In this document: positions 1 through 64,000 of the stretch, piece by piece
Position numbering within the stretch: position 1 is the stretch's first letter
Layout of the letters: each line of letters opens with the position of its first letter
Source of the DNA: Planctomycetaceae bacterium
Lineage (GTDB): Bacteria; Planctomycetota; Planctomycetia; Planctomycetales; Planctomycetaceae
Direction of reading: 5' to 3'
Length of the DNA stretch: 64,000 nt
Assembly: GCA_028284885.1 (NCBI GenBank)
Contig: JANQQW010000074.1
Coordinates: 1 to 64,000 of the forward strand
Position numbers and translations under genes: made by a program
Notes under the pieces: generated by a model
Seen by the model: the letters and a program-made list of their open reading frames with translations, nothing else
Databases searched by the model: none
Told to the model about the DNA's origin: nothing

Positions 1-396
1 GTGCTCGCCCCGTACTGGGAGGACGCCCACCCGGACCACGTCGCCGCCAGCCGCCTCGTCGACGACGCCCGCTTCACCGCAAAACTGACCAAGACCGACA
101 TGCAGGGCGAGCCTTTCTGGCCGCCCCGACTGTTCTACTTTTGGAGCATCCACCTCCGCATCCACCCGAAGCCTTCGTTCGTCGTCGACGTCTCCGACGT
201 GATGGACCGCCGGATGCAGGCCGTCGAGTGCTACGAGAGCCAGCTCGTCACCGGCCGCCCGACGGAGCACCCGACGCTGCTCGACGACGTCCGCGACCGC
301 TGCCGGTACTGGGGCTGGACGATCCACACCGCCTTCGCAGAACCGTTCGCCAGCCGCGAGGAGATCGGCCTGCCCGGCCTTTCCCCCCTTCTGTGA
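1..396 (+). CDS. bshB1: BshB1-like N-deacetylase (PIG-L/LmbE family), C-terminal part
   Basis: The frame is open from base 1 and stops at TGA 394-396, so the gene starts upstream of the window; 131 residues are visible. It contains HPDH (residues 10-13), the second metal/catalytic motif of LmbE-type zinc N-deacetylases. The following pattern (PSFVVDVSD, then a CYESQ helix, then a closing AEPF...EEIGL) is typical of the C-terminal half of BshB1, which removes acetate from N-acetylglucosaminyl-malate in bacillithiol synthesis. The first metal motif would lie outside the window. A MoaD-like gene follows 8 bases downstream on the same strand. An alternative is another LmbE-family amidase, but the tail favours BshB1. 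Confidence 0.75.
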
Positions 397-404
397 GGAA
401 CGCC

Positions 405-668
405 GTGCCGGTCACCGTCGAGTACTTCGGCATCCCCAGGCGTCGGGCCGGCGTGCCGACCGACGTCGTCGAGGCCGCCACGCTCGGTGCCCTCCTGCAA
501 CGGCTGGCGGAGATGCGACCGGAGTTGGCCGCCGACTGCTTCGACGGCAACACGCTCCACCGCGACTGCCTCGCCAACGTGAACGGCGACCGCTTCACCA
601 CCGACCCGGCGACCCCCCTCGCCGACGGTGACCACGTCCTGCTCCTCTCCGCCGACGTCGGCGGCTGA
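405..668 (+). CDS. MoaD/ThiS-like sulfur-carrier protein
   Basis: An 87-residue protein with the beta-grasp pattern of MoaD: an N-terminal strand (PVTVEYFGIPR), a middle stretch with spaced leucines, a PLADGDHVLLL segment, and a C-terminal double glycine (ADVGG). In this family the terminal Gly-Gly is thiocarboxylated and passes sulfur to molybdopterin precursor or another acceptor. I chose GTG 405 because AGGA lies about five bases upstream; GTG 393 is an in-frame alternative that overlaps the preceding stop. No MoaE, MoeB or other molybdopterin gene is in the window, so the acceptor pathway is not shown. The gene probably shares a transcript with the deacetylase gene before it. Confidence 0.7.
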   Translation: MPVTVEYFGIPRRRAGVPTDVVEAATLGALLQRLAEMRPELAADCFDGNTLHRDCLANVNGDRFTTDPATPLADGDHVLLLSADVGG

Positions 669-851
669 CGGCCCGTTGGTCCCCGCCGACGGCGTCGAGT
701 GCGTCGATCGCCGGACCACCGAGCGCAGCCAGTGCGGCACCCTCGAAGGTGGGCCGACGTTCTGGCGTGCTTGTACAATCGCCGAACCGCGTGGACGATC
801 CGCCGACGTCCCGATTCGCCCGAACCCGAGCCCGCTTTCGCCTCGGCCATC

Positions 852-1331
852 ATGAAGATCCTCTTCCTTCACGGCTGGCGCTCCGTGCCCGGTGGGCGAA
901 AGCCGACCTACCTCGTCGACCACGGCCACCACGTTCTGAATCCCAGTCTGGACGACGAGGACTTCGAGGCCGCGAAGCGCGTCGCCCAGGCCGAGTACGA
1001 CGAGCACCGGCCCGACGTCGTCGTCGGTTCCTCCCGCGGTGGGGCGGTGGCGATGAACATCGCGAGCGAAGACACGCCGCTGGTCCTGCTCTGCCCGGCG
1101 TGGCGGAACTGGGGCTCGGCGACCACGACCAAGTCGAACGCACGGATCCTGCACTCCCGAGCCGACGACGTGATTCCGTTCTCCGACTCCGAGGAACTCG
1201 TCGTCGTCAGCGGGTTGCCGGCCGGGGCCCTTGTCGAAGTCGGCGTCGATCACCGACTCGCCGACCCCGAACCACTCCAGGCGATGTTGGAAGCGTGCAC
1301 GCAGCTCACGAAAGGAACCCCCGAGTCATGA
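852..1331 (+). CDS. small alpha/beta hydrolase (YqiA/RBBP9-like size)
   Basis: A 159-residue cytoplasmic protein starting KILFLHGW, the first strand and oxyanion HG loop of an alpha/beta hydrolase. GSSRG (residues 59-63) is a nucleophile elbow with Ser61 as the expected nucleophile. Asp105/Asp106 after the strand ILHSRADD and His134 in VGVDHRL are the likely acid and base. The short length without a lid resembles the YqiA/RBBP9 group of predicted esterases. The substrate cannot be read from the sequence. Start ATG 852 fits the conserved N-terminus, although no strong Shine-Dalgarno is visible. The stop overlaps the next start as ATGA (1328-1331), so the two genes are probably translationally coupled. 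Confidence 0.7.
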   Translation: MKILFLHGWRSVPGGRKPTYLVDHGHHVLNPSLDDEDFEAAKRVAQAEYDEHRPDVVVGSSRGGAVAMNIASEDTPLVLLCPAWRNWGSATTTKSNARILHSRADDVIPFSDSEELVVVSGLPAGALVEVGVDHRLADPEPLQAMLEACTQLTKGTPES

Positions 1332-2140
1332 CTCCGACCCGAGCCCCCCTTCTGCTCCTCGGCTTCGTCTTCGCCGTTGGTCACGTCGACGCCGCCGACC
1401 CGCACCGGCCCCTCGTCGTCGCCCACCGAGGCCTGTTGCTTCACGCCCCCGAGAACACGCTGGCCAACTTTCGTGCCTGCCTCGAACTCCGGATCGGCTT
1501 CGAGTTCGACGTGCAGCAGACGAAGGACGGCCACCTCGTCTGCATCCACGACAGCACGCTGGACCGGACGACTGACGGCACGGGCAAAGTCGCCGAGAAG
1601 ACGCTGGCCGAGCTCCGAACACTCGACGCCGGCCGCTGGTTCGCCCCGAGCTTCACCGGGGAGAGAGTGCCCACGATCGACGAGGTTCTCGAACTCGTCG
1701 CCGAGTACGAGCGTCACGACGTCTTGTTGGCGGCGGACCTGAAGTCCGAGAACGTGGAGGAGGACGTGGTGCGGATGGCGAAGAGGCACGGCGTGCTCGA
1801 CCGCATCCTGTTCATCGGCCGAACGATCGTCGAGCCCGACGTGCGAAAGCGGATCAAGGCCGCGTCCTCGGACGCGCGGACTGCCGCGGTCGCCAACGAC
1901 GCCGACGAGTTTCGCGCGGCCCTCACGACGGGCAACGCCGACTGGGTCTACCTTCGCTACCTCCCGTCTCAGGCGGAGATGAAGGCCGTGCATCGTGCCG
2001 GCAAGCGGGCCTTCATCGCCGGGCCGACGGTCGCCGGCAGTCTTCCCGCGAACTGGCAGCAAGCCGCCGAGGTCGGAATCGACGGCATCCTCACGGACCA
2101 CCCGCTCGGGCTCGCCACGGGACTTCGGAAGAAGAAGTAG
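1328..2140 (+). CDS. exported glycerophosphodiester phosphodiesterase
   Basis: A 270-residue protein with an N-terminal signal peptide (hydrophobic residues 7-20, cleavage likely after VDA) followed by a GDPD TIM barrel. Key family residues are visible: VAHRG with His33/Arg34, PENT with Glu42, FEFDV with Glu59 and Asp61, and CIHDSTLDRTTDGTG with the general-acid His74. Family members hydrolyse glycerophosphodiesters to glycerol-3-phosphate and an alcohol, using Ca or Mg, here probably in the periplasm. The C-terminus carries the expected GIDGILTDHP strand near the barrel end. The gene overlaps the upstream hydrolase by four bases. It is followed by the tmRNA gene on the opposite strand. Confidence 0.88.
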   Translation: MTPTRAPLLLLGFVFAVGHVDAADPHRPLVVAHRGLLLHAPENTLANFRACLELRIGFEFDVQQTKDGHLVCIHDSTLDRTTDGTGKVAEKTLAELRTLDAGRWFAPSFTGERVPTIDEVLELVAEYERHDVLLAADLKSENVEEDVVRMAKRHGVLDRILFIGRTIVEPDVRKRIKAASSDARTAAVANDADEFRAALTTGNADWVYLRYLPSQAEMKAVHRAGKRAFIAGPTVAGSLPANWQQAAEVGIDGILTDHPLGLATGLRKKK

Positions 2141-2216
2141 CGCTGTTCTCCAAAGCCGGGACTTTCTCCACGGGGAGAGCGCCCCCCGTTGCGGATCGCC
2201 AGCGAACCCGCGCACG

Positions 2217-2250
2217 AAAAAAGCCGGCCTGCGGAACTCGCAGACCGGCT
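2217..2250 (-). terminator. rho-independent terminator of tmRNA
   Basis: Read on the minus strand just after the tmRNA 3' end: a 12-bp stem (AGCCGGTCTGCG pairing with CGCAGGCCGGCT, one G-U) with a four-base loop, followed by six T residues (A run at 2217-2222 on the plus strand). This is a canonical intrinsic terminator. Confidence 0.85.
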
Positions 2251-2254
2251 GGAG

Positions 2255-2611
2255 TGGAGGCGGCGGGAATCGAACCCGCGTCCTGTGATCCCTCGAACGA
2301 AGCCTCTACGTGCGTAGTTCGCTGATCGATCTCACCGTGGTCGGCTCAACGGACGAAGCGTTGCACGGCCAGGTCACGACCTTGTCTCATGGTGAGAGGA
2401 GCGACCAATGGCTCACCACCAGCCCGAATTTGCGACCGGACTTCGGACTCCTCGGGCGGGGATTCCTTGTCCGGCGTTACGCAATTACTTACGCAACGAG
2501 AGCGTAGTTACGCTCGGCAATTGTTGTTTGATCAGCTTTTAACGTGGCCTGCTGATCAACCACGGCACGCCACCCCGCTCTGCGGTGACCCAGTCGAATC
2601 CAATCGCCCCC
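2255..2611 (-). ncRNA. ssrA: tmRNA (transfer-messenger RNA, SsrA)
   Basis: A 357-nt one-piece tmRNA. The 5' end (minus strand from 2611) reads GGGGGCGA followed by GGATTCGACTGGG, the standard tmRNA opening. The 3' end carries the T arm with GGTTCGATTCCCGCC and acceptor GCCTCCA, which pairs with the 5' G-run. The tag frame lies at about 2500-2530 and reads GCC GAG CGT AAC TAC GCT CTC GTT GCG TAA, encoding AERNYALVA. This is close to the usual bacterial tag, whose C-terminus is recognised by ClpXP. The CCA end is not encoded directly after the discriminator base (CTCCA follows instead), so CCA is presumably added after processing. The RNA rescues stalled ribosomes with SmpB. Confidence 0.95.
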
Positions 2612-2650
2612 GAAGGAACGGCCGCCAACACGGTGCCGACGGCAACCTGC

Positions 2651-2678
2651 ATCCTATCGGCCGCCGAAGCGCGGTCAA
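2651..2678 (-). promoter_or_regulatory. candidate sigma70-type promoter for tmRNA
   Basis: On the minus strand TTGACC (2678-2673) is followed after 16 bases by TAGGAT (2656-2651): five of six and four of six matches to -35 and -10 consensus. Transcription would start near 2644, leaving a leader of about 33 bases that RNase P would remove to give the mature 5' end at 2611. Confidence 0.45.
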
Positions 2679-2853
2679 GGAGAGGAATCCCGTCGTCGGA
2701 CCGTTCGGACGCCGGAAGGTTCGCCCCAATCCCTCGGAACATTGCATCGACGATTGCCGATATATGTGTTGACGGATGGAAACGCTCCGCTTACCGTCTG
2801 GCGTGGGCGGGACTTCCGCCGCGACCGACCTCACACGACGTGGAGACGAACTG

Positions 2854-4161
2854 ATGCTGCAAATGCTCTCGACGGACCAGCATCGGGACTGTGACGGGAA
2901 GACCCGTCGCGACTTCCTCAAGGTCGGTGCCCTCGGGGCCACCGGGCTGACGCTGCCGCATCTGCTTCAGGCCCGGGCCCAGGCGGCGGAAGCCGGGCTC
3001 TCCACGGCAAACAAGTCGATCGTCTGGCTGTGGCTCTCCGGCGGTCCGACGCACATCGAGACCTTCGACCCGAAGATGACCGCCCCGGTCGAGTACCGCA
3101 GCGTCACCGGCGAGGCGAAGACGAACGTCCCCGGCGTCACGCTCGGTGGGCAGTTCACCAAGACCGCCCAGGTGATGGACAAGTTCTCGGTCGTCCGCTC
3201 CTTCGCCCACAACGACAGCGGGCACGGCAGCGGCACCCACTACGTCATGACCGGGTACTCCAACCGGAACCTCGACAACGGCGGCCTGCCCTCCCGGCCC
3301 AGCATCGGCTCCATCGCCGCTCGCCACCGCGGCGCGAACCATCCGGTCACCGGCATGCCGACCTACGTCCGCCTCGGCGGCATCGGCTCGGACGGGCCCG
3401 CCTTCCTCGGCAAGGCCTACGCCCCGTTCGGATCGGACAACACGGCCAAGTCGAACATGCGGCTGGCCACCACGACCGACCGCATCGGCGACCGCCGGGA
3501 ACTCCTCTCCGGATTCGACCGGCTCAACAAGGACGTCGACCAGTCCGGCATCATCGACGGCCTCGACGCCTTCGAGAAGCAGGCCTTCGAGCTCGTCCTC
3601 GGCAACGCTCCCAAGGCGTTCGACCTGAAGTACGAGGACCCCAAGACCGTCGAGAAGTACGGCAGCAGCTCGCTCGCCAAGCAGATGCTGACTGCCCGAC
3701 GTCTTTGCGAGGCCGGCTGCGGCTTCGTCACTCTGAACTACGGTGGCTGGGACATGCACGGCAAGATCGCCGACAGCCTCAAGCGCCGCGGCCCCGAGGT
3801 CGATCACGCGGTCGCCACGTTCATCGAGGACGTACACCAACGCGGCCTCTCGGACGACGTGATGCTCGTCGTCACGGGAGAGTTCGGCCGCACGCCGAAG
3901 ATCAACAAGAACGCCGGTCGGGACCACTGGGGCCCGCTCTGCACGCTCGGCGTGGCGGGCGGCGGACTGCCGATGGGGCAGGTCGTCGGCGAGTCCGACG
4001 CGAAGGCCACCCGGCCCGCAAGCGACCCGATCACCCCGCAGGACTTCATGGCGACCCTGTTCCAGGTGCTCGGCATCCCGCGGAAGCTGCAGTACGTCGA
4101 CCAGGCCGGCCGCCCGGTCTACATGATCGAGGACGGCGACCCGATCCGCGAGTACGTCTGA
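2854..4161 (+). CDS. Tat-exported DUF1501 protein
   Basis: A 435-residue protein. A twin-arginine signal (TRRDFLKVGALGATG, about residues 17-31) is followed by LTLPHLLQARAQA and then the DUF1501 domain. Diagnostic segments are visible: WLSGGPTHIETFDPK, a central NYGGWDMHG, and LVVTGEFGRTPKINKNAGRDHW. DUF1501 proteins have a sulfatase/alkaline-phosphatase-like fold, are abundant in planctomycetes, and usually lie beside DUF1549/DUF1553 cytochrome-like partners. No such partner is present here, so this copy stands alone. Start ATG 2854 is chosen because GGAG sits eight bases upstream and the Tat motif is then at the usual distance; an upstream in-frame ATG at 2776 would give an unusual N-terminus. 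The function is unknown. Confidence 0.9.
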   Translation: MLQMLSTDQHRDCDGKTRRDFLKVGALGATGLTLPHLLQARAQAAEAGLSTANKSIVWLWLSGGPTHIETFDPKMTAPVEYRSVTGEAKTNVPGVTLGGQFTKTAQVMDKFSVVRSFAHNDSGHGSGTHYVMTGYSNRNLDNGGLPSRPSIGSIAARHRGANHPVTGMPTYVRLGGIGSDGPAFLGKAYAPFGSDNTAKSNMRLATTTDRIGDRRELLSGFDRLNKDVDQSGIIDGLDAFEKQAFELVLGNAPKAFDLKYEDPKTVEKYGSSSLAKQMLTARRLCEAGCGFVTLNYGGWDMHGKIADSLKRRGPEVDHAVATFIEDVHQRGLSDDVMLVVTGEFGRTPKINKNAGRDHWGPLCTLGVAGGGLPMGQVVGESDAKATRPASDPITPQDFMATLFQVLGIPRKLQYVDQAGRPVYMIEDGDPIREYV

Positions 4162-4188
4162 GACATCGGTGATCCCGACGAACATCGG

Positions 4189-4225
4189 AGCCCCGGCATC
4201 CTCCAAGGTGCCGGGGCTTCTTCGT
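4189..4225 (+). terminator. intrinsic terminator after DUF1501 gene
   Basis: AGCCCCGGCA (4189-4198) pairs perfectly with TGCCGGGGCT (4209-4218) across a ten-base loop, followed by TCTTC. It lies 27 bases after the DUF1501 stop and between two convergent genes. The T tract is weak. Confidence 0.65.
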
Positions 4226-4250
4226 CCCCGCTCGACGTGTCCCCGGATCG

Positions 4251-7013
4251 TCACGCGCCCGCCGACCGACGTCGCCGCCGCACGACGAAGAGACCGGCGA
4301 CCGCGAGCACGGCGGTCCAGGCGACCGTCGAGACGGCTCCGCCGACGAAGACCGCACCCGGCCGATAGCGGAACACGAGGCGGTGTCGCCCGGCTGGAAG
4401 TCGAACGCCCCGCATCGCGACGTTGGTGCGGCGGATTTCGCCGGGAACCGGCTCGCCGTCGTCGGTGACGATCTCGACCGTCCAGTCCGCGTCGAACGTC
4501 TCGGAGACGACGACGAGCCCCTCCGTCTCCAGCGCGGCCTCGATCTCGACGCGCTCGGGATCGTGGTGGACGACGCGGCACGCCTCGAGATCCGGCTCGC
4601 CCGAGCCGAGCGTCTCGATCCGTGGCTCCGTTCCGGTCGGGAGGCCGGGATCCTCGACGACGGCGGTCGACCGGACGTCGCGGTACTCGTCGATCGGAAA
4701 GACGATCGAGGTGAGGCTCGGCACCCAGTCGAGCCGCCGCCCCTCGTCGATCGGCGGACGAACCTCGACTCGACGAACCACCCAAGCGAGCGGCAGGGCA
4801 TCCGTGTTCCGGAGCAACACCACCTGGCTGTACCCGCCGAGCCCGCTCTTCGGGAGCGGGTCGCCCCGCGGCAGCACGGACGACGCCGGGTCGTCCGGGG
4901 TCCAACGCGGCTCGCTCCAGCCACGCGTCAGTCCCAACATCGAGTCACTCGGCGGGACCTGCGTCCCCGGCGGAGGGTCGGGCATCAAGAACAGGTCGCA
5001 ACTCCACGCGTCGAACGCCCGCCGCGGTCGGACGACGAAGCGGGGGTCGCCCGTCGGAAGCGGGTCGAAGTAGGAATCGACGAGGTTCAGGTTGATCGTC
5101 GACTCCCCGCCGACCTTCGCGACCCGGAACGGCAGGTGGTGGTTGTAGGCGAGCGAGTCGAACGCCGACTGGGCCATGACGGTCGTCGTCCCCCGTTCGA
5201 GCCCCCGGGCGACCCGCTCGGGGAGCGGCTTCCAGTTCAGCGGCCGGTGGACGCGGACGGGAGCCTCGTCACCACCGGCGTCTCGGACGGCCTCGACGTG
5301 CGACAGCAACTCGGGCGTGCCGTCCAGGTAGGGCAGCGAACGCGCGCACCATGCGTTGGCGACCGCGAGATCGACGGCTGTCAGCCCGAGCACCGCGAGC
5401 CCGACGGACAGCGGCCGTCGTTCGAGCCGGCCCGTCAACAGCCAGGCGGCGGTTCCCACCACGCAAGCGTGTCCGAAGCACCACAGCAGGGCCTGGAGCA
5501 TCGGCATCCGCTCGGCGAGCTCCGCGACCGAGCCGCTTCGCAGCGTGACCCACTGCACCAGCATCGCGACGAACGCAACGCCGGTCAGGATCGCGTACCC
5601 GAGCAGCAGCCTCCTCGGCCACGTCCCCTGCTCTCGAAGTCGGTCCCAGCCGAACGCGGCCAGCAGGCTGGCGGCGAGCGAGGCGAGCATCCACAGCTTC
5701 TGCGGGTACCGGAACGAGGAGTGCAACGGCAGCAACACGTTCATCAACCAGTAGAGCCCGCCGACCTCGCGGGAGACGCCGGTCGATCCGGTGGTCTGCT
5801 CGATCAGCCAGCCGAGGCCGTGACGACCGAGGGAGCCGACCGCGAAGACCAGAAACGTCCAGGACATCCACCGCTCGCGTTCCGAACCTCCCCACAACCG
5901 GACTCGGCAGACCGCGAGCACGAACGGGACGAGCCCGGCGTACAACGACATCGACCACAGGCTCTCGCCCTGCCACACCGTCCAGCGATTCCTGCCGTCG
6001 AGCTTCGCTCCGAACGGGTTCGGCAGGAAGCACTCGGCGAAGCGGCGCGGGGTGAGCGAAAAACTGTACGTCACCAGGTAGTGCTTGGCGGGCGGCGGCG
6101 GGTTGCCGACGAGTTCGTCGTACCAGTTCGGCGGCTCGCCCGTGTCCGGTCGCGGGTAGTCGTCTTGTTCTCTCAGCAGGTGGCCCGGGACCTGCCAGAC
6201 GTTCGAGGGGACCTGTCCGAACGACCGCGAGCGCGCACGCGTCAACTGCATCGACGGCAGCAGCTGGACCGCGGCGAGCGCTGCGGCGAGTCCGGCACTC
6301 GCCGCCAACAGTCCACCACTCGCGGCCAGCGAACGGAGGTTCGAGCTGTTCGAGTCCCGTTCACGGCGAAACGACGTAAGCAGTCCGATGCCGGCAATGA
6401 GGCCGACGTAGTAGGCGGTCTGCGGGTCGCCGCCCAGCACCATCAGCGCCATCGAGAGGGCGAGCCCGACTGCCCCCTTGGGACTCCGATTTCGCAGCAC
6501 GTCGTCCACGCACAGCAGGGCGAACGACAGCCAGGCGGCGCTCACGAGGAACACGACCGTCGTGTACATCGCGAGGACCGACCCGCCGAAGGCGTACGAG
6601 AGGCTCGCGAGCCCGGCCGCCGTTCGGCTGCAGGACCACACCCGAGCCGTCCGCCACGTGCCGAGGCCGGCGATCAGCAGGTGGACCAGCACGTAGGACT
6701 TGAACGCGAGGTCGAACGAGACCGGCAGGGCGAACAAGAGTTTGCCGGGGTAGAACACGCTGGGCGTCCCCTGCCCGACCAACGGGACGCCTCCGTCGCT
6801 GTACGGGTCCCAGAGCGGAACGCGGCCCGCCGCCCACTCCGTCTGCAGGTACCGGAACATCGGCTCGAAGAAGAACTCGACGTCCCGCAGCCCAAGCCTC
6901 CGCGGCAGGAACAGCACCTCCCGGAAGCAAGCGACGAAGACCGCAACGAAGCAGCCCACGGCCACCCAAGTGACGACCCTTGCACCGCGTTCCTCGATCG
7001 GCTCGCCGCTCAA
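4251..7013 (-). CDS. YfhO-like multi-pass membrane protein (GT-C-type fold)
   Basis: A 920-residue polytopic protein. The first membrane segment is at about residues 13-35. It is followed by a large loop with WDPYSDGGVPLVGQGTPSVFYPGKLLF, the conserved periplasmic loop seen in YfhO/GT-C type bacterial membrane proteins. About a dozen hydrophobic segments follow through residue 600. A soluble stretch of roughly 300 residues comes next, and then a last helix (GAVFVGGAVSTVAWTAVLAV) with an Arg-rich tail. YfhO-type proteins are thought to modify cell-wall polymers using lipid-linked sugars, but the substrate here is not evident. It ends convergently with the DUF1501 gene, and the sulfatase gene lies upstream on the same strand after a 138-base gap. 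Confidence 0.7.
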   Translation of the reverse strand: MSGEPIEERGARVVTWVAVGCFVAVFVACFREVLFLPRRLGLRDVEFFFEPMFRYLQTEWAAGRVPLWDPYSDGGVPLVGQGTPSVFYPGKLLFALPVSFDLAFKSYVLVHLLIAGLGTWRTARVWSCSRTAAGLASLSYAFGGSVLAMYTTVVFLVSAAWLSFALLCVDDVLRNRSPKGAVGLALSMALMVLGGDPQTAYYVGLIAGIGLLTSFRRERDSNSSNLRSLAASGGLLAASAGLAAALAAVQLLPSMQLTRARSRSFGQVPSNVWQVPGHLLREQDDYPRPDTGEPPNWYDELVGNPPPPAKHYLVTYSFSLTPRRFAECFLPNPFGAKLDGRNRWTVWQGESLWSMSLYAGLVPFVLAVCRVRLWGGSERERWMSWTFLVFAVGSLGRHGLGWLIEQTTGSTGVSREVGGLYWLMNVLLPLHSSFRYPQKLWMLASLAASLLAAFGWDRLREQGTWPRRLLLGYAILTGVAFVAMLVQWVTLRSGSVAELAERMPMLQALLWCFGHACVVGTAAWLLTGRLERRPLSVGLAVLGLTAVDLAVANAWCARSLPYLDGTPELLSHVEAVRDAGGDEAPVRVHRPLNWKPLPERVARGLERGTTTVMAQSAFDSLAYNHHLPFRVAKVGGESTINLNLVDSYFDPLPTGDPRFVVRPRRAFDAWSCDLFLMPDPPPGTQVPPSDSMLGLTRGWSEPRWTPDDPASSVLPRGDPLPKSGLGGYSQVVLLRNTDALPLAWVVRRVEVRPPIDEGRRLDWVPSLTSIVFPIDEYRDVRSTAVVEDPGLPTGTEPRIETLGSGEPDLEACRVVHHDPERVEIEAALETEGLVVVSETFDADWTVEIVTDDGEPVPGEIRRTNVAMRGVRLPAGRHRLVFRYRPGAVFVGGAVSTVAWTAVLAVAGLFVVRRRRRSAGA

Positions 7014-7151
7014 CGAGACCTGCTCCCGGGACCTTCCAGACGCTCCGACGATCGGAGCCTACTCGCCGCACCGGCCCTCAACAACGCCCTCGGTCGGCCG
7101 GGTCAACGCCAGCGGCACTTGCGGTCAGGCACCAACACCCGTCGCGATTGC

Positions 7152-8579
7152 TCAGCGGTCGAGGTCGTTGTCGCGGACGCCTCGCAGCTTCGCCCTCAGC
7201 ATCGTCCGGAACCGCGCGACCACGTCCTGGTGGACCGGGGAGTCGACGAGGTTCACGTATTGCTTCGGGTCCTTCTGCATGTCGAACAGCTCGGCTCCGC
7301 CGCTGCCGTCCTCCTTGTACTGCAGGTAGGCCCAGCGTTCGGTGCGAAGGAGGAAGCCGCGGCCGTTGACGCAGAAGGCGGCGTCGCGAACCGAGGCGGT
7401 CGGGTCGTCGAGCAGCTTCGAGACGTCCTTCCCCTGCAACCGGTCTGGCACGTCGAGACCGCAGAGGCTGGCCGTCGTGGGGAACAGGTCGAGCAGTTCG
7501 ACGAGCGAGTCGCTGACGGCCGGTTTCCTGCCCGGCACGCGGACGATCAGCGGGACGAGGGCCGACTCCTCGTGCAGGCTGACCTTGGCCCAGAAGTCGT
7601 GCTCGCCGAGGTGGTAGCCGTGGTCGCTGGTGAAGACGACGATCGTGTTGTCCGCGAGGCCGGCCTCTTCGAGGGCGTCGAGCACCTTGCCCAACAGGGC
7701 GTCCACGTACGCGACCGAGGCGTAGTAGCTGGCGACCGCCTTCCGCTGCCGTTCCTCGTTCATCTTCATGTTCAGGCTGGTCTTGTAGTTGATGCCCAGC
7801 TTGGGAATGTCGTCCCAGTCCCCCGGCTTCTTGGGGGGCAGCTTCGCCTCGGCGAACGGGAACGGCTCGAAGTACTTCGCCGGCGCGACGAACGGCACGT
7901 GCGGCCGGACGAATCCGCCTCCCAGGAAGAACGGCTGGTCCTTCTCCGCGTACGCGGCGAGCAGTTCGCACGCCTTGGCCGCGGTCCGGCCGTCGGAGTG
8001 GACGAGGTCGTCGCCTTCCGCCTTGACGTAGACGAACGTGTTCCCGCCGACGACCGGCTTCTTGCCGTCCGGGTTCCCCTCGAGCGTCTCGCCGTCGCCG
8101 GGGGCCTTCCACTCGGGCCCCGGCCTGTTGAACCGCTCGGTCCACGAGGCGGGGTCGTCCGCTCCGTCGCCCCCCTTCTCGATGCCGCCGGGGACGCCCA
8201 TGTGAAAGATCTTGCTGACACGGGCGGTGTGGTAGCCGGCGTTCCTGAAGTGCTGTGGCCATGTCGCCCGGTCGCCGATCGCCTTCCGCGGGCTGACGTA
8301 GTTCAACACGTTGATCGCGTGCGGGTAGTAGCCCGAGAGGAAGGACGCCCGGGACGGCCCGCAGTACGTTCCCTGGCAGTACGCCCGAGTGAACCGCGTC
8401 CCCGTGGCGGCGAGGCGGTCGACGTTGGGCGTCTTGCAGACCGGGTTGCCGTAGCAGGAGAGGGCGTGCGAGCAGAGATCGTCGGAGACGATCAACAGCA
8501 CGTTGGGCCGCCTCGCCTCCTCGGCCGACGTGACCGAAGAGAGCAGGAGCAGCGTCAGCAGCACGAGCGTCGTTCGCAT
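7152..8579 (-). CDS. exported type I sulfatase (iduronate-2-sulfatase-like)
   Basis: A 475-residue protein with a signal peptide (MRTTLVLLTLLLLSSVTSA) and a sulfatase domain. LLIVSDD supplies the metal aspartates (Asp33, Asp34). CGPSR (from Cys73) is the C-x-P-S-R signature whose cysteine is oxidised to formylglycine. Downstream TSDHGYHLGEHDFW is the second conserved block, typical of iduronate-2-sulfatase-like planctomycete enzymes. It probably releases sulfate from a sulfated polysaccharide in the periplasm. Start ATG 8579 lies four bases after the stop of the SMP-30-like gene, with GGAG ten bases upstream; the longer frame to 8609 would overlap that gene. The spacing suggests co-transcription. 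Confidence 0.9.
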   Translation of the reverse strand: MRTTLVLLTLLLLSSVTSAEEARRPNVLLIVSDDLCSHALSCYGNPVCKTPNVDRLAATGTRFTRAYCQGTYCGPSRASFLSGYYPHAINVLNYVSPRKAIGDRATWPQHFRNAGYHTARVSKIFHMGVPGGIEKGGDGADDPASWTERFNRPGPEWKAPGDGETLEGNPDGKKPVVGGNTFVYVKAEGDDLVHSDGRTAAKACELLAAYAEKDQPFFLGGGFVRPHVPFVAPAKYFEPFPFAEAKLPPKKPGDWDDIPKLGINYKTSLNMKMNEERQRKAVASYYASVAYVDALLGKVLDALEEAGLADNTIVVFTSDHGYHLGEHDFWAKVSLHEESALVPLIVRVPGRKPAVSDSLVELLDLFPTTASLCGLDVPDRLQGKDVSKLLDDPTASVRDAAFCVNGRGFLLRTERWAYLQYKEDGSGGAELFDMQKDPKQYVNLVDSPVHQDVVARFRTMLRAKLRGVRDNDLDR

Positions 8580-8583
8580 CGGG

Positions 8584-9588
8584 TCAGTTCTCCACGGGAG
8601 GCCAGGCACGCCAGCCGGTGGCGTTGACGGGGACGCTCCAGAGCTTGTGGCCGGCGGTCACGTACAGCGTCTTGCCGTCCTTCCCGCCGAAAGTGCAGTT
8701 GGTGCACATGTCGGCCGGGACGGGCAACGTGGCGACCAGCTTGCCGGACTCGCCGTCGACGACGTAGACGCCGGCATTGTACTTCTTCGCCGTCTCTACC
8801 GGGGGCTTGGGGTGGTTGAAGCCCGCGGTGACGTACAGCCGGCCCTCGGTGTCCTGGCAGAAGCCGTCGGGTCCGCGGTCGGTCCCCCAGTCGAACAAGA
8901 GCTTTCGGGACTTCGGATCGACGGTGCCGTCGGCGTTCAAGTCGAACCGCCAGAGCTTCCGGTTGCCGCCCAAGCCGCTGGGGCCGTCGTTCACGTTGTC
9001 GGCGACGAACAGGTACTCGTCGTCGGGCGAGACGAGGATGCCGTTCGGGCGGTCCACCTCGTGGGTGATGACGCGAGCGACCTTGCCGTCGGCGTCGATG
9101 CGGTAGACCCCCTCGACCTGGTTCCCCTCGGCGTCGAACTGCTCGACGTCGCCGCGGTCGCCGTAGCGGGGGTCGGTGAAGTAGATGCGTCCCTTCGAGT
9201 CGACGGCGAGGTCGTTCGGCGAGTTGAACCGCTTTCCCTCGTAACGGTCGGCGAGGACGTGGACGACGCCGTGCTCGTCGGTGCGGGTGACGCGGCGGTT
9301 GCCCCCTTCTCCACCACCCTCGCAGGCGACGAGGCGGCCCTCGCGGTCGAACAGCAGTCCGTTGGCCCGTCCGGACGGGGTGCGGAAGACGTGCAGGCCC
9401 CCTTCGGGATCGAGCCGCATGATGCGGTTGTTGACGATGTCCGAGAAGAGCACGTTGCCGTCGGCGCGGTACGCAGGGCCCTCCGTGAAGGCGACCCGCG
9501 CGGCCTGTTCGGGCCGGGCATCGGACGGGAACGGGTCGGCCGCGAACGACGGCGTCGTGAGGAGGAGCAGCGCGAGGAGGCGGATCAT
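8584..9588 (-). CDS. exported SMP-30/gluconolactonase-like protein
   Basis: A 334-residue protein with signal peptide MIRLLALLLLTTPSFA and a six-bladed SMP-30/gluconolactonase-type propeller. Visible family segments are FTEGPAYRADGNVLFSDIVNNRIMRLD near the start, FNSPNDLAVDSKGRIYFTDPRYG in the middle, and VDRPNGILVSPDDEYLFVADN. The Glu in the first block and the Asn/Asp of the later two are the usual metal ligands. The family includes lactonases acting on sugar lactones, so a role in sugar breakdown next to the sulfatase is plausible but not proven. It is first in a two-gene unit with the sulfatase (four-base gap) and is divergent from the FHA-cyclase gene. Confidence 0.85.
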   Translation of the reverse strand: MIRLLALLLLTTPSFAADPFPSDARPEQAARVAFTEGPAYRADGNVLFSDIVNNRIMRLDPEGGLHVFRTPSGRANGLLFDREGRLVACEGGGEGGNRRVTRTDEHGVVHVLADRYEGKRFNSPNDLAVDSKGRIYFTDPRYGDRGDVEQFDAEGNQVEGVYRIDADGKVARVITHEVDRPNGILVSPDDEYLFVADNVNDGPSGLGGNRKLWRFDLNADGTVDPKSRKLLFDWGTDRGPDGFCQDTEGRLYVTAGFNHPKPPVETAKKYNAGVYVVDGESGKLVATLPVPADMCTNCTFGGKDGKTLYVTAGHKLWSVPVNATGWRAWPPVEN

Positions 9589-9728
9589 GGGATGTCTCGG
9601 CGATCGGACGGGGGGTTCTGTTGTCGTCCGGACATGATGCCAGAAGCCGGGGTCGGATTTCGAGCCGTCGACGACGTTCGGGGTGCGGAGTAGATTGACG
9701 GACTGCCCGCGACCTCCCGGAGTCCCTC

Positions 9729-11528
9729 GTGCCGACCGCGTTCGACGTCACGTTCGTCCCGCCGGACGGATCGCCGATGCGCCGTCGGCTTTCGGACGGG
9801 GAGGAGTACGTCGTCGGCCGTGGTGCCGACTGCGACCTGCGAATCGACGGCGACCCGAGCGTCTCCCGAGAACACTGCCGGGTCCGAGTGCACGGCGGCG
9901 GGGTCGACTTCGAGCGGCTGCCCGAGGCGACCAACCCGTTGTTCCACGAGGGGGAGGAGGTGGCGACCTGCCGGATCGAGGAGTCCGGTGTGGTCGTCGT
10001 GGGGGGGACCGTGGTGCACGTGGCGGCCCACGAGAACGGCACGCCCGACGTCGACGTGCCGGTCGAGGAGATCGCCTTCGACCCAGCGTTCCTGCAGCGG
10101 GTGCGGTACACGAATCCAGGCGACCGCGTGCAGGTTCTGTCCCATCTTCCCGACCTCATCCGCGGCGCACGGACCGAGGCGGAGTTTCGTCACCGGCTGA
10201 CGAGTCTGCTGCTCGCCGGCGTCCCTCACGCGGAAGCGGTGGCGGTCGTCGAGGTCGCCGAGGACGGGACGACCGAGACGCTGCACTGGGAACGGCGACG
10301 CGAGACCGACGGCGACGTCCGTGTCAGCCGGAGACTCGTTCGCGAGTCGTTGACCGAACGCCGCCGCAGCTACCTTCGCGTCTGGGAGGCCGGAGAGGGG
10401 CCTCGGGGGGACGACTTCACGTCGGTTCCGGAGTTCGACTGGGCCTTCTGCACGCCGGTGTTCGAGCACGGCCGGCCGTGGGGCCTGTACGTCGCCGGGC
10501 GAATGGAGAGCGTGGTCGCGGCCTCCGCACTCGACCGGACAACAGAACCACGGGGCCGCTCGCAGCAGTCGACGTTGCTGCACGCGGACGTGAAGTTCAC
10601 GGAGCTCGTCGCGGAGACCGTGCGTGCCGTGAAGCAGTTGCGAACGCTGGAACAGCGACAGACCAGTCTGCGACAGTTCTTCGCGCCCGCCGTGCTGCGA
10701 ATGCTGGGCGACGACCCCGGCCTGCTGGAGCCCCGCGAGTGCGACGTGACGGTGATGTTCTGCGACCTGCGCGGTTTCAGCCGCGAGGCGGAGGCGTCCC
10801 GCGAGGACCTGATGGAGCTGCTCTCCCGCGTGGGGGGAGCGCTCGAGGTCATGAACGACGCGATTCAGGCTCACGGCGGGGTGACGGCGGACTTTCTCGG
10901 CGACGCGGCGCTCGGCTTCTGGGGCTGGCCGCTGGACCAGCCGGACGCACCACGGCTGGCATGCCGAGCAGCGCTTGCGATTCGCGAGGCATTCGCCCGG
11001 GCCCGCGACACGCCGGGCCACCCCCTGGAACGATTCCAGACCGGGATCGGCGTGGCGAGCGGTCGGGCCGTGGCCGGCAAGATCGGCACCAGCGAGCACG
11101 TCAAGGTGACCGTGTTCGGCCCGGTCGTGAACCTGTCGTCCCGGCTCGAGGGAATGACGAAGCAACTCCACGTCCCGATCGCCGTGGATGACGCGACGGC
11201 GGTCACGGCTCGCACGTCACTCGGCCCGGAAGAGGGCCGGCTGCGACGGCTGGGACGCGTGCGACCATTCGGGTTCGACGGGGCGGTGGACGTCCACGAG
11301 GTGCTGCCGCCGTACGTGGGTGACGGGGATCTCACAGACGAGCAGCTGACCGACTACGACCGGTCGGTCGAGAGCTTCGTGGAGGGACGGTGGGAAGAGG
11401 CGCTCGAGTTGCTGGCTCGGCTCCCGGCCTCGGACCGTGCACAGGACTTCCTGGTCGCCCGGATCGTGGGGGCGAACCGGATTCCGCCCGCCGACTGGGA
11501 CGGTGTCGTCGCGTTGCCACAGAAGTAG
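9729..11528 (+). CDS. FHA - GAF-like - class III nucleotide cyclase
   Basis: A 599-residue cytoplasmic signalling protein. Residues 1-100 form an FHA domain (VVGRG at 28-32, SVSREHCRV at 44-52), which binds phosphothreonine peptides. Residues about 130-265 look like a GAF-type sensor domain. A short helical linker leads to the cyclase domain (about 335-490). MFCDLRGFS contains metal ligand Asp346, and FLGDAALGFWG carries the second metal Asp392. GPVVNLSSRLEG supplies Asn468 and Arg472. The position before FLGD that is normally the adenine-selecting Lys is Asp388, so substrate choice (ATP, GTP or none) is open. The C-terminal 100 residues are uncharacterised. GTG 9729 is chosen as the first in-frame start that retains the whole FHA domain. 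Confidence 0.85.
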   Translation: MPTAFDVTFVPPDGSPMRRRLSDGEEYVVGRGADCDLRIDGDPSVSREHCRVRVHGGGVDFERLPEATNPLFHEGEEVATCRIEESGVVVVGGTVVHVAAHENGTPDVDVPVEEIAFDPAFLQRVRYTNPGDRVQVLSHLPDLIRGARTEAEFRHRLTSLLLAGVPHAEAVAVVEVAEDGTTETLHWERRRETDGDVRVSRRLVRESLTERRRSYLRVWEAGEGPRGDDFTSVPEFDWAFCTPVFEHGRPWGLYVAGRMESVVAASALDRTTEPRGRSQQSTLLHADVKFTELVAETVRAVKQLRTLEQRQTSLRQFFAPAVLRMLGDDPGLLEPRECDVTVMFCDLRGFSREAEASREDLMELLSRVGGALEVMNDAIQAHGGVTADFLGDAALGFWGWPLDQPDAPRLACRAALAIREAFARARDTPGHPLERFQTGIGVASGRAVAGKIGTSEHVKVTVFGPVVNLSSRLEGMTKQLHVPIAVDDATAVTARTSLGPEEGRLRRLGRVRPFGFDGAVDVHEVLPPYVGDGDLTDEQLTDYDRSVESFVEGRWEEALELLARLPASDRAQDFLVARIVGANRIPPADWDGVVALPQK

Positions 11529-11700
11529 GGCAGGCGGCCGGGTCCGGTCCTGACGATTGTGCGAACGTGTTGCCGTGGATCCACGACTCGAGCCCTCTCG
11601 ACCGCCCGACTCGGCTCCGGCCGCGTGATCTCGACCTAGGTTTCCGACGAGGGTCGGTCCCGTCCGCGAGTTCCGCGTTCCACTCGAGAGAGAGTCCTCG

Positions 11701-11898
11701 ATGTTCACGTCCCAAGAGTTGGCCTCCGACGTCGCTCCGTTCCTCACGGAACGAGGGTCGGTCCGGCTGGGCGTGCTGAACCGACTGTTCGACCAGTCGA
11801 CCGACACGTCGAACGTCCGGCAGGAAGACCGTTCCCGAGATCTCGCCGAGGAGTCCGGCCCCGACCAACCGTGTGGAGATCGGCGGTCAATTCGATGA
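11701..11898 (+). CDS. small protein coupled to response regulator (unknown)
   Basis: A 65-residue reading frame, MFTSQELASDVAPFL onward, that I do not recognise. It starts at ATG 11701 after the purine-rich GAGAGAG and ends with TGA 11896-11898, overlapping the next start as ATGA. Its codons show the same strong G/C third-position preference as neighbouring genes, and no other gene covers this interval on either strand. It is mostly hydrophilic after residue 30, with no signal peptide or membrane segment. The four-base coupling to the response regulator is the best reason to treat it as real. It could be a regulator-associated peptide or just a leader that sets translation of the next gene. 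Confidence 0.4.
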   Translation: MFTSQELASDVAPFLTERGSVRLGVLNRLFDQSTDTSNVRQEDRSRDLAEESGPDQPCGDRRSIR

Positions 11899-12362
11899 AC
11901 GCTCGCCACCGCATCCTCGTGATCGACGACGACCCGCTCTTCCGGGGGTTGATCGTCTCGCTGCTTCGAAGCGACTACGTCGTGATGGTCGCGAAGGAGG
12001 GCGAGGAGGGATTCTACAAGGCGATCGAGGTGGTCCCCGACGTCGTGGTCATCGACGTGAACATGCCCGGTTGGGACGGGATCCGCACCGTGAAGGCACT
12101 CCGAGGGCACCGCTCGACGGCGCACTGTCGGATCATGATGCTGACGGGCGACGCGAAACGCGACACGGTCGTCTCGGCGATTCAGGCCGGGGCGGACGAC
12201 TACCTCATCAAGACCAGCTTCACGAACCGGGAACTCCAAGAGAAGCTCGGCGTGCTGATCGACCGGGACGAGCCGACGCGCGTGGACGCGGTCGATGCCG
12301 AGGAACCCGTCACCACCGACGTGAACCAGAAGCTGCAGGAGGTCATCGACGGCTGGGAGTGA
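11895..12362 (+). CDS. single-domain response regulator
   Basis: A 155-residue protein consisting of a receiver domain: RILVIDDDP (acidic pocket), VVVIDVNMPGWDG with the phospho-acceptor Asp, MMLTGD (conserved Thr) and DDYLIKTSF (conserved Lys). A short C-terminal tail (DVNQKLQEVIDGWE) may form a helix. There is no DNA-binding or enzymatic output domain, as in CheY/Spo0F-type regulators, so it probably passes phosphate or binds a partner protein. Start ATG 11895 overlaps the stop of the preceding small ORF; a longer frame from GTG 11871 has no better ribosome site. It is convergent with the hybrid kinase gene, 18 bases away, which is a natural candidate partner. Confidence 0.85.
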   Translation: MNARHRILVIDDDPLFRGLIVSLLRSDYVVMVAKEGEEGFYKAIEVVPDVVVIDVNMPGWDGIRTVKALRGHRSTAHCRIMMLTGDAKRDTVVSAIQAGADDYLIKTSFTNRELQEKLGVLIDRDEPTRVDAVDAEEPVTTDVNQKLQEVIDGWE

Positions 12363-12380
12363 AGGCGGACAACGCCTCCC

Positions 12381-13931
12381 TCAACTCGTGACGACCTCGC
12401 CGGAGAGCACCCGCTCCAACAGCCCGAAGTCGACCGGCTTGACGAGATGTTCGTCGAACCCCGCGTCGCGAGTCTTCTCGAAGTCGCCGGGCATCCCGTG
12501 GCCGGTGAGCGCGACGAGCTCGAGGTCGTCCCAGTCGCGGTTCTCACGGACCTTACGGGCCAGTTCGAGCCCGCTCATCCCGGCCATGCCGAGATCGACG
12601 AGCGCAACGTCGAACTCCGCGGTCTCGAGGAGTTTGAGCGCCCGAAACCCGTTCTCCGCCGGAGTGACGTGGTGCCCGGACATCGAGACGGTCATCGCCG
12701 TCAGTTCCCGGAGGTCGTCGTTGTCCTCGACGAGCAGGACTCTTCGAGCTGCGGGCGACGCGGGGACGTCCGGACCGGTGCTCGCGGGTTCCGACGGCGC
12801 GGCGATCGCAGGAAGCCGTGCCTCGAACCGGGAACCACATCCGGGGCCGTCGCTGGTGGCGCGGATTCCCCCGCCGTGTCGTTCCAAGATCGTCTTCGCC
12901 AGCGAGAGCCCCATGCCGAGCCCGGCCTGACCGTGGTCGACGGAGGAGCTCAGCTGCACGAACGGGTCGAAGATCGACTCGAGCGAGGAGGCCGGGATGC
13001 CGCAGCCCTCGTCGTCGACGACGAGAACCGCCTCGTCCTGCTCCAGTATGAGGGCGAGCGAGATCGACTTGTCCGACGGTGTGTACTTGAGGGCGTTGCC
13101 GAGCAGGTTGACGACCACCTGGACGAGTCGCGAGGCGTCCCCCGTGACGTACAGTCGCTGCTCCGGCACCTCGACCCGGAGTTGCGCAGCCAGCTGGGCG
13201 TGCGCCGCGTGGCTGGTCTGGACGGCGTCCTCGACGACGTCTTGCAGGCAGATTTCCTCGTGCCGCAGTTCGATCCGGCCGTAGGCGAACCGGGAGACGT
13301 CGAGCAGGTCGTCGAGCAACCGGTTCACGAGGCTGCACTGCCGACCGGCCGCGCTCAAGGCCTCACTCACCGGTGTGTCGTCTTCGACGTGCTGCGACGC
13401 GAAACCGATCCCGTTGGTGATGGCGGCGAGGGGGTTTCGGAGTTCGTGCGACAGCATCGCCATGAACTCGTCACGGCGGCGAACCTCCTCGCGATGCCAT
13501 TCCTCGGCACGCCGTCGCTCGCTCACGTCTCGAATCGTCGCGAGCAGCGCGGGCCGTCGCTGCCAGCGTGTGGCGGCCACCCGGAACTCCACGATCCGCG
13601 ACTCGTCCTCCCCGTCCCGTTGTATCTCGACGTCGACGGACTCCCCCGGCGCGCATCGTACGCCGAACGTGTTCCCGAGCAGTTCCTCCAGAGTGGACCC
13701 GAGGAGGGACTGGGCAGCCGGATTGGCGTAGTAGATCGTGCCCCGGTCGTCGAGAACGAGGACGCCGTCCACGTTGCGGGTGACTACCGCGTGGAAGTAC
13801 GACCGACTCGCGTCGAGCATCCGCTCGACTCCGGAGACGTCGCGACTCGGCTCGTCGGACGACTGGCTCGTACGGCCGCAAACGTAGGTCTGCAACTGCT
13901 TGGACTCGACGGGCACGGCCCACTCCGCCAT
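12381..13931 (-). CDS. hybrid histidine kinase (PAS - HisKA - HATPase - receiver)
   Basis: A 516-residue soluble kinase. A PAS domain spans about 40-137 (VLVLDDRGTIYYANPAAQSLLG). HisKA carries phospho-acceptor His162 in MLSHELRNPLAA. The HATPase domain shows the N box NLLGNALKYTP, the G1 box VVDDEGCGIP, an FDPF F box, and the G2 box GLGMGLSLAK. A C-terminal receiver (about 397-515) has VEDNDD, phospho-acceptor Asp446 in ALVDLGMAG, and Lys498. No membrane segment is seen, so the signal is cytosolic. ATG 13931 is preferred; GTG 13982 is an alternative. The gene lies 95 bases after the CsrA-receiver gene on the same strand, so the two may share a transcript and a phosphorelay. Confidence 0.9.
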   Translation of the reverse strand: MAEWAVPVESKQLQTYVCGRTSQSSDEPSRDVSGVERMLDASRSYFHAVVTRNVDGVLVLDDRGTIYYANPAAQSLLGSTLEELLGNTFGVRCAPGESVDVEIQRDGEDESRIVEFRVAATRWQRRPALLATIRDVSERRRAEEWHREEVRRRDEFMAMLSHELRNPLAAITNGIGFASQHVEDDTPVSEALSAAGRQCSLVNRLLDDLLDVSRFAYGRIELRHEEICLQDVVEDAVQTSHAAHAQLAAQLRVEVPEQRLYVTGDASRLVQVVVNLLGNALKYTPSDKSISLALILEQDEAVLVVDDEGCGIPASSLESIFDPFVQLSSSVDHGQAGLGMGLSLAKTILERHGGGIRATSDGPGCGSRFEARLPAIAAPSEPASTGPDVPASPAARRVLLVEDNDDLRELTAMTVSMSGHHVTPAENGFRALKLLETAEFDVALVDLGMAGMSGLELARKVRENRDWDDLELVALTGHGMPGDFEKTRDAGFDEHLVKPVDFGLLERVLSGEVVTS

Positions 13932-14026
13932 CGTTGTCGTTCGAAAAGAGCGATGTCGCGCTGCGGAGGCTCCGGCGGTCACGCCGAGTGCAGGCGACCG
14001 AGCGCGTCGCAGAACGTCCCTCGCGG

Positions 14027-14803
14027 TCAGGCGACGCTCGCCGCCGGGGCGAGTTCGTTGCGGAGCGTCCGCACGAGCTGGGCCGGGTCGAGCGGCTTCG
14101 GGAACCAGCGATCGACGCCCAGCGGACCGTCGGGGACACCCAGCTCGGTCGGGTCCGTGCCGCTGATCGCGAAGACCTTGAGGCGTTCGAGCTGCGGCAT
14201 GTGACGGATGCGGGCAACCGTCTCCGCTCCGTCGAGCCGCGGCATGATCATGTCGAGCAGGACGACGTCGGGCGTCGCCCCGGTCTGGAGCGCCTGCAAC
14301 GCCTCGTCTCCGTCGCCGGCGACCGTCACGTCGAACCCGCTCAGCTTGAGGTAGCCAGCCAGCAACTCGCTCTGGTTCGGGTCGTCCTCGACGAGCAACG
14401 CCTGACGGCTCGATTCGTCGCCGTTCTGGGACGCCGCAATCTTCGCACGGGACGCGCCCCTCGGATCGACGAGGTCTTCGAGCGCTGCGAACCCCTTGAC
14501 GATCCGCTCGAGGAGCTTGTTGGCCTCCACCTGGTTGCCCGCGGCAAGTTGGCGATCGACGAGGTGAAGAGCCAGCTTGAGCGTGTGCAGCTGGTTGAGG
14601 ACGTCGTGACGCTGCTGCTTCCGACCCGCGAGGGCGGACTCCTGCGTCGGGTCGTCGAGCACTTCTTTGCGGAGGACCGTCACGTCGTCCGGGGCGTTAA
14701 TGCCGACCTTCACCACGTTGCCGCGGATCCGGAGAACGGAGACGGTGACGCCGATCTCGGGGAAGACGATGGACTCGTCGTTCCGGCGCGTGAGCACGAG
14801 CAT
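14027..14803 (-). CDS. CsrA - helical phosphotransfer-like - receiver fusion protein
   Basis: A 258-residue three-part protein. Residues 1-51 match CsrA: MLVLTRR start, GVTVSVLRIRGNVVKVGINAP core, and VTVLRKEV with Arg45 equivalent to the RNA-contacting Arg44 of E. coli CsrA; one residue is inserted near position 16. Residues about 60-112 are helical, with RHDVLNQLHTLKLAL (His66), resembling the H-D-x-x-N motif of Spo0B/LytS-type dimerisation helices. Residues 134-252 are a receiver domain with Glu139-Asp140-Asp141, phospho-acceptor Asp184 in LLDMIMP, Ser214 and Lys236. ATG 14803 has AAGGAGT seven bases upstream. CsrA binds GGA motifs in mRNA leaders, so this looks like an RNA regulator switched by phosphorylation. 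That last step is inference. Confidence 0.88.
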   Translation of the reverse strand: MLVLTRRNDESIVFPEIGVTVSVLRIRGNVVKVGINAPDDVTVLRKEVLDDPTQESALAGRKQQRHDVLNQLHTLKLALHLVDRQLAAGNQVEANKLLERIVKGFAALEDLVDPRGASRAKIAASQNGDESSRQALLVEDDPNQSELLAGYLKLSGFDVTVAGDGDEALQALQTGATPDVVLLDMIMPRLDGAETVARIRHMPQLERLKVFAISGTDPTELGVPDGPLGVDRWFPKPLDPAQLVRTLRNELAPAASVA

Positions 14804-14809
14804 TGTAAG

Positions 14810-14842
14810 GACTCCTTTCCGAGGCGATCGACAACGATCGCC
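14810..14842 (-). promoter_or_regulatory. leader hairpin and GGA-rich ribosome site of the CsrA-receiver gene
   Basis: On the minus strand a perfect 8-bp stem GGCGATCG / CGATCGCC with loop TTGT (14842-14823) is followed directly by TCGGAAAGGAGT, so two GGA triplets overlap the Shine-Dalgarno. CsrA proteins repress by binding GGA motifs at ribosome sites, so autoregulation is plausible. Confidence 0.5.
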
Positions 14843-14905
14843 GTTCCCAACCATGGGTGTCGGCGGCCAACCGGGGGCCGTGTTCGATTGTCGTTGCGGC
14901 CTAGC

Positions 14906-14929
14906 GGTTGGTCGAAGTGAAGACCAACC
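14906..14929. promoter_or_regulatory. perfect inverted repeat upstream of the CsrA-receiver gene
   Basis: GGTTGGTC (14906-14913) and GACCAACC (14922-14929) are perfect inverted repeats separated by eight bases. The site lies just over 100 bases before the CsrA-receiver start, in a 255-base region with no other gene. It could be an operator or an RNA hairpin. Confidence 0.4.
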
Positions 14930-15058
14930 CTTGAGCGTCCCTGCTCGGCGGTCGAAACCTGCCGCAACTTGGTCGGGTGTCCTTACCCGTGCACTGTTCC
15001 ATTCTCGCGTTTTCTACTCTCGCGTCGAGAACTCGTCAAGATCGGGTTCGCCGACTTC

Positions 15059-15652
15059 TCACTCCTCGGTCTCGGTCTCCGTCTCGGTCTCGTCGGCGTG
15101 CTCTTCCTCGCCGTGCTCGCCGTGGTCGTGTCCGCCCTCACCATGGTGGTGGTCGTGCCCGTGCCCGTGGTCGTGGTGCATCTCGAAGACGTGTTCCTTG
15201 CCGTCCACCGTCAGGTGCACGTGGCCGTGGAGCTGCTCCTCACTCTTGATCTCGGCGGGCAGGGCGTCGCCGGCGAGGACGAACTTGCTCCCCTTCGGAT
15301 CGGCGTCCGCGACGACCGCGAACTCGAGTTCGGCCTCGTCGTCGGAGTTCTCGGCGTGGTAGTGGAACTCGATCGTCTCCTGGTCGACGGAGTACGCCTC
15401 CCACTTCCCGTCCTTCACGACGATCGGGTAGATGGCGACCTCACGCGACGCCGTGTCGAAGGTCACCTCGAGGTGGACCGCACCGTGGGGTTCGCCGTGC
15501 AGGACGTGGCCGCCGTGGGGGGCGTCCGGTTCGCTGTGGGTCTCGACCTCTTGGCCGGGCGTGACGGTGGAGCCTTCTTCGGCACCCCCGCAACCGACGA
15601 ACAGGGCCGTGCCGAGGAACAGGGCAAGCAGCGAGAGAGTCTTGGTGGGCAT
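15059..15652 (-). CDS. His-rich lipoprotein, probably metal-binding
   Basis: A 197-residue protein with a lipoprotein signal ending LFVGC (lipobox Cys21), so it should be lipid-anchored in a membrane facing the periplasm. The mature part contains an early HGGHVLHGEPHGAVHLEV segment. The C-terminal tail is extremely His-rich (HHDHGHGHDHHH and further His/Glu), ending in alternating Thr-Glu repeats. Such tails commonly bind Zn, Ni, Co or Cu. The body (EVTFDTASREVAIYPIVV...FHYHAE) looks like a beta-sandwich, but I do not recognise a named family. There are no transporter neighbours to name the metal. It is separated by 118 bases from the POT transporter gene on the same strand. Confidence 0.7.
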   Translation of the reverse strand: MPTKTLSLLALFLGTALFVGCGGAEEGSTVTPGQEVETHSEPDAPHGGHVLHGEPHGAVHLEVTFDTASREVAIYPIVVKDGKWEAYSVDQETIEFHYHAENSDDEAELEFAVVADADPKGSKFVLAGDALPAEIKSEEQLHGHVHLTVDGKEHVFEMHHDHGHGHDHHHGEGGHDHGEHGEEEHADETETETETEE

Positions 15653-15770
15653 CTTCGGTTTCCTTGCATCCTTGGTGTGAACGGACGGTTGCCGTCGGTT
15701 GCTACGTCGAAGTCGGGAGTCTAGTTGGACGGATCTCGGTCTTGCAACGAAGTTGCAGGAGGCCGGTCCG

Positions 15771-17222
15771 TCACTCGGCGACCGCCTCGGCGGTTGCCTC
15801 GGCCTTGGTCGCCCCGTCGGGCTCGTCCTGCCCTTGGTAGTAGCTCTCGCCGCGGTAGAACTGGCTGTAGCCGACGTAGATCACGGCCGTCACGAGCATG
15901 GCGATCGTGAAGAACCAGTAGTACGCCGACCCGTTCAGCAGTTCGACGCCCTTCTCCCGCTGGGCGACGATCGACTCGTTGACGAGGGCGGTGAACTTGT
16001 TGCCGAGCGCGACCGACAGCAGATAGGCCCCCATCACGAACGACTTCATCTTCGGCGGGGCCTGCGTGTACGAGAACTCGAGGGCCGTGATCGAGACGAG
16101 CACCTCGGCCGCCGTGATGACGACGTACGCGACGAGGTGCCAGACGATGTGGGGCTGCTGGCCGGCCGAGATCTGCTGCTCCAGCACGGCCGGGATGGCG
16201 AAGGCCGGCACGGTGAGGAACAGCCCGATGCCGATCTTCCGCAGCGGCGTGACCTCGAAGAACCGCCCCATCAACGGGTAGACGAACAGCGCGAAGACCG
16301 GGATCAGAATCATCACCAGGAACGGGTTGGCGGCTTGAATCTGCGACGGGAGCAGTTCGGCCACCCAGGCGTCCTCGCCGCTGCCCCACCGGAACAGCAC
16401 CCGGTTCATGTTGGTCGCCTGCTCGACCCACGCGGAGGAGGTCTGGTCGAACAGGGCCCAGAACATGGCGATGAAGACGTACAGCGGCACGAGGTTCAAC
16501 AGCGCCCGCACGCCGTTCTTGCCGAACGTCTCCTTGAAGAACCCGGTCCCCGCCGGGGGCACGTGCACGAAGGTGTGCCGCCCGAGCCAGAAGGTCAGCG
16601 TGGCGAGCGCCATCAACACGCCCGGAATGCCGAACGCCCACCCCGGGCCGAGGTAGTGCAGCAGCAGCGGTGTGAGCACGGTCGCGAGGGCGGAGCCGAG
16701 GTTCACCGAGAAGTAGAACGCCCGGAACACCCGCGAGACGAGGTGCTGGTTCGACCGGCCGAACTGGTCGCCGACGTGGGCCGAGACGCACGGTTTGATG
16801 CCCCCCGACCCGACCGCGATCAAGGCGAGCCCCAGCCACAGCAGCGTCTTCGGCTCGAGCGGGAGCAGACCGGGCGGGAGTTCGAGCAGCGCGAGCACCC
16901 CGTGCCCCACACAGTACACCACCGACAGCCACATGATGGTGCGGTACTTGCCGAACAGCCAGTCGGAGACGACCGCACCGAGGAACGGGAAGAAGTAGAC
17001 GGCCGTGTTGAAGTTGTGCACCCAGGCGTTGGCCGTGTTGACGTCCATCGACGTCGGCTCGCCCGACATGTCGAGCATGTACAGGTACTTCGTCATGTAG
17101 ACGAAGAGGATCGCCTTCATGCCGTAGAAGCTGAACCGCTCGGCCGCTTCGTTCCCGATGATGTAGGGGATGCCGCCGGGCATCTCCTTCGTGTCGGGCG
17201 GGGTGGTGAGGTGCTGGGACAC
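15771..17222 (-). CDS. POT-family peptide/proton symporter (MFS)
   Basis: A 483-residue inner-membrane protein of about 12-14 helices. [21 protein letters not shown] near residue 24 is the POT-family E-x-x-E-R-F-x-Y/F-Y-G proton-coupling motif. [23 protein letters not shown] is the second family signature. Members import di- or tripeptides with protons. The N-terminus lacks a signal peptide, as expected. The gene lies 19 bases after the M42 aminopeptidase gene on the same strand, so uptake and hydrolysis of peptides may be co-expressed. Near the C-terminus [22 protein letters not shown] is an acidic tail. Assignment to POT is firm, while substrate choice among peptides, nitrate or others is inferred. 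Confidence 0.9.
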
Positions 17223-17241
17223 GGGGGGCTCCGTGGCGTTT

Positions 17242-18300
17242 CTACGGGGTGAAGTCGCAGTCGGGGGTGACCGAGAGGCAGAACTCGGCCAGCAGGTCGG
17301 CCGCGTGGTCGAGGTCGCCGAGCGAGACGACCTCCACCGGGCTGTGCATGTAGCGGTTGGGGATGCCGATGGCCGCCGTCGCGACGCCGCCCCGGTTGAC
17401 CTGCAGGGCGTTCGCGTCGTTGCTGACCGCCTTGCCGGCGGCCTGGACCTGGAGGGGAATCGACTTGTCCTTCGCGATCTTCGTAAGCCGGGTGAACACG
17501 ACGGGGTTCGTCGCCGAGCCCCGGGTGACGACGGGACCCTTCCCCATCTCGACGAGTCCGTACTGCCGGGGGTCGAGGTTCGGGCAGTCGGTGGCGTGCG
17601 TCACGTCGATCGCGATGCCGATGTGCGGATCGACGGTGAAGGCGGACGTCTTCGTGCCGCGGAGCCCGATCTCCTCCTGGACGGCCGAGACGCAGTGGAT
17701 CGCGGCCGTCGGGTTCCTCTCCGCGGCCCGCAGCGTCGCTGTGACGGCGACCCACACTCCGACACGGTCGTCCATGCCCGGGGCACAGGCGAGGTCGTTC
17801 TGCAGCGGGTGCATGCCGAGGTCGAGGGTGACCGGATCGCCGACCGAGACGAGTTCCTTCGCCTGCTCCGCGTCCTGCACGCCGAGGTCGATCCAGAGAT
17901 CCTTCATCTCCGGGACCTTCTTCCGCTCGTCCGGCGTGAGCAGGTGGATCGCCTTGCGAGCGATGACGCCGAGGACCGGACCGTTGGCGGTCCAGACGCG
18001 AACCCGCTGGCCGATCAGCATCTGCACGTCCCAGCCGCCGATCTGCTCGACGCTGAGGAAGCCCCGTTCATCGACGTAGTTGACGATGAGGCCGATCTGG
18101 TCGCAGTGGCCGTCGAGGAGGATGCGGACGGGGCCGGCGGGGTTGACCGTCCCGATGACGTTCCCGTGCCAGTCGGTGCGGAGTTCGTCGCAGACCGGTT
18201 CGAGCCGCTTTCGGACGACCTCCTGAATGGGCCCCTCGTAACCGGACGGGCCGGGGGACTCGAGCAGGCTGGTCAGGAAATCCAAGTCGTCTTTCTTCAA
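17242..18300 (-). CDS. M42-family metallopeptidase (glutamyl aminopeptidase type)
   Basis: A 352-residue cytosolic peptidase. [13 protein letters not shown] has the first metal His65 and Asp67; [10 protein letters not shown] supplies the bridging Asp; [11 protein letters not shown] supplies the catalytic Glu and metal Glu. HATDCPN and the C-terminal [17 protein letters not shown], with its metal His, complete the M42 pattern. These enzymes form large tetrahedral complexes and trim peptides from the N-terminus. TTG 18300 is chosen because GAGGT lies about seven bases upstream and the family begins near KKDDLDFL; the frame extends upstream to 18354 without conserved sequence. It precedes the peptide transporter gene in one unit. 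Confidence 0.85.
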
Positions 18301-18348
18301 GGTCGGACCTCGGTTTCGGGTTCGAGACAGATGCAAATGTGAGATTTC

Positions 18349-18409
18349 CGCCAATTCAGTCGGCCGGGAGCGGAATCCGTTTGACGATTCGAATTGGCGT
18401 TCGTACTTT
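18349..18409 (+). promoter_or_regulatory. candidate promoter and inverted-repeat operator before BON gene
   Basis: TTGACG (18381-18386), a 17-base spacer and TACTTT (18404-18409) resemble a sigma70 promoter. The spacer contains GAATTGGCG (18391-18399), whose exact inverted copy CGCCAATTC lies at 18349-18357. The pair sits between two divergent genes, so one protein could control both. Confidence 0.4.
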
Positions 18410-18504
18410 CCGAGTGGGGAAGCTGATACGGCAGTTCAAGGACTGTGGCTGCTGGAATCGACGCTCGACAGTCGCGCTCGCGGCGTTGTTCACGGAGGAA
18501 GAAC

Positions 18505-18732
18505 ATGGATTCCCAGAAGATGGCTGATTCCCACGCGCTGCTCGACCGCATCGAGCGATTCGTCCACTCCCGCACCAGCGGCATGATTCGCGATCTCCGC
18601 GTCGAAGAGGACGCCGGTCAGATCGTCATCTCCGGCCGAAGTTCGACCTACTACGTCAAGCAGTTGGCCACGCACGGTGCCCAAGCCGCTGCCAACGGCC
18701 TCTCGCTGAAGAACGACGTGCAGGTCGGCTGA
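18505..18732 (+). CDS. small single-BON-domain protein
   Basis: A 75-residue protein whose central part, MIRDLRVEEDAGQIVISGRSSTYYVKQLATHGAQAA, follows the BON pattern (strand, conserved Gly in SGR, then helix). BON domains occur in envelope and stress proteins such as OsmY and are thought to bind phospholipids or ligands, but this one has no signal peptide and is probably cytoplasmic. Start ATG 18505 follows a strong GGAGGAA ribosome site. A candidate promoter lies about 100 bases upstream, so it is probably monocistronic. It is convergent with plsY, 14 bases away. The precise role is unknown. Confidence 0.75.
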   Translation: MDSQKMADSHALLDRIERFVHSRTSGMIRDLRVEEDAGQIVISGRSSTYYVKQLATHGAQAAANGLSLKNDVQVG

Positions 18733-18746
18733 CACGGCCCTCGGCT

Positions 18747-19457
18747 TCACGACGGCACCTCCGCGTCCGGCGACGGGGTCGCGCTGGCACTCTCGTCGTT
18801 CGCGGGTGATGCGGGCGGTGTGTCCTCCGAGCGACGGCCGAAGCGAAACCGGGGTTCGGTTCCGTTCCACAGGCGGGCCAGGTTGCCGCGGTGCCGGACG
18901 ACGATCAGCACCGGCGCGAGCAGTGAGAAAACGTCGAGGCTCCAAGTGCTCGTGGAGAACGGCGTCGCGGGACTGATCACGAAGTGGCTGGCCGCGAACA
19001 GGACGGACGCGACCACCGAGGCGAGCGCCACGTACCCGGTGACGCCGACCGTGACCGCGAACCCGCCCGCGGCGAGCAGGGACTCGAGCGGGGCGAGCAC
19101 GAGCACGACCCCGAGCGCCGTCGCGACCCCCTTCCCTCCCCGGAAGCCGAGCCAGACGGGGAAAACGTGGCCGAGAATCGCCGCGAGGCCGCAGCCGACG
19201 CGGACGTGTTCGGAGTGGTCGTCGACGAGCAGCGGGAACAGGAGCGCGGGCCCGGCCCCCTTGGCGGCGTCGAGCAGCAGCACGGCCAGGCCCCACTTGA
19301 AGCCCAGCGTGCGGGCGACGTTCGTCGCCCCGATGTTGCCGCTGCCGACCCGGCGGACGTCCACCCCCGCGCCGTACTTCGGCAGGAGCAGCCCGAACGG
19401 AATGCCGCCGACGAGGTACGCTCCGACGAGAGCGAGGATCGTGAGGACCGTGTCCAC
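18747..19457 (-). CDS. plsY: glycerol-3-phosphate acyltransferase PlsY
   Basis: A 236-residue inner-membrane enzyme with about five helices. The family motifs are clear: GSGNIGATNVARTLG (residues 38-52) and FRGGKGVATALG, along with the opening LVGGIPFGLLL. PlsY transfers an acyl group from acyl-phosphate to glycerol-3-phosphate, the first step of phospholipid synthesis in most bacteria; its partner PlsX is not in the window. The protein carries an extra hydrophilic C-terminal tail of about 40 residues (RRSEDTPPASP...) not needed by typical PlsY of about 200 residues. It lies alone on the minus strand, convergent with the BON gene. Confidence 0.92.
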   Translation of the reverse strand: MDTVLTILALVGAYLVGGIPFGLLLPKYGAGVDVRRVGSGNIGATNVARTLGFKWGLAVLLLDAAKGAGPALLFPLLVDDHSEHVRVGCGLAAILGHVFPVWLGFRGGKGVATALGVVLVLAPLESLLAAGGFAVTVGVTGYVALASVVASVLFAASHFVISPATPFSTSTWSLDVFSLLAPVLIVVRHRGNLARLWNGTEPRFRFGRRSEDTPPASPANDESASATPSPDAEVPS

Positions 19458-19595
19458 GGCTGGAGAACTCTCGATGCGGGACCGGCGACTCGCCTTCGAG
19501 CGTGAAGAGCAAGTCCGTCGGCACGGGTGACGCGGTCACGCAGTGTAGCGCACCCCGCCCCTGCCGTCAGCCGTCCGCCAGTGCGAACGAAACGT

Positions 19596-20933
19596 TCAGG
19601 CGGCGGACGATTCGGCCGGCTCGCTCTCGCCCTCGTTCGTCAGCTCGTCGCCGGAGACGACCGGAGCGAAGCAGATCGCGGAGAACAGCGCGAAGAAGCT
19701 GCTCTCGGTCTTGTCGATCAGGAACGAGTTGAAGACGCAGCCGACGGCGATCGCGAGGACGAGCGCCCGGGCGACGTCGCGACGCCCCTTCGGCAGCCGG
19801 CCGGCCGAGAACCACTGCACGCCGAACAACCCGAGCAGCATCAGCACGCCGACGGCACCGGTCTGGACGAAGCTCATCAGCAGTTGGCTGTGCGGATTGC
19901 GGGTCGGCGGCACGCCACGCCGTTCGGCCTCTCGCCGGTACGCCTCCTCGAACGACCCGGTGCCGTGCCCGAAGACCGGCCGCCGCGCCCCGACCGCGAG
20001 GCTCGTCTCCACGAACTGCAGTCGCTGTCCGATCGAGTTCGTGTGGTCAGGTCGCTGGCCGTCGAAGTAGCCACGGGCCTCGACGACGGCGAGTTCGATC
20101 CGTTCGCGGAACCCGTCCGAGACCTGGAAGACTCCGACCGCGGCGACGGCCAGCGTTGCTGCCCCGACGAGAAAGCCACGGAGTCCCGCCTGGCTGAACG
20201 TGAAGTACGGGACGAGCACCGCCACGATGACGTAGCCGGTTCGGCCGTCGACCATGAACAGCACGTTGTGCAGGCAGAGGATCGCGAGGCCGACCTTCAG
20301 CCAACGCCACGGACGGTGCGCCGCGGCCGAGCGTGCGAGCAGGAAGGCCGTGAACGCCATCATCACATTCTGGGCGATGTGGTTCTTGAAGTACGCGCAG
20401 TTCTCCACGTTGCCCCACTTGCTGTGCAGCAGGTCGAACCGCATCAGCCACGAGGCGGCCAGCGTGACCAGCATCGCGGCGACGAACGCGTTCGACGTCA
20501 GCCGCCGGAGCCGTCCGTCCTCGAACAGCGAGAGGAGGATCGCGATGTAGAGTAGTGACCGGTACTTCACCAGCAACCGCATCTCGTGGGCGAGCGGCGC
20601 GTCGGACCAGAGTGTCGAGAGGGCCAACCACGCGAAGAACACGAGGCAGGCCGCGCCGACCGGTGTGGACCACAGGACCGAACGGCCCCGGTCCCGGACG
20701 CCGCCGAGGTACCACAGCAGCGCACACAGCCCGAACGCGATCTCGGCCGCCGACGTGGAGACCGGGACGAGGGCCGCCGCGACCGGAGCGAGGCACCAGG
20801 CCTCGTTCCGCAATCGACGTCGGGCCCGCTCGCCGTGGAACCAGCGAAAGACCGGCAGCCCGTACCACCAACCCTCGGTCCACTGGACCGGATCGAGCGG
20901 CGGCGCGTCGTGATGTGGTCGGACGGTGGCCAA
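19596..20933 (-). CDS. O-antigen ligase/polymerase-like membrane protein (Wzy_C)
   Basis: A 445-residue polytopic protein with about 10-12 hydrophobic segments and a large periplasmic loop. The loop contains SIGQRLQFVETSLAVGARRPVFGHGTGSFEEAYRREAERRG and NPHSQLLMSFVQTG. This H/R-rich loop and the P-H-S(N) motif are characteristic of the O-antigen ligase/Wzy_C family, which joins or polymerises lipid-linked glycans. The nearby heptose and glycosyltransferase genes support a role in surface glycan assembly. The annotated start is TTG 20933; no strong ribosome site is visible, so the true start may be slightly different. It is divergent from the ABC exporter gene. Confidence 0.82.
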   Translation of the reverse strand: MATVRPHHDAPPLDPVQWTEGWWYGLPVFRWFHGERARRRLRNEAWCLAPVAAALVPVSTSAAEIAFGLCALLWYLGGVRDRGRSVLWSTPVGAACLVFFAWLALSTLWSDAPLAHEMRLLVKYRSLLYIAILLSLFEDGRLRRLTSNAFVAAMLVTLAASWLMRFDLLHSKWGNVENCAYFKNHIAQNVMMAFTAFLLARSAAAHRPWRWLKVGLAILCLHNVLFMVDGRTGYVIVAVLVPYFTFSQAGLRGFLVGAATLAVAAVGVFQVSDGFRERIELAVVEARGYFDGQRPDHTNSIGQRLQFVETSLAVGARRPVFGHGTGSFEEAYRREAERRGVPPTRNPHSQLLMSFVQTGAVGVLMLLGLFGVQWFSAGRLPKGRRDVARALVLAIAVGCVFNSFLIDKTESSFFALFSAICFAPVVSGDELTNEGESEPAESSAA

Positions 20934-21147
20934 AGAGCGTGTCCCGTTCCCTCGGGGCGGATTCGCGGGCGAGGAGTCTGCCAGAAGCCCGAAGACCGCA
21001 CAAGATCGGTCTCCCGGCCGTCGGGGCGGTGCCCGCGGCGGCCACGCAACCGCTTTCGGGTTTACGGGTTTCGGGCCGTCTGCTCCAATCCCGCCCGGAC
21101 GTGGACCGTCTGCGCGCAGGGCCGAGTGCGGCCGTCAGGGAGGACTG

Positions 21148-23085
21148 GTGAACAACGGACTCGCTCGTCTCGTCACGTTCGTGTGGCCGCATCGTCGGCG
21201 GCTGTACGTGTCGATCGTCTTCGCCTTGCTGGTCGCCGTCCTCTGGAGCGCGACCCTCTTGCTCACGTTCCCGATCGTCAAGGTCCTCAAGGACGAGGGG
21301 CTGGGCGGCTACGTCGACCAGAAGATCGCGATCCTCGAGGCCGAGGCGGGTGCGGAAGCTGGAGCCGACGGCCGGATCGACGGAGCCGGCTTCGCGCTGA
21401 AGGCGATGTACTGGGTCCGGGACCACCTCATGCCGTGGGTGCCCGACGACGCGTTCGACACGCTCGCCCTCATCCTGCTGCTGCTCCTCCTGACGACCGT
21501 CGTGAAGGGAGTCTGCCGGTACCTGCAGGAGACTCTGGTCGCCAGCGTCGTCGAGCGGACCGTGATGGATCTCCGCAAGCACTGCTTCCGCGGCGCGCTC
21601 AAGCAGGACTACGAGACGCTGTCCGCGGCCGGGTCGTCGGACATGATGTCCCGTTTCACCTACGACATGGCCCAGATCCAGGAGACGCTGAAGCTGTTCG
21701 GCGAGAAGGTCATTCGCGAACCGCTCAAGGCGTCCGCCTGCCTCGGCTGTGCTCTCTACATCAACTGGCGGCTCACGCTGCTGTCGATGGTCTTCGTGCC
21801 GATCGGCGGGTTCGTCTTCTACCGCCTGGGCCGGCGGATGAAGCGGGCCAGCAAGAGCATGATGGAGTCGATGTCCCGCATCTACAAGGTGCTGGAGGAG
21901 GCGTTCGACGCCCTCAAGGTCGTGATCGCGTTCGACAACGCCGCCCGACACCGCCGCCGGTTCCACAAGGAGCACAAGGAGTACTACCACAAGGCGATGA
22001 CGATCGCCCGCATCGACGCGGTGATGAGCCCGATCACCGAGACGCTCGGCATCCTCGCCGTCTGCCTGCTGCTGCTGCCGGCCGCCTACCTCGTGCTCCG
22101 CAGCGTGACGGAGATCTGGGGCGTGCAACTCGCCGGCACGGTGATGGACCTCGAGGAACTCGCCGTGATGTACACGCTGCTGGCCGGCATCATCGACCCG
22201 GCTCGCAAGCTCTCCGGCATCTACTCGCGACTGAAGCGCGGGAAGGCAGCCGTCGGCCGGGTGTTCGGCATCGTCGAGGGGGAACCGAGCGTCAAGGACC
22301 CCGACTGCCCGAAGGCCCTGCCCCGCCACCACCAGTCGATCACCTTCGAGAACGTCCGGTTCGCCTACGCGAACGGCGAGCCGGACCGGCCCCCGGCACT
22401 CGACGGCGTGACCCTCACCGTCCCGGCCGGCGAGGTCGTCGCCGTCGTCGGGGAGAACGGCTCCGGCAAGTCGACCCTCGTCAACCTGTTGCCCCGCTTC
22501 TTCGACCCAGACGCCGGGCACGTCCTCGTCGACGGCGTCGACACCCGCGAGGCCTCGCTGCGCGAACTCCGCGGGCAGATCGGCGTCGTCACGCAGGAGA
22601 CGCTGCTGTTCGACGACACGATCGCCGAGAACATCCGCTACGGGAAGCCGTCCGCCAGCATGCAGGAGGTCGTGGACGCAGCCGCCAAGGCGGACATGCT
22701 TTCGTTCGTCGAGCACCTGCCGGACGGGTTCGACACGCAGGTCGGCGAGAAGGGCCAGCGGCTCTCCGGCGGGCAGCGGCAGCGGCTCGCCCTCGCCCGG
22801 GCCGTCGTCCGCGACCCGGCCATCCTGATCCTCGACGAGGCGACTTCCGCCGTCGACGCCCAGAGCACCTACCAGCTCCACAAGGTACTAGAGGGTTTCG
22901 TGAAGGGCCGGACGACGTTCGTGATCACGCACTCGATCACGCCGACGCTTCTCAGCTTCGTCACGCGAATCGTCGTGATGGACCGCGGCCGGCTCGTCGC
23001 GAACGGCTCGCACGAGTCGCTCCTGCAGACCTGCCCCATCTACCAGAGCCTGTTCGACGCCCGACCCGAGCGGCAGTCGGCCTGA
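21148..23085 (+). CDS. MsbA-like ABC exporter (fused permease-ATPase)
   Basis: A 645-residue half-transporter. Six membrane helices occupy about residues 1-360, with an unusually long acidic/alanine-rich loop after helix 1 (about residues 50-105). The ATPase domain has Walker A GENGSGKST (about 435-443), signature LSGGQRQRLALARA (about 539) and Walker B ILILDEATSAVD (about 563). It works as a dimer. The type resembles lipid A flippase MsbA and other lipid or drug exporters; the surrounding lipopolysaccharide-type genes favour a lipid substrate, but this is inference. GTG 21148 is chosen because GGGAGG lies six to seven bases upstream and it precedes the first helix (RLVTFVWPHRRRLY). The 3' end is convergent with a glycosyltransferase gene. 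Confidence 0.88.
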   Translation: MNNGLARLVTFVWPHRRRLYVSIVFALLVAVLWSATLLLTFPIVKVLKDEGLGGYVDQKIAILEAEAGAEAGADGRIDGAGFALKAMYWVRDHLMPWVPDDAFDTLALILLLLLLTTVVKGVCRYLQETLVASVVERTVMDLRKHCFRGALKQDYETLSAAGSSDMMSRFTYDMAQIQETLKLFGEKVIREPLKASACLGCALYINWRLTLLSMVFVPIGGFVFYRLGRRMKRASKSMMESMSRIYKVLEEAFDALKVVIAFDNAARHRRRFHKEHKEYYHKAMTIARIDAVMSPITETLGILAVCLLLLPAAYLVLRSVTEIWGVQLAGTVMDLEELAVMYTLLAGIIDPARKLSGIYSRLKRGKAAVGRVFGIVEGEPSVKDPDCPKALPRHHQSITFENVRFAYANGEPDRPPALDGVTLTVPAGEVVAVVGENGSGKSTLVNLLPRFFDPDAGHVLVDGVDTREASLRELRGQIGVVTQETLLFDDTIAENIRYGKPSASMQEVVDAAAKADMLSFVEHLPDGFDTQVGEKGQRLSGGQRQRLALARAVVRDPAILILDEATSAVDAQSTYQLHKVLEGFVKGRTTFVITHSITPTLLSFVTRIVVMDRGRLVANGSHESLLQTCPIYQSLFDARPERQSA

Positions 23086-23106
23086 CGACCTCGTCGGGCT
23101 GGGCGC

Positions 23107-23943
23107 TCAGGCCGTGCGGCGTCCGCGTCCGCTCGCCTCGCTGAGCCCTCGCAAAGCCCGCGTGCGGCCCGAAGCCTGCAGTTCGTCGAGCAGTTTCTGG
23201 TTCTGCTCGAGGTTGTCCCGCGGGTTCTCGGGATGCCAGAGGTGCACGAGGCCGATGCCGTTCCGGACCTTCCGCAGTTTGACGCCCCGCTGCAGCATGC
23301 GGATGGCGAGGTCGGAGTCCTCGAGTCCCCACCCCTCGTACGACTCGTCGAAGCCGTTGACCCCGACGAAGTCCCGTCGCCAGCCGGCGATGCAGAATCC
23401 GCGGCACGCCTTCCAGCCTTCGGACCGCGTGGGCCCGAGCGACGGCAGCCGGACGAGTGGCATCAACCGGTTGAGGTCGCCCCGCAGCCGGGCCTTCAGC
23501 CACCGGGACGACGACCAGGTGTCGAGCGGCGGGACGTCCGACTCGGGGTCGAGCAGGTCGCGAGTCGCCGACTCGGACATCAGGATGCGGCTGCCGGCGA
23601 CGAACCAGTCCGGTCGGGCGAGCGACTTGAGGTTCGCGGTGAAGCCGCGACCCGGCACGCAGTCACCGTCGGTGAAGACGACGTACTCGCCACTCGCCAT
23701 CGCGAGGGCCCGGTTGCGAATCGCGGCCAGGCGAAACCCGGTGTCCGCGTGCCAGACGTGCTCGACGGCGAACATCGCCGCGGCCCGGAACCGGTCGACG
23801 ACGAGACGGGTCTCCTCGGTGGAGCCGTCGTCGGCGACGAGCAGTTCGAAGTCCTGGTCACGCTGCGCGAGATACGCCCGCAGCACCGCCTCCAGGGCGT
23901 CCGGCCGGTTGTACGTCGAGACCACCACCGACAGCGTCGTCAT
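23107..23943 (-). CDS. family 2 glycosyltransferase (galactosyltransferase-like C-terminus)
   Basis: A 278-residue GT-A fold enzyme. It opens with LSVVVSTYNRPDALEAVL and LLVADDGSTEETR, the nucleotide-sugar-binding strands, and has VFTDGDCVPG as the D-x-D metal motif. FDESYEGWGLEDSDLAIRM matches the C-terminal domain shared by chondroitin-polymerase-like and galactosyltransferase-like GT2 enzymes, where E-D is the catalytic region. It likely adds a sugar to a surface glycan. AAGGAGG precedes the ATG by seven bases. It is the last of five overlapping minus-strand genes starting at hldE; its first 86 bases overlap the end of the preceding gene in another frame. Confidence 0.87.
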   Translation of the reverse strand: MTTLSVVVSTYNRPDALEAVLRAYLAQRDQDFELLVADDGSTEETRLVVDRFRAAAMFAVEHVWHADTGFRLAAIRNRALAMASGEYVVFTDGDCVPGRGFTANLKSLARPDWFVAGSRILMSESATRDLLDPESDVPPLDTWSSSRWLKARLRGDLNRLMPLVRLPSLGPTRSEGWKACRGFCIAGWRRDFVGVNGFDESYEGWGLEDSDLAIRMLQRGVKLRKVRNGIGLVHLWHPENPRDNLEQNQKLLDELQASGRTRALRGLSEASGRGRRTA

Positions 23944-24724
23944 CGCGAGCCCTCCTTGGCTGCGTGGGCCGTTCGTGTTCGTACAGCCGCGTGTACCGGG
24001 CCATCGTGGCGAAGGCGGTCACGCAGGCGATGTAGAGGCCCGGATAGCCGTCGAGGAACCCGCGACGCAGCACGTACGCCCGCAGGAATCGCCACGCCGG
24101 CCGGAAGACCGTGTGCAGCAGCGACCACCGCTTGCCGTCGGCGATCTGCCGCTCGAGGAACACGTCCGCGAAGACGTTGATCTTCTCGATCTGGGTGCGG
24201 GCGTCCGGGTTCGAGTAGTGGAACAGGTCGCCGTCGAGCGTCTTCACCCGGCCGGCGACGACGATCTTGTCGTGCTCCGGGCTGCCGGTCCAACGGAGAC
24301 CGTTGGGGAACAGCCGCAGGCTGTGGTCCGGGTACCAGTCGCCGTGGCGAATCCACCGGCCGAGGAACCAGACCAGCCGCGGGAACCGGGCCCCGGCGAA
24401 CCGCTGGTGGTCACCGTCCGCGAAGAACGCGGCGAGACTCGCTCGCAACGTCGGCGAGAGTTCCTCGTCGCAGTCGAGCGCCAGCACCCACGGCTGCGTG
24501 GCGTGCTGCAGGGCGAGGTTCTTCTGGTCACGGAACCCGTGCCACGAGTCCTCCACGACCGTGGCCCCGAACGACCGCGCGATCTCCTCGGTCCGGTCGG
24601 CGCAGTCGTTGACGAGGACGACGATCTCGGAGGCGAGGTCGGCCGCGCTCGCGAGGCAGCGGCCGATGCGGGCCTCCTCGTTCGAGGCGATCATCACGAG
24701 CGAGATCGGCAGGCGGTCGGACAT
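23858..24724 (-). CDS. family 2 glycosyltransferase (WaaE/KdtX-like)
   Basis: A 288-residue enzyme opening ISLVMIASNEEARIGRCLAS, with ALDCDEELSP as the D-x-D-type metal site and HSLRLFPNGLRWTG as the WaaE/KdtX-family acceptor segment. Such enzymes add glucose-type sugars to lipopolysaccharide core. The usual DSGSTDGT loop is replaced by VNDCADRT. The last approximately 29 residues overlap the next gene in another frame and look like a readthrough tail rich in Arg, Gly and Ala; a shift to the adjacent frame would instead give a short ending stopping at 23940, exactly at the next ATG. ATG 24724 shares its A with the upstream stop (TGATG). Confidence 0.8.
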   Translation of the reverse strand: MSDRLPISLVMIASNEEARIGRCLASAADLASEIVVLVNDCADRTEEIARSFGATVVEDSWHGFRDQKNLALQHATQPWVLALDCDEELSPTLRASLAAFFADGDHQRFAGARFPRLVWFLGRWIRHGDWYPDHSLRLFPNGLRWTGSPEHDKIVVAGRVKTLDGDLFHYSNPDARTQIEKINVFADVFLERQIADGKRWSLLHTVFRPAWRFLRAYVLRRGFLDGYPGLYIACVTAFATMARYTRLYEHERPTQPRRARDDDAVGGGLDVQPAGRPGGGAAGVSRAA

Positions 24725-25611
24725 CACGCCGCCTCCTTCGACTCGGGCGTCACGTCGACAGCCTCGAGGAAGTCGACGTACTCGTCGGAAACGTCCTCTT
24801 CCAAGACCGCCGGCTGCGTCGAGTCCTCGTTCGACTCCTCGATCTCGGCCGCGCGGAGGGCAAGTTCGCGGAGCTTCAGGTACCGGTAGTACGTCCCCTC
24901 TGCGTTCGAGACGGCGAGCATGAAGCCAGCCGCGCCGTCGAGGAACCCGGCCCGCAGCAGGTAGGTTCGCAGGAACGCCCAGGCACCGTGCACGACCGCC
25001 GTGAGCAGCGTCGCCCGGCGACCGCGGCGGAAGGCCATCTCGGCCCCGGCGGTCGAGTACTCGTCGATCTTGCCGAGCACGTCCGCGAGCGTCCGGAACG
25101 TCTCGTGTCGTAGCGGCACCGACAACGTACCCACGCCCCCTTCGACCAGCACCCGTTCGTGGACGAGGTCGTCGCTGAAGCGGGCCCGGTCGCGACGGAA
25201 CAGCCGCGTGACGTAGTCGGGCGACCAGCCGCCGTGGTGAATCCAGTTGCCGCAGTAGCTCGAGAGCCGCGGGACGCGAAACGCGTCCGGGGCGTCGGGA
25301 CGGCGGATCGCCTCGTGGATCTCGCCGAAGAGCTCGGGCGGGACGGTCTCGTCGGCGTCGATCGACAGGACCCAGTCGCCCGTGGCATGGGCGAGGGCCC
25401 GATTCTTCTGAGGCCCGTAGCCCGGCCAGTCCAACTGGTAGACGCGGTCCGTGTACTCTCGGCAGATCGCGACGGTCCCGTCGGTGCTGCCGGAGTCGAC
25501 GACGACGATCTCGTTCGCCCAGCAGACCGAGTCGAGGCAGGCCCGGATCGTGTTCGCCTCGTCCTTGCAGATGACGATCGCCGAGACGGTCGGCTCGTTC
25601 GAGCGAGTCAC
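24724..25611 (-). CDS. family 2 glycosyltransferase (WaaE/KdtX-like)
   Basis: A 295-residue enzyme, paralogous to its downstream neighbour. VSAIVICKDEANTIRACLDSV and IVVVDSGSTDGTV form the nucleotide-sugar site, LSIDADETVPPELF is the metal site, and VTRLFRRDRARFSDDLVHE is the WaaE-type acceptor segment. A hydrophobic stretch (AVVHGAWAFLRTYLLRAGFLDGAAGFMLAV) may bind the membrane. The C-terminus is a Glu-rich tail. It starts four bases inside the end of the GT9 gene (ATGA) and ends by sharing one base with the next ATG, so translation is coupled through the operon. The acceptor sugar is not predictable. Confidence 0.87.
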   Translation of the reverse strand: MTRSNEPTVSAIVICKDEANTIRACLDSVCWANEIVVVDSGSTDGTVAICREYTDRVYQLDWPGYGPQKNRALAHATGDWVLSIDADETVPPELFGEIHEAIRRPDAPDAFRVPRLSSYCGNWIHHGGWSPDYVTRLFRRDRARFSDDLVHERVLVEGGVGTLSVPLRHETFRTLADVLGKIDEYSTAGAEMAFRRGRRATLLTAVVHGAWAFLRTYLLRAGFLDGAAGFMLAVSNAEGTYYRYLKLRELALRAAEIEESNEDSTQPAVLEEDVSDEYVDFLEAVDVTPESKEAA

Positions 25612-26651
25612 GCGGCACCTCGCTTCCCGGAGGCGAGCAACTCGCGGACGGCCGGCATCACGGCGGCCGGCGTCAGCTCCTGCATGCAGCGGTGGTGGCC
25701 GAGCGGGCAGACGCGTTTCTGGCAGGGGCCGCAGTCGACGTCGAGTTGCACGTGCCGGGCGAGGTCGTAGTGCGTCTCGCTCCAGGAGATGTGCGTGGGG
25801 CCGAACAGCGTGACGACCGGCGTGCCGAGCGCCGCGGCGAAGTGCCGGGGGCCGGAGTCGGTCGCGACGAGCAGTGTCGCCTCGCGAACGGCGGCCTTCG
25901 TCACGCCGAGCCCGATCGGTCCGTCCGCCAGCGAGAGCACCCGCGGGTCGTCGGCGAGACTGGTGATCTCGCGGGCCGTGTCGCGTTCCGCGGGGCCGCA
26001 GAGGACCAGGACGGTCCGGTCGAGGTCACGAACGACCTGCCCGGCAAGCTCGGCAAAGTGCTCGGTCGGCCAGTGTTTCGCGGCTCCGAACGCCCCGCCG
26101 GGACTCATTGCCACGAAGCCCGACGACCGTAGCCGCCAGTCGCGATTCTCCCAGAACGACTCGAACTGCCGAGCGTCCTCGTCGGTGACGGCGAGTTCCG
26201 TGCGTGTCGAGAGAGTCGAACAGCCGAGCGTCTCGGCGAGGCGGTTGTACTCGTCGAGCACCGGGTGTGGTCGTGACTTCGGCTTCGGCGTCACGCGGTC
26301 GGTCAGCAACCAGCCACGGAGGTCGCGGGCGAAGCCGACGCGTCGCTTCGCCCCGGACCGCCACGCCAGCCACGCGGTGCGGAAGGAGTTCGTCAGCAGC
26401 AGCGCCGCGTCGAGCCGCTCGGCCCGCAGGCGGCGGACGAACGACCGCTCGCTCCGTTCGCCCTGCTTCTCCTTCGGGTCGTACAGCAGAGTGCGGTCGA
26501 GGAGGTCGGTGCCGCGGAGCACCTCGGCGACGTACGGCCGGGCGAGGCCGACGACCTCGGCGTGCGGGTGATGGTCGCGGACCGCCCGCAGGGCCGGTGT
26601 CGCCATCACGGCGTCGCCGATCCAGTTCGGGAGGAAGACGCCGAGCTTCAT
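25608..26651 (-). CDS. family 9 glycosyltransferase (ADP-heptosyltransferase type)
   Basis: A 347-residue GT-B enzyme. KLGVFLPNWIGDAVMATPALRAV is the N-terminal signature of heptosyltransferases WaaC/WaaF. SPGGAFGAAKHWPTEHFAEL and ATDSGPRHFAAALGTPVVTLFGPT form the ADP-heptose site in the C-terminal domain. DVDCGPCQKRVCPLGHHRCM holds clustered Cys/His typical of WaaF-type proteins. It would transfer heptose to the lipopolysaccharide core at the cytoplasmic membrane face, consistent with hldE immediately upstream (ATGA overlap 26648-26651). WaaF is the closest match by eye, but GT9 members are similar enough that I leave the symbol blank. Confidence 0.85.
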   Translation of the reverse strand: MKLGVFLPNWIGDAVMATPALRAVRDHHPHAEVVGLARPYVAEVLRGTDLLDRTLLYDPKEKQGERSERSFVRRLRAERLDAALLLTNSFRTAWLAWRSGAKRRVGFARDLRGWLLTDRVTPKPKSRPHPVLDEYNRLAETLGCSTLSTRTELAVTDEDARQFESFWENRDWRLRSSGFVAMSPGGAFGAAKHWPTEHFAELAGQVVRDLDRTVLVLCGPAERDTAREITSLADDPRVLSLADGPIGLGVTKAAVREATLLVATDSGPRHFAAALGTPVVTLFGPTHISWSETHYDLARHVQLDVDCGPCQKRVCPLGHHRCMQELTPAAVMPAVRELLASGKRGAA

Positions 26652-28174
26652 GCCGCGTCCCGTCGTTCGGGGGCTGCGGGTGTCGCACGCAGCCGGGCGA
26701 CGATGTCGGTCGTCGAGACGCCGGGCGTCACGCCGAGCGGCTTCACCTGCCCACCGTACGACTCGACCAGTTCCCAGCCGACGATCTCGCGTTCGCAGTA
26801 CGTCCCGCCCTTGACCAGAAGATCCGGCCGGAGGGCGTCGAGCACGGCGCGCGGGGTCTCCTCGTCGAACACGACGACGTAGTCGACCGACTCGAGCGCG
26901 GCGAGCATCGTCGTGCGGTGCTCGACGTCGAACAGTGGCCGGTCCGGGGCCTTGCCCAAGCGGCGGATGCTGTCGTCGGAGTTCGTCGCGACGACGAGGC
27001 AGTCCCCCTCGGCGGCCGCCTGTTCGAGGTACCGCACGTGGCCGACGTGCAGGAGGTCGAAGCAGCCGTTCGTGAGAACGACCCGCTCCCCCAGCCGTCG
27101 CCGAGCGGTGAGTTGCCGCTTCAGTTCGTCGAGTTCGAGCACCTTCCGCGACGCGGTCGGCTCGACCGAGACGGACCGGCTGTCCCGGAGGATGTCGGCC
27201 AGTATCTCCTCGCGGGTGACGTTGACCACGCCGACGTGTTCGACCTCGAGCCCGCCGGCGACGTTGGCAAGCCGGGCGAGATCCCGCGGCCCGGCCCCGG
27301 CGGCCGTGCCGACGCCGATCGTCGCGAGCACCATGTCGCCCGCACCGGTGATGTCGTAGACCTCGCGTTTGCGGGTGGGGAGCAGCGTCTCGCGGCCGTT
27401 CGCCTCGACGACCGCGATGCCGTCGCTGTCGAGCGTGACGAAGGCGTGGCCGAGGTCGAGCCGGGCGACCAGCTGCCGGCCGGCTCGGAAGGCGTCGTCG
27501 GCGTTCTGGATGCGGACGCCGGTCGCCTTGGAGGTCTCGGTCCGGTTCGGCGTGACGGCCGTCGCCCCGCGGTAGTGGGTGTAGTCGGCACTGGATGCGG
27601 GATCGACGACGACCGGCGTCCCGGCGGTCCGGGCGGCGGCGATCAGGTCGCGGAGCACCTCGGGCGAGCAAACGCCCTTCGCGTAGTCGGAGACGAGGAC
27701 GGCGTCGAACTCGTCGAGTCGTGCGGTCACCCGTTCGACGAGTTGCCGACCGAGTTCCAGCGAGACCGGCGTGCGGACCTCGCGGTCGACGCGGAGCATC
27801 TGGTGCGGGTGGCGGTGCTGGGCCCGGCCGAGGAACCGCTGCTTCACGGTCGTCGGACGGTCGGGGTCCTCGAGCAGGCAGCCGGTGTCGACGTCGGCCC
27901 CTTCGAGCGTGCGGCGGACGAACTGGGCGTGCTCGTCGCTGCCGACGACGCCCGCCATCGCGACCTCGGCCTCGAGCCCGCGGAGCATGTTCGCGACGTT
28001 GGCCGCCCCGCCCAGCCGGCTCTCGCGTCGCTCCTCGCGGAGCAGGACGACGGGCGCCTCCTGGCTGATCCGCTCGGCGTCGCCCCACACGTACTCGTCG
28101 AGGATGAGGTCCCCGAGGACGAGCAGCCTGGGCCGGCCGAGCCGTTGAACGATGTCGACGAGATGCTGGGACAA
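26648..28174 (-). CDS. hldE: bifunctional heptose-7-phosphate kinase / heptose-1-phosphate adenylyltransferase
   Basis: A 508-residue two-domain enzyme. The N-terminal PfkB-type kinase (about 1-320) has RLGGAANVANMLRGL for substrate binding and DITGAGDMV as the catalytic loop. The C-terminal cytidylyltransferase-like domain (about 355-500) has TNGCFDLLHVGHVRYLEQA with the H-x-G-H motif. Together they make ADP-heptose precursor in the cytosol, which is used by the heptosyltransferase next in the operon. TTG 28174 is chosen because GAGGGAA lies seven bases upstream and the conserved region begins soon after; the open frame continues to 28372 without family similarity. It is the first gene of a five-gene overlapping operon and is divergent from the beta-barrel gene. 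Confidence 0.9.
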   Translation of the reverse strand: MSQHLVDIVQRLGRPRLLVLGDLILDEYVWGDAERISQEAPVVLLREERRESRLGGAANVANMLRGLEAEVAMAGVVGSDEHAQFVRRTLEGADVDTGCLLEDPDRPTTVKQRFLGRAQHRHPHQMLRVDREVRTPVSLELGRQLVERVTARLDEFDAVLVSDYAKGVCSPEVLRDLIAAARTAGTPVVVDPASSADYTHYRGATAVTPNRTETSKATGVRIQNADDAFRAGRQLVARLDLGHAFVTLDSDGIAVVEANGRETLLPTRKREVYDITGAGDMVLATIGVGTAAGAGPRDLARLANVAGGLEVEHVGVVNVTREEILADILRDSRSVSVEPTASRKVLELDELKRQLTARRRLGERVVLTNGCFDLLHVGHVRYLEQAAAEGDCLVVATNSDDSIRRLGKAPDRPLFDVEHRTTMLAALESVDYVVVFDEETPRAVLDALRPDLLVKGGTYCEREIVGWELVESYGGQVKPLGVTPGVSTTDIVARLRATPAAPERRDAA

Positions 28175-28416
28175 GAGCCGTTCCCTCGGCGCAGTCCGGA
28201 TACCGTGCCCGATTTCGGGCGGGGCGGGATGATCCCCGGAACCGGGAATCGGGTCAATGGGGATGTCCGTGACGGCGGAAACTGTGCGGCTTCCGCGGAC
28301 ACCGACTGTCGGACGGGTCGTGTCGTGGTCCCGTGGAAGCCGGGACTCCGGACAGGACGAGGACGATTCCAAGGGTGGAAGCGTTGCTCCTGTCGCGTTT
28401 TGGAACCGAGCCCCCC

Positions 28417-29460
28417 ATGCCCCGACCGTCGTTCTCGCCGTCGAAACTCTTCCTGTGTCTTTCCGGACTGCTCCTCACGGCGGCGATCGCCGTGGGCGAC
28501 GACCCCACAGCGCCTGCCGCGACCCCGCCGGCCGACTACGAACCGAGCGCCGTCGAGGAACCGTGGGTGAGTGACGGCGGCTGCGACTGGCTCCGCTGCG
28601 ACGCCGGTTGCGACGGTTCTGCGGCTTGTCCGGCCGAGCGGCTCGTGGAGGGTCTGTTCGGCGGTCTCGGCTTCGCGCCGTCGGACTCCTGCTACAACGA
28701 CTTCATCAGCCCGATCACCAACATCGTCCACTTCGAGGACCCGCGGACGGTGACGGAGCTGCGGCCGATCTTCATCCACAACGAGGTGCCGAACTCGGCG
28801 GGTGGCGGCGACGTTCAGCTGATCGCAATGCACGTGCGGGCCGCTCTCAACGACCGGTTGTCGATCGTGGCGGCCAAGGACGGCTTCATCACGTCGGACA
28901 ACCCCTTGATCGAGGACGGCTGGGCCGACATCTCGATCGGCCTGAAGTACAACGTCTGGAAGGATCCCTGCGAGCAGTGGATCGTCTCGGCCGGCTTCGC
29001 CTACGAGATGCCGACCGGCAGCCACCGTACTCTGCAGGGGAACGGCGACGGCAAGTTCGCCCTGTACCTCACCGCCGGTACCGAGTTCGCCGACTGCTGG
29101 CACTACGTGACGACCTCCGGCTTCCGCCTGCCGGCCAACACGAACGAGGAGAGCCAGGTCTGGTACTGGTCACAGCACGTCGACCGGAAGCTGACCGACA
29201 ACCTCTACGGTCTCGTCGAGCTCAACTGGTTCCACTGGATGCGGTCCGGCCAGGGAGGTGTCGCCGGGGTCGAGGGCGTGGACCTCTGGAACTTCGGCTC
29301 CACCGGCGTCGCCGGGAACGACATCGTCACGATGGCGGTCGGCACGAAGCTCAAGCCGACCCCCAAGCAGGAGGTCGGCCTCGCCTACGAGTTCCCGCTG
29401 ACGAACCGCGAGGACATCCTCGACCACCGGATCTACGTCGACTGGATCGTCCGCTACTGA
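28417..29460 (+). CDS. exported beta-barrel-like outer membrane protein (unknown role)
   Basis: A 347-residue protein with a signal peptide (hydrophobic [17 protein letters not shown]) and a Cys-rich early segment ([16 protein letters not shown]). The remaining 270 residues alternate polar and hydrophobic positions and finish YVDWIVRY, an aromatic end typical of outer-membrane barrels. Segments such as [23 protein letters not shown] and [21 protein letters not shown] resemble strands of transporter-like barrels in the OMP superfamily. I recognise no named family. ATG 28417 precedes the signal peptide, though no strong ribosome site is seen. A 242-base divergent spacer separates it from hldE. 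It might be a planctomycete-specific barrel for a hydrophobic substrate, but that is a guess. Confidence 0.65.
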
Positions 29461-29609
29461 GAAGGAGGCCGTTCACGGGCCTCGTGGGTCGCCGCGCGGA
29501 TTCTCCCGGAAACCTGTCACATCAGCGTCCGAATTCCGCTTCGCTGTCGAGAGACGCGCGTGGGCCACGTCCCACGCCGATCGAAATCGACTCCGGGATT
29601 CACGCGACC

Positions 29610-30080
29610 ATGAAGTCCTTCCTCACGACCTTCGCTCTCTTCGTACTGCTCACTCCGACGGCTTTCGGTGAGGAATTCGCCGAGTCGGGCACGTTCGACG
29701 TCGAGATCGGGCTGCTCGACGAGAAGAGCGAGCTGATGCACGTCACCTTCTACGGCAGCCGCGACGCCGATCCGCGAGTTCTTCTCGACAAGGAGGACAA
29801 GTCGGTCGCCGTCGGCGACTTCAACCGCGACGGGTTCGAGGACGTCGCCTTCTTCCAGACGCTCGAGACCGGTGACGTGAGCGGGGACGGCACACTCGAC
29901 ATCATCACGGCCCCGGGGCCAGGTGGCGGCCCCCACGTCAGGGTGTTCAACGCCTACCCCGGATTCACCGGCGGAGTTCGCGTTGCCGTGTGTGACGTCA
30001 CCGGTGACGGCACGCCAGACCTCATTCTCGGCGCTGGGCCTGGTGTCCGGATCTTCGGCGGGGCCAACGGAGCGTGGTGA
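29610..30080 (+). CDS. short exported FG-GAP/VCBS-repeat protein
   Basis: A 156-residue protein with signal peptide [20 protein letters not shown]. It has three D-x-N/S/T-x-D-G calcium-type loops: [18 protein letters not shown] and DVTGDGTPD. The second is followed by [15 protein letters not shown] and the third by the shorter [11 protein letters not shown]. These are FG-GAP/VCBS propeller repeats, which are usually seven or more; three can only form part of a propeller, so the protein is either a fragment that assembles or a truncated relative of the very large planctomycete FG-GAP proteins. The frame ends cleanly, six bases before the convergent phosphofructokinase stop. Confidence 0.7.
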
Positions 30081-30086
30081 CCGCCG

Positions 30087-31469
30087 CTACTCGTGCGTCA
30101 GGTACCGCATCCGCTTGTGGACGTCGATGTTGAAGCCCTGGTAGCGGGTGCTGAGGTTGCCGGGGGCGAACAGGTCGGCCCGGATGTGCTCGACGTCGTC
30201 GGCCCCGATGGCGGTCGTGAAGATCGGCATCAGGAACTCGCGACCCAGCTTCGAGGGCTGCAGCCGGCGGCAGTCGTAGAAGCTCGTGTGCAGGTTGCGG
30301 GGGTGGATGGCCCCCCAGCGGTCGCGGAGCTTGTTGGCCGGGAGGGCCATCAGATGGAACCCGTCGTCCTGGTTGTACTGCAGCACGGCGAGGGCGTTGT
30401 TCTCGCCACGAACCAGCAGCTCCATGGCGTGTCCGCCGAGCTGGGCGGCGTGGAACCGGTCGAACTGGATGGGACGACCACCCCGCTGGGTGTGGCCGAC
30501 CATTCGCGTGAAGATGGCGGACTCGGCGGTGTCGTGCCGGCGGCGGGACTGGAAGAACCCGTCGCCGAGCCGTTCGATGAGCATGCTCTTGAGCGCCTCG
30601 GCGGCCCCGTCGAAGCGGACGTTCCCCGACGGGTCGCGACGGCCGAGGTCGCCGAGCGGCACCCCCTCGGCCCCCTTCACGCCCTCGCCCACGACGATCA
30701 CGACGTGCTTCTGCAGGTCGTAGAGCTCGGCGACCCGGGTGGCGAGTCGTTCGAAGTCGACGGCGACCTCGGGGATCAGGATGATGTCCGGCTGGCCGTA
30801 GGCCGACCCGAGGGCGATGTAGCCCGACTCGCGGCCCATCACCTCGACGATGCCGATCCGGCGGTGGCTCTCGGCGGTCGTGCGAATCCGGTTGATCGAC
30901 TGGGCGACGACGTAGACGGCCGTCGCGTAGCCGGGCGTGGCGTAGTTGACGATCTCGCCGAGCTCGATCTCGGCCTGGTCGTCCGACTTGGAGTAGACGG
31001 GCTTCCCGGTCTCGGGGTCCTCGGACCGCTCCCAGACGTTGGGCTCCTCGATGTAGTTGAGGCCGAGGTCGTTGTCGATCGTCTTGGGCGCGAGCACGCA
31101 GGGGAACTGTTCGGAGATCGGCTGCATGCCGTTGATCGTGCCGTCGCCGCCGATGCAGATCAGGCCTTCGATGCCGAGCTTCTCCAGCCTTTGGGCGACG
31201 GTCTTCATCTCGTCGACGGAGTCGGCGGAGATGTAGGTCCGGGACGCGCCGAGAATCGTGCCGCCCTGGCAGGGGTCGAGTTCCGGGATGCTGCTGAACA
31301 ACGGGTTCAGCGGCACGTAGGGGACGCGAGGGTCGAGCAGGCCGCCGAAGCCCTTGACGATGCCGTAGACCTCGATGCCGAGTTGGTTGGCCCGTTCGAC
31401 GGCCCCGAAGATGGTGGCGTTGAGGGCCGGGGTGTCTCCGCCGGCCGTGAGGATTCCCACGCGTTGCAT
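30087..31469 (-). CDS. 6-phosphofructokinase (G/K-type active site)
   Basis: A 460-residue glycolytic enzyme phosphorylating fructose-6-phosphate. The opening RVGILTAGGDTPALNATI and ICIGGDGTINGM hold the phosphate-donor loop; APKTIDNDL is the catalytic loop. Gly in GGDG normally marks ATP use, while Lys in PKTIDND is typical of pyrophosphate enzymes, so this is the mixed G/K type seen in some ATP-dependent PFKs. About 35 extra residues (EEPNVWERSEDPETGKPVY...) lie between TIDND and TPGYATAV. MGRESGYIAL and GHTQRGG are the substrate sites. ATG 31469 is preferred because the family starts there; the upstream open frame to 31547 lacks similarity. Confidence 0.88.
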   Translation of the reverse strand: MQRVGILTAGGDTPALNATIFGAVERANQLGIEVYGIVKGFGGLLDPRVPYVPLNPLFSSIPELDPCQGGTILGASRTYISADSVDEMKTVAQRLEKLGIEGLICIGGDGTINGMQPISEQFPCVLAPKTIDNDLGLNYIEEPNVWERSEDPETGKPVYSKSDDQAEIELGEIVNYATPGYATAVYVVAQSINRIRTTAESHRRIGIVEVMGRESGYIALGSAYGQPDIILIPEVAVDFERLATRVAELYDLQKHVVIVVGEGVKGAEGVPLGDLGRRDPSGNVRFDGAAEALKSMLIERLGDGFFQSRRRHDTAESAIFTRMVGHTQRGGRPIQFDRFHAAQLGGHAMELLVRGENNALAVLQYNQDDGFHLMALPANKLRDRWGAIHPRNLHTSFYDCRRLQPSKLGREFLMPIFTTAIGADDVEHIRADLFAPGNLSTRYQGFNIDVHKRMRYLTHE

Positions 31470-31729
31470 GATTCGTTTCCCGTGTCTCGCGTCGTCGCGG
31501 TCGCGAACTCGCTGGTTCGGCGCTCGGGGGGCGAGAACCGCGAACACGGCGGATCCCGAGTGCGAGCACCCTGTCGTCTTCTGGAAGGAACACGGCGGTG
31601 AGCGCTCGCGGGCGTCGGCCGGTGGCCGGACTCCGTCTTGAGTCGCCGTGTCGGCCCCTTATACCATCCGCGCGAGCGGGGGAACACGCCCCGCGTCCCG
31701 GTTCCGAAGTCCTCCCATCGGAGTTCGCC

Positions 31730-32929
31730 GTGCGGTACGTACTCGCCTGCCTGGTCAGTTCCGTCCTGGGAGGGGCCGCTGCGGTCCTGTTGCTCGGCGA
31801 CCACCCCGGCGAGGTGGCCTTCGCCCAGCGTGTCGAGCCGCTCCGGCCGCCCCGGCGGGACGAGTCGCGGACCGACACCCGCCGCGGACTCGCCGACGGT
31901 CCCCGCGAGGCCGGGGCCTCGCTGCTGCCGCCCGCCGGCGCGTTCGACGCGAACGGCATGACCGTCGAGGAGACGGTCGGTGTGTTCGTCTACGACCGCG
32001 TGAACCGGAGCGTCGCCAACATCACCACCCGCGTCAGCCGGCCGGAGGGGTTCTTCGTCGGCGAGGGAACCAGTGAGGGGAACGGCAGCGGCTCCGTCGT
32101 CGACGAGAGCGGCCACGTGCTGACGAACTTCCACGTCATCGAGAACGCGACCGAGGTGGCCGTCACGCTGTTCGACGGCAAGACCTACGACGCGACGTTC
32201 GTGGGAGCCGACCCGATCAACGACGTCGCCGTCATCCGCATCGACGCCCCGCGGGACGTGCTGTACCCGGTCACGTTCGGCGACTCGAACCGGCTCCGCG
32301 TCGGGCTCCGCATCTTCGCGATCGGCAACCCGTTCGGTCTCGAACGGACGATGACGACCGGCATCATCTCCAGCCTGAACCGCTCCCTGCAGGTGCGGGG
32401 GAACCGGACGATCAAGTCGATCATCCAGTGCGACGCCGCCATCAACCCGGGGAACTCCGGCGGCCCGCTGCTCGACTCGCAGGGCCGGCTGATCGGAATG
32501 AACACGGCCATCGCCAGCCGGACCGGTCAGAGCAGCGGCGTCGGCTTCGCCATCCCGATCAACCTCGTGAAACGCGTGCTCCCCGAGCTGATCGAGCACG
32601 GCCGCGTCATCCGGGCCGAGATCGGCATCCAACGGGTCTACGAGACGGGCAACGGGCTGCTGGTCGCCAAGCTGACCGACGGCGGCCCGGCCCAACGGTC
32701 CGGACTCCGCGGCCCCCGCATCACCCGCGAACGCCGCGGCCCGTTCGTCGTCGAGCGGATCGACCGCAGCGCCGCCGACCTGATCGTCGCCCTCGACGGC
32801 GAGCCGGTGAAGACGGCCGGCGAGTTCCTCGAACTCGTCGAGAGCCACAAACCGGGCGAACGCGTCGTCCTCCGCGTGATCCGCGAAGGACAACGGCTGG
32901 AGTTGCCGGTCGTCTTGGGAGGAGACTGA
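31730..32929 (+). CDS. membrane-anchored HtrA/DegP-type serine protease
   Basis: A 399-residue periplasmic protease with an N-terminal hydrophobic anchor (VLACLVSSVLGGAAAVLLL). The trypsin-like domain has catalytic His135 (LTNFHVIENA), Asp165 (NDVAVIRID) and Ser243 (NPGNSGGPLLD). One PDZ domain follows (about 315-395, LIVALDGEPVKTAGEFLELV). HtrA proteases degrade or refold damaged envelope proteins. The linker between anchor and protease domain (about residues 28-75) is Pro/Arg-rich. GTG 31730 is chosen because GGAG lies six to seven bases before it and the anchor starts immediately. It is divergent from the phosphofructokinase gene. Confidence 0.9.
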   Translation: MRYVLACLVSSVLGGAAAVLLLGDHPGEVAFAQRVEPLRPPRRDESRTDTRRGLADGPREAGASLLPPAGAFDANGMTVEETVGVFVYDRVNRSVANITTRVSRPEGFFVGEGTSEGNGSGSVVDESGHVLTNFHVIENATEVAVTLFDGKTYDATFVGADPINDVAVIRIDAPRDVLYPVTFGDSNRLRVGLRIFAIGNPFGLERTMTTGIISSLNRSLQVRGNRTIKSIIQCDAAINPGNSGGPLLDSQGRLIGMNTAIASRTGQSSGVGFAIPINLVKRVLPELIEHGRVIRAEIGIQRVYETGNGLLVAKLTDGGPAQRSGLRGPRITRERRGPFVVERIDRSAADLIVALDGEPVKTAGEFLELVESHKPGERVVLRVIREGQRLELPVVLGGD

Positions 32930-32931
32930 GG

Positions 32932-33055
32932 AGCCGGGAGACAGGTGTCGGGAGTCGGGGGTCAGCAGTCCGTGACCGTTCGTGGGACGGAGGTCACGCG
33001 GTCGCGTAGACTGTCGCCTAGTCCCTGCACGCTGACTCCTGCCCCCTGCCCACTC
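32932..33055. repeat. intergenic imperfect inverted G/C-skewed repeat before queE
   Basis: One end is purine-rich (GGGAGACAGG, then GTCGGGAGTCGGGGGTCAG) and the other is pyrimidine-rich with the imperfect complement (CTGACTCCTGCCCCCTGCCCA). The two halves bracket about 60 bases and could fold into a long imperfect hairpin. The block resembles the GGAGTCGGGGG-type intergenic repeats common in planctomycete genomes; I cannot check copy number from one window. Confidence 0.4.
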
Positions 33056-33733
33056 ATGTTCTTCTCCGAGCTCTTCCACAGCATCCAAGGCGAGGGGTCG
33101 CTCGCGGGGACGGAGTCGGTCTTCGTGCGGACGAGTGGGTGCAACCTGCGGTGCTGGTTCTGCGACACGCGGTACACGTCGTGGGAGCCGGAGGGGGAGC
33201 ATCGGCCGTGGGAGGAGGTCGCGGACGAGGTGCTGGCGATCGACTGCGAGCACGTCGTCGTGACGGGGGGCGAGCCGCTTCTGCAGTCGGAAGTGCAGCC
33301 GCTCGTCGCGAGGCTTCGAGAGGCCGGGCGGCACGTCACGATCGAGACGGCGGGGACCGTCTTCCTCGACGTGCCGGCCGACCTGATGTCGATCAGCCCG
33401 AAGCTCGAGAACTCGACGCCCGACGACGCCGACTGGCGAGAGAAGCACGAACGACTCCGCGACAACCCGGAGACGATCCGCCGACTGCTGTCGTTGGGGC
33501 CGTACCAGCTGAAGTTCGTGATCGACGCACCCGCCGACCTGGACGACGTCGAACAGTGGCTGACGCGGTTCCCCGCGATCGAACGGGACCGCGTCTGGTT
33601 GATGCCACAGGCGACGGCGGCCGAGATGATCACGGAGCGTCGAGACTGGCTCGCCGAGGCTGCGGAGCAGCGGGGACTCCACGTTTCCCCCCGGCTGCAC
33701 GTCGAGTGGTGGGGCAACGTCCGGGGGAAATAG
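33056..33733 (+). CDS. queE: 7-carboxy-7-deazaguanine synthase (radical SAM)
   Basis: A 225-residue radical SAM enzyme of queuosine/7-deazapurine synthesis. It opens FFSELFHSIQGEGSLAGTESVFVRTSGCNLRCWFCDT, the QueE hallmark, with CNLRCWFC giving the C-x3-C-x2-C iron-sulfur ligands. VVVTGGEPLLQ is the SAM-binding GGE motif and HVSPRLHVEWWGNVRGK is the family ending. It contracts the ring of 6-carboxytetrahydropterin to CDG. Start ATG 33056 is preferred because the family starts there; it has no good ribosome site and an unusual pyrimidine-rich leader from the preceding repeat. No other queuosine gene is visible in the window. Confidence 0.93.
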   Translation: MFFSELFHSIQGEGSLAGTESVFVRTSGCNLRCWFCDTRYTSWEPEGEHRPWEEVADEVLAIDCEHVVVTGGEPLLQSEVQPLVARLREAGRHVTIETAGTVFLDVPADLMSISPKLENSTPDDADWREKHERLRDNPETIRRLLSLGPYQLKFVIDAPADLDDVEQWLTRFPAIERDRVWLMPQATAAEMITERRDWLAEAAEQRGLHVSPRLHVEWWGNVRGK

Positions 33734-33909
33734 GGCCTCGGAGCGACGATTCGGCGGATTCGCCAATCTGGACGAACTTTCGCGATTCGCCCGGAAGTCC
33801 TGTTGCTTTCGGGGTCGGCGTGATACCCTTTTGGGCATCCGGTTGGTCGCCCATCTGTGCAGCCCTGTACGGCGACCTCACCACCACACGAGTCGAAGGA
33901 TGTGAGTAG

Positions 33910-34107
33910 ATGGCGGAAGGCACGATCAAGAAGCTGACGGAGAAGGGATTCGGATTCATCGACACGGGAGGGGGGAAGGACCTCTTCTTCCACATGTCCA
34001 ACCTCGACGGCGTCCACTTCGACGACCTCGAAGAGGGGCAGCGCGTGATGTACGAAGAGGGGAGTGGCCCGAAGGGGCCGCGAGCCGAGAACGTGCGACT
34101 GGCCTAG
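33910..34107 (+). CDS. cold-shock-domain protein
   Basis: A 65-residue single cold-shock domain. [35 protein letters not shown] contains RNP1-like KGFGFI and RNP2-like LFFHMS, the nucleic-acid-binding strands, and the tail [10 protein letters not shown] is typical. Such proteins bind single-stranded RNA or DNA and act as RNA chaperones. The Gly-rich GGGK in the first loop and the acidic [15 protein letters not shown] segment are slight variants. AAGGATGTGAG precedes the ATG. A clear terminator follows at 34141, so it is probably transcribed alone from a promoter in the 176-base upstream gap. Confidence 0.9.
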
Positions 34108-34140
34108 TCCAGACGTCGTTCGTCGAATTCGAATGAACGG

Positions 34141-34170
34141 GAAGCCGACGCATCCGCGTCGGCTTCTTTC
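34141..34170 (+). terminator. intrinsic terminator after cold-shock gene
   Basis: GAAGCCGACGC (34141-34151) pairs perfectly with GCGTCGGCTTC (34156-34166) across a four-base loop and is followed by TTTC. It ends 19 bases before the start of the zinc-ribbon/ACP gene. Confidence 0.8.
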
Positions 34171-34188
34171 GTTTTCCGGGAGCCCGAG

Positions 34189-34563
34189 GTGACGATTGCG
34201 TCACGAACGCCCGAGGGGCTGCCCAGCCGCTGTTCCCTCTGCGGAGCCGAGGCAAACGTCGAGTACTCCGCAGCCGGGGACGCACCCTGCCCGCAGTGCG
34301 GGTTCCTGCTTTGGGAGTCTCACGACCTGCTCACCCGGTTCCGAGCAGTGCTCAGTCGAGAACTCTCGCTGCCGACGGAGGAAGTCGGGCCGGAATTCCT
34401 CTTGAAACTCGAACGTGACTCGGTCGATCTCGTCGAGCTGGTGATGGAGATCGAGGACGAGTTCGGCGTCGCGATCGCGGACGACGACTACGCTGGCATG
34501 CGGACCGTTCGCGACGTCGTCGAGTACATCCTGCGTCGCCGTTCCGAACGTGAGGCCGGTTGA
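34189..34563 (+). CDS. zinc ribbon - acyl carrier protein fusion
   Basis: A 124-residue two-domain protein. The N-terminal 40 residues hold CSLC (Cys15, Cys18) and CPQC (Cys34, Cys37), a rubredoxin-like zinc knuckle pair. Residues 45-120 fit acyl carrier protein: an opening helix, LKLERDSVDLVELVMEIEDEFGV with Ser78 in the D-S-x-D/E phosphopantetheine motif, and the closing helix TVRDVVEYIL. ACPs carry acyl chains on this serine after modification by a phosphopantetheinyl transferase. The zinc ribbon may recruit a partner enzyme. GTG 34189 follows GGGAG by about six bases. No acyl-chain enzyme gene is adjacent. The assignment of each half is firm; the joint role is not known. Confidence 0.85.
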   Translation: MTIASRTPEGLPSRCSLCGAEANVEYSAAGDAPCPQCGFLLWESHDLLTRFRAVLSRELSLPTEEVGPEFLLKLERDSVDLVELVMEIEDEFGVAIADDDYAGMRTVRDVVEYILRRRSEREAG

Positions 34564-34568
34564 CAGGC

Positions 34569-35381
34569 TCAGTTCTCGACGCGGACGCCGATCGCCTCGA
34601 GAGCGGGGATCTGCTCCTTCACCGCTGCGTCCGAGAGCGGGTTGCCGGCGACGTACAGACGCCAGTACGGGGCGAAGTTGTGGTCTCCCTCGGCGTCCTT
34701 CTTCGCCATCTCGACGAGCGGGCCGAGGTCCTTGACCTGGTTTCGTTCGAGGAACGTGAACCGGAGGTCGGTCATCCCGGTGAGCGGCGAGAGGTCGGCC
34801 ACCTGGTTGTCGCGAAGGCCGAGCGTCGAGAGGAACGTCAACCCCTTCAGCGGCCCGAGGTCCTTCACCTGGTTGCGGTCGAGGTCGAGCGAGGCGAGCT
34901 TCGTCAGCCCGGCCAGCGGCTTCAGGTCGCCCACCTTGTTTCCGGCGAGGTAGAGGGCCGAGATCTTCTCCAGCCCGGCGAGTGGCTTCAGGTCGCCGAT
35001 CTCGTTCTCCTCCGCCCGCAGGTACTGGAGCTTCACCAACTTCGACAGCGGGGCGAGGCTCTTCACCTTGTTCTTCGCGACGTCCAGCGACTGGAGGTTC
35101 ACCAGCCCGGCCAGCGGCGACAGGTCGCTCACCTCGTTCTCGTCGATCCGCAGCAGCGACAGGTTGCGGCACTTCTCCAGCCCGGCGAGGCTCTTGACGC
35201 CCATCCCCTTCGCCTCGAGCACGAAGACGTTGACGAGATCCGCCTCCTTCACCTCCTCCGGCTTCTTCTTCAGCGTCTCCGCGACCGCCTTCGCAAGGTT
35301 GGCGTCTTGGATCGGGCTCTGGGCCCAGCCGGTCGCGGCGAAGCAGAGAAGCAGAGCGGTCGTCGTGGCGAGGCGGGACAT
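34569..35381 (-). CDS. exported leucine-rich-repeat protein
   Basis: A 270-residue secreted or periplasmic protein with a signal peptide (LATTTALLLCFAATGWAQ). An N-terminal cap (about 20-55) precedes roughly eight 22-residue repeats of the type L-x-x-L-x-L-x-x-N-x-V-x-D-L-x-P-L (for example LASLDLDRNQVKDLGPLKGL and LQSLDVAKNKVKSLAPLSKL). The repeats match the SDS22/internalin-like class, a curved solenoid used for protein binding. The last repeat unit departs from the consensus, with FAPYWRLYVAGNPLSD as a cap. The partner is unknown. It is convergent with the zinc-ribbon/ACP gene, only five bases apart, and divergent from the HD-domain gene. Confidence 0.85.
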   Translation of the reverse strand: MSRLATTTALLLCFAATGWAQSPIQDANLAKAVAETLKKKPEEVKEADLVNVFVLEAKGMGVKSLAGLEKCRNLSLLRIDENEVSDLSPLAGLVNLQSLDVAKNKVKSLAPLSKLVKLQYLRAEENEIGDLKPLAGLEKISALYLAGNKVGDLKPLAGLTKLASLDLDRNQVKDLGPLKGLTFLSTLGLRDNQVADLSPLTGMTDLRFTFLERNQVKDLGPLVEMAKKDAEGDHNFAPYWRLYVAGNPLSDAAVKEQIPALEAIGVRVEN

Positions 35382-35578
35382 GCGGTGGGCTCGTTGGTGT
35401 GCTTCGACGGGGTGGACGGTCAACGCGGTTTCCCTCTGCTCGGAGAGGAAGCCGATCCGGTCAGTCTAGCCACGTCACTCGGGCGTGAACAAGAAACGGC
35501 GTTCGCTCGCCGGAATCGGGCCGTTATCATCCCGGCGGCCGGAGGCACCGGCCCGGCGACCGACAATCGGAGCACGGA

Positions 35579-36982
<1,404 letters not shown>

Positions 36983-36990
36983 CGGCTCGG

Positions 36991-37554
36991 TCAGCGGCGA
37001 CGCCTTCGCCGCGGGTCGCCCATCTGAGACTCGAGCCACTTCATCCAGACGCTGCCCAGCACGATCGCGCCGACGAAGACCACGTACACGATGCACGCGA
37101 CCGTTCGTTCTCGTGCGGCGAACCCGAGCACGTGCGGGGCATACCGGATCATCAGCAGGGCCTCCGTCGCGACCATCGCCATCAGGGCAATCAACACGGC
37201 CGGGGCGCCGACGACGATCAGCAGCAACTCGCTTGAGAGGCGGAACGCGTAGACGCCGCTCTTCAGGAACCAGCCGACGAACATCACGCTGCCCACGGCG
37301 AACGCGACGATCCCCACGGCGAAGGCGACCCCGACACCGGCCCCCGCCGGGTCGATCGCCGTGCTCACGTCCTCCACGCCCAGGTCGCTCGTGAACCGCT
37401 GCACGGCCGCGTCGTCGTCCAAGAACGACCGCACGGCGAACACCCAGGCGACGGTCGTCACCACCAGCGCGACGAGCAACGCGACCGACGTGATCGACCA
37501 CGACGAGTCGTCGTCGTCCGCCCGCGGGTCACGTTCCCAGTTTCGTTGCGACAT
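36991..37554 (-). CDS. four-helix membrane protein of unknown function
   Basis: A 187-residue inner-membrane protein with four predicted helices: about 20-42 (SVALLVALVVTTVAWVFAV), 78-100 (GVGVAFAVGIVAFAVGSVMFV), 113-138 (LLLIVVGAPAVLIALMAMVATEALL) and 153-173 (ACIVYVVFVGAIVLGSVWM). The N-terminus is acidic and the C-terminus ends in a poly-Arg run (DPRRRRRR), suggesting both ends face the cytosol. No family motif is recognised. ATG 37554 is preferred; an in-frame ATG at 37581 is possible. It lies alone, divergent from the next small gene. Confidence 0.7.
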   Translation of the reverse strand: MSQRNWERDPRADDDDSSWSITSVALLVALVVTTVAWVFAVRSFLDDDAAVQRFTSDLGVEDVSTAIDPAGAGVGVAFAVGIVAFAVGSVMFVGWFLKSGVYAFRLSSELLLIVVGAPAVLIALMAMVATEALLMIRYAPHVLGFAARERTVACIVYVVFVGAIVLGSVWMKWLESQMGDPRRRRRR

Positions 37555-37745
37555 CGGCTCGCCAAGTAAACGCAGGCCCACTATGTGAGCATGCTAACAC
37601 AAAGGTCAGCGACATCCGATGAAGCTCGTGCACGCCGCGGCATGAATTTCGCACACGAGTCCCTTCTGTCGTGCTAACATCGGGGTTGAAGCTCGACCCG
37701 GTTGAAACCGCTCGAGCAAGATTCCCGTTGAGGAGGTGCCGTGCC

Positions 37746-38057
37746 ATGCGAAGGAATGCGCTCCAACCCGGCGACTGGGTCGTCTACCGACGGACGAAGT
37801 ACAGCGAGACTCCCGGTCCGCGTGCCCACGATGTTTCGCCGACCCGCGGCGGCGACATGTACAGCTACGTCGTCGACAAGTTCTGGGTGGTCTCGGAGAT
37901 CGACGACGAAGGTCAACTCTTGCTGCGGACGCGCACCGGCAAAACACATCGCGTGAAGCCGAACGACCCGAACCTCCGCCGCCCGACGTGGTGGGAACGG
38001 TTCCGGTTCGGCGAACGGTTCCGAGACGCTTCGACCGACCAGCGCGTCGCCAGCTGA
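37746..38057 (+). CDS. small conserved-looking hypothetical protein
   Basis: A 103-residue cytoplasmic protein starting MRRNALQPGDWVVYRRTKYSETPGPRA. The body reads like a small beta-barrel (DWVVYR, YVVDKFWVVSEID, LLLRTRTGKTHRV) followed by an amphipathic end (WWERFRFGERF). The opening phrase (LQPGDWVVYRRTKYS-x-x-PGPRA) is one I associate with a planctomycete hypothetical family, without known function. AGGAGGT precedes the ATG by seven to eight bases, an excellent ribosome site. The upstream gap has two copies of TGCTAACA exactly 80 bases apart. Confidence 0.65.
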   Translation: MRRNALQPGDWVVYRRTKYSETPGPRAHDVSPTRGGDMYSYVVDKFWVVSEIDDEGQLLLRTRTGKTHRVKPNDPNLRRPTWWERFRFGERFRDASTDQRVAS

Positions 38058-38084
38058 CAAACGTGCGCTCGGCCGCGTTCCGGC

Positions 38085-38609
38085 TCAGCGTGGAGTCGGC
38101 ACATCGACACGTACGGCAGCGGGCCGTTCGTCAACGTCGGACAGCCGGTCGAACTCGGGCTCGAGAACCACCGGAACGGCGTGTGACGTTCCTCCTGAGG
38201 CCGGGACGCAGTCGTCACACGGCGCCTCCACGAGCCAGTCGCAGGTGCGCACCTTTCGTTCGCGTTTCTCCTTGACGAGAACGCGGACCCAGCGAACTCG
38301 GCCGCAACGTGCCCCCTCGCGAACGTCGTCGCAGCCTTCGTCGCCGTCGCACGAGCCCCGCCACCAGCGTGCCCAAGGCGGCTGAACTGCCGGAATACAG
38401 ACGCGTTTCCACTCGACCCGCCAACAGTGGTCGGCGACGGTCTTCGTGGTCGGGACAGGTCGACAGACGCCGTCACGGTCGGGGTAGCCTTCGTCACAAT
38501 CCTCGCACGCGGTCTCGGCGCGAAGTCCCGAGGGGACCCCGGTGACGCCGAGCAGCAGCGCGGCGAGTGCGGCCACGCCTGTCAGGACGATCGCTTTCTT
38601 GGACTTCAC
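38085..38609 (-). CDS. Cys-rich exported protein (unknown)
   Basis: A 174-residue protein with a signal peptide (KKAIVLTGVAALAALLLGVTGVPSGLRA). The mature part has cysteines in CEDCDEGYPDRDGVC, CWRVEWKRVC, CDGDEGC and CDWLVEAPCDDC, enough for several disulfide bonds or a metal site. The sequence is otherwise Arg/Trp/Val-rich, and I recognise no family. Homologues could be part of planctomycete surface proteins, but nothing here shows that. It lies 30 bases after the porin stop-to-start interval on the same strand (porin upstream), so it may share the phosphate-regulated transcript. Confidence 0.65.
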   Translation of the reverse strand: MKSKKAIVLTGVAALAALLLGVTGVPSGLRAETACEDCDEGYPDRDGVCRPVPTTKTVADHCWRVEWKRVCIPAVQPPWARWWRGSCDGDEGCDDVREGARCGRVRWVRVLVKEKRERKVRTCDWLVEAPCDDCVPASGGTSHAVPVVLEPEFDRLSDVDERPAAVRVDVPTPR

Positions 38610-38639
38610 GGCGAACTCCGTTCTCGTGAGTGAATGGGA

Positions 38640-40175
38640 TCAGAAGTCGGCAGCGAAGCGGATGCCGGCAATCAAGAAGTTGGCGTCCGTGAAGCCGCCC
38701 ACGGGCTCGCGGTTGCGAATGTCGCCGTAGACGAGATTGAACTGCACCTTGGAGTGGGACGTCCACCACCAGTTCAGTCCGAACGTGACGTTCTCCTGGT
38801 AGCCGCCGAGGACGTCCTCGCTTGTCAGGTCGAGGTAGGAGAGTCGCAAGGCGACTTGCCAGGCGCCCCACCCGCCTGCGGTGTCTCCGCAGCAACGATT
38901 GACGAGGAAGAAGTTCTCGAACGGCTTGACCCGTCCGATCGTGCCCCGGTCACGTGTGTAGGGCACGTGCTCCCCGGTGAGCAGGTAGCTGGCGTAGACG
39001 TAGGCTCCGTGGAAGAACAGGTCGGGGCCGGTCCCTGGCGTGAAGTCGTCGCGTTGCATCCAAGTGAACTGGTACTCGCCGACGATCTGCATCGGGCCGA
39101 CGTTGAGGATGCTCTCGAGCGCGAGGATTTCGTAGGTGTCCGCGCCGGGAACGCGACCGGTGTCGATCCAGCGGGAGTTCGTCCGGGCCTCGGGTCGGGT
39201 TCTGAAGCGACCTTCGTTCGAGTTCTCGCCGGGCCCTGCCTCACCGTCCGGGTCGGCCACCATGCCGGCAACGGCCCAGTGGAAGTACCCGCGGCCGCCA
39301 GAGCACTCGTCGTACCACGGCGACCCCCACAGTCGGCCGTTGGCACTCAGTTGCAGAGCGTCTCCTCGATAGCCGTTGATCCGGGAGATGTTCGTGAGTC
39401 CGTACATGCCGTAGGCCCAACCGAGGCTCTCGTCGTCGGTGAACCCGTAGAACGTCGCACCGGGTCGACGAGCGTCCTCGTTGAACGCCTCGACGACGAG
39501 CGGCCGCTCGATGAACACGTTGAAGCGACTGCTGTTGAGGTGGTCCAGCCCGATGGGTCGCTTCTGGTTTCCGATGAGGAAGGTCTGGTTCGCGGGCAGC
39601 TCCTTGAACCCGATGAAGACGTCCTTGATCTCCGGAGCGGCGGGCGTGTTGAAGTCGATCTGCATCCGCCACAGCATCGTCTCGAAGATGTCCCCCTTCA
39701 TCTCCAGCCGGATGCGGCGGAAGAGGTAGCGGTCCTCCGGGTCGATTCCGAAGTTGGACGACGCTGGATTGGGGTGCTCGAAGAACCCGGCCCCCTCGGA
39801 GTCGCTCGGGAAGCCCCAGTAGTCGGCGTGGATTCGCCCGCCGATGTCGAACGTGGGGGCCGTGACCGGAGCGAAGACCTTGCCCTCGAGCTTCTCGAGC
39901 CGCTCCTCGAACTCGGACGTCGGGGCGTCCTCCGGTTCGTCGTCGTAGTTCGTCGGTTCGACTTGTGTAGCCGTCTCGAGCCGGCCATCGGCCCGCTCGC
40001 CGGGAACGGCATCACGCAGGGCGGCCGCCGGCTCCAGTTGGCGGATCCGATTCTCGAGTGCCCGAATTCGGGCATCCTGATCCTCGACAAGTGGGTCGTC
40101 GGCGAGTGTCGGGACGGTGAGACAGAAAAGAATGGAGGCGAGCAGGGTCAGCAACCGCCCGTGGAACGCGAGCAC
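38640..40175 (-). CDS. phosphate-selective porin (OprO/OprP family)
   Basis: A 511-residue outer-membrane protein. A signal peptide (LLTLLASILFCLTVPTLA) is followed by a coiled coil (DQDARIRALENRIRQLEPA) and then a 16-strand barrel of the OprP/OprO class. Marker segments are FDIGGRIHADYWGF, RRIRLEMKGDIFETMLWRMQIDF, IKDVFIGFKELP and NQTFLIGNQKRPIGLDHLNSSRF. The end NFLIAGIRFAADF is the usual aromatic terminus. It sits back to back with a PiT phosphate transporter, which supports phosphate as the substrate. GTG 40175 has GGAG about eight bases upstream; ATG 40232 is an in-frame alternative. The intergenic repeats at 40244 and 40309 may be regulatory. Confidence 0.85.
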   Translation of the reverse strand: MLAFHGRLLTLLASILFCLTVPTLADDPLVEDQDARIRALENRIRQLEPAAALRDAVPGERADGRLETATQVEPTNYDDEPEDAPTSEFEERLEKLEGKVFAPVTAPTFDIGGRIHADYWGFPSDSEGAGFFEHPNPASSNFGIDPEDRYLFRRIRLEMKGDIFETMLWRMQIDFNTPAAPEIKDVFIGFKELPANQTFLIGNQKRPIGLDHLNSSRFNVFIERPLVVEAFNEDARRPGATFYGFTDDESLGWAYGMYGLTNISRINGYRGDALQLSANGRLWGSPWYDECSGGRGYFHWAVAGMVADPDGEAGPGENSNEGRFRTRPEARTNSRWIDTGRVPGADTYEILALESILNVGPMQIVGEYQFTWMQRDDFTPGTGPDLFFHGAYVYASYLLTGEHVPYTRDRGTIGRVKPFENFFLVNRCCGDTAGGWGAWQVALRLSYLDLTSEDVLGGYQENVTFGLNWWWTSHSKVQFNLVYGDIRNREPVGGFTDANFLIAGIRFAADF

Positions 40176-40243
40176 AACCGGTTCTCCGGATTGGGATGAC
40201 TTTGCCGGTTGTATCGGTCGCAACGCCCGCATTCGGCAGCGAG

Positions 40244-40324
40244 AATCTTAACAATTGAATTTTCGAGGACGTAAACGTAGCCTCGGATGGGACTTCCGAA
40301 ACCGAGGCAATCTTAACATTTGAA
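40244..40324. promoter_or_regulatory. two direct repeats AATCTTAACANTTGAA between porin and PiT genes
   Basis: AATCTTAACAATTGAA (40244-40259) and AATCTTAACATTTGAA (40309-40324) are identical in 15 of 16 positions, same orientation, 65 bases apart. They are the only A/T-rich words in this G/C-rich divergent spacer. They resemble PhoP/PhoB-type TTAACA boxes. The second copy overlaps the TTG start of the transporter. Confidence 0.5.
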
Positions 40325-41444
40325 CCCGATGCCATTTCTTCTCATCCTGTTGGTCACCTTGGCACTCGCCTACGCCAATGGTGCGAACGACAACTTCAAG
40401 GGCGTGGCGACGCTCTTTGGCAGCGGGACCACGAACTACCGTGCGGCCCTGTTGTGGGCGACGGTCACGACGTTTCTCGGCTCCGGACTTGCCGTGTTGA
40501 TCGCGGGACGATTGCTCCAGGCGTTCAGCGGAAAGGGTCTCGTTCCAGCCGGGACCGCAGCCACACTCGAGTACGCCGCGGCGGTCGCATTCGCCGCGGC
40601 CGCCACGGTCCTCCTCGCGACCCGCATCGGCATGCCCATCTCCACCACGCACGCCCTCGTCGGCGGACTCGTTGGTGCCGCGTGGGCCTCGGGAGCGCCG
40701 CTGGACGTGGGACGCCTAGGGACGAAATTCTTTCTCCCGCTATTGGTGAGCCCGATTCTCGCCATCGCGGCGACGGTTGTCGTCTACTCACTGTTCCACC
40801 GCATGCGGCGGGGACTGGGCATCACGGCCGAGACCTGCCTCTGCATCGGAAGCGAACCGGTCGAGATCGTGCCCGGCCCACTCAACGCGGCCGTCATGGC
40901 GCAATCGGAGCAGCTCACGGCGTCGACGGGTGACGTGGTGACGTGTCACGAGCAGTACGGCGGTCAATTCGTGGGACTCCCGGCCGCCACCGTCCTCGAC
41001 CGCCTGCACTTCTTCTCGTCCGGCATCGTGTGCTTCGCGCGTGGCCTCAACGACACGCCGAAGATCGCGGCGATGCTGTTGCTCGTGCCAGCCATCGGGG
41101 GCGTCTCGGGCCTACTCGTCGTGGGAACGGCCATGGCGATCGGCGGCCTCGTCAGCGCTCGCCGGGTGGCGGAGACTACCAGCCACGGCATCACCTCGAT
41201 GAACCACGGACAGGGATTCTCAGCCAACCTGGTCACGGGTGCCGTAGTGATCGGGGCCAGCCAGTTCGGGCTGCCGGTCTCGACGACGCACGTCAGTTGC
41301 GGATCCCTGTTCGGCCTGGGTGCCGTAACCGGTCGCAGCCACGGGGTCACGATCGGACACATCGTTCTCGCCTGGCTGGCGACCCTCCCCCTCGGTGCCC
41401 TCCTCGGCTGGTGCGCCTACAACGTGCTCGCACAAGTCGTCTGA
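40320..41444 (+). CDS. PiT-family inorganic phosphate transporter
   Basis: A 374-residue inner-membrane protein of about 10 helices. The first PiT signature, ALAYANGANDNFKGVATLFGSG, is near residue 18, and the second, FARGLNDTPKIAAMLLLVPA, is near residue 240. Paired MPISTTHALVG and LPVSTTHVSCG loops are also typical. PiT proteins import phosphate with protons or cations. TTG 40320 is the frame limit because the codons immediately upstream include TAA; ATG 40329 is an equally possible start. The divergent phosphate porin gene and shared repeats suggest joint phosphate control. The protein is shorter than E. coli PitA. Confidence 0.9.
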   Translation: MNPMPFLLILLVTLALAYANGANDNFKGVATLFGSGTTNYRAALLWATVTTFLGSGLAVLIAGRLLQAFSGKGLVPAGTAATLEYAAAVAFAAAATVLLATRIGMPISTTHALVGGLVGAAWASGAPLDVGRLGTKFFLPLLVSPILAIAATVVVYSLFHRMRRGLGITAETCLCIGSEPVEIVPGPLNAAVMAQSEQLTASTGDVVTCHEQYGGQFVGLPAATVLDRLHFFSSGIVCFARGLNDTPKIAAMLLLVPAIGGVSGLLVVGTAMAIGGLVSARRVAETTSHGITSMNHGQGFSANLVTGAVVIGASQFGLPVSTTHVSCGSLFGLGAVTGRSHGVTIGHIVLAWLATLPLGALLGWCAYNVLAQVV

Positions 41445-41560
41445 ATCCAACGGTCGCGGCGGTTGGCAGGAAGGCTCGTCGTCGTTCGCCTGCGAATCGA
41501 CCGAACCTGCGACTTGCATGCGCGTCAGCCCGTGGTTCGATTCCGGTCGGAGGTGAGCCG

Positions 41561-41863
41561 ATGGGCTGGGTGAACGATGCTCGCCTTGCAATCGAGGGCG
41601 GGCAATCCGTGCAGGTGCGACCGATCGGCGGGTCGATGCGCGGGAGGATCGAGAGTGGTCAACTCGTCACGCTCGTGCCCGCCGATGGCCGGGACGTTTC
41701 CGTCGGCGATGCCGTGCTGGTCAGATGGAAGGGCAACTTCCTGCTGCACCTCGTCGTCGAGATCGCGGACGATCGGCTTCTGATCGGAAACAATCTCGGG
41801 AGGGTGAACGGGTGGGTCTCGACCGAGGACGTCCTGGGACGAGTCGAGTCCGTCGAGTCCTGA
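41561..41863 (+). CDS. small S24/S26 peptidase-like protein
   Basis: A 100-residue soluble protein. IGGSMRGRI (Ser25 in the G-x-S-M motif) opens the signal-peptidase/LexA-like fold, followed by LVTLVPAD, VGDAVLVRWKGNFLLHLVVEI and VLGRVESV, which match its strand order. The usual general base of LexA/SPase I is Lys. Here the matching position is LLHLV with His63, as in archaeal and eukaryotic signal peptidases that use a Ser/His dyad. It lacks a membrane anchor, so if active it is a cytosolic protease or self-cleaver. GGAGGTG sits six bases before ATG 41561. It follows the PiT gene after a 116-base gap. Confidence 0.65.
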   Translation: MGWVNDARLAIEGGQSVQVRPIGGSMRGRIESGQLVTLVPADGRDVSVGDAVLVRWKGNFLLHLVVEIADDRLLIGNNLGRVNGWVSTEDVLGRVESVES

Positions 41864-41908
41864 CCGTCCCGGTTGCGTGCCCCGTCGACGCGACCGTACG
41901 ATGACGAA

Positions 41909-42934
41909 ATGACGATCGACTGGACTGGTTTCGCCGAGATCGTCTCGGCGGCTGAGCGGTTCGTGCTGACGAGCCACGTGCGACCCGATGCCGATGCGCT
42001 CGGTTCGGAACTCGCCATGGCGGGATTCCTCGAACGGCTCGGCAAGTCCGTTACGGTCGTGAACCCCTCCGAGACCCCGCACACGCTGACGTTCCTCGAT
42101 CCCGACGGCCGTGCCCGCAAGATCGGCGAACCGGGCACGCTCGAGGAGATTCGCGACGCCGAGGTGCACGTCGTGCTCGACACGAGTGCCTGGAAGCAGC
42201 TCGCCGAGGTCGGCCCGGCGTTCCGCGAGTCGGCCGCGAAGAAGGTCGTGATCGACCACCACGTCAGTTCGGACGACCTCGGTGCCGTCGAGTTCAAGAA
42301 CACCGCGGCCGAGGCGACCGGGGGCATCCTGTTCCGCATGGCTGAGACGCTCGGCTGGGAGATCGACGAGACGATCGCCCGCCAGTTGTTCTGTGCGATC
42401 GCGACGGACACCGGCTGGTTCCGCTTCCCGTCGACGACGAGCGAGACGTACCGGGCGATCGCTGCGCTGGTCGACGCCGGGGCGGCGCCTCACGTTCTGT
42501 ACCGCGAGTTGTACGAGAAAAGCTCGCTGGCCCGGTTGAAGCTGACGGGCGTCGTGCTGGGTCGGGCCGCGGTCGCCTGCGACGGCCGGCTCGCCTACAC
42601 GTACGTCGCCACGAGCGACTTCGAGCAGACCGGTGCCCACCCGGTCGACACGGAGAACCTCGTCAACGAGTGCCTGAAGATCGAGACGGCCGAGTGTGCC
42701 TTCATCGCCGTCGAGCAGTGGAACAAGCAGGTCAAGGTGAGCTTCCGCAGCCGGGACCGGGTCGACGTGGCCCGGGTGGCCGAGCGGTTCGGCGGGGGCG
42801 GCCACCAGAAGGCCTCCGGGGCGACACTCGACGGCCCGCTCGACGAGGCGCTCCCCCGACTGATGGACAGCCTCGCCGACGCCCTCGGCTGCCAACCCTG
42901 CTCGTCCGCCGACCTGCCCGCCAAGACCACCTGA
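41909..42934 (+). CDS. nrnA: DHH/DHHA1 phosphoesterase, NrnA-like
   Basis: A 341-residue cytosolic phosphoesterase. The N-terminal DHH domain shows SHVRPDADALGSELAM, VVLDTS and KVVIDHHVSSDDLG; CAIATDTGWFRFPSTT is the second metal block. The C-terminal DHHA1 domain has VSFRSRDRVDVARVAERFGGGGHQKASG, the family RNA-binding GGGH signature. NrnA-type enzymes degrade short oligoribonucleotides (nanoRNA) and may dephosphorylate pAp. ATG 41909 is preferred over GTG/ATG codons upstream because the conserved frame starts soon after. A 59-base gap separates it from the Rieske gene on the same strand. Confidence 0.88.
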   Translation: MTIDWTGFAEIVSAAERFVLTSHVRPDADALGSELAMAGFLERLGKSVTVVNPSETPHTLTFLDPDGRARKIGEPGTLEEIRDAEVHVVLDTSAWKQLAEVGPAFRESAAKKVVIDHHVSSDDLGAVEFKNTAAEATGGILFRMAETLGWEIDETIARQLFCAIATDTGWFRFPSTTSETYRAIAALVDAGAAPHVLYRELYEKSSLARLKLTGVVLGRAAVACDGRLAYTYVATSDFEQTGAHPVDTENLVNECLKIETAECAFIAVEQWNKQVKVSFRSRDRVDVARVAERFGGGGHQKASGATLDGPLDEALPRLMDSLADALGCQPCSSADLPAKTT

Positions 42935-42993
42935 CGCCCCGCCGACACCCCCACGAACCCCGCCTCCTTCGCCGCAGCGTTTCGGAGATCGAG

Positions 42994-43584
42994 ATGTCAA
43001 CGGAGACCCCGTCGCCGTCCGACGGCCACGAGACCGCCGACCCCCACGGCGACTTCGTCCCCCCCCGCCGCAGTTTCCTGTACCAGGCCTGGACCGTGTT
43101 GCTCGGTGCCCTGGCCGGGTTGATCCCCGCCGGCATCGCCCTGCCGTTCTTCCTCGACCCGATCCTCCGCAAGGAGGGCGACGGTGGCGGCGACGGGCTG
43201 GAGTTCGTGCCGGTCGGCAACCTCGCGAGCCTGCCCGAGGACGGGACGCCTCTGCTCGTCACGGTCAAGAAGGACCGCGTCGACAAGTGGAACAAGTTCC
43301 CGAACGAACGGGTCGGCTCCGTCTGGCTCCGTCGCATCGGGGACCAGGTGATCGCCTTCAACAGCGTCTGCCCGCACCTCGGCTGCAGCGTCGACTACCG
43401 GGCCGCCAACGGCGACTTCTACTGCCCCTGCCACGCCAGCGCGTTCGACCTCGAGGGGGCGAAGAAGAACGCCATCCCGCCCCGCGGCATGGACACGTTG
43501 GAGACGAAGGTCGACGACGGCCAGGTGCTCGTCGCGTTCCAGAACTTCCTCGGCGGCACCACGGAGAAGGAGCCGGTCGGATGA
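42994..43584 (+). CDS. Rieske iron-sulfur protein of a bc-type complex
   Basis: A 196-residue membrane-anchored protein. After a hydrophilic N-terminus, PRRSFLYQAWTVLLGALAGLIP gives a twin-arginine-like motif followed by one helix (about 32-54). The Rieske domain has CPHLGC (Cys126, His128) and CPCH (Cys144, His147), the two Cys and two His that bind the 2Fe-2S cluster, plus a second pair of Cys that can form the stabilising disulfide. It accepts electrons from quinol and passes them to the c-type hemes. GGAG lies six bases before ATG. The stop overlaps the cytochrome b start as ATGA, so the two subunits are co-translated. Confidence 0.92.
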   Translation: MSTETPSPSDGHETADPHGDFVPPRRSFLYQAWTVLLGALAGLIPAGIALPFFLDPILRKEGDGGGDGLEFVPVGNLASLPEDGTPLLVTVKKDRVDKWNKFPNERVGSVWLRRIGDQVIAFNSVCPHLGCSVDYRAANGDFYCPCHASAFDLEGAKKNAIPPRGMDTLETKVDDGQVLVAFQNFLGGTTEKEPVG

Positions 43585-45866
43585 GTGGACTTCTCAACTG
43601 GCTCAACGAACGAACCGACTTTCGCCGGCTTGGCCACGAACTGCTCTACGAGCGAATCCCCGGCGGGGCCCGGTGGCGGTACGTCTGGGGCAGCACGCTC
43701 GTCTTCACGTTCGTGCTCCAGGTGATCACCGGCTTCATGCTGTGGTCCGCCTACAGCCCGTCCGCCCAGTCGGCCTGGGAGAGCGTGTACTACATTCAGC
43801 ACGAGATGTACCTCGGCTGGCTGGTCCGCGGCATCCACCACTACGCCGCCCAGTTCATGGTGGTGCTCATGGTGTTCCACGTCGTGCAGATCGTGCACGA
43901 CGGCGCCTACAAGGCGCCCCGCGAGATCAACTTCTGGCTCGGCATCGTCCTGATGCAGATCGTCCTCGGGCTCGCGCTGACCGGATACCTGCTGCCGTGG
44001 GACCAGAAGGGGTACTACGCGACCCGCGTGGCGACGAACATCGCGGCGGCGACCCCCGTCGTCGGCCAGCAGATCCAGACGATCGCCCAGGGGGGCCCCG
44101 AGTACGGCCACCACACGCTCACGCGATTCTTCGCGCTCCACGCGGGCATTCTGCCGGCGCTGCTCGTCGGTTTCCTCGCCCTGCACATCGCCGCCTTCCG
44201 CAAGCACGGCGTCACCCCCGCGAACCCGGACCGCGCACCGGACGTCGCCTTCTGGCCGGACCAGGTGCTACGGGACTCCGTGGCGTGCCTCGCCGTTCTC
44301 GCGGCCGTCATGGGACTCGCCATGTGGCGGGGGGCGGAACTGAACCCGCCGGCGGATCCGTCGGAGTCGTTCTCCGCCGCCCGGCCGGAGTGGTACTTCC
44401 TGTTCCTGTTCCGGTTCCTGAAGTTCGAGTGGGTCGAGCACTTCGGCCTCGCGTTCGGGGCGATCTACGTCCCCGGCGCGTTGATGCTCGTCTTCACGCT
44501 GATGCCGATCCTCTCGTACTTCCGTTGGGGGCACCGCTTCAACCTCGTCTTCCTGTGGACGGTGATCGCCGGGTCGCTCGTCTTGACAGTGGTCGCCGTG
44601 AAGGAGGACCGCGAGGACGAGGGACATCAACTTGCCCTGTTCAACGCGGAACGCGACGCCGAGCGGATCGTGGAACTGGCCCAGGGAGAGGACCGCATTC
44701 CCGTCCAGGGCGCGATCACGCTGCTGCGGAACGACCCGTTCTCGCAGGGGCCGCGGATCTTCGCGCAGAAGTGTGCCTCCTGCCACCGCTGGGACGGCCA
44801 CGACGGTCGCGGCGCGCTCGTGATGGAGACCGACCCGGAGACCGGCGAGCCCCGCGTCGCGGCCCCCACGGCCGTCGATCTCGCCGACTTCGCCGGCCGC
44901 GAGTGGGCTCGGGCCATCGTGCTGGACTACGGCGACCACTTCGCCCCGCTGAAGAACGCCGGCTGGTACACCCAGTTCAAGGCGTGGGAGAAGGCGGTCG
45001 CGGACGGCGACGAGTCCGACGACCTGCGGATGGCCATTCACACTGCAGCGGTCGGCGCGGAACTCTCCGTCAAGGAGTCGTCGCTCCGCCTCGCAGAACT
45101 CCGGCACGCGCGCCTCGAGACGCGCCGGACGGCCCTTGCAGCGGACGCCGAGAAGGGGATCGACGTCGAGGACGAGGCGGCGAAGCTCGACGAACGGCTC
45201 ACCGAGTCGAACGAGGGGATCACGGCCCTGAACGCCGAGATCGACCAGTTGAAGGCCGACCTCCAGTCCGGGCCGGGCGACGCGACGGCGGCCGACCTAC
45301 TCGCTACGGTCGCGGAAACGATCCTCGACCCCGCGACCTCCGAGATGGCGGACTGGTCGGCCAGCAGCCGCGAGGCCCTGCTCGACGAGGCGAACGCGAA
45401 GCACCTCGAGGGACTGATCGAGTACCTCGCCTCACTCGGCGGCCGTGCGGACGTCGACCTCGACCGGGAGAAGGTCGATCTCGGCCGGACCGTTGCCTTC
45501 GAAGGCGTGCTCGCCAAGGGCGAGACCGCCGGCGCCTGCACCGACTGCCACGACACGATGCAGGACGAAGAAGGGGGCGACGCGGATTTCGTGCTCACCG
45601 GCGAGGGCTACGGCTACCCGGACCTCTCGACCTATGGCTCCGCCACGTGGCTGAAGGCCTTCCTCGGCGACCCCGGGACCGAGCAGTTCTACGGGCTGAA
45701 GAACCACATGCCGGCCTACGGCGACCGACTCACCGAGGACGAACTGGACCTCCTCGTCCGCTGGATGCTCCGCGACTACGGCACCCCCACCGAGGTCCAC
45801 GACTACCCCAGCCGCAAGGAGGAGCTCGCCAAGGCCCTCGCCGCCCAGGCGGCACCCGCCGAGTGA
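43581..45866 (+). CDS. cytochrome b fused to a diheme cytochrome c domain
   Basis: A 761-residue fusion. Residues 1-340 are cytochrome b: heme ligands His86, His100, His187 and His202 fall at the b6-type spacing; PEWYFLFLF (269-277) is the Qo-site PEWY motif on the subunit-IV-like half, so b6 and subunit IV are fused. After residue 390 come c-type heme sites CASCH (398-402) and CTDCH (653-657), placing both on the periplasmic side. A charged helical stretch (about 495-565) between them looks like a coiled coil. Such fusions replace a separate cytochrome c1. Together with the Rieske protein it forms a quinol-oxidising bc complex. Convergent with tdh, four bases apart. Confidence 0.92.
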   Translation: MSGLLNWLNERTDFRRLGHELLYERIPGGARWRYVWGSTLVFTFVLQVITGFMLWSAYSPSAQSAWESVYYIQHEMYLGWLVRGIHHYAAQFMVVLMVFHVVQIVHDGAYKAPREINFWLGIVLMQIVLGLALTGYLLPWDQKGYYATRVATNIAAATPVVGQQIQTIAQGGPEYGHHTLTRFFALHAGILPALLVGFLALHIAAFRKHGVTPANPDRAPDVAFWPDQVLRDSVACLAVLAAVMGLAMWRGAELNPPADPSESFSAARPEWYFLFLFRFLKFEWVEHFGLAFGAIYVPGALMLVFTLMPILSYFRWGHRFNLVFLWTVIAGSLVLTVVAVKEDREDEGHQLALFNAERDAERIVELAQGEDRIPVQGAITLLRNDPFSQGPRIFAQKCASCHRWDGHDGRGALVMETDPETGEPRVAAPTAVDLADFAGREWARAIVLDYGDHFAPLKNAGWYTQFKAWEKAVADGDESDDLRMAIHTAAVGAELSVKESSLRLAELRHARLETRRTALAADAEKGIDVEDEAAKLDERLTESNEGITALNAEIDQLKADLQSGPGDATAADLLATVAETILDPATSEMADWSASSREALLDEANAKHLEGLIEYLASLGGRADVDLDREKVDLGRTVAFEGVLAKGETAGACTDCHDTMQDEEGGDADFVLTGEGYGYPDLSTYGSATWLKAFLGDPGTEQFYGLKNHMPAYGDRLTEDELDLLVRWMLRDYGTPTEVHDYPSRKEELAKALAAQAAPAE

Positions 45867-45870
45867 GTTC

Positions 45871-46902
45871 TCACATCGACGACCAGTCGAGGACGACCTT
45901 GCCGGACTCGCCGGAGTTCATCGCGGCGAAGGCCTGCTCGAACTCGCTGGCGTGCAGGCGGTGCGTGATGATCGGGGAGATGTCGAGCCCGCCCTGCAGC
46001 ATGACGGTCATCTTGTACCACGTCTCGTACATCTCGCGGCCGTAGATGCCCTTGATGGTGAGCATGTTGAAGATCACCGTGTTCCAGTCGATGGCGATCT
46101 CCTTGGGCGGGATCCCGAGCATGGCGATTTTCCCGCCGTGGCACATGTTGGCCAGCATGTCGCGGAAGGCGTGCTCGTTGCCGGACATCTCGAGGCCGAC
46201 GTCGAAGCCCTCTTGCATGCCGAGTTCCTTCTGCACGTCGGCGATCGTCTCGCTCCGGACGTCGATCGTCCGCGTCGCCCCCATCTTCTTCGCGAGTTCC
46301 AGGCGGTAGGGGTTCACGTCGGTGACGACGACGTACCGGGCCCCGGCGTACTGGCAGACGGCAGCCGCCATGCAGCCGATCGGTCCGGCCCCGGTGATGA
46401 GCACGTCCTCGCCCAGCACGTCGAAGCTGAGCGCCGTGTGCACCGCGTTGCCGAACGGGTCGAAGATGCTGGCGATGTCGCGGTCGATGCCGTCGGCGTG
46501 GTGCCAGACGTTCGTCTGCGGGATGGAGATGTACTCGGCGAACGCCCCGGTCCGGTTCACGCCGATCCCCTCCGTGTACGCGCAGAGGTGACGACGGCCG
46601 GCGAGACAGTTCCGGCAGCGGCCGCAGACGACGTGCCCTTCGCCGCTGACGATCTCGCCCGGGAAGAAGTCCATCACGTTCGAGCCGACCTCGACGACCT
46701 CGCCGACGAACTCGTGGCCGACGACCATCGGGACGGGAATGGTCTTCTGGGCCCAGGAGTCCCAGTTGTAGATGTGGAGGTCGGTGCCGCAGACACCGGT
46801 CTTCTCGATCCGGACGAGGACGTCGTTGATGCCGACCTCCGGCTCCGGGACGTCCTCCAACCAGAGACCAACTTCGGACTTGCGTTTGACGAGGGCTTTC
46901 AC
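45871..46902 (-). CDS. tdh: L-threonine 3-dehydrogenase
   Basis: A 343-residue zinc enzyme of the medium-chain dehydrogenase family. Catalytic zinc ligands Cys38 ([13 protein letters not shown]), His63 and Glu64 (VGHEFVGEV) and structural zinc cysteines 93, 96, 99 and 107 ([15 protein letters not shown]) occupy the same positions as in E. coli Tdh. [14 protein letters not shown] is the NAD-binding loop. It oxidises L-threonine to 2-amino-3-ketobutyrate. GTG 46902 gives the usual length; the open frame continues to 47040 without similarity. The usual partner Kbl (ligase) is not in the window. It is convergent with the cytochrome b gene and divergent from metH. Confidence 0.93.
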
Positions 46903-47010
46903 GAGGTCACCGTTGGCGTCGCTCGGGGTGCAGGCAGACGTGGCTTGCCCCGGCGGGCAACGGCACTTTACGTCCGCGAGGCGGGATCGATAGGCTACGT
47001 CGCTCCGACC

Positions 47011-47041
47011 TTGGCCGCAAACCAAGGCACCGGCGTACAAT
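47011..47041 (+). promoter_or_regulatory. possible promoter of metH
   Basis: TTGGCC (47011-47016) and TACAAT (47036-47041) are spaced by 19 bases, slightly long. The -10 box is a good match, leaving a leader of about 70 bases. I see no cobalamin- or SAM-riboswitch structure in the leader. Confidence 0.3.
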
Positions 47042-47117
47042 CCCGACGACGTTGTGAACCACGGTCTGCGGGACTCTTCGAGCGCGCTTCCGTTCCCGCC
47101 CGCCCTGAAGGTAAACG

Positions 47118-50861
<3,744 letters not shown>

Positions 50862-50944
50862 TCCCGCGACCCGCTTGCAGCGAGCGTCCCGTCGTGATTC
50901 GATACCGTCCGGCTGATCGAACACCCGAACACGGGACTTGGACC

Positions 50945-51616
50945 ATGCGCTGGACGACCTCTGTCACGATGTTGCTGCTCTTGGCCGTCGTCGGGTGCGA
51001 TCCGTCGGGGGGCGAGAACGGGGGGGACGGTTGGCTGGCACCAGCCAGTTCACGCGACCGCATGCGGCTGGACCGGATCGCGGTCGTGTACCAGTCGGGC
51101 GACCTGGAGACGGCGATCCCCCAGCTGGAGGGGTACACGACCGAGTACCCGAAGGACGAGTTGGCGTGGACGATCCTCGGGAACGCGTACGAGTCCGCCG
51201 AGCGGATCGAAGAAGCCCAGGCCGCCTACGACAAGGCGCTGGAGATCGAGCCGCGGATGTTCCAGGCGATCACCGGGCTGGGCATCCTGCACCGGCAGCG
51301 CGGCGACTACGACGCTGCCATGGAGTGCTACGAACGGGCGGTCGAGATCGACCCGACCTACGCCGAGGCCTACTCGAGCATGACGGTGATCGCCCTCAAA
51401 CGGAACGACGACAAGGCCGCGGTCCGGTACGCCCAGAAGGGCTACGCTCTCAGCAGTTCGGAACCGGGCATTGCCGCCAACCTGGCCGTCGCCTACCACT
51501 ACGACGGCCAGTTCCAGAAGCGGGACGAGATGACGGAGCGGGCGGAGGAACTGGGTTACGGCAAGATCGACGTGCTGAAGCAGATCTACGCCGGCGAGGT
51601 CACCGTCCGCGACTGA
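50945..51616 (+). CDS. TPR-repeat lipoprotein
   Basis: A 223-residue protein with a lipoprotein signal MRWTTSVTMLLLLAVVGC (lipobox Cys18). Beyond a short linker, it has about four tetratricopeptide repeats; examples are LAWTILGNAYESAERIEEAQ, AITGLGILHRQRGDYDAAME and AYSSMTVIALKRNDDKAAV. It should sit at the membrane with its repeats in the periplasm and act as a scaffold. The partner is not indicated. It is convergent with the last gene of the Exb operon, 11 bases apart, so the two may overlap at their transcript ends. Confidence 0.8.
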   Translation: MRWTTSVTMLLLLAVVGCDPSGGENGGDGWLAPASSRDRMRLDRIAVVYQSGDLETAIPQLEGYTTEYPKDELAWTILGNAYESAERIEEAQAAYDKALEIEPRMFQAITGLGILHRQRGDYDAAMECYERAVEIDPTYAEAYSSMTVIALKRNDDKAAVRYAQKGYALSSSEPGIAANLAVAYHYDGQFQKRDEMTERAEELGYGKIDVLKQIYAGEVTVRD

Positions 51617-51627
51617 CGGCCGACCAC

Positions 51628-53106
51628 TCAGTCGAGTTCGAACCTGGTCGCGTCCTCGGCGTCGAGCTTTCGCAGTTCCTCCACGTCGGCCTTCAGCCGG
51701 ACGATCTTCTCCGGATCGAGGAAGCGGCGGACCCGGTCGCGGGTGGCGGCGACCTGCTTCTCGATCTGGAAGGCGGCCCGCACGTTGCCGGACTGCTTCG
51801 CCCGTTCGAGCGGGCGGGTGTGCAAGCGGTCGAGTTCGTCGTTCAGCGAGTCGATCGTCGGCAGGGCTCCGAGCTCCGCCAGCAGCGGATCGACGTTCTC
51901 CCAGTCGGCGTCTCGCGCGAGCACGCGGATGCGGCGGACAAGTGTCTCGCGTGCGGCGACCGCGTCGATCAACCGGGCGTTCAGTCGTTCGATTCCCCCC
52001 TCGACCTCGAGGCGAGGTGAGTCGTCCGGGACTTCGAGCCGGAGTTCACGTGTCGCGCCCGGCAAGATAGGGACACGTGCGACGACGGCGGACCCACTGC
52101 GGACGTACAGCCACGCGAACCCGCCCGTCGCCGGACGCGGGACCGAAACCGCACCGTCACGGTCGGAGAGCAGTTCGACCGGCTCGCCGGTCGGCTCGTC
52201 TGACGGGAGCTTCTTCTTCACGACCTCGACTCTCGTGCCGGCTGCAGGCACCGGCGCATCGCCACGTCGCACGAGAACGACGCGGGTCCGTTCGCTCCGT
52301 GCCCGCACCGCGAGCCCCACCACCTGAACTCGACGCCCGACGCGTGTGCCGAGCGGGGCCCGGTACCCGGAGAGGACCGTTGCCCGCACCCGCGAGTCCT
52401 CGACCGACTCGACCGCCAGGTACGTCCACGGGACCGGTTGCACGCGGAGCAACGTCCCGTCGCGGTCGAAGTAGCGCAGGAACGGCACCAGGACCGTCCC
52501 CTGACGAACGGCCGCCGCACTCCGGTCAAGCCGGGTGAATGCCACCGCCAACGGCTCCAACTCCGCCGTTGTCCCGTCGAGCGAGGTCAGTGTCGCCACC
52601 GGCGCGTAGGCGTCGTGCAGCGCAGCGAACAACGTCGTCCCCAGCGCATCGACCCGGCCGGTTCGACGAGTGACGACGGCTCCGACGTGACCGGTCGCCG
52701 TGTCGCGTTCGACGGCGAGGATGCGAAGTCGCTGCAGCGGGTCCTCCACTTCCGCCGGCAACACGGCCAGCAGGAACCGCTTGTCGTACGCCGGTGCCTC
52801 GCCCCGCGAGAGGGTGTTCGCCAGCCTCGCCAAGTCGTCGGCGTCCTCGACCCCGAAGCGATGCACCACGTTGACCTCGGCCTGCCAAGAGGCCCCGAAC
52901 ACCGTTCGGATTCGGCCAACGACCGCAGCGCGGGCCGCCGCTCGGACTCGGCCGGTCAACCGGCCGTCGTCGCCGAACAGCACACGCACGTCGGCCGCGC
53001 AAGGTCGCGTGGCGAACTCCGCCCGCTCGTCGGCCCCACGGCTGTGAGACGCCCACGCGACCGTGAGGAGAGCCGAGCAGACGAGTCTCGTCGTGAATCC
53101 GTGCAT
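51628..53106 (-). CDS. exported protein, last gene of the Exb operon (unknown)
   Basis: A 492-residue protein with signal peptide MHGFTTRLVCSALLTVAWA. The first half (about 40-200) may form mixed alpha/beta structure (VRVLFGDDGRLTGRVRAA...VVHRFGVEDADDLARLANTLSRG). Then come beta-rich stretches (LGTRVGRRVQVVGLAV, VAVRARSERTRVVLVRRGD-like), a segment with LEVPDDSPRLEVEGGIERLNARLIDAVAA, and a charged helical C-terminus (EIEKQVAATRDRVRRFLD-like). I recognise no family. Its ATG shares a base with the stop of the preceding gene (TGATG), so it is translated as part of the operon and is probably a periplasmic partner of the propeller and SBP-like proteins. Confidence 0.6.
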   Translation of the reverse strand: MHGFTTRLVCSALLTVAWASHSRGADERAEFATRPCAADVRVLFGDDGRLTGRVRAAARAAVVGRIRTVFGASWQAEVNVVHRFGVEDADDLARLANTLSRGEAPAYDKRFLLAVLPAEVEDPLQRLRILAVERDTATGHVGAVVTRRTGRVDALGTTLFAALHDAYAPVATLTSLDGTTAELEPLAVAFTRLDRSAAAVRQGTVLVPFLRYFDRDGTLLRVQPVPWTYLAVESVEDSRVRATVLSGYRAPLGTRVGRRVQVVGLAVRARSERTRVVLVRRGDAPVPAAGTRVEVVKKKLPSDEPTGEPVELLSDRDGAVSVPRPATGGFAWLYVRSGSAVVARVPILPGATRELRLEVPDDSPRLEVEGGIERLNARLIDAVAARETLVRRIRVLARDADWENVDPLLAELGALPTIDSLNDELDRLHTRPLERAKQSGNVRAAFQIEKQVAATRDRVRRFLDPEKIVRLKADVEELRKLDAEDATRFELD

Positions 53107-55520
53107 CACTTCGGCTCCGTCGGGTAGACGGGACGCACGACCCACCGCTCGACGTCGCGGTAGACCGAGGCGACGGGAACGTCCTTCGACGTCGTCGGGC
53201 GGACGTTCGTGCGGAGCGCGAAGAACCCGTCGAGCTCCCAGAGCGGGACGTACCGCACGTCGTCGTGCAGGGCTCGGTGCAGCCGGTGCATCCGGTCCTC
53301 CGCCTCCGACCAGCTGCTCGTTCGTTCGAGAGCCAGCAGTTCGCTCCTCAGCCAGTCCGGCAGGACGCCGAGATCCTGCAGCCGAGCGGTCGGGCGAGTG
53401 ACGAGGAACGGCCAGAGCTCGAGCAGCGGCTCGGCCATCGTCACGCTGCGGTAGAGCACGTCCCACCGGGGCTCGGACTCGCCGGCGTACTCCGCCTCCG
53501 TGACGACCGTCGCGGTGATCCCGGCGCGCCGCCAGTCGTCCACGATCTCCTCGGCCGCCTCGACGGCGAGATCGTCCCCGACGACGAGCACTCGAAGGTC
53601 CGGCAGCGACTTCAGTTGGCGCTTCGCGGAGAGACGAAGGGCGACCGCCAACCCGAGGTCGTACCGGTGCGGTCTGACGTTGCCGTCGTACAACGTCGAC
53701 CGGCTCGGCCACGGGGCGGTCACCCGCCGACCGTACGGCGAGTTCTCCGTGCGCAGCACGACGTCGCGCATCACGCGGCGGACGTCCGTTGCGAAGGCGA
53801 CGGCACGGCGGAAGGACTGGTTACGGAGGGCGGGCGAGTCCCAGTTGAACTGCAGCACGTGCGTTCGCGGGAGCACCAGCGGTCGAACGTCGATCCGTTC
53901 GTCGGCCGCCAGCACGTTGACGTCGAAAGGGCGAACGTGCGGCAGCAGGTCGATCTCGTCCCGGAGGAGGGCCTGGAGAGCGTCGTCCCGGTTCCGGTAG
54001 CGGCGTTCGACGATCTCCGCGACGTGGTACGCCTCCGTCCGCTGGCCATCCGGTTCGGGCAACACGCGGAGGAACCGACGGACGGAGTCGCCGGACGGAT
54101 CGACGGTCGGCGGGCCCGCGGGGTCCGGTTCGGCGAGGCGAAACCGGCCGGTCGGAGAGGTCTCGTCGGTCCTCGTCACCGTGGCGAGCAGCGCCTCCGG
54201 GCGAAGCGGCGTGCGGCGGAAACGGACGGAGGCGTCGTAGGGGGACGTGGTGACGGCCCGATCGACGAGGGCCGCGAGACGTTCGTCGTACGCACGGTCC
54301 GCCGGATCGACTCGCCGCCGGACCGACTCGACGAACTCCCTCGCCGTGAGCGGCGGTGCGGACTCCCACCGTTCTCGCCCGCGACGGAACGAGAGTTCGA
54401 GTCCGCGACCGAGATCGACCGGTTCCCACGACCGCACGGCCGGGTGACGGTAGACGACACGGTCCACGACCCGGTCGATCTCGAACGGCGACGTACTCGT
54501 CAGTTCGTCTCGCCGCCGTTGGGCCCACGTTCGTACCGGCAACGGCCCCGCGCTCTCGCCGAAGTCCCGCACGCCGACCCGCAGCCGCTGCCAGCGGTTC
54601 CACGTTCGCTCGTGCAACGGCCTCAGTCCCTCGGCCGCGGGCCACACGTGGGCCGCGCGGTCGGCGAGATCGACGGCCCGTTCGTGCTCCCCCGCCTGCT
54701 CGGCGACGACGGCGATCCCGGCGAGCTGACGGGCACGCCCTTCGAGCTCCGCACGCCAACGCTTCTCGACCTCGTGCCCCGGCAGCCGCCGGCCGAGTCG
54801 CGCGAGGAAGTACCGCGCCCGACGGAACTCCTCGTCGTCGACGGCGGCGGCCACGAGCCGGTCGGCGACGCGGGCCACGCGGTCGACGGCCTCGTCCACG
54901 CCGCGGTCACGGTCGTAGAGCTCCTCGGCGAAGACGAGCGCCTCCTCCAAGCGTCCCTCCGCGAGTCGTCGGTCGGCCTGGGCGGCGAGCAACTCGTTCT
55001 GGACGACGTCGATTCCCGGCCAGTCCGGACTCCGACGGACCAACGGGAACAGCAGCTCGTACGCACCGCGGTGGTCCGCCTCGTTCAGCAGGCGGCGGAC
55101 GCGGCCCAGAAGCAGATCCTCGTGGTGCACGATCTGCGCGATCTTCGAGACCGGCAGCCGGTACTCCGTCGTGTCGTCGCCCGGCAACTGCACGACCAGG
55201 AACCGAATCTCCTCGCGTTGCCGCTCGATCTCGGCCCGCTGCTCGTCCGTCCGACCAACGCGTTCACGAAGTTGCTGCCGCTTCGTCTCGATCTTCTCCA
55301 GCGTGTTCGGTCGAGGGTAGACGGCCTGCACGACGAGGACGTCCGAGTTCTCCAGCACGATCCAGTCGATGCGAGGCCCCTTGACCAGTTCCTTCACCGT
55401 GGGCAGCGTCATGTCCTCGAGTTTCTTCAGCGGCTCGTCGCGGACGGGGGCGTCGTCCGCCGAGGCGAGATCGGCTCCCACCGAGAACGCGGCGAGCAGC
55501 AGGGTGAAGAAGCGGGTCAC
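53106..55520 (-). CDS. exported protein with SBP_bac_5-like domain in the Exb operon
   Basis: An 804-residue protein with a signal peptide (FFTLLLAAFSVGADLASA). Residues about 20-330 are helical and Arg/Glu-rich, with TPR-like units. From about residue 340 to the end it resembles family-5 substrate-binding proteins: FEIDRVVDRVVY near the start, VVYRHPAVRSWEP, LPHVRPFDVNVLA, VLQFNWDSPALRNQSFRRAVAFATDVRRVM, YDLGLAVAL and VRYVPLWELDGFFAL. In this family those blocks surround a peptide or oligosaccharide. No permease is next to it, so it may serve in sensing or delivery rather than ABC import. Four-base overlap (ATGA) with the upstream gene. Confidence 0.65.
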   Translation of the reverse strand: MTRFFTLLLAAFSVGADLASADDAPVRDEPLKKLEDMTLPTVKELVKGPRIDWIVLENSDVLVVQAVYPRPNTLEKIETKRQQLRERVGRTDEQRAEIERQREEIRFLVVQLPGDDTTEYRLPVSKIAQIVHHEDLLLGRVRRLLNEADHRGAYELLFPLVRRSPDWPGIDVVQNELLAAQADRRLAEGRLEEALVFAEELYDRDRGVDEAVDRVARVADRLVAAAVDDEEFRRARYFLARLGRRLPGHEVEKRWRAELEGRARQLAGIAVVAEQAGEHERAVDLADRAAHVWPAAEGLRPLHERTWNRWQRLRVGVRDFGESAGPLPVRTWAQRRRDELTSTSPFEIDRVVDRVVYRHPAVRSWEPVDLGRGLELSFRRGRERWESAPPLTAREFVESVRRRVDPADRAYDERLAALVDRAVTTSPYDASVRFRRTPLRPEALLATVTRTDETSPTGRFRLAEPDPAGPPTVDPSGDSVRRFLRVLPEPDGQRTEAYHVAEIVERRYRNRDDALQALLRDEIDLLPHVRPFDVNVLAADERIDVRPLVLPRTHVLQFNWDSPALRNQSFRRAVAFATDVRRVMRDVVLRTENSPYGRRVTAPWPSRSTLYDGNVRPHRYDLGLAVALRLSAKRQLKSLPDLRVLVVGDDLAVEAAEEIVDDWRRAGITATVVTEAEYAGESEPRWDVLYRSVTMAEPLLELWPFLVTRPTARLQDLGVLPDWLRSELLALERTSSWSEAEDRMHRLHRALHDDVRYVPLWELDGFFALRTNVRPTTSKDVPVASVYRDVERWVVRPVYPTEPK

Positions 55521-58500
55521 GGCTGTCCTCCGTCAACGGGGCCCGGCAGGCGGAGGACCGTTCCGTCGGTCGTCAGGACGACGACGTGGTCGCCGAAGAC
55601 GACGGGCGAGCCGGCGAAGTTGACGCCGAGATCGCGATGTTCGAGCACACGCCCCTGTCGTGGGTCGATCCAGAGGAGTCCTCCTGCGCGCGTCGTTGCG
55701 AGGAGCCGGTCCCCCACGACGACCGGGGGGCCGGAGAGCGTCGTCCCGGAGAGCGGAATCGACCAAGGCGGGTCGGCCGCAGGTCCCACCGTGAACCCGT
55801 GCAGTTTGCCGTCCTTCGTCTCGACGACGACGAGGCGACCGAGTGCCGTCGGCGGTCGCACGGGTGCGGCGGCGAGCGGGAACGCGCCGAGCCGCTCGAA
55901 GCGGTCCGTCGAGAACACGATGACGTGGTTCCGACGATCGACGACGGCGACGACCGCGTCCCCGACTGCCGCGGCGACGGGGGTGTCGAGGTCGTCGATG
56001 CGGGCGGTCACACCGAAGTGGGCGACCGGCTGGGTCCGGTAGGCGAGCCGCACGAGTCCCCCCGCGTCGTCTTGGGCAACGACGTCACCGTTCGTCAGCT
56101 TCCGCAACGTCCGCCAGCCAGTCGCTGCTCCCGCCCTGGCGTCGTGCTCGACCTGCGTCCCGGTCGGCGAGACGAGCGAGAGCCGCCCGGGCGTCGCCAC
56201 CAGCAGCCCGTCTTCCAGCGGCACCGGTGGTAGCAGCGGCCGGGACGGCAGCCTGACCGTCGTCGTCTTGGGGTTGGAGTCGTGCGAGAAGACGGTCGCC
56301 GTCCAGAGTTCGTCGTCCACGTGGCGGCGGACGAAGAGGAACCCGTCCGACACGACGTGCAGTCCGCGGGACGAGGTCTTCTCGTCGAACTCGACTTGGA
56401 AGTCCGAGGTCCCCCGGAAACCGGGCGTGTCGAACGTCGACTGGTTCACCGAGTAGACGCGGCCGCTCTCGGACGCCAGCAGGATCCCGCTTCCGTCGGC
56501 AGACCGCGTGGCGGCGAACCGTTCGGCGAGCGACACCCGCCAGCCGACGTCGAACGTCCGACGGTCGAGTTCGAGGACGACCGTCTCGGAGACGCCCGGC
56601 GGTTGGTAGCCGACGAAGAGCCGTTCGCCGATACCACGCAGCGGCTGCACGTGCCGGCCCTCGGCCGTCCGTCCGGGGGCCTGCTGCACCGCCTCGATCA
56701 GCACGCGGAATCGGCGGACCGAGGAACTCGCCATCCACAACTCGTCGGCCGGTCCCGGCAGGATCGAGACGGGCACGTCCGCTCCCTTGCGGTCGAGTCG
56801 CGCGGCCGGCACGAGCGGGTCCTGCCCCGGTTCCGCGGAGAGCGTGAACGTCGCCACTTGTTCGTTGCCGAACGGGACGAACAGTCGACGTCCTCGGATC
56901 GCGACGTCGTCGTGGACGTTGCCCGGCACGGTCGCCGTGGCGACCGGTCTCGGCGGAGACCCTTCGAGGTCGTCGGACAGCAGCCGAAGTCGAGCGGTCT
57001 CGACACCGACGTTCTCCAGGAACAGGACGTACGGCCCGACCAGTTGGAGCTGCGGACCGCTCGCCGTCAGCCCTGCGGCTGCTCCGCGGCGGTGCCCGAG
57101 GAACACGACGTCGGCCACGGCCAGCGGGGCCGTCTCGAAGACGTACGCGACCGACCGCTCTCCGACGACGACGACCCGGCCGCCGGGGAGCAGCACCGGG
57201 GTCGAGACGAGCGGCTGACCGCACGCGGCGAGGCCGAGCACTCGGCCGGTCGACGCCTCGATCTGGAGGAGTTCGCCCGAGCTCGTGGCGAGGTAGACGA
57301 CCCCGCTGCGCTCGGTCGGCGGGCCGGCCGGCCAACCGTCACACGGCTGCGACCAGAGCCGTTCCCCCGTGACCAGATCGAGCCGTTCGAGCGCGTTCGC
57401 GTGACCGTTGAAGGCGAGCACCCCTGCGGTCACTCCCGTCGTCTCGACTGGGAAGAAGGCTCGATCGGTGCCGAGCGGCCGCCGCCAGAGCGGGCTGCCG
57501 GTCGACGCGTCGAGCCCGAAGACCGAGCCGCCCGCGTAGGCGAGCACGACCTCGGTGGACGCGGCGGAGTCGCGGTCGCGGCGATTCCGCTCCTCGTGGA
57601 CGATCGTGACGCCGACCGGCGGTGCGGGCACGTTCGCGGCGGGAGGGCGACCGCCGAGAGCGACTTCGACGGCGGACTCCAGGTCCGCGAGCGCTGCGTC
57701 GAAGCGCTCCGCGAGGGCCACGTCGTCGGCGTAGTCGGCGAACTCGTCGAGCAGGTCGAAGCGAACGTCGAGTGCGTCGAGCGGTTGACCGCTTTCGAGA
57801 GACTCGTCGATGGAGGCAGTCTTCGAGTCGTACGTCACGCGTCGTCGAACGGCCCGCTCGGCTTCGGACCGGGACTTCGCCAGTCGGGCTCGCAACGCGT
57901 CGGACTCGTTCGTCGGTGCGTACCGAATCGCGATCGGCCCCGCGGCGTCGTGCACGGCGAGCAACGTCGCCTGCTCGGCTCGCTTCGCCCCGTCGGCGGC
58001 ACCGAAGGCGATCGTCCGGGCGTCCTCGAAGACGACCGTGCCGAACGTCTCGAACTCCTCGTCCTCGCGGAACTCGTCGATCAACGCCTCCAGTCGGGCC
58101 AGCCCCGCCTCCCAGTCGGGCACGGCCGTGTCGATCTCCTTCCGTACGCGTGCTCGCGCCAGCTCGCGACGGGCCACGGTCGCCAGGTCGCCCGTCGGGT
58201 GCTCCTCGAGGAACGCCTCGTACAGGGTGACCGCCTGCCGGTGTCTGTCCGCCTCGAACTCCGTCTTGGCCGCCTCGTACGCCTGCGTTCGCTGGTACCG
58301 TTGGACGACGGTCCACAACACGGCGGCCGCGATCACCAGCACGACCGCTCCGCCGAACAGCCACATCACGAGCGGCGACTGCAGCGGGTCCTGTTCCCCC
58401 GGCCGACGACGGCGACCGCCGAAGCGGGGGCGGGGCGGCGTCGCGGCCTTCGACTCCGGAGGCGGTGACGACTCGAAGTCGCCCGAGTCGAACTCGTCGT

Positions 58501-58525
58501 GTACGTCGGAGAGGGTGTCGTCCAC
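55517..58525 (-). CDS. membrane-anchored PQQ-type propeller protein of the Exb operon
   Basis: A 1002-residue protein. After a charged N-terminus there is one membrane helix (about 52-74, LVMWLFGGAVVLVIAAAVLWTVV), then a helical region with TPR-like units (about 82-250, including YEAFLEEHPTGDLATVARREL). The rest (about 270-1000) is made of repeated four-strand blades of the PQQ/quinoprotein type, for example VVLAYAGGSVFGLDASTGSPLW and YLATSSGELLQIEASTGRVL. The canonical catalytic quinone ligands are not obvious, so a scaffold role is likely. GTG 58525 follows GAGGAGGGG. The start overlaps the ExbD-like stop, and the end overlaps the SBP-like gene. Confidence 0.75.
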   Translation of the reverse strand: MDDTLSDVHDEFDSGDFESSPPPESKAATPPRPRFGGRRRRPGEQDPLQSPLVMWLFGGAVVLVIAAAVLWTVVQRYQRTQAYEAAKTEFEADRHRQAVTLYEAFLEEHPTGDLATVARRELARARVRKEIDTAVPDWEAGLARLEALIDEFREDEEFETFGTVVFEDARTIAFGAADGAKRAEQATLLAVHDAAGPIAIRYAPTNESDALRARLAKSRSEAERAVRRRVTYDSKTASIDESLESGQPLDALDVRFDLLDEFADYADDVALAERFDAALADLESAVEVALGGRPPAANVPAPPVGVTIVHEERNRRDRDSAASTEVVLAYAGGSVFGLDASTGSPLWRRPLGTDRAFFPVETTGVTAGVLAFNGHANALERLDLVTGERLWSQPCDGWPAGPPTERSGVVYLATSSGELLQIEASTGRVLGLAACGQPLVSTPVLLPGGRVVVVGERSVAYVFETAPLAVADVVFLGHRRGAAAGLTASGPQLQLVGPYVLFLENVGVETARLRLLSDDLEGSPPRPVATATVPGNVHDDVAIRGRRLFVPFGNEQVATFTLSAEPGQDPLVPAARLDRKGADVPVSILPGPADELWMASSSVRRFRVLIEAVQQAPGRTAEGRHVQPLRGIGERLFVGYQPPGVSETVVLELDRRTFDVGWRVSLAERFAATRSADGSGILLASESGRVYSVNQSTFDTPGFRGTSDFQVEFDEKTSSRGLHVVSDGFLFVRRHVDDELWTATVFSHDSNPKTTTVRLPSRPLLPPVPLEDGLLVATPGRLSLVSPTGTQVEHDARAGAATGWRTLRKLTNGDVVAQDDAGGLVRLAYRTQPVAHFGVTARIDDLDTPVAAAVGDAVVAVVDRRNHVIVFSTDRFERLGAFPLAAAPVRPPTALGRLVVVETKDGKLHGFTVGPAADPPWSIPLSGTTLSGPPVVVGDRLLATTRAGGLLWIDPRQGRVLEHRDLGVNFAGSPVVFGDHVVVLTTDGTVLRLPGPVDGGQP

Positions 58526-58527
58526 GC

Positions 58528-59346
58528 TCAGTTCCCCTCCTCGTCCGACGACGTCGTCATGCGGATTCGCTGCAGCCCGGCGTCCTGGGCGGCGTCGAGC
58601 ACGACGACCACCGTCTTGTGGAGTGCCGCGTCGTCGGCCGTCAGCAGCAGTTCGTCCTTCTCGTCCCGAATGACGGAGAACAGCCGCGGCAGGGTGGAGG
58701 TGTCGGCGACCGGTTCGTCGTCGACGGTCACCCGGTTCTCCGCGTCGATCGTCACGCGGATCGACACCTGCTCCACGTCCTCCAGGAACCGGGGTGTCTG
58801 CGCGGCCCCCGTCTTCTCCGGGTCGGGGGGCGGGACCTCGAAGCTCCGCTGCCGCGTGAACGAGGCCGTGACCATGAAGAAAACCAGCAGCAAGAACGTG
58901 ACATCGACCATCGACGTGAGGTCCATCTCCTCCTCGTCCTCGCCCCGTAGTCGCCGTCTCGGACGGCGTCGCCGCGTGTTCGTCGGGGCCGCTTCCGTCG
59001 GCGTGGGCTCCTCGAAGTACGCCTCGTCGAGCGCCGGGAGTTCCCACGGAGGAATCTCGTCCTCGGAGTCCCCCGCGTCGAAGGCCTCGATCGCTCCCGG
59101 GTCGTAGGCGTCGTCGGACTCACCGTCGGGGGCCGACACCGGGCCTTCGGACATCCACGAAGGGCGACCGGGCACCTCGTCGGGAGGGGCGGTCGGCGGG
59201 AGTGCGTCGGTCGTCTCCTGTGCCGCGTCGGGCGACGGGACGACGACCGTCTCCCTGCACGTCGGGCAGGTCACCTGCTCGCCCGCCATGCGGGTGGCGA
59301 TGGCGATGTGCTGCCGGCAGTGCTCGCAGTGGAAGAAGATCGGCAC
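58528..59346 (-). CDS. zinc ribbon - ExbD/TolR fusion
   Basis: A 272-residue protein. Residues 7-30 form a CEHC/CPTC-type zinc knuckle pair (Cys7, Cys10, Cys27, Cys30). A long acidic linker follows (about 35-120), with an Arg-rich patch (125-135). Then comes the ExbD/TolR membrane segment, MDLTSMVDVTFLLLVFFMVTAS, with channel Asp148. The remaining 100 residues match an ExbD periplasmic domain (RVTIDAENRVTVDDEP). ExbD works with ExbB as a proton-driven motor. The zinc ribbon lies on the cytosolic side. GTG 59346 lies 14 bases after the upstream ExbD stop, with a weak ribosome site. Confidence 0.82.
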   Translation of the reverse strand: MPIFFHCEHCRQHIAIATRMAGEQVTCPTCRETVVVPSPDAAQETTDALPPTAPPDEVPGRPSWMSEGPVSAPDGESDDAYDPGAIEAFDAGDSEDEIPPWELPALDEAYFEEPTPTEAAPTNTRRRRPRRRLRGEDEEEMDLTSMVDVTFLLLVFFMVTASFTRQRSFEVPPPDPEKTGAAQTPRFLEDVEQVSIRVTIDAENRVTVDDEPVADTSTLPRLFSVIRDEKDELLLTADDAALHKTVVVVLDAAQDAGLQRIRMTTSSDEEGN

Positions 59347-59360
59347 GTCGGTCGTTCCGT

Positions 59361-59813
59361 TCAGCGTCCCGGGGACTCTCTCACGCCCACGTAGAACCGC
59401 AGTCCCTCGACCCGCCCGACGGCCCTCGCGACCCGTTGGACGAAGCCCTCGGGGACGTCGCCGTCCGCCTTCAGCACGACGCTGTCGATCTCGGTGCGGA
59501 GCTGCTCGACGATGCCGGGGAGTTCGTCCAGGCCGACGGCCGCCCCGCCCGCGTTCTCGAGGGTGACCGTCGGCTCGGGGGCGTCGCCGTCGTTCGTGAT
59601 GCGGACGACGAGGGCCGAGGCGGTGCTGACACCGACGCCGTTCCGGGCGACCGGCACGTCGGCGTCGGGCGTGCCCTGCATCGTCGAGCTGACCATGAAG
59701 AAGATCAGCAGCAGGAACGTCACGTCGATCATCGGCGTGATGTCGAGGTCGGCGGACGACGTGCGGCGACGTCGACGGCGACCGGCCCGGTCCGTGGAGC
59801 GTCGTCGGCTCAC
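59361..59813 (-). CDS. exbD: ExbD/TolR proton-channel subunit
   Basis: A 150-residue protein of the ExbD/TolR family. A basic N-terminus (RRRSTDRAGRRRRRR) precedes one helix, DITPMIDVTFLLLIFFMVSST, with Asp30 equivalent to the proton-carrying Asp of E. coli ExbD/TolR. The periplasmic domain ends at GLRFYVGV. It pairs with the ExbB protein encoded by the gene just upstream, whose stop overlaps its start (GTGA, 59810-59813). It is the first of two ExbD-type proteins in this operon. Confidence 0.9.
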   Translation of the reverse strand: MSRRRSTDRAGRRRRRRTSSADLDITPMIDVTFLLLIFFMVSSTMQGTPDADVPVARNGVGVSTASALVVRITNDGDAPEPTVTLENAGGAAVGLDELPGIVEQLRTEIDSVVLKADGDVPEGFVQRVARAVGRVEGLRFYVGVRESPGR

Positions 59814-60460
59814 GAGGCCACTCCGCGGGACTCCGCGAGATCCTCGAGGAACCTGTCGACGTCATACTCGACGGAGTCGGCCAGCTTGCCGATCCGGACC
59901 TGCAGCAACGCCCCGCAGAGGACGAGCGGAATGGCAATCGCGAGCCCGGCCGCCGTGGTGAACAGGGCGAAGCTGATGTCGTTGGCGAGGACCTTGGGAT
60001 CGACGCCCTGGGCGGAGGCCGAGGCGATCTTGTCGAACGCGGCGATCATGCCGACGACCGTCCCGAGCAGGCCGATCATGGGGGCCGCCTTGACGATCGT
60101 GCCGATCCACGAGGTGCGGTAGTCGAAGTCGGCGAGCACGTCCCGCTCGAACGTCTCCAGCAGGTGCTCGCGGGTCCGCTCGACCGACCAACGCGGGTTC
60201 TGGGCGGCGATCATCACCAGCTGCGGAACCGCCTTCGCCCAGACGTCGGGCGTGTCGCAGTGGGCCACGAGCCCGGCGTGGTCCTTCTTCTGCAGGAGTT
60301 CACGCGTGGTCTCCAGGAAGGCGTCCGCCGTCGCAGTGCTGCGGAACCGCTTCTGGGCGACGCGGTTGACCGTGAGCACGACGACGAAGCCCCCGTAGAG
60401 GGCGACGAGCGCGAGCATGCCGTAGATGGCCGTGCCGACGAAGTCGAGGATGTCCGCCAC
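59810..60460 (-). CDS. exbB: ExbB/TolQ proton-channel subunit
   Basis: A 216-residue protein of the MotA/TolQ/ExbB family with three membrane segments: about 8-30 (VGTAIYGMLALVALYGGFVVV), about 118-145 (IVKAAPMIGLLGTVVGMIAAFDKI) and 158-185 (FALFTTAAGLAIAIPLVLCGALLQV). The second carries the family GLLGTVVGMI motif. It forms the pentameric ring round the ExbD dimer and uses proton flow to drive motion. GTG 60460 follows GGAG by seven bases. It is the second gene of the operon and follows a TonB-like membrane protein gene. Confidence 0.9.
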   Translation of the reverse strand: MADILDFVGTAIYGMLALVALYGGFVVVLTVNRVAQKRFRSTATADAFLETTRELLQKKDHAGLVAHCDTPDVWAKAVPQLVMIAAQNPRWSVERTREHLLETFERDVLADFDYRTSWIGTIVKAAPMIGLLGTVVGMIAAFDKIASASAQGVDPKVLANDISFALFTTAAGLAIAIPLVLCGALLQVRIGKLADSVEYDVDRFLEDLAESRGVAS

Positions 60461-60494
60461 TTGATTCTCCGGTGGTCTCGTCCGGGGCGTCGCG

Positions 60495-61385
60495 TCAGTT
60501 GAAGAAGGTCTGGCGGGTGACGACGAAGCGGAAGCCCTCCTCGGCGTTCCCGCGAACGGTGAAGTAGGTCCGGCGAATCTCGTCGACCGGTCGTCCTTCG
60601 GCTGCCTCGAGTTCCACGCGGGCCATCTCCTGTTCGGCACGCTGGGAGTAGACGTGCACGATCTCGCCGGCGGCGGTCTCCACGCTCGCCTTCTTGAACA
60701 GCAGCAGGTCGGCCTTGCGACGACCGCCGCCGCGCCAGGTGAAGAACAACCAGTTCGGGTTGCCCTTGGTGACGGTCTCCCGGCCGGGCGACGGGGTGGT
60801 CAGGTTGGTCAGGAAGACCAGTTCCGCCCCCAGCCGGACGCCGAGCCGGATGCCGAAGAACTCGAGCTGGGCGGCGTAGACCGAGAGCGTGTCGTCGGCG
60901 AAGGCGACGAACCACCGGTTGGCTCGCGGGACTCCGCCTTCGCCGCCACCGAGCCCCAGGGGTCGTCGTCCCGTACCGGACGCACTGCCGGGTGGGCCGG
61001 CGTTCAGCTTGTCCTGCTGGATTCGTTCATGAACCTGCTCGGCCGACTCCTCGGAGAGTTCGACGACGGTTTCGATTGCCTCCTCGACCTGCATCTCGTC
61101 GTCCTCGACCTCGGCGAGCGACGGGTCCTCCGACGGGTCCTCGGGGGTGTCGAGTTCGAGCGTCTCGTCGACGGCGCCGTCCTCGTATCCGCCGGTGACG
61201 TCGAAGAGCTCGACGGGGACGGCCTCGACCGGGGCGGCGGGCCAAGTGGCCGCCCACGCGGCGAAGAGCACGATCACCAGGAGGGCCAGTCCGAGCACCG
61301 TCGCCAGCAGGAAGGACGAGACGACGTCCTGCCGGGTCGTCTTCAGCACAGGCGTGCGAACGGAGCGGGCGCGCGGCTCGGACAT
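60495..61385 (-). CDS. single-pass membrane protein at the head of the Exb operon (TonB-like layout)
   Basis: A 296-residue protein with one membrane helix (about 23-47, VSSFLLATVLGLALLVIVLFAAWAA). A long acidic linker follows (about 60-125) and then a Gly-rich patch (RRPLGLGGGEGGVPRANRW). The C-terminal domain (about 155-295) is predicted alpha/beta (WFVAFADDTLSVYAAQLEFF, GAELVFLTNLT, RRTYFTVRGNAEEGFRFVV). The layout resembles TonB: a short cytosolic end, a helix, a linker and a globular domain, but no TonB motif is seen. ATG 61385 is preferred; ATG 61418 is an in-frame alternative. It is the first gene of the seven-gene operon and probably the moved partner of the ExbB/ExbD motor. Confidence 0.65.
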   Translation of the reverse strand: MSEPRARSVRTPVLKTTRQDVVSSFLLATVLGLALLVIVLFAAWAATWPAAPVEAVPVELFDVTGGYEDGAVDETLELDTPEDPSEDPSLAEVEDDEMQVEEAIETVVELSEESAEQVHERIQQDKLNAGPPGSASGTGRRPLGLGGGEGGVPRANRWFVAFADDTLSVYAAQLEFFGIRLGVRLGAELVFLTNLTTPSPGRETVTKGNPNWLFFTWRGGGRRKADLLLFKKASVETAAGEIVHVYSQRAEQEMARVELEAAEGRPVDEIRRTYFTVRGNAEEGFRFVVTRQTFFN

Positions 61386-61647
61386 GAAACCGGTTTGGCC
61401 TGGGAGTCCAGTCGCCATCCCGCGGCTCGTGCCGGCGGACGAGCCGCATCCACGTTCCGCGAAGGAAGTTGGGGTCAGCCGATCATGCTAGCGCGGGGCC
61501 GAACGTGCGTCAAACTCCCGGCCGAGTGCGGCGAGTTCGCGGGTGACTGGTCGCGGCGAGGGAAATCGCGCAAAATGCCTGATTCTGCCCGCACCACACC
61601 GGTGCACGGCAGGCCACTCTCCGAGAGCATCCGGGAGAACGAGTCAG

Positions 61648-62970
61648 ATGGACGGCATGGAAACGGTCAAGGTCCGGGAAGTCATCCGCGGAGACCGCTT
61701 CGGCGAGGAGGAGATCGAGCAGATTCGTCAGCTGCTCGTCTCCGTTCAGGCAAGTGAGACGCGGCAGGAGCTCTCCGCTCTGCAGGCCGAGGCGAACGGC
61801 GTCGAAGGGGACGACGACCTGCTCACGCGGGCCGGCGTCGGAGCCTTCCTCCTCGGGCAACACCAGCAGGCCAACCGGTTCCTCTCGTCGGTCAAGAAGG
61901 CGCCGGTCGGGGTCTACTACCGGGCGTTGACGCTCTTGTCGCTCGAACGGTTCTCAGAGGCGGCCGAGGCGTTCGAGGCGGCCCGGAAGGCCGGGTACGA
62001 CGAGATCGAGTGCACGCTGCAGCAGGCCGGGTGCCTGCGTCAGCTCGGTGAGGTGGACGCGGCCGAGCAGAGCATCCGCGCGATCGCCGCCCAGGCCGCG
62101 AAGCGGGCCGAGTACTCGTTCCAGATGGGCTGCATCTTCGCCGACCGGGGCGACTCGATGGGGGCCATCGAGTACTTCGAGCGGGCGGTCGACATGGACC
62201 CGTACCACTCGCGGGCGTTGTTCCGACTGGCCGCCGAGAACGCCCTGCACGGCAACGACGAGGACGCGATCCGCTACTACGAGCAGTCGCTGTCGAAGCC
62301 GCCGTTCTTCATGGGAGCGCTCGTCAACCTCGGGCTGCTGTACGAGGACCAGGAGAAGTACAAGGCTGCCGCCTACTGCTTCCGCAAGGTGCTCACGTTC
62401 GATCCGAACCACTCCCGCGCCCGGCTGTACCTGAAGGACGTGGAGGCGACCAGCGACCAGTACTACGACGAGGACCTCGCTCGCCGGGACGCCCGCATGG
62501 AGCAGTTGCTCGGGCGGCCGATCAACGACTTCGAGCTGTCGGTCCGGGCGCGGAACTGCCTGGACAACATGGGCCTGTTCACGCTCGGCGACCTGACGAC
62601 CGTCACCGAGCAGGAACTGCTGGGGGGCAAGAACTTCGGCGAGACCTCGCTCGCAGAACTGCGAGAGCTGATGACCCAGCACGGACTGTCGATCGGCATG
62701 AACCTGCACCAGCAGGAGACGCCGGAGCCGATGTTCCAGAACATGAACCTGTCTCCGGAGGAGCAGGCCGTCATGAACAAGCCGATCTCCGACCTGGAGC
62801 TCTCGGTGCGTTCGCGGAAGTGCATGGCCCGGCTGGGCATCACGACCGTCGGCGAGCTGACCCGGAAGACGGCGGACGAGCTGCTGTCCAGCCGGAACTT
62901 CGGCGTGACGTCGCTGAACGAGCTGCGGGCGAAGCTGGCAGACCTCGGCCTCGCGTTGCGGAACGAGTAG
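61648..62970 (+). CDS. TPR protein with two RNA-polymerase alpha-CTD-like domains
   Basis: A 440-residue cytosolic protein. Residues about 55-265 are tetratricopeptide repeats (YRALTLLSLERFSEAAEAFEAA, YSFQMGCIFADRGDSMGAI, LVNLGLLYEDQEKYKAA). Residues 288-350 match the C-terminal domain of RNA polymerase alpha, including LSVRARNCL (Arg300, Asn303, Cys304), NFGETSL (Asn329, Gly331, Ser334) and the ending GLSIGM. Residues 376-438 are a second, diverged copy (LSVRSRKCM, NFGVTSL). The alpha-CTD contacts DNA UP elements and activators, so this protein may act at promoters. ATG 61648 has GGGAG ten bases upstream; ATG 61657 is also possible. Confidence 0.9.
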   Translation: MDGMETVKVREVIRGDRFGEEEIEQIRQLLVSVQASETRQELSALQAEANGVEGDDDLLTRAGVGAFLLGQHQQANRFLSSVKKAPVGVYYRALTLLSLERFSEAAEAFEAARKAGYDEIECTLQQAGCLRQLGEVDAAEQSIRAIAAQAAKRAEYSFQMGCIFADRGDSMGAIEYFERAVDMDPYHSRALFRLAAENALHGNDEDAIRYYEQSLSKPPFFMGALVNLGLLYEDQEKYKAAAYCFRKVLTFDPNHSRARLYLKDVEATSDQYYDEDLARRDARMEQLLGRPINDFELSVRARNCLDNMGLFTLGDLTTVTEQELLGGKNFGETSLAELRELMTQHGLSIGMNLHQQETPEPMFQNMNLSPEEQAVMNKPISDLELSVRSRKCMARLGITTVGELTRKTADELLSSRNFGVTSLNELRAKLADLGLALRNE

Positions 62971-62997
62971 CCGCTCGCGACCGGCTGTTCGGCGAAC

Positions 62998-63966
62998 TCA
63001 GTCGTTCGCGCGGGCGGTCCGCGTCATCCCCTCGCCCCCGCGGGCGACGGGTGCGGGCTGTCGCGTGCGGGCGACGGCTTGTTCGTGCACGGTCGCGGAG
63101 ACGCGTCGCAGCGACTCGCACTGCTCGTCGGTGACGCCGTCCAGCCGGTCCGACAGGGCGACCACGCTGGCCGGCCGTTGCTCGGAGAGCAGCGTCATCA
63201 TGTGCAGGAACAGGCTGAGTTCCTGGAAGTTCCGGTCGATGATGACGTTGCTGATCGGCGAGACCAGCTTGGCGGCCGTCTCGACCGACTGCGACGGGAA
63301 CGAGACGAACATGTTCACCCGGTGCCGAACGGCCGTCACGCCGTCGCGACGGTGGCCGTACTCGGTTCGCAGGTGCAGGATGCACTGGGCGTTGACCGCC
63401 CGCACGAGCGGACTGGCCTTGAACGTTCCGTTGCAGAGGACGACCGCCTCCTTCGGCGAGCGGTACAGTAGCTCGACCGTCCCCTCCGTGCCGTCATCGA
63501 CCTTGGCGTCGTACTTGCCGGCGCCAGCGGCCTTCATCTGGAACGTCGAGATGTCCATGGCTCGCCAGATGCTGACGGCCACGTCGGGGTTCTCGACGAA
63601 GTAGTCGTACAGCTTGGGGTCGGCCGGCACCATGATGGTCGGCAGCTTGCGGAACAGGCTGGGGTTCGCCAGCACGGCGTCGGCTCGTCGGCGGTTCGCA
63701 GCCGAGAGGCGACGGAGCGGCAGCTCGCCCAGGGCCGTCTGGTGAGCGTCGGAGGCGGACGTCCCCTTCTCGACGACGATCGCCTGCCGCCGAATCGCGT
63801 CGATCGTCGCCTTCCGTTGCGCCTCGTCGTCGCTCCGGCGGCCGAGGCCCAGAAACCCGCCTTCGCCCGCCTGGACGTTCGTCGGGCCGGACAGGGTCAG
63901 GGACCAGGCCAGGAGCAGCACGGCGAGTCCGGCTCCGGTGGCACGCGCAACGACAGCGTTCGGCAT
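62998..63966 (-). CDS. exported protein of unknown function
   Basis: A 322-residue protein with a signal peptide (VVARATGAGLAVLLLAWSLTLSGPTNVQA). The mature part contains a DPKLYDYFVENPDVAVSIWRAMDISTFQMKAAG segment, beta-rich blocks (GTVELLYRSPKEAVVLCNGTFKAS, AQCILHLRTEYGHRR) and a helical end (RNFQELSLFLHMMTLLSEQRPASVVALSDRL). I recognise it as the type often called hypothetical in planctomycete genomes, with no known role. Its likely site is the periplasm. ATG 63966 follows GGGGGAAC. It is convergent with the TPR/alpha-CTD gene, 27 bases away. Confidence 0.6.
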   Translation of the reverse strand: MPNAVVARATGAGLAVLLLAWSLTLSGPTNVQAGEGGFLGLGRRSDDEAQRKATIDAIRRQAIVVEKGTSASDAHQTALGELPLRRLSAANRRRADAVLANPSLFRKLPTIMVPADPKLYDYFVENPDVAVSIWRAMDISTFQMKAAGAGKYDAKVDDGTEGTVELLYRSPKEAVVLCNGTFKASPLVRAVNAQCILHLRTEYGHRRDGVTAVRHRVNMFVSFPSQSVETAAKLVSPISNVIIDRNFQELSLFLHMMTLLSEQRPASVVALSDRLDGVTDEQCESLRRVSATVHEQAVARTRQPAPVARGGEGMTRTARAND

Positions 63967-64000
63967 CGTTCCCCCCATCCCCACGAGGCCACCGACCGAC

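Follow-up and report, generated by a model that had tools for sequence, protein, structure and literature searches.

The window analysed here (a whole stretch of 64,000 nucleotides of planctomycete DNA) encodes on its minus strand a protein in which a CsrA RNA-binding domain, a helical hairpin carrying a HisKA-type H-box and a receiver domain are joined in one chain. Relatives of this protein recur throughout one class of planctomycetes, most often beside sensor kinase genes, and a CsrA-type hairpin recurs over their ribosome-binding sites. On balance, we lean towards reading the protein as a response regulator with an mRNA-binding output, which would be fed by a His-Asp-His-Asp relay and would regulate its own synthesis via the leader hairpin.

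Domain architecture of the fusion protein

The gene and its parts are as follows.

14030..14803, minus strand: CsrA / H-box hairpin / receiver fusion gene, 258 codons, ATG at 14803, stop at 14027-14029 (translation, Pfam, 110 relatives)
14654..14803, minus strand: CsrA domain, residues 1-50, with the codon of the RNA-contact residue R45 at 14669-14671 (PF02599; R6, G34, A37 and R45 identical in 110/110 relatives)
14468..14650, minus strand: helical hairpin, residues 52-112, with the H66 codon at 14606-14608 and the N70 codon at 14594-14596 (AlphaFold2 helices; hhalign to HisKA)
14048..14407, minus strand: receiver domain, residues 133-252, with the D184 codon at 14252-14254 and the K236 codon at 14096-14098 (PF00072, conservation, Foldseek)

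The original prediction had placed a 258-residue protein of this make-up at 14027-14803, and both these coordinates and the positions given for R45, D184 and K236 agree with translation and Pfam; the strand, which had been left unstated, is minus, and a plus-strand reading of the same interval yields an unrelated frame. Pfam assigns residues 1-50 to the CsrA family (PF02599, 60.6 bits vs. a cut-off of 27, E 1.4e-16), and the fusion scores below the NCBIfam cut-offs for stand-alone CsrA (56.8 vs. 73). R45 corresponds to R44 of E. coli CsrA, and R6 and L4 are RNA-contact residues as well. Residues 136-247 match Response_reg (PF00072, 66.8 bits vs. a cut-off of 30.2, E 2.4e-18) and display the fold, acidic pair, phospho-Asp, Ser/Thr and Lys of a receiver; the top Foldseek matches of this part are receivers (e.g., RR468), and W233 occupies the switch-aromatic position. 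The AlphaFold2 model, a monomer built from five sequences (pTM 0.49), contains the CsrA strands (the first with low confidence), helices at residues 52-87 and 91-112, and a receiver fold at 133-252. Pfam found no HATPase (CA) domain in the fusion, which does not qualify as a histidine kinase, and no match to Hpt (PF01627) or ANTAR. By its receiver, the protein is a response regulator; by its RNA-binding part, it is a member of the CsrA family.

Distribution and conservation of the family

Planctomycetes carry many CsrA genes. The genome that contains the window (6.47 Mb in 399 contigs) has ten genes of the CsrA family, and among eight of them (all except L003 and L010) the window gene is the sole fusion. 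The search for the same fusion in other planctomycetes, advocated in the original prediction, yielded 110 proteins in which CsrA is joined to a receiver, drawn from about 95 genomes within the class of the window genome, and these constitute the family set used below. The three-part protein occurs in Rhodopirellula rubra and other planctomycete genomes at about 35-45% identity, and a CsrA-plus-helix profile run over 398 genomes of the class gave approximately 100 matches spanning both parts, which fall into several families. Its recurrence across many genomes excludes chance or an assembly error as the origin of this three-part protein. In a phylum-wide draw, the fusion was confined to the window's class among the matches listed; searches in two further phyla, centred on a Thiobaca genome (249 genomes) and a Desulfuromonas genome (198 genomes), returned free CsrA alone, and a search of plasmids gave receiver matches alone, with no fusion in either case.

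Besides the four invariant CsrA residues, L4 is present in 93/110 proteins (V replacing it in 14), and the receiver keeps D184 in 108/110, K236 in 106/110, and E/D139, D140 and S/T214 each in 108/110. The CsrA part differs from free CsrA by F14 (101/110) and P15 (109/110). Three fusion copies (L134 in genome G167, L177 and L194) carry degenerate receivers, with the Lys lost or the Asp replaced by Asn, and are pseudo-receivers. Adjoining one CsrA fusion is a gene (L044, 480-1529) whose 350-residue product shares the H-box helix, has a receiver and lacks CsrA; the phosphotransfer-receiver module thus seems to be shuffled between proteins.

The middle helix as a HisKA-type H-box

The helical RHDVLN segment exists as originally described, and its comparison to Spo0B/LytS-type dimerisation helices was not upheld as a specific family assignment: SPOB_a (PF14689), the only family matched by the segment in the whole window protein, scores 10.9 bits with the entire protein and 15.1 with the segment alone, vs. 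a cut-off of 28.1. The helix is better read, from profile and residue comparisons, as a HisKA-type H-box lacking the kinase ATP domain. It reads H66-D-V-L-N70-Q-L72 in the window protein and H-x-x-R-N-x-L as the family signature. The window's own sequence alone falls short of Pfam HisKA, which is matched by 11/35 family members (best E 1.9e-4 in one search and 4.5e-6 in another). Aligned by hhalign to the HisKA domains of neighbouring kinases, the fusion helix scores 46.4 vs. a maximum of 19.4 in 300 column shuffles; by this profile comparison, the H-box helix is homologous to HisKA/DHp (PF00512), the signal being confined entirely to it, as the second helix of the hairpin taken alone has no HisKA similarity by hhalign. 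When the CsrA-plus-helix profile was applied to another phylum, all ten helix-only matches examined were kinase H-boxes (HE[VI]RNPL-type in nine, HEIGNQV in one). Matches to TPR/PPR proteins among PDB sequences were set aside; they cover merely a G-x4-A turn of the second helix and sum over the repeats of designed proteins.

In HisKA proteins, the His and the Asn/Thr at +4 serve phosphotransfer and phosphatase action, an acid at +1 is expected for an autokinase, and the kinase H-box carries a proline. Among the 94 family rows that retain H66, Asn stands at +4 in 91 and Leu at +6 in 93, an acid is found at +1 in just 42, and the +5 proline is absent. Together with the missing ATP domain, this is the pattern of a phosphotransfer station rather than a kinase; phosphotransferases derived from kinases are known in ChpT and Spo0B (PMC3433190). 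The conserved His and Asn suggest that the helix may be a phosphotransfer (or phosphatase) station, beyond a dimerisation element.

Neighbouring sensor kinases

Two signalling genes lie next to the fusion gene in the window.

12384..13982, minus strand: hybrid sensor kinase PAS-HisKA-HATPase-receiver, 44 bp downstream of the fusion gene, probable partner (Pfam; a kinase stands beside the fusion in most relatives)
11871..12359, plus strand, opposite to the fusion: stand-alone receiver gene, with at most a hypothetical link to the fusion (PF00072, 85.4 bits)

Also near the fusion locus, at 9729-11525 (plus strand), an FHA domain is joined to an adenylate/guanylate cyclase catalytic domain, and a tmRNA gene (tag AERNYALVA) occupies 2254-2611 (minus strand). 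Among fusion genes with at least 4.5 kb of sequence on both sides, 47/56 lie no more than 4.5 kb from a sensor kinase gene (36 of the 56 within 400 bp), compared with 0/19 free csrA genes of related genomes; no kinase lies near the fusion copy of Rhodopirellula rubra. The usual partner has the architecture CheB-CheR-PAS-HisKA-HATPase-receiver (1,220-1,580 residues) or, as in the window, PAS-HisKA-HATPase-receiver (about 530 residues). At five loci (L135-L139), a pair of CsrA-receiver fusion genes, separated by about 10 kb, flanks two or three giant CheB-CheR-PAS(-kinase) genes.

Since the receiver and the RNA-contact residues are conserved in 110 relatives and sensor kinases adjoin the gene, control of the fusion protein by a kinase is likely on these comparative grounds; the neighbourhood does not prove that the adjoining kinases are the partners. 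Hence, the earlier proposal that a kinase acts through the covalent receiver is strengthened as regards the receiver and its kinases, and its remaining part, an effect on RNA binding, we continue to infer.

The receivers of the two proteins also differ in type. At the position of CheY Y106, fusion receivers have Trp in 109/110 cases (W233), whereas 59/79 partner-kinase receivers have His there and 6 have Tyr. One study reports that intermediary receivers do not show the allosteric response seen in terminal ones (PMC9981736), and the Trp vs. His contrast fits the output-type vs. intermediary-type receivers of that study, with the fusion receiver as the putative last station.

H66 and the type of partner kinase

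Where a fusion has a kinase at most 1.5 kb away, the closest such kinase ends in a receiver for 65/71 copies with H66 and for 1/8 copies without it (Fisher p 4e-6, kinship uncorrected). Three of the six H66-containing copies whose nearest kinase lacks a C-terminal receiver have that kinase at 820-860 bp, and one has a receiver in an overlapping frame. The same division is seen within the two-fusion loci, where the copy with H66 adjoins the receiver-bearing kinase and the copy without it adjoins a kinase lacking a receiver. The lone exception among copies without H66 (L180, with F in its place) stands beside a CHASE-HisKA-HATPase-receiver-receiver-Hpt kinase (Hpt by Pfam) and groups in the tree with the H66-containing copies of L135, L138 and L139 (support 99). 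Five examined partner kinases of copies without H66 other than L180 have no receiver at all, and a further lineage without H66 (L178) is found next to a plain HAMP kinase. The tree implies about six changes at H66, at least three of them on well-supported branches; for the comparison with partner type it offers only two independent pairs, both in the predicted direction. Finally, 11 CsrA proteins with a related helical linker and no good receiver, a non-random sample gathered for resemblance to the profile (L176, L179, L181-L183, L185-L187, L189, L191 and L192), have lost H66 in 10/11 cases (L192 alone keeps it), and 0/11 have a kinase within 4 kb.

Overall, H66 is usually present with a receiver-ended partner and mostly lost otherwise. 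This pattern, supported by only two to three independent losses, is suggestive, not proof, of a His-Asp-His-Asp phosphorelay whose last member is an RNA-binding protein. The main rival, direct two-component control, would have the kinase phosphorylate D184 itself, leaving H66 and N70 to control how long the phosphoryl group persists, either as an internal phosphatase or as a docking surface. His and the +4 Asn are the residues that kinases use for phosphatase activity, the Asn is conserved to the same extent as the His (91/94), and the copies without H66 beside receiver-less kinases retain D184 and K236, so that direct transfer must work there. This scheme, however, gives no account of why H66 tracks the receiver (or the own Hpt) of the partner, and we consider it roughly a one-in-several prospect. 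It is improbable, in turn, that the hairpin is a dead kinase relic kept for dimerisation only, with the receiver as an assembly or localisation module and CsrA binding RNA constitutively. Such a role would suit two domains, CsrA and HisKA, that are both dimeric, and some copies do retain the length of the hairpin without the His; however, H66, N70, D184, K236, S/T214 and W233 are all strongly conserved, and the loss of H66 in nearly all copies lacking a good receiver argues that it is not retained for folding alone.

A conserved CsrA-type hairpin in the leaders

The leader RNA of the window fusion gene is GGAAAGGAGUCC, in which one element covers the ribosome-binding site.

14809..14820, minus strand: CsrA-type hairpin over the Shine-Dalgarno sequence, GGA[AAGGAG]TCC, ending 5 nt before the ATG (sole GGWANGGARWCC match in 64 kb; enriched and covarying in fusion leaders)

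CsrA and RsmE bind short-stemmed hairpins whose six-nucleotide loop reads ANGGAN (PMC7652899). Within 80 nt, the 110 fusion leaders contain 143 A-N-GGA motifs vs. 34 in shuffles. After thinning of the leader set to 80, of which 74 have a GGA near the start, a hairpin (GGA within a loop of 5-8 nt, with three Watson-Crick pairs closing it) was present in 38/74 fusion leaders (51%) vs. 44/405 (11%) of the remaining genes at these loci (odds ratio 8.7, p 4e-14); the corresponding counts are 10/76 for kinase genes and 9/33 for free csrA genes. The ANGGAN six-nucleotide register pairs best (57% of pairs vs. 9-46% when slid), the closing stems vary in step (GGA/TCC, GGT/ACC, GGC/GCC, GAA/TTC, GAT/ATC, AGA/TCT), and the count of 38 was never attained in 500 trials with 3' flanks reshuffled among leaders (mean 23.6, largest 33). 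The case for the hairpin is entirely comparative, because its energy alone (-2 kcal/mol) is no better than that of shuffles. A search of Rfam gave no match in the 11-18 kb part of the window.

The conserved hairpin therefore supports both a CsrA part that still binds RNA and the status of these genes as CsrA targets. Judged by their leaders, the fusion genes are probably targets of their own product, giving a predicted autoregulation, where the binder could be any of the ten CsrA-family proteins. That the CsrA part is mainly an autoregulatory or protein-protein module, whose output is the titration of those ten proteins (e.g., in heterodimers) rather than direct regulation of mRNAs, strikes us as the least probable of the readings weighed here: ten genes in one genome make mixed dimers conceivable, and some free csrA leaders (9/33) share the hairpin, while the RNA-contact residues are invariant and the F14-P15 pair sets this CsrA part apart from free CsrA, making mixing less likely.

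The whole-genome hairpin search returned 29 sites vs. 7 in a reversed control, three of them at start sites with the GGAAAGGA form, which are too few for a regulon. Two sites of the form GGAAAGGA(G/A)(T/A)CC lie just before GTG starts elsewhere in the genome (L266 and L253, on contigs C235 and C136); their genes, for an apparent exported 363-residue protein and a sugar-nucleotidyltransferase-like protein, respectively, are candidate targets.

Proposed mechanism and comparison with known systems

In the favoured relay, the neighbouring hybrid kinase would autophosphorylate its HisKA histidine (H1) and transfer the phosphoryl group to the receiver at its C terminus (D1). The next acceptor would be H66 (H2) in the HisKA-like hairpin of the fusion, a hairpin that would act like a ChpT/Spo0B-type phosphotransferase and dimerise together with the CsrA dimer; the last would be D184 of the fusion receiver (D2). 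Phosphorylation of D184 would rearrange the dimer and thereby alter, with whichever sign, the binding of GGA hairpins by the two CsrA RNA sites, the presumed first target being the hairpin that covers the ribosome-binding site of the fusion gene itself. We give an even chance to the broader view that a HisKA-derived phosphotransferase and a receiver, fused to CsrA, let kinases (often CheB-CheR-PAS hybrids) rewire mRNA binding directly, with autoregulation via the start-site CsrA hairpin.

CsrA is a global post-transcriptional regulator, normally a free protein of about 60-70 residues, and is known to be controlled by decoy sRNAs and by proteins like FliW. FliW is absent from the window's own genome. 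If the proposed mechanism holds, mRNA binding could switch in direct response to an external signal, bypassing small RNAs and FliW, with signal-to-mRNA control contained in one protein. It would constitute a second kind of RNA-binding output for two-component systems besides ANTAR and a starting point for studying how signals control translation in planctomycetes, and the natural partner swaps, in which H66 is kept or lost, render the phosphorelay idea directly testable. No description of a CsrA-receiver fusion was found among the open-access papers covered; the combination and its probable mode of control appear new, and domain databases may list the architecture automatically. A review (PMC12471899) in which E. 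coli CsrA is classed among orphan response regulators conflicts with the lack of a receiver in that protein and offers no precedent.

The fusion shares with CsrA/RsmA/RsmE a CsrA domain with an invariant RNA-contact Arg and ANGGAN hairpins as sites (PMC7652899), and differs from these free proteins by its covalent receiver and H-box hairpin. As in BarA-UvrY and GacS-GacA, a hybrid kinase is proposed ultimately to govern CsrA activity; however, the regulator of those systems is a DNA-binding protein that makes the CsrB/RsmZ sRNAs, whereas the fusion in principle needs neither the DNA-binding step nor an sRNA. The ANTAR regulators (AmiR/NasR/EutV/PdtaR) likewise have an RNA-binding output, with receivers in some (PMC3369931), but their RNA-binding domain is unrelated and all-helical, acts on terminator/antiterminator hairpins and comes without a phosphotransfer helix. 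ChpT and Spo0B provide the model for a DHp hairpin of kinase origin that relays a phosphoryl group but has no autokinase activity (PMC3433190), as proposed for the fusion; they are separate proteins with a degenerate ATP domain, whereas here the hairpin, receiver and output share one chain with no remnant of the ATP domain. A parallel in proposed order is CckA-ChpT-CtrA, a His-Asp-His-Asp route from a hybrid kinase to a DHp-type phosphotransferase, whose terminal output, unlike that of the fusion, is DNA binding.
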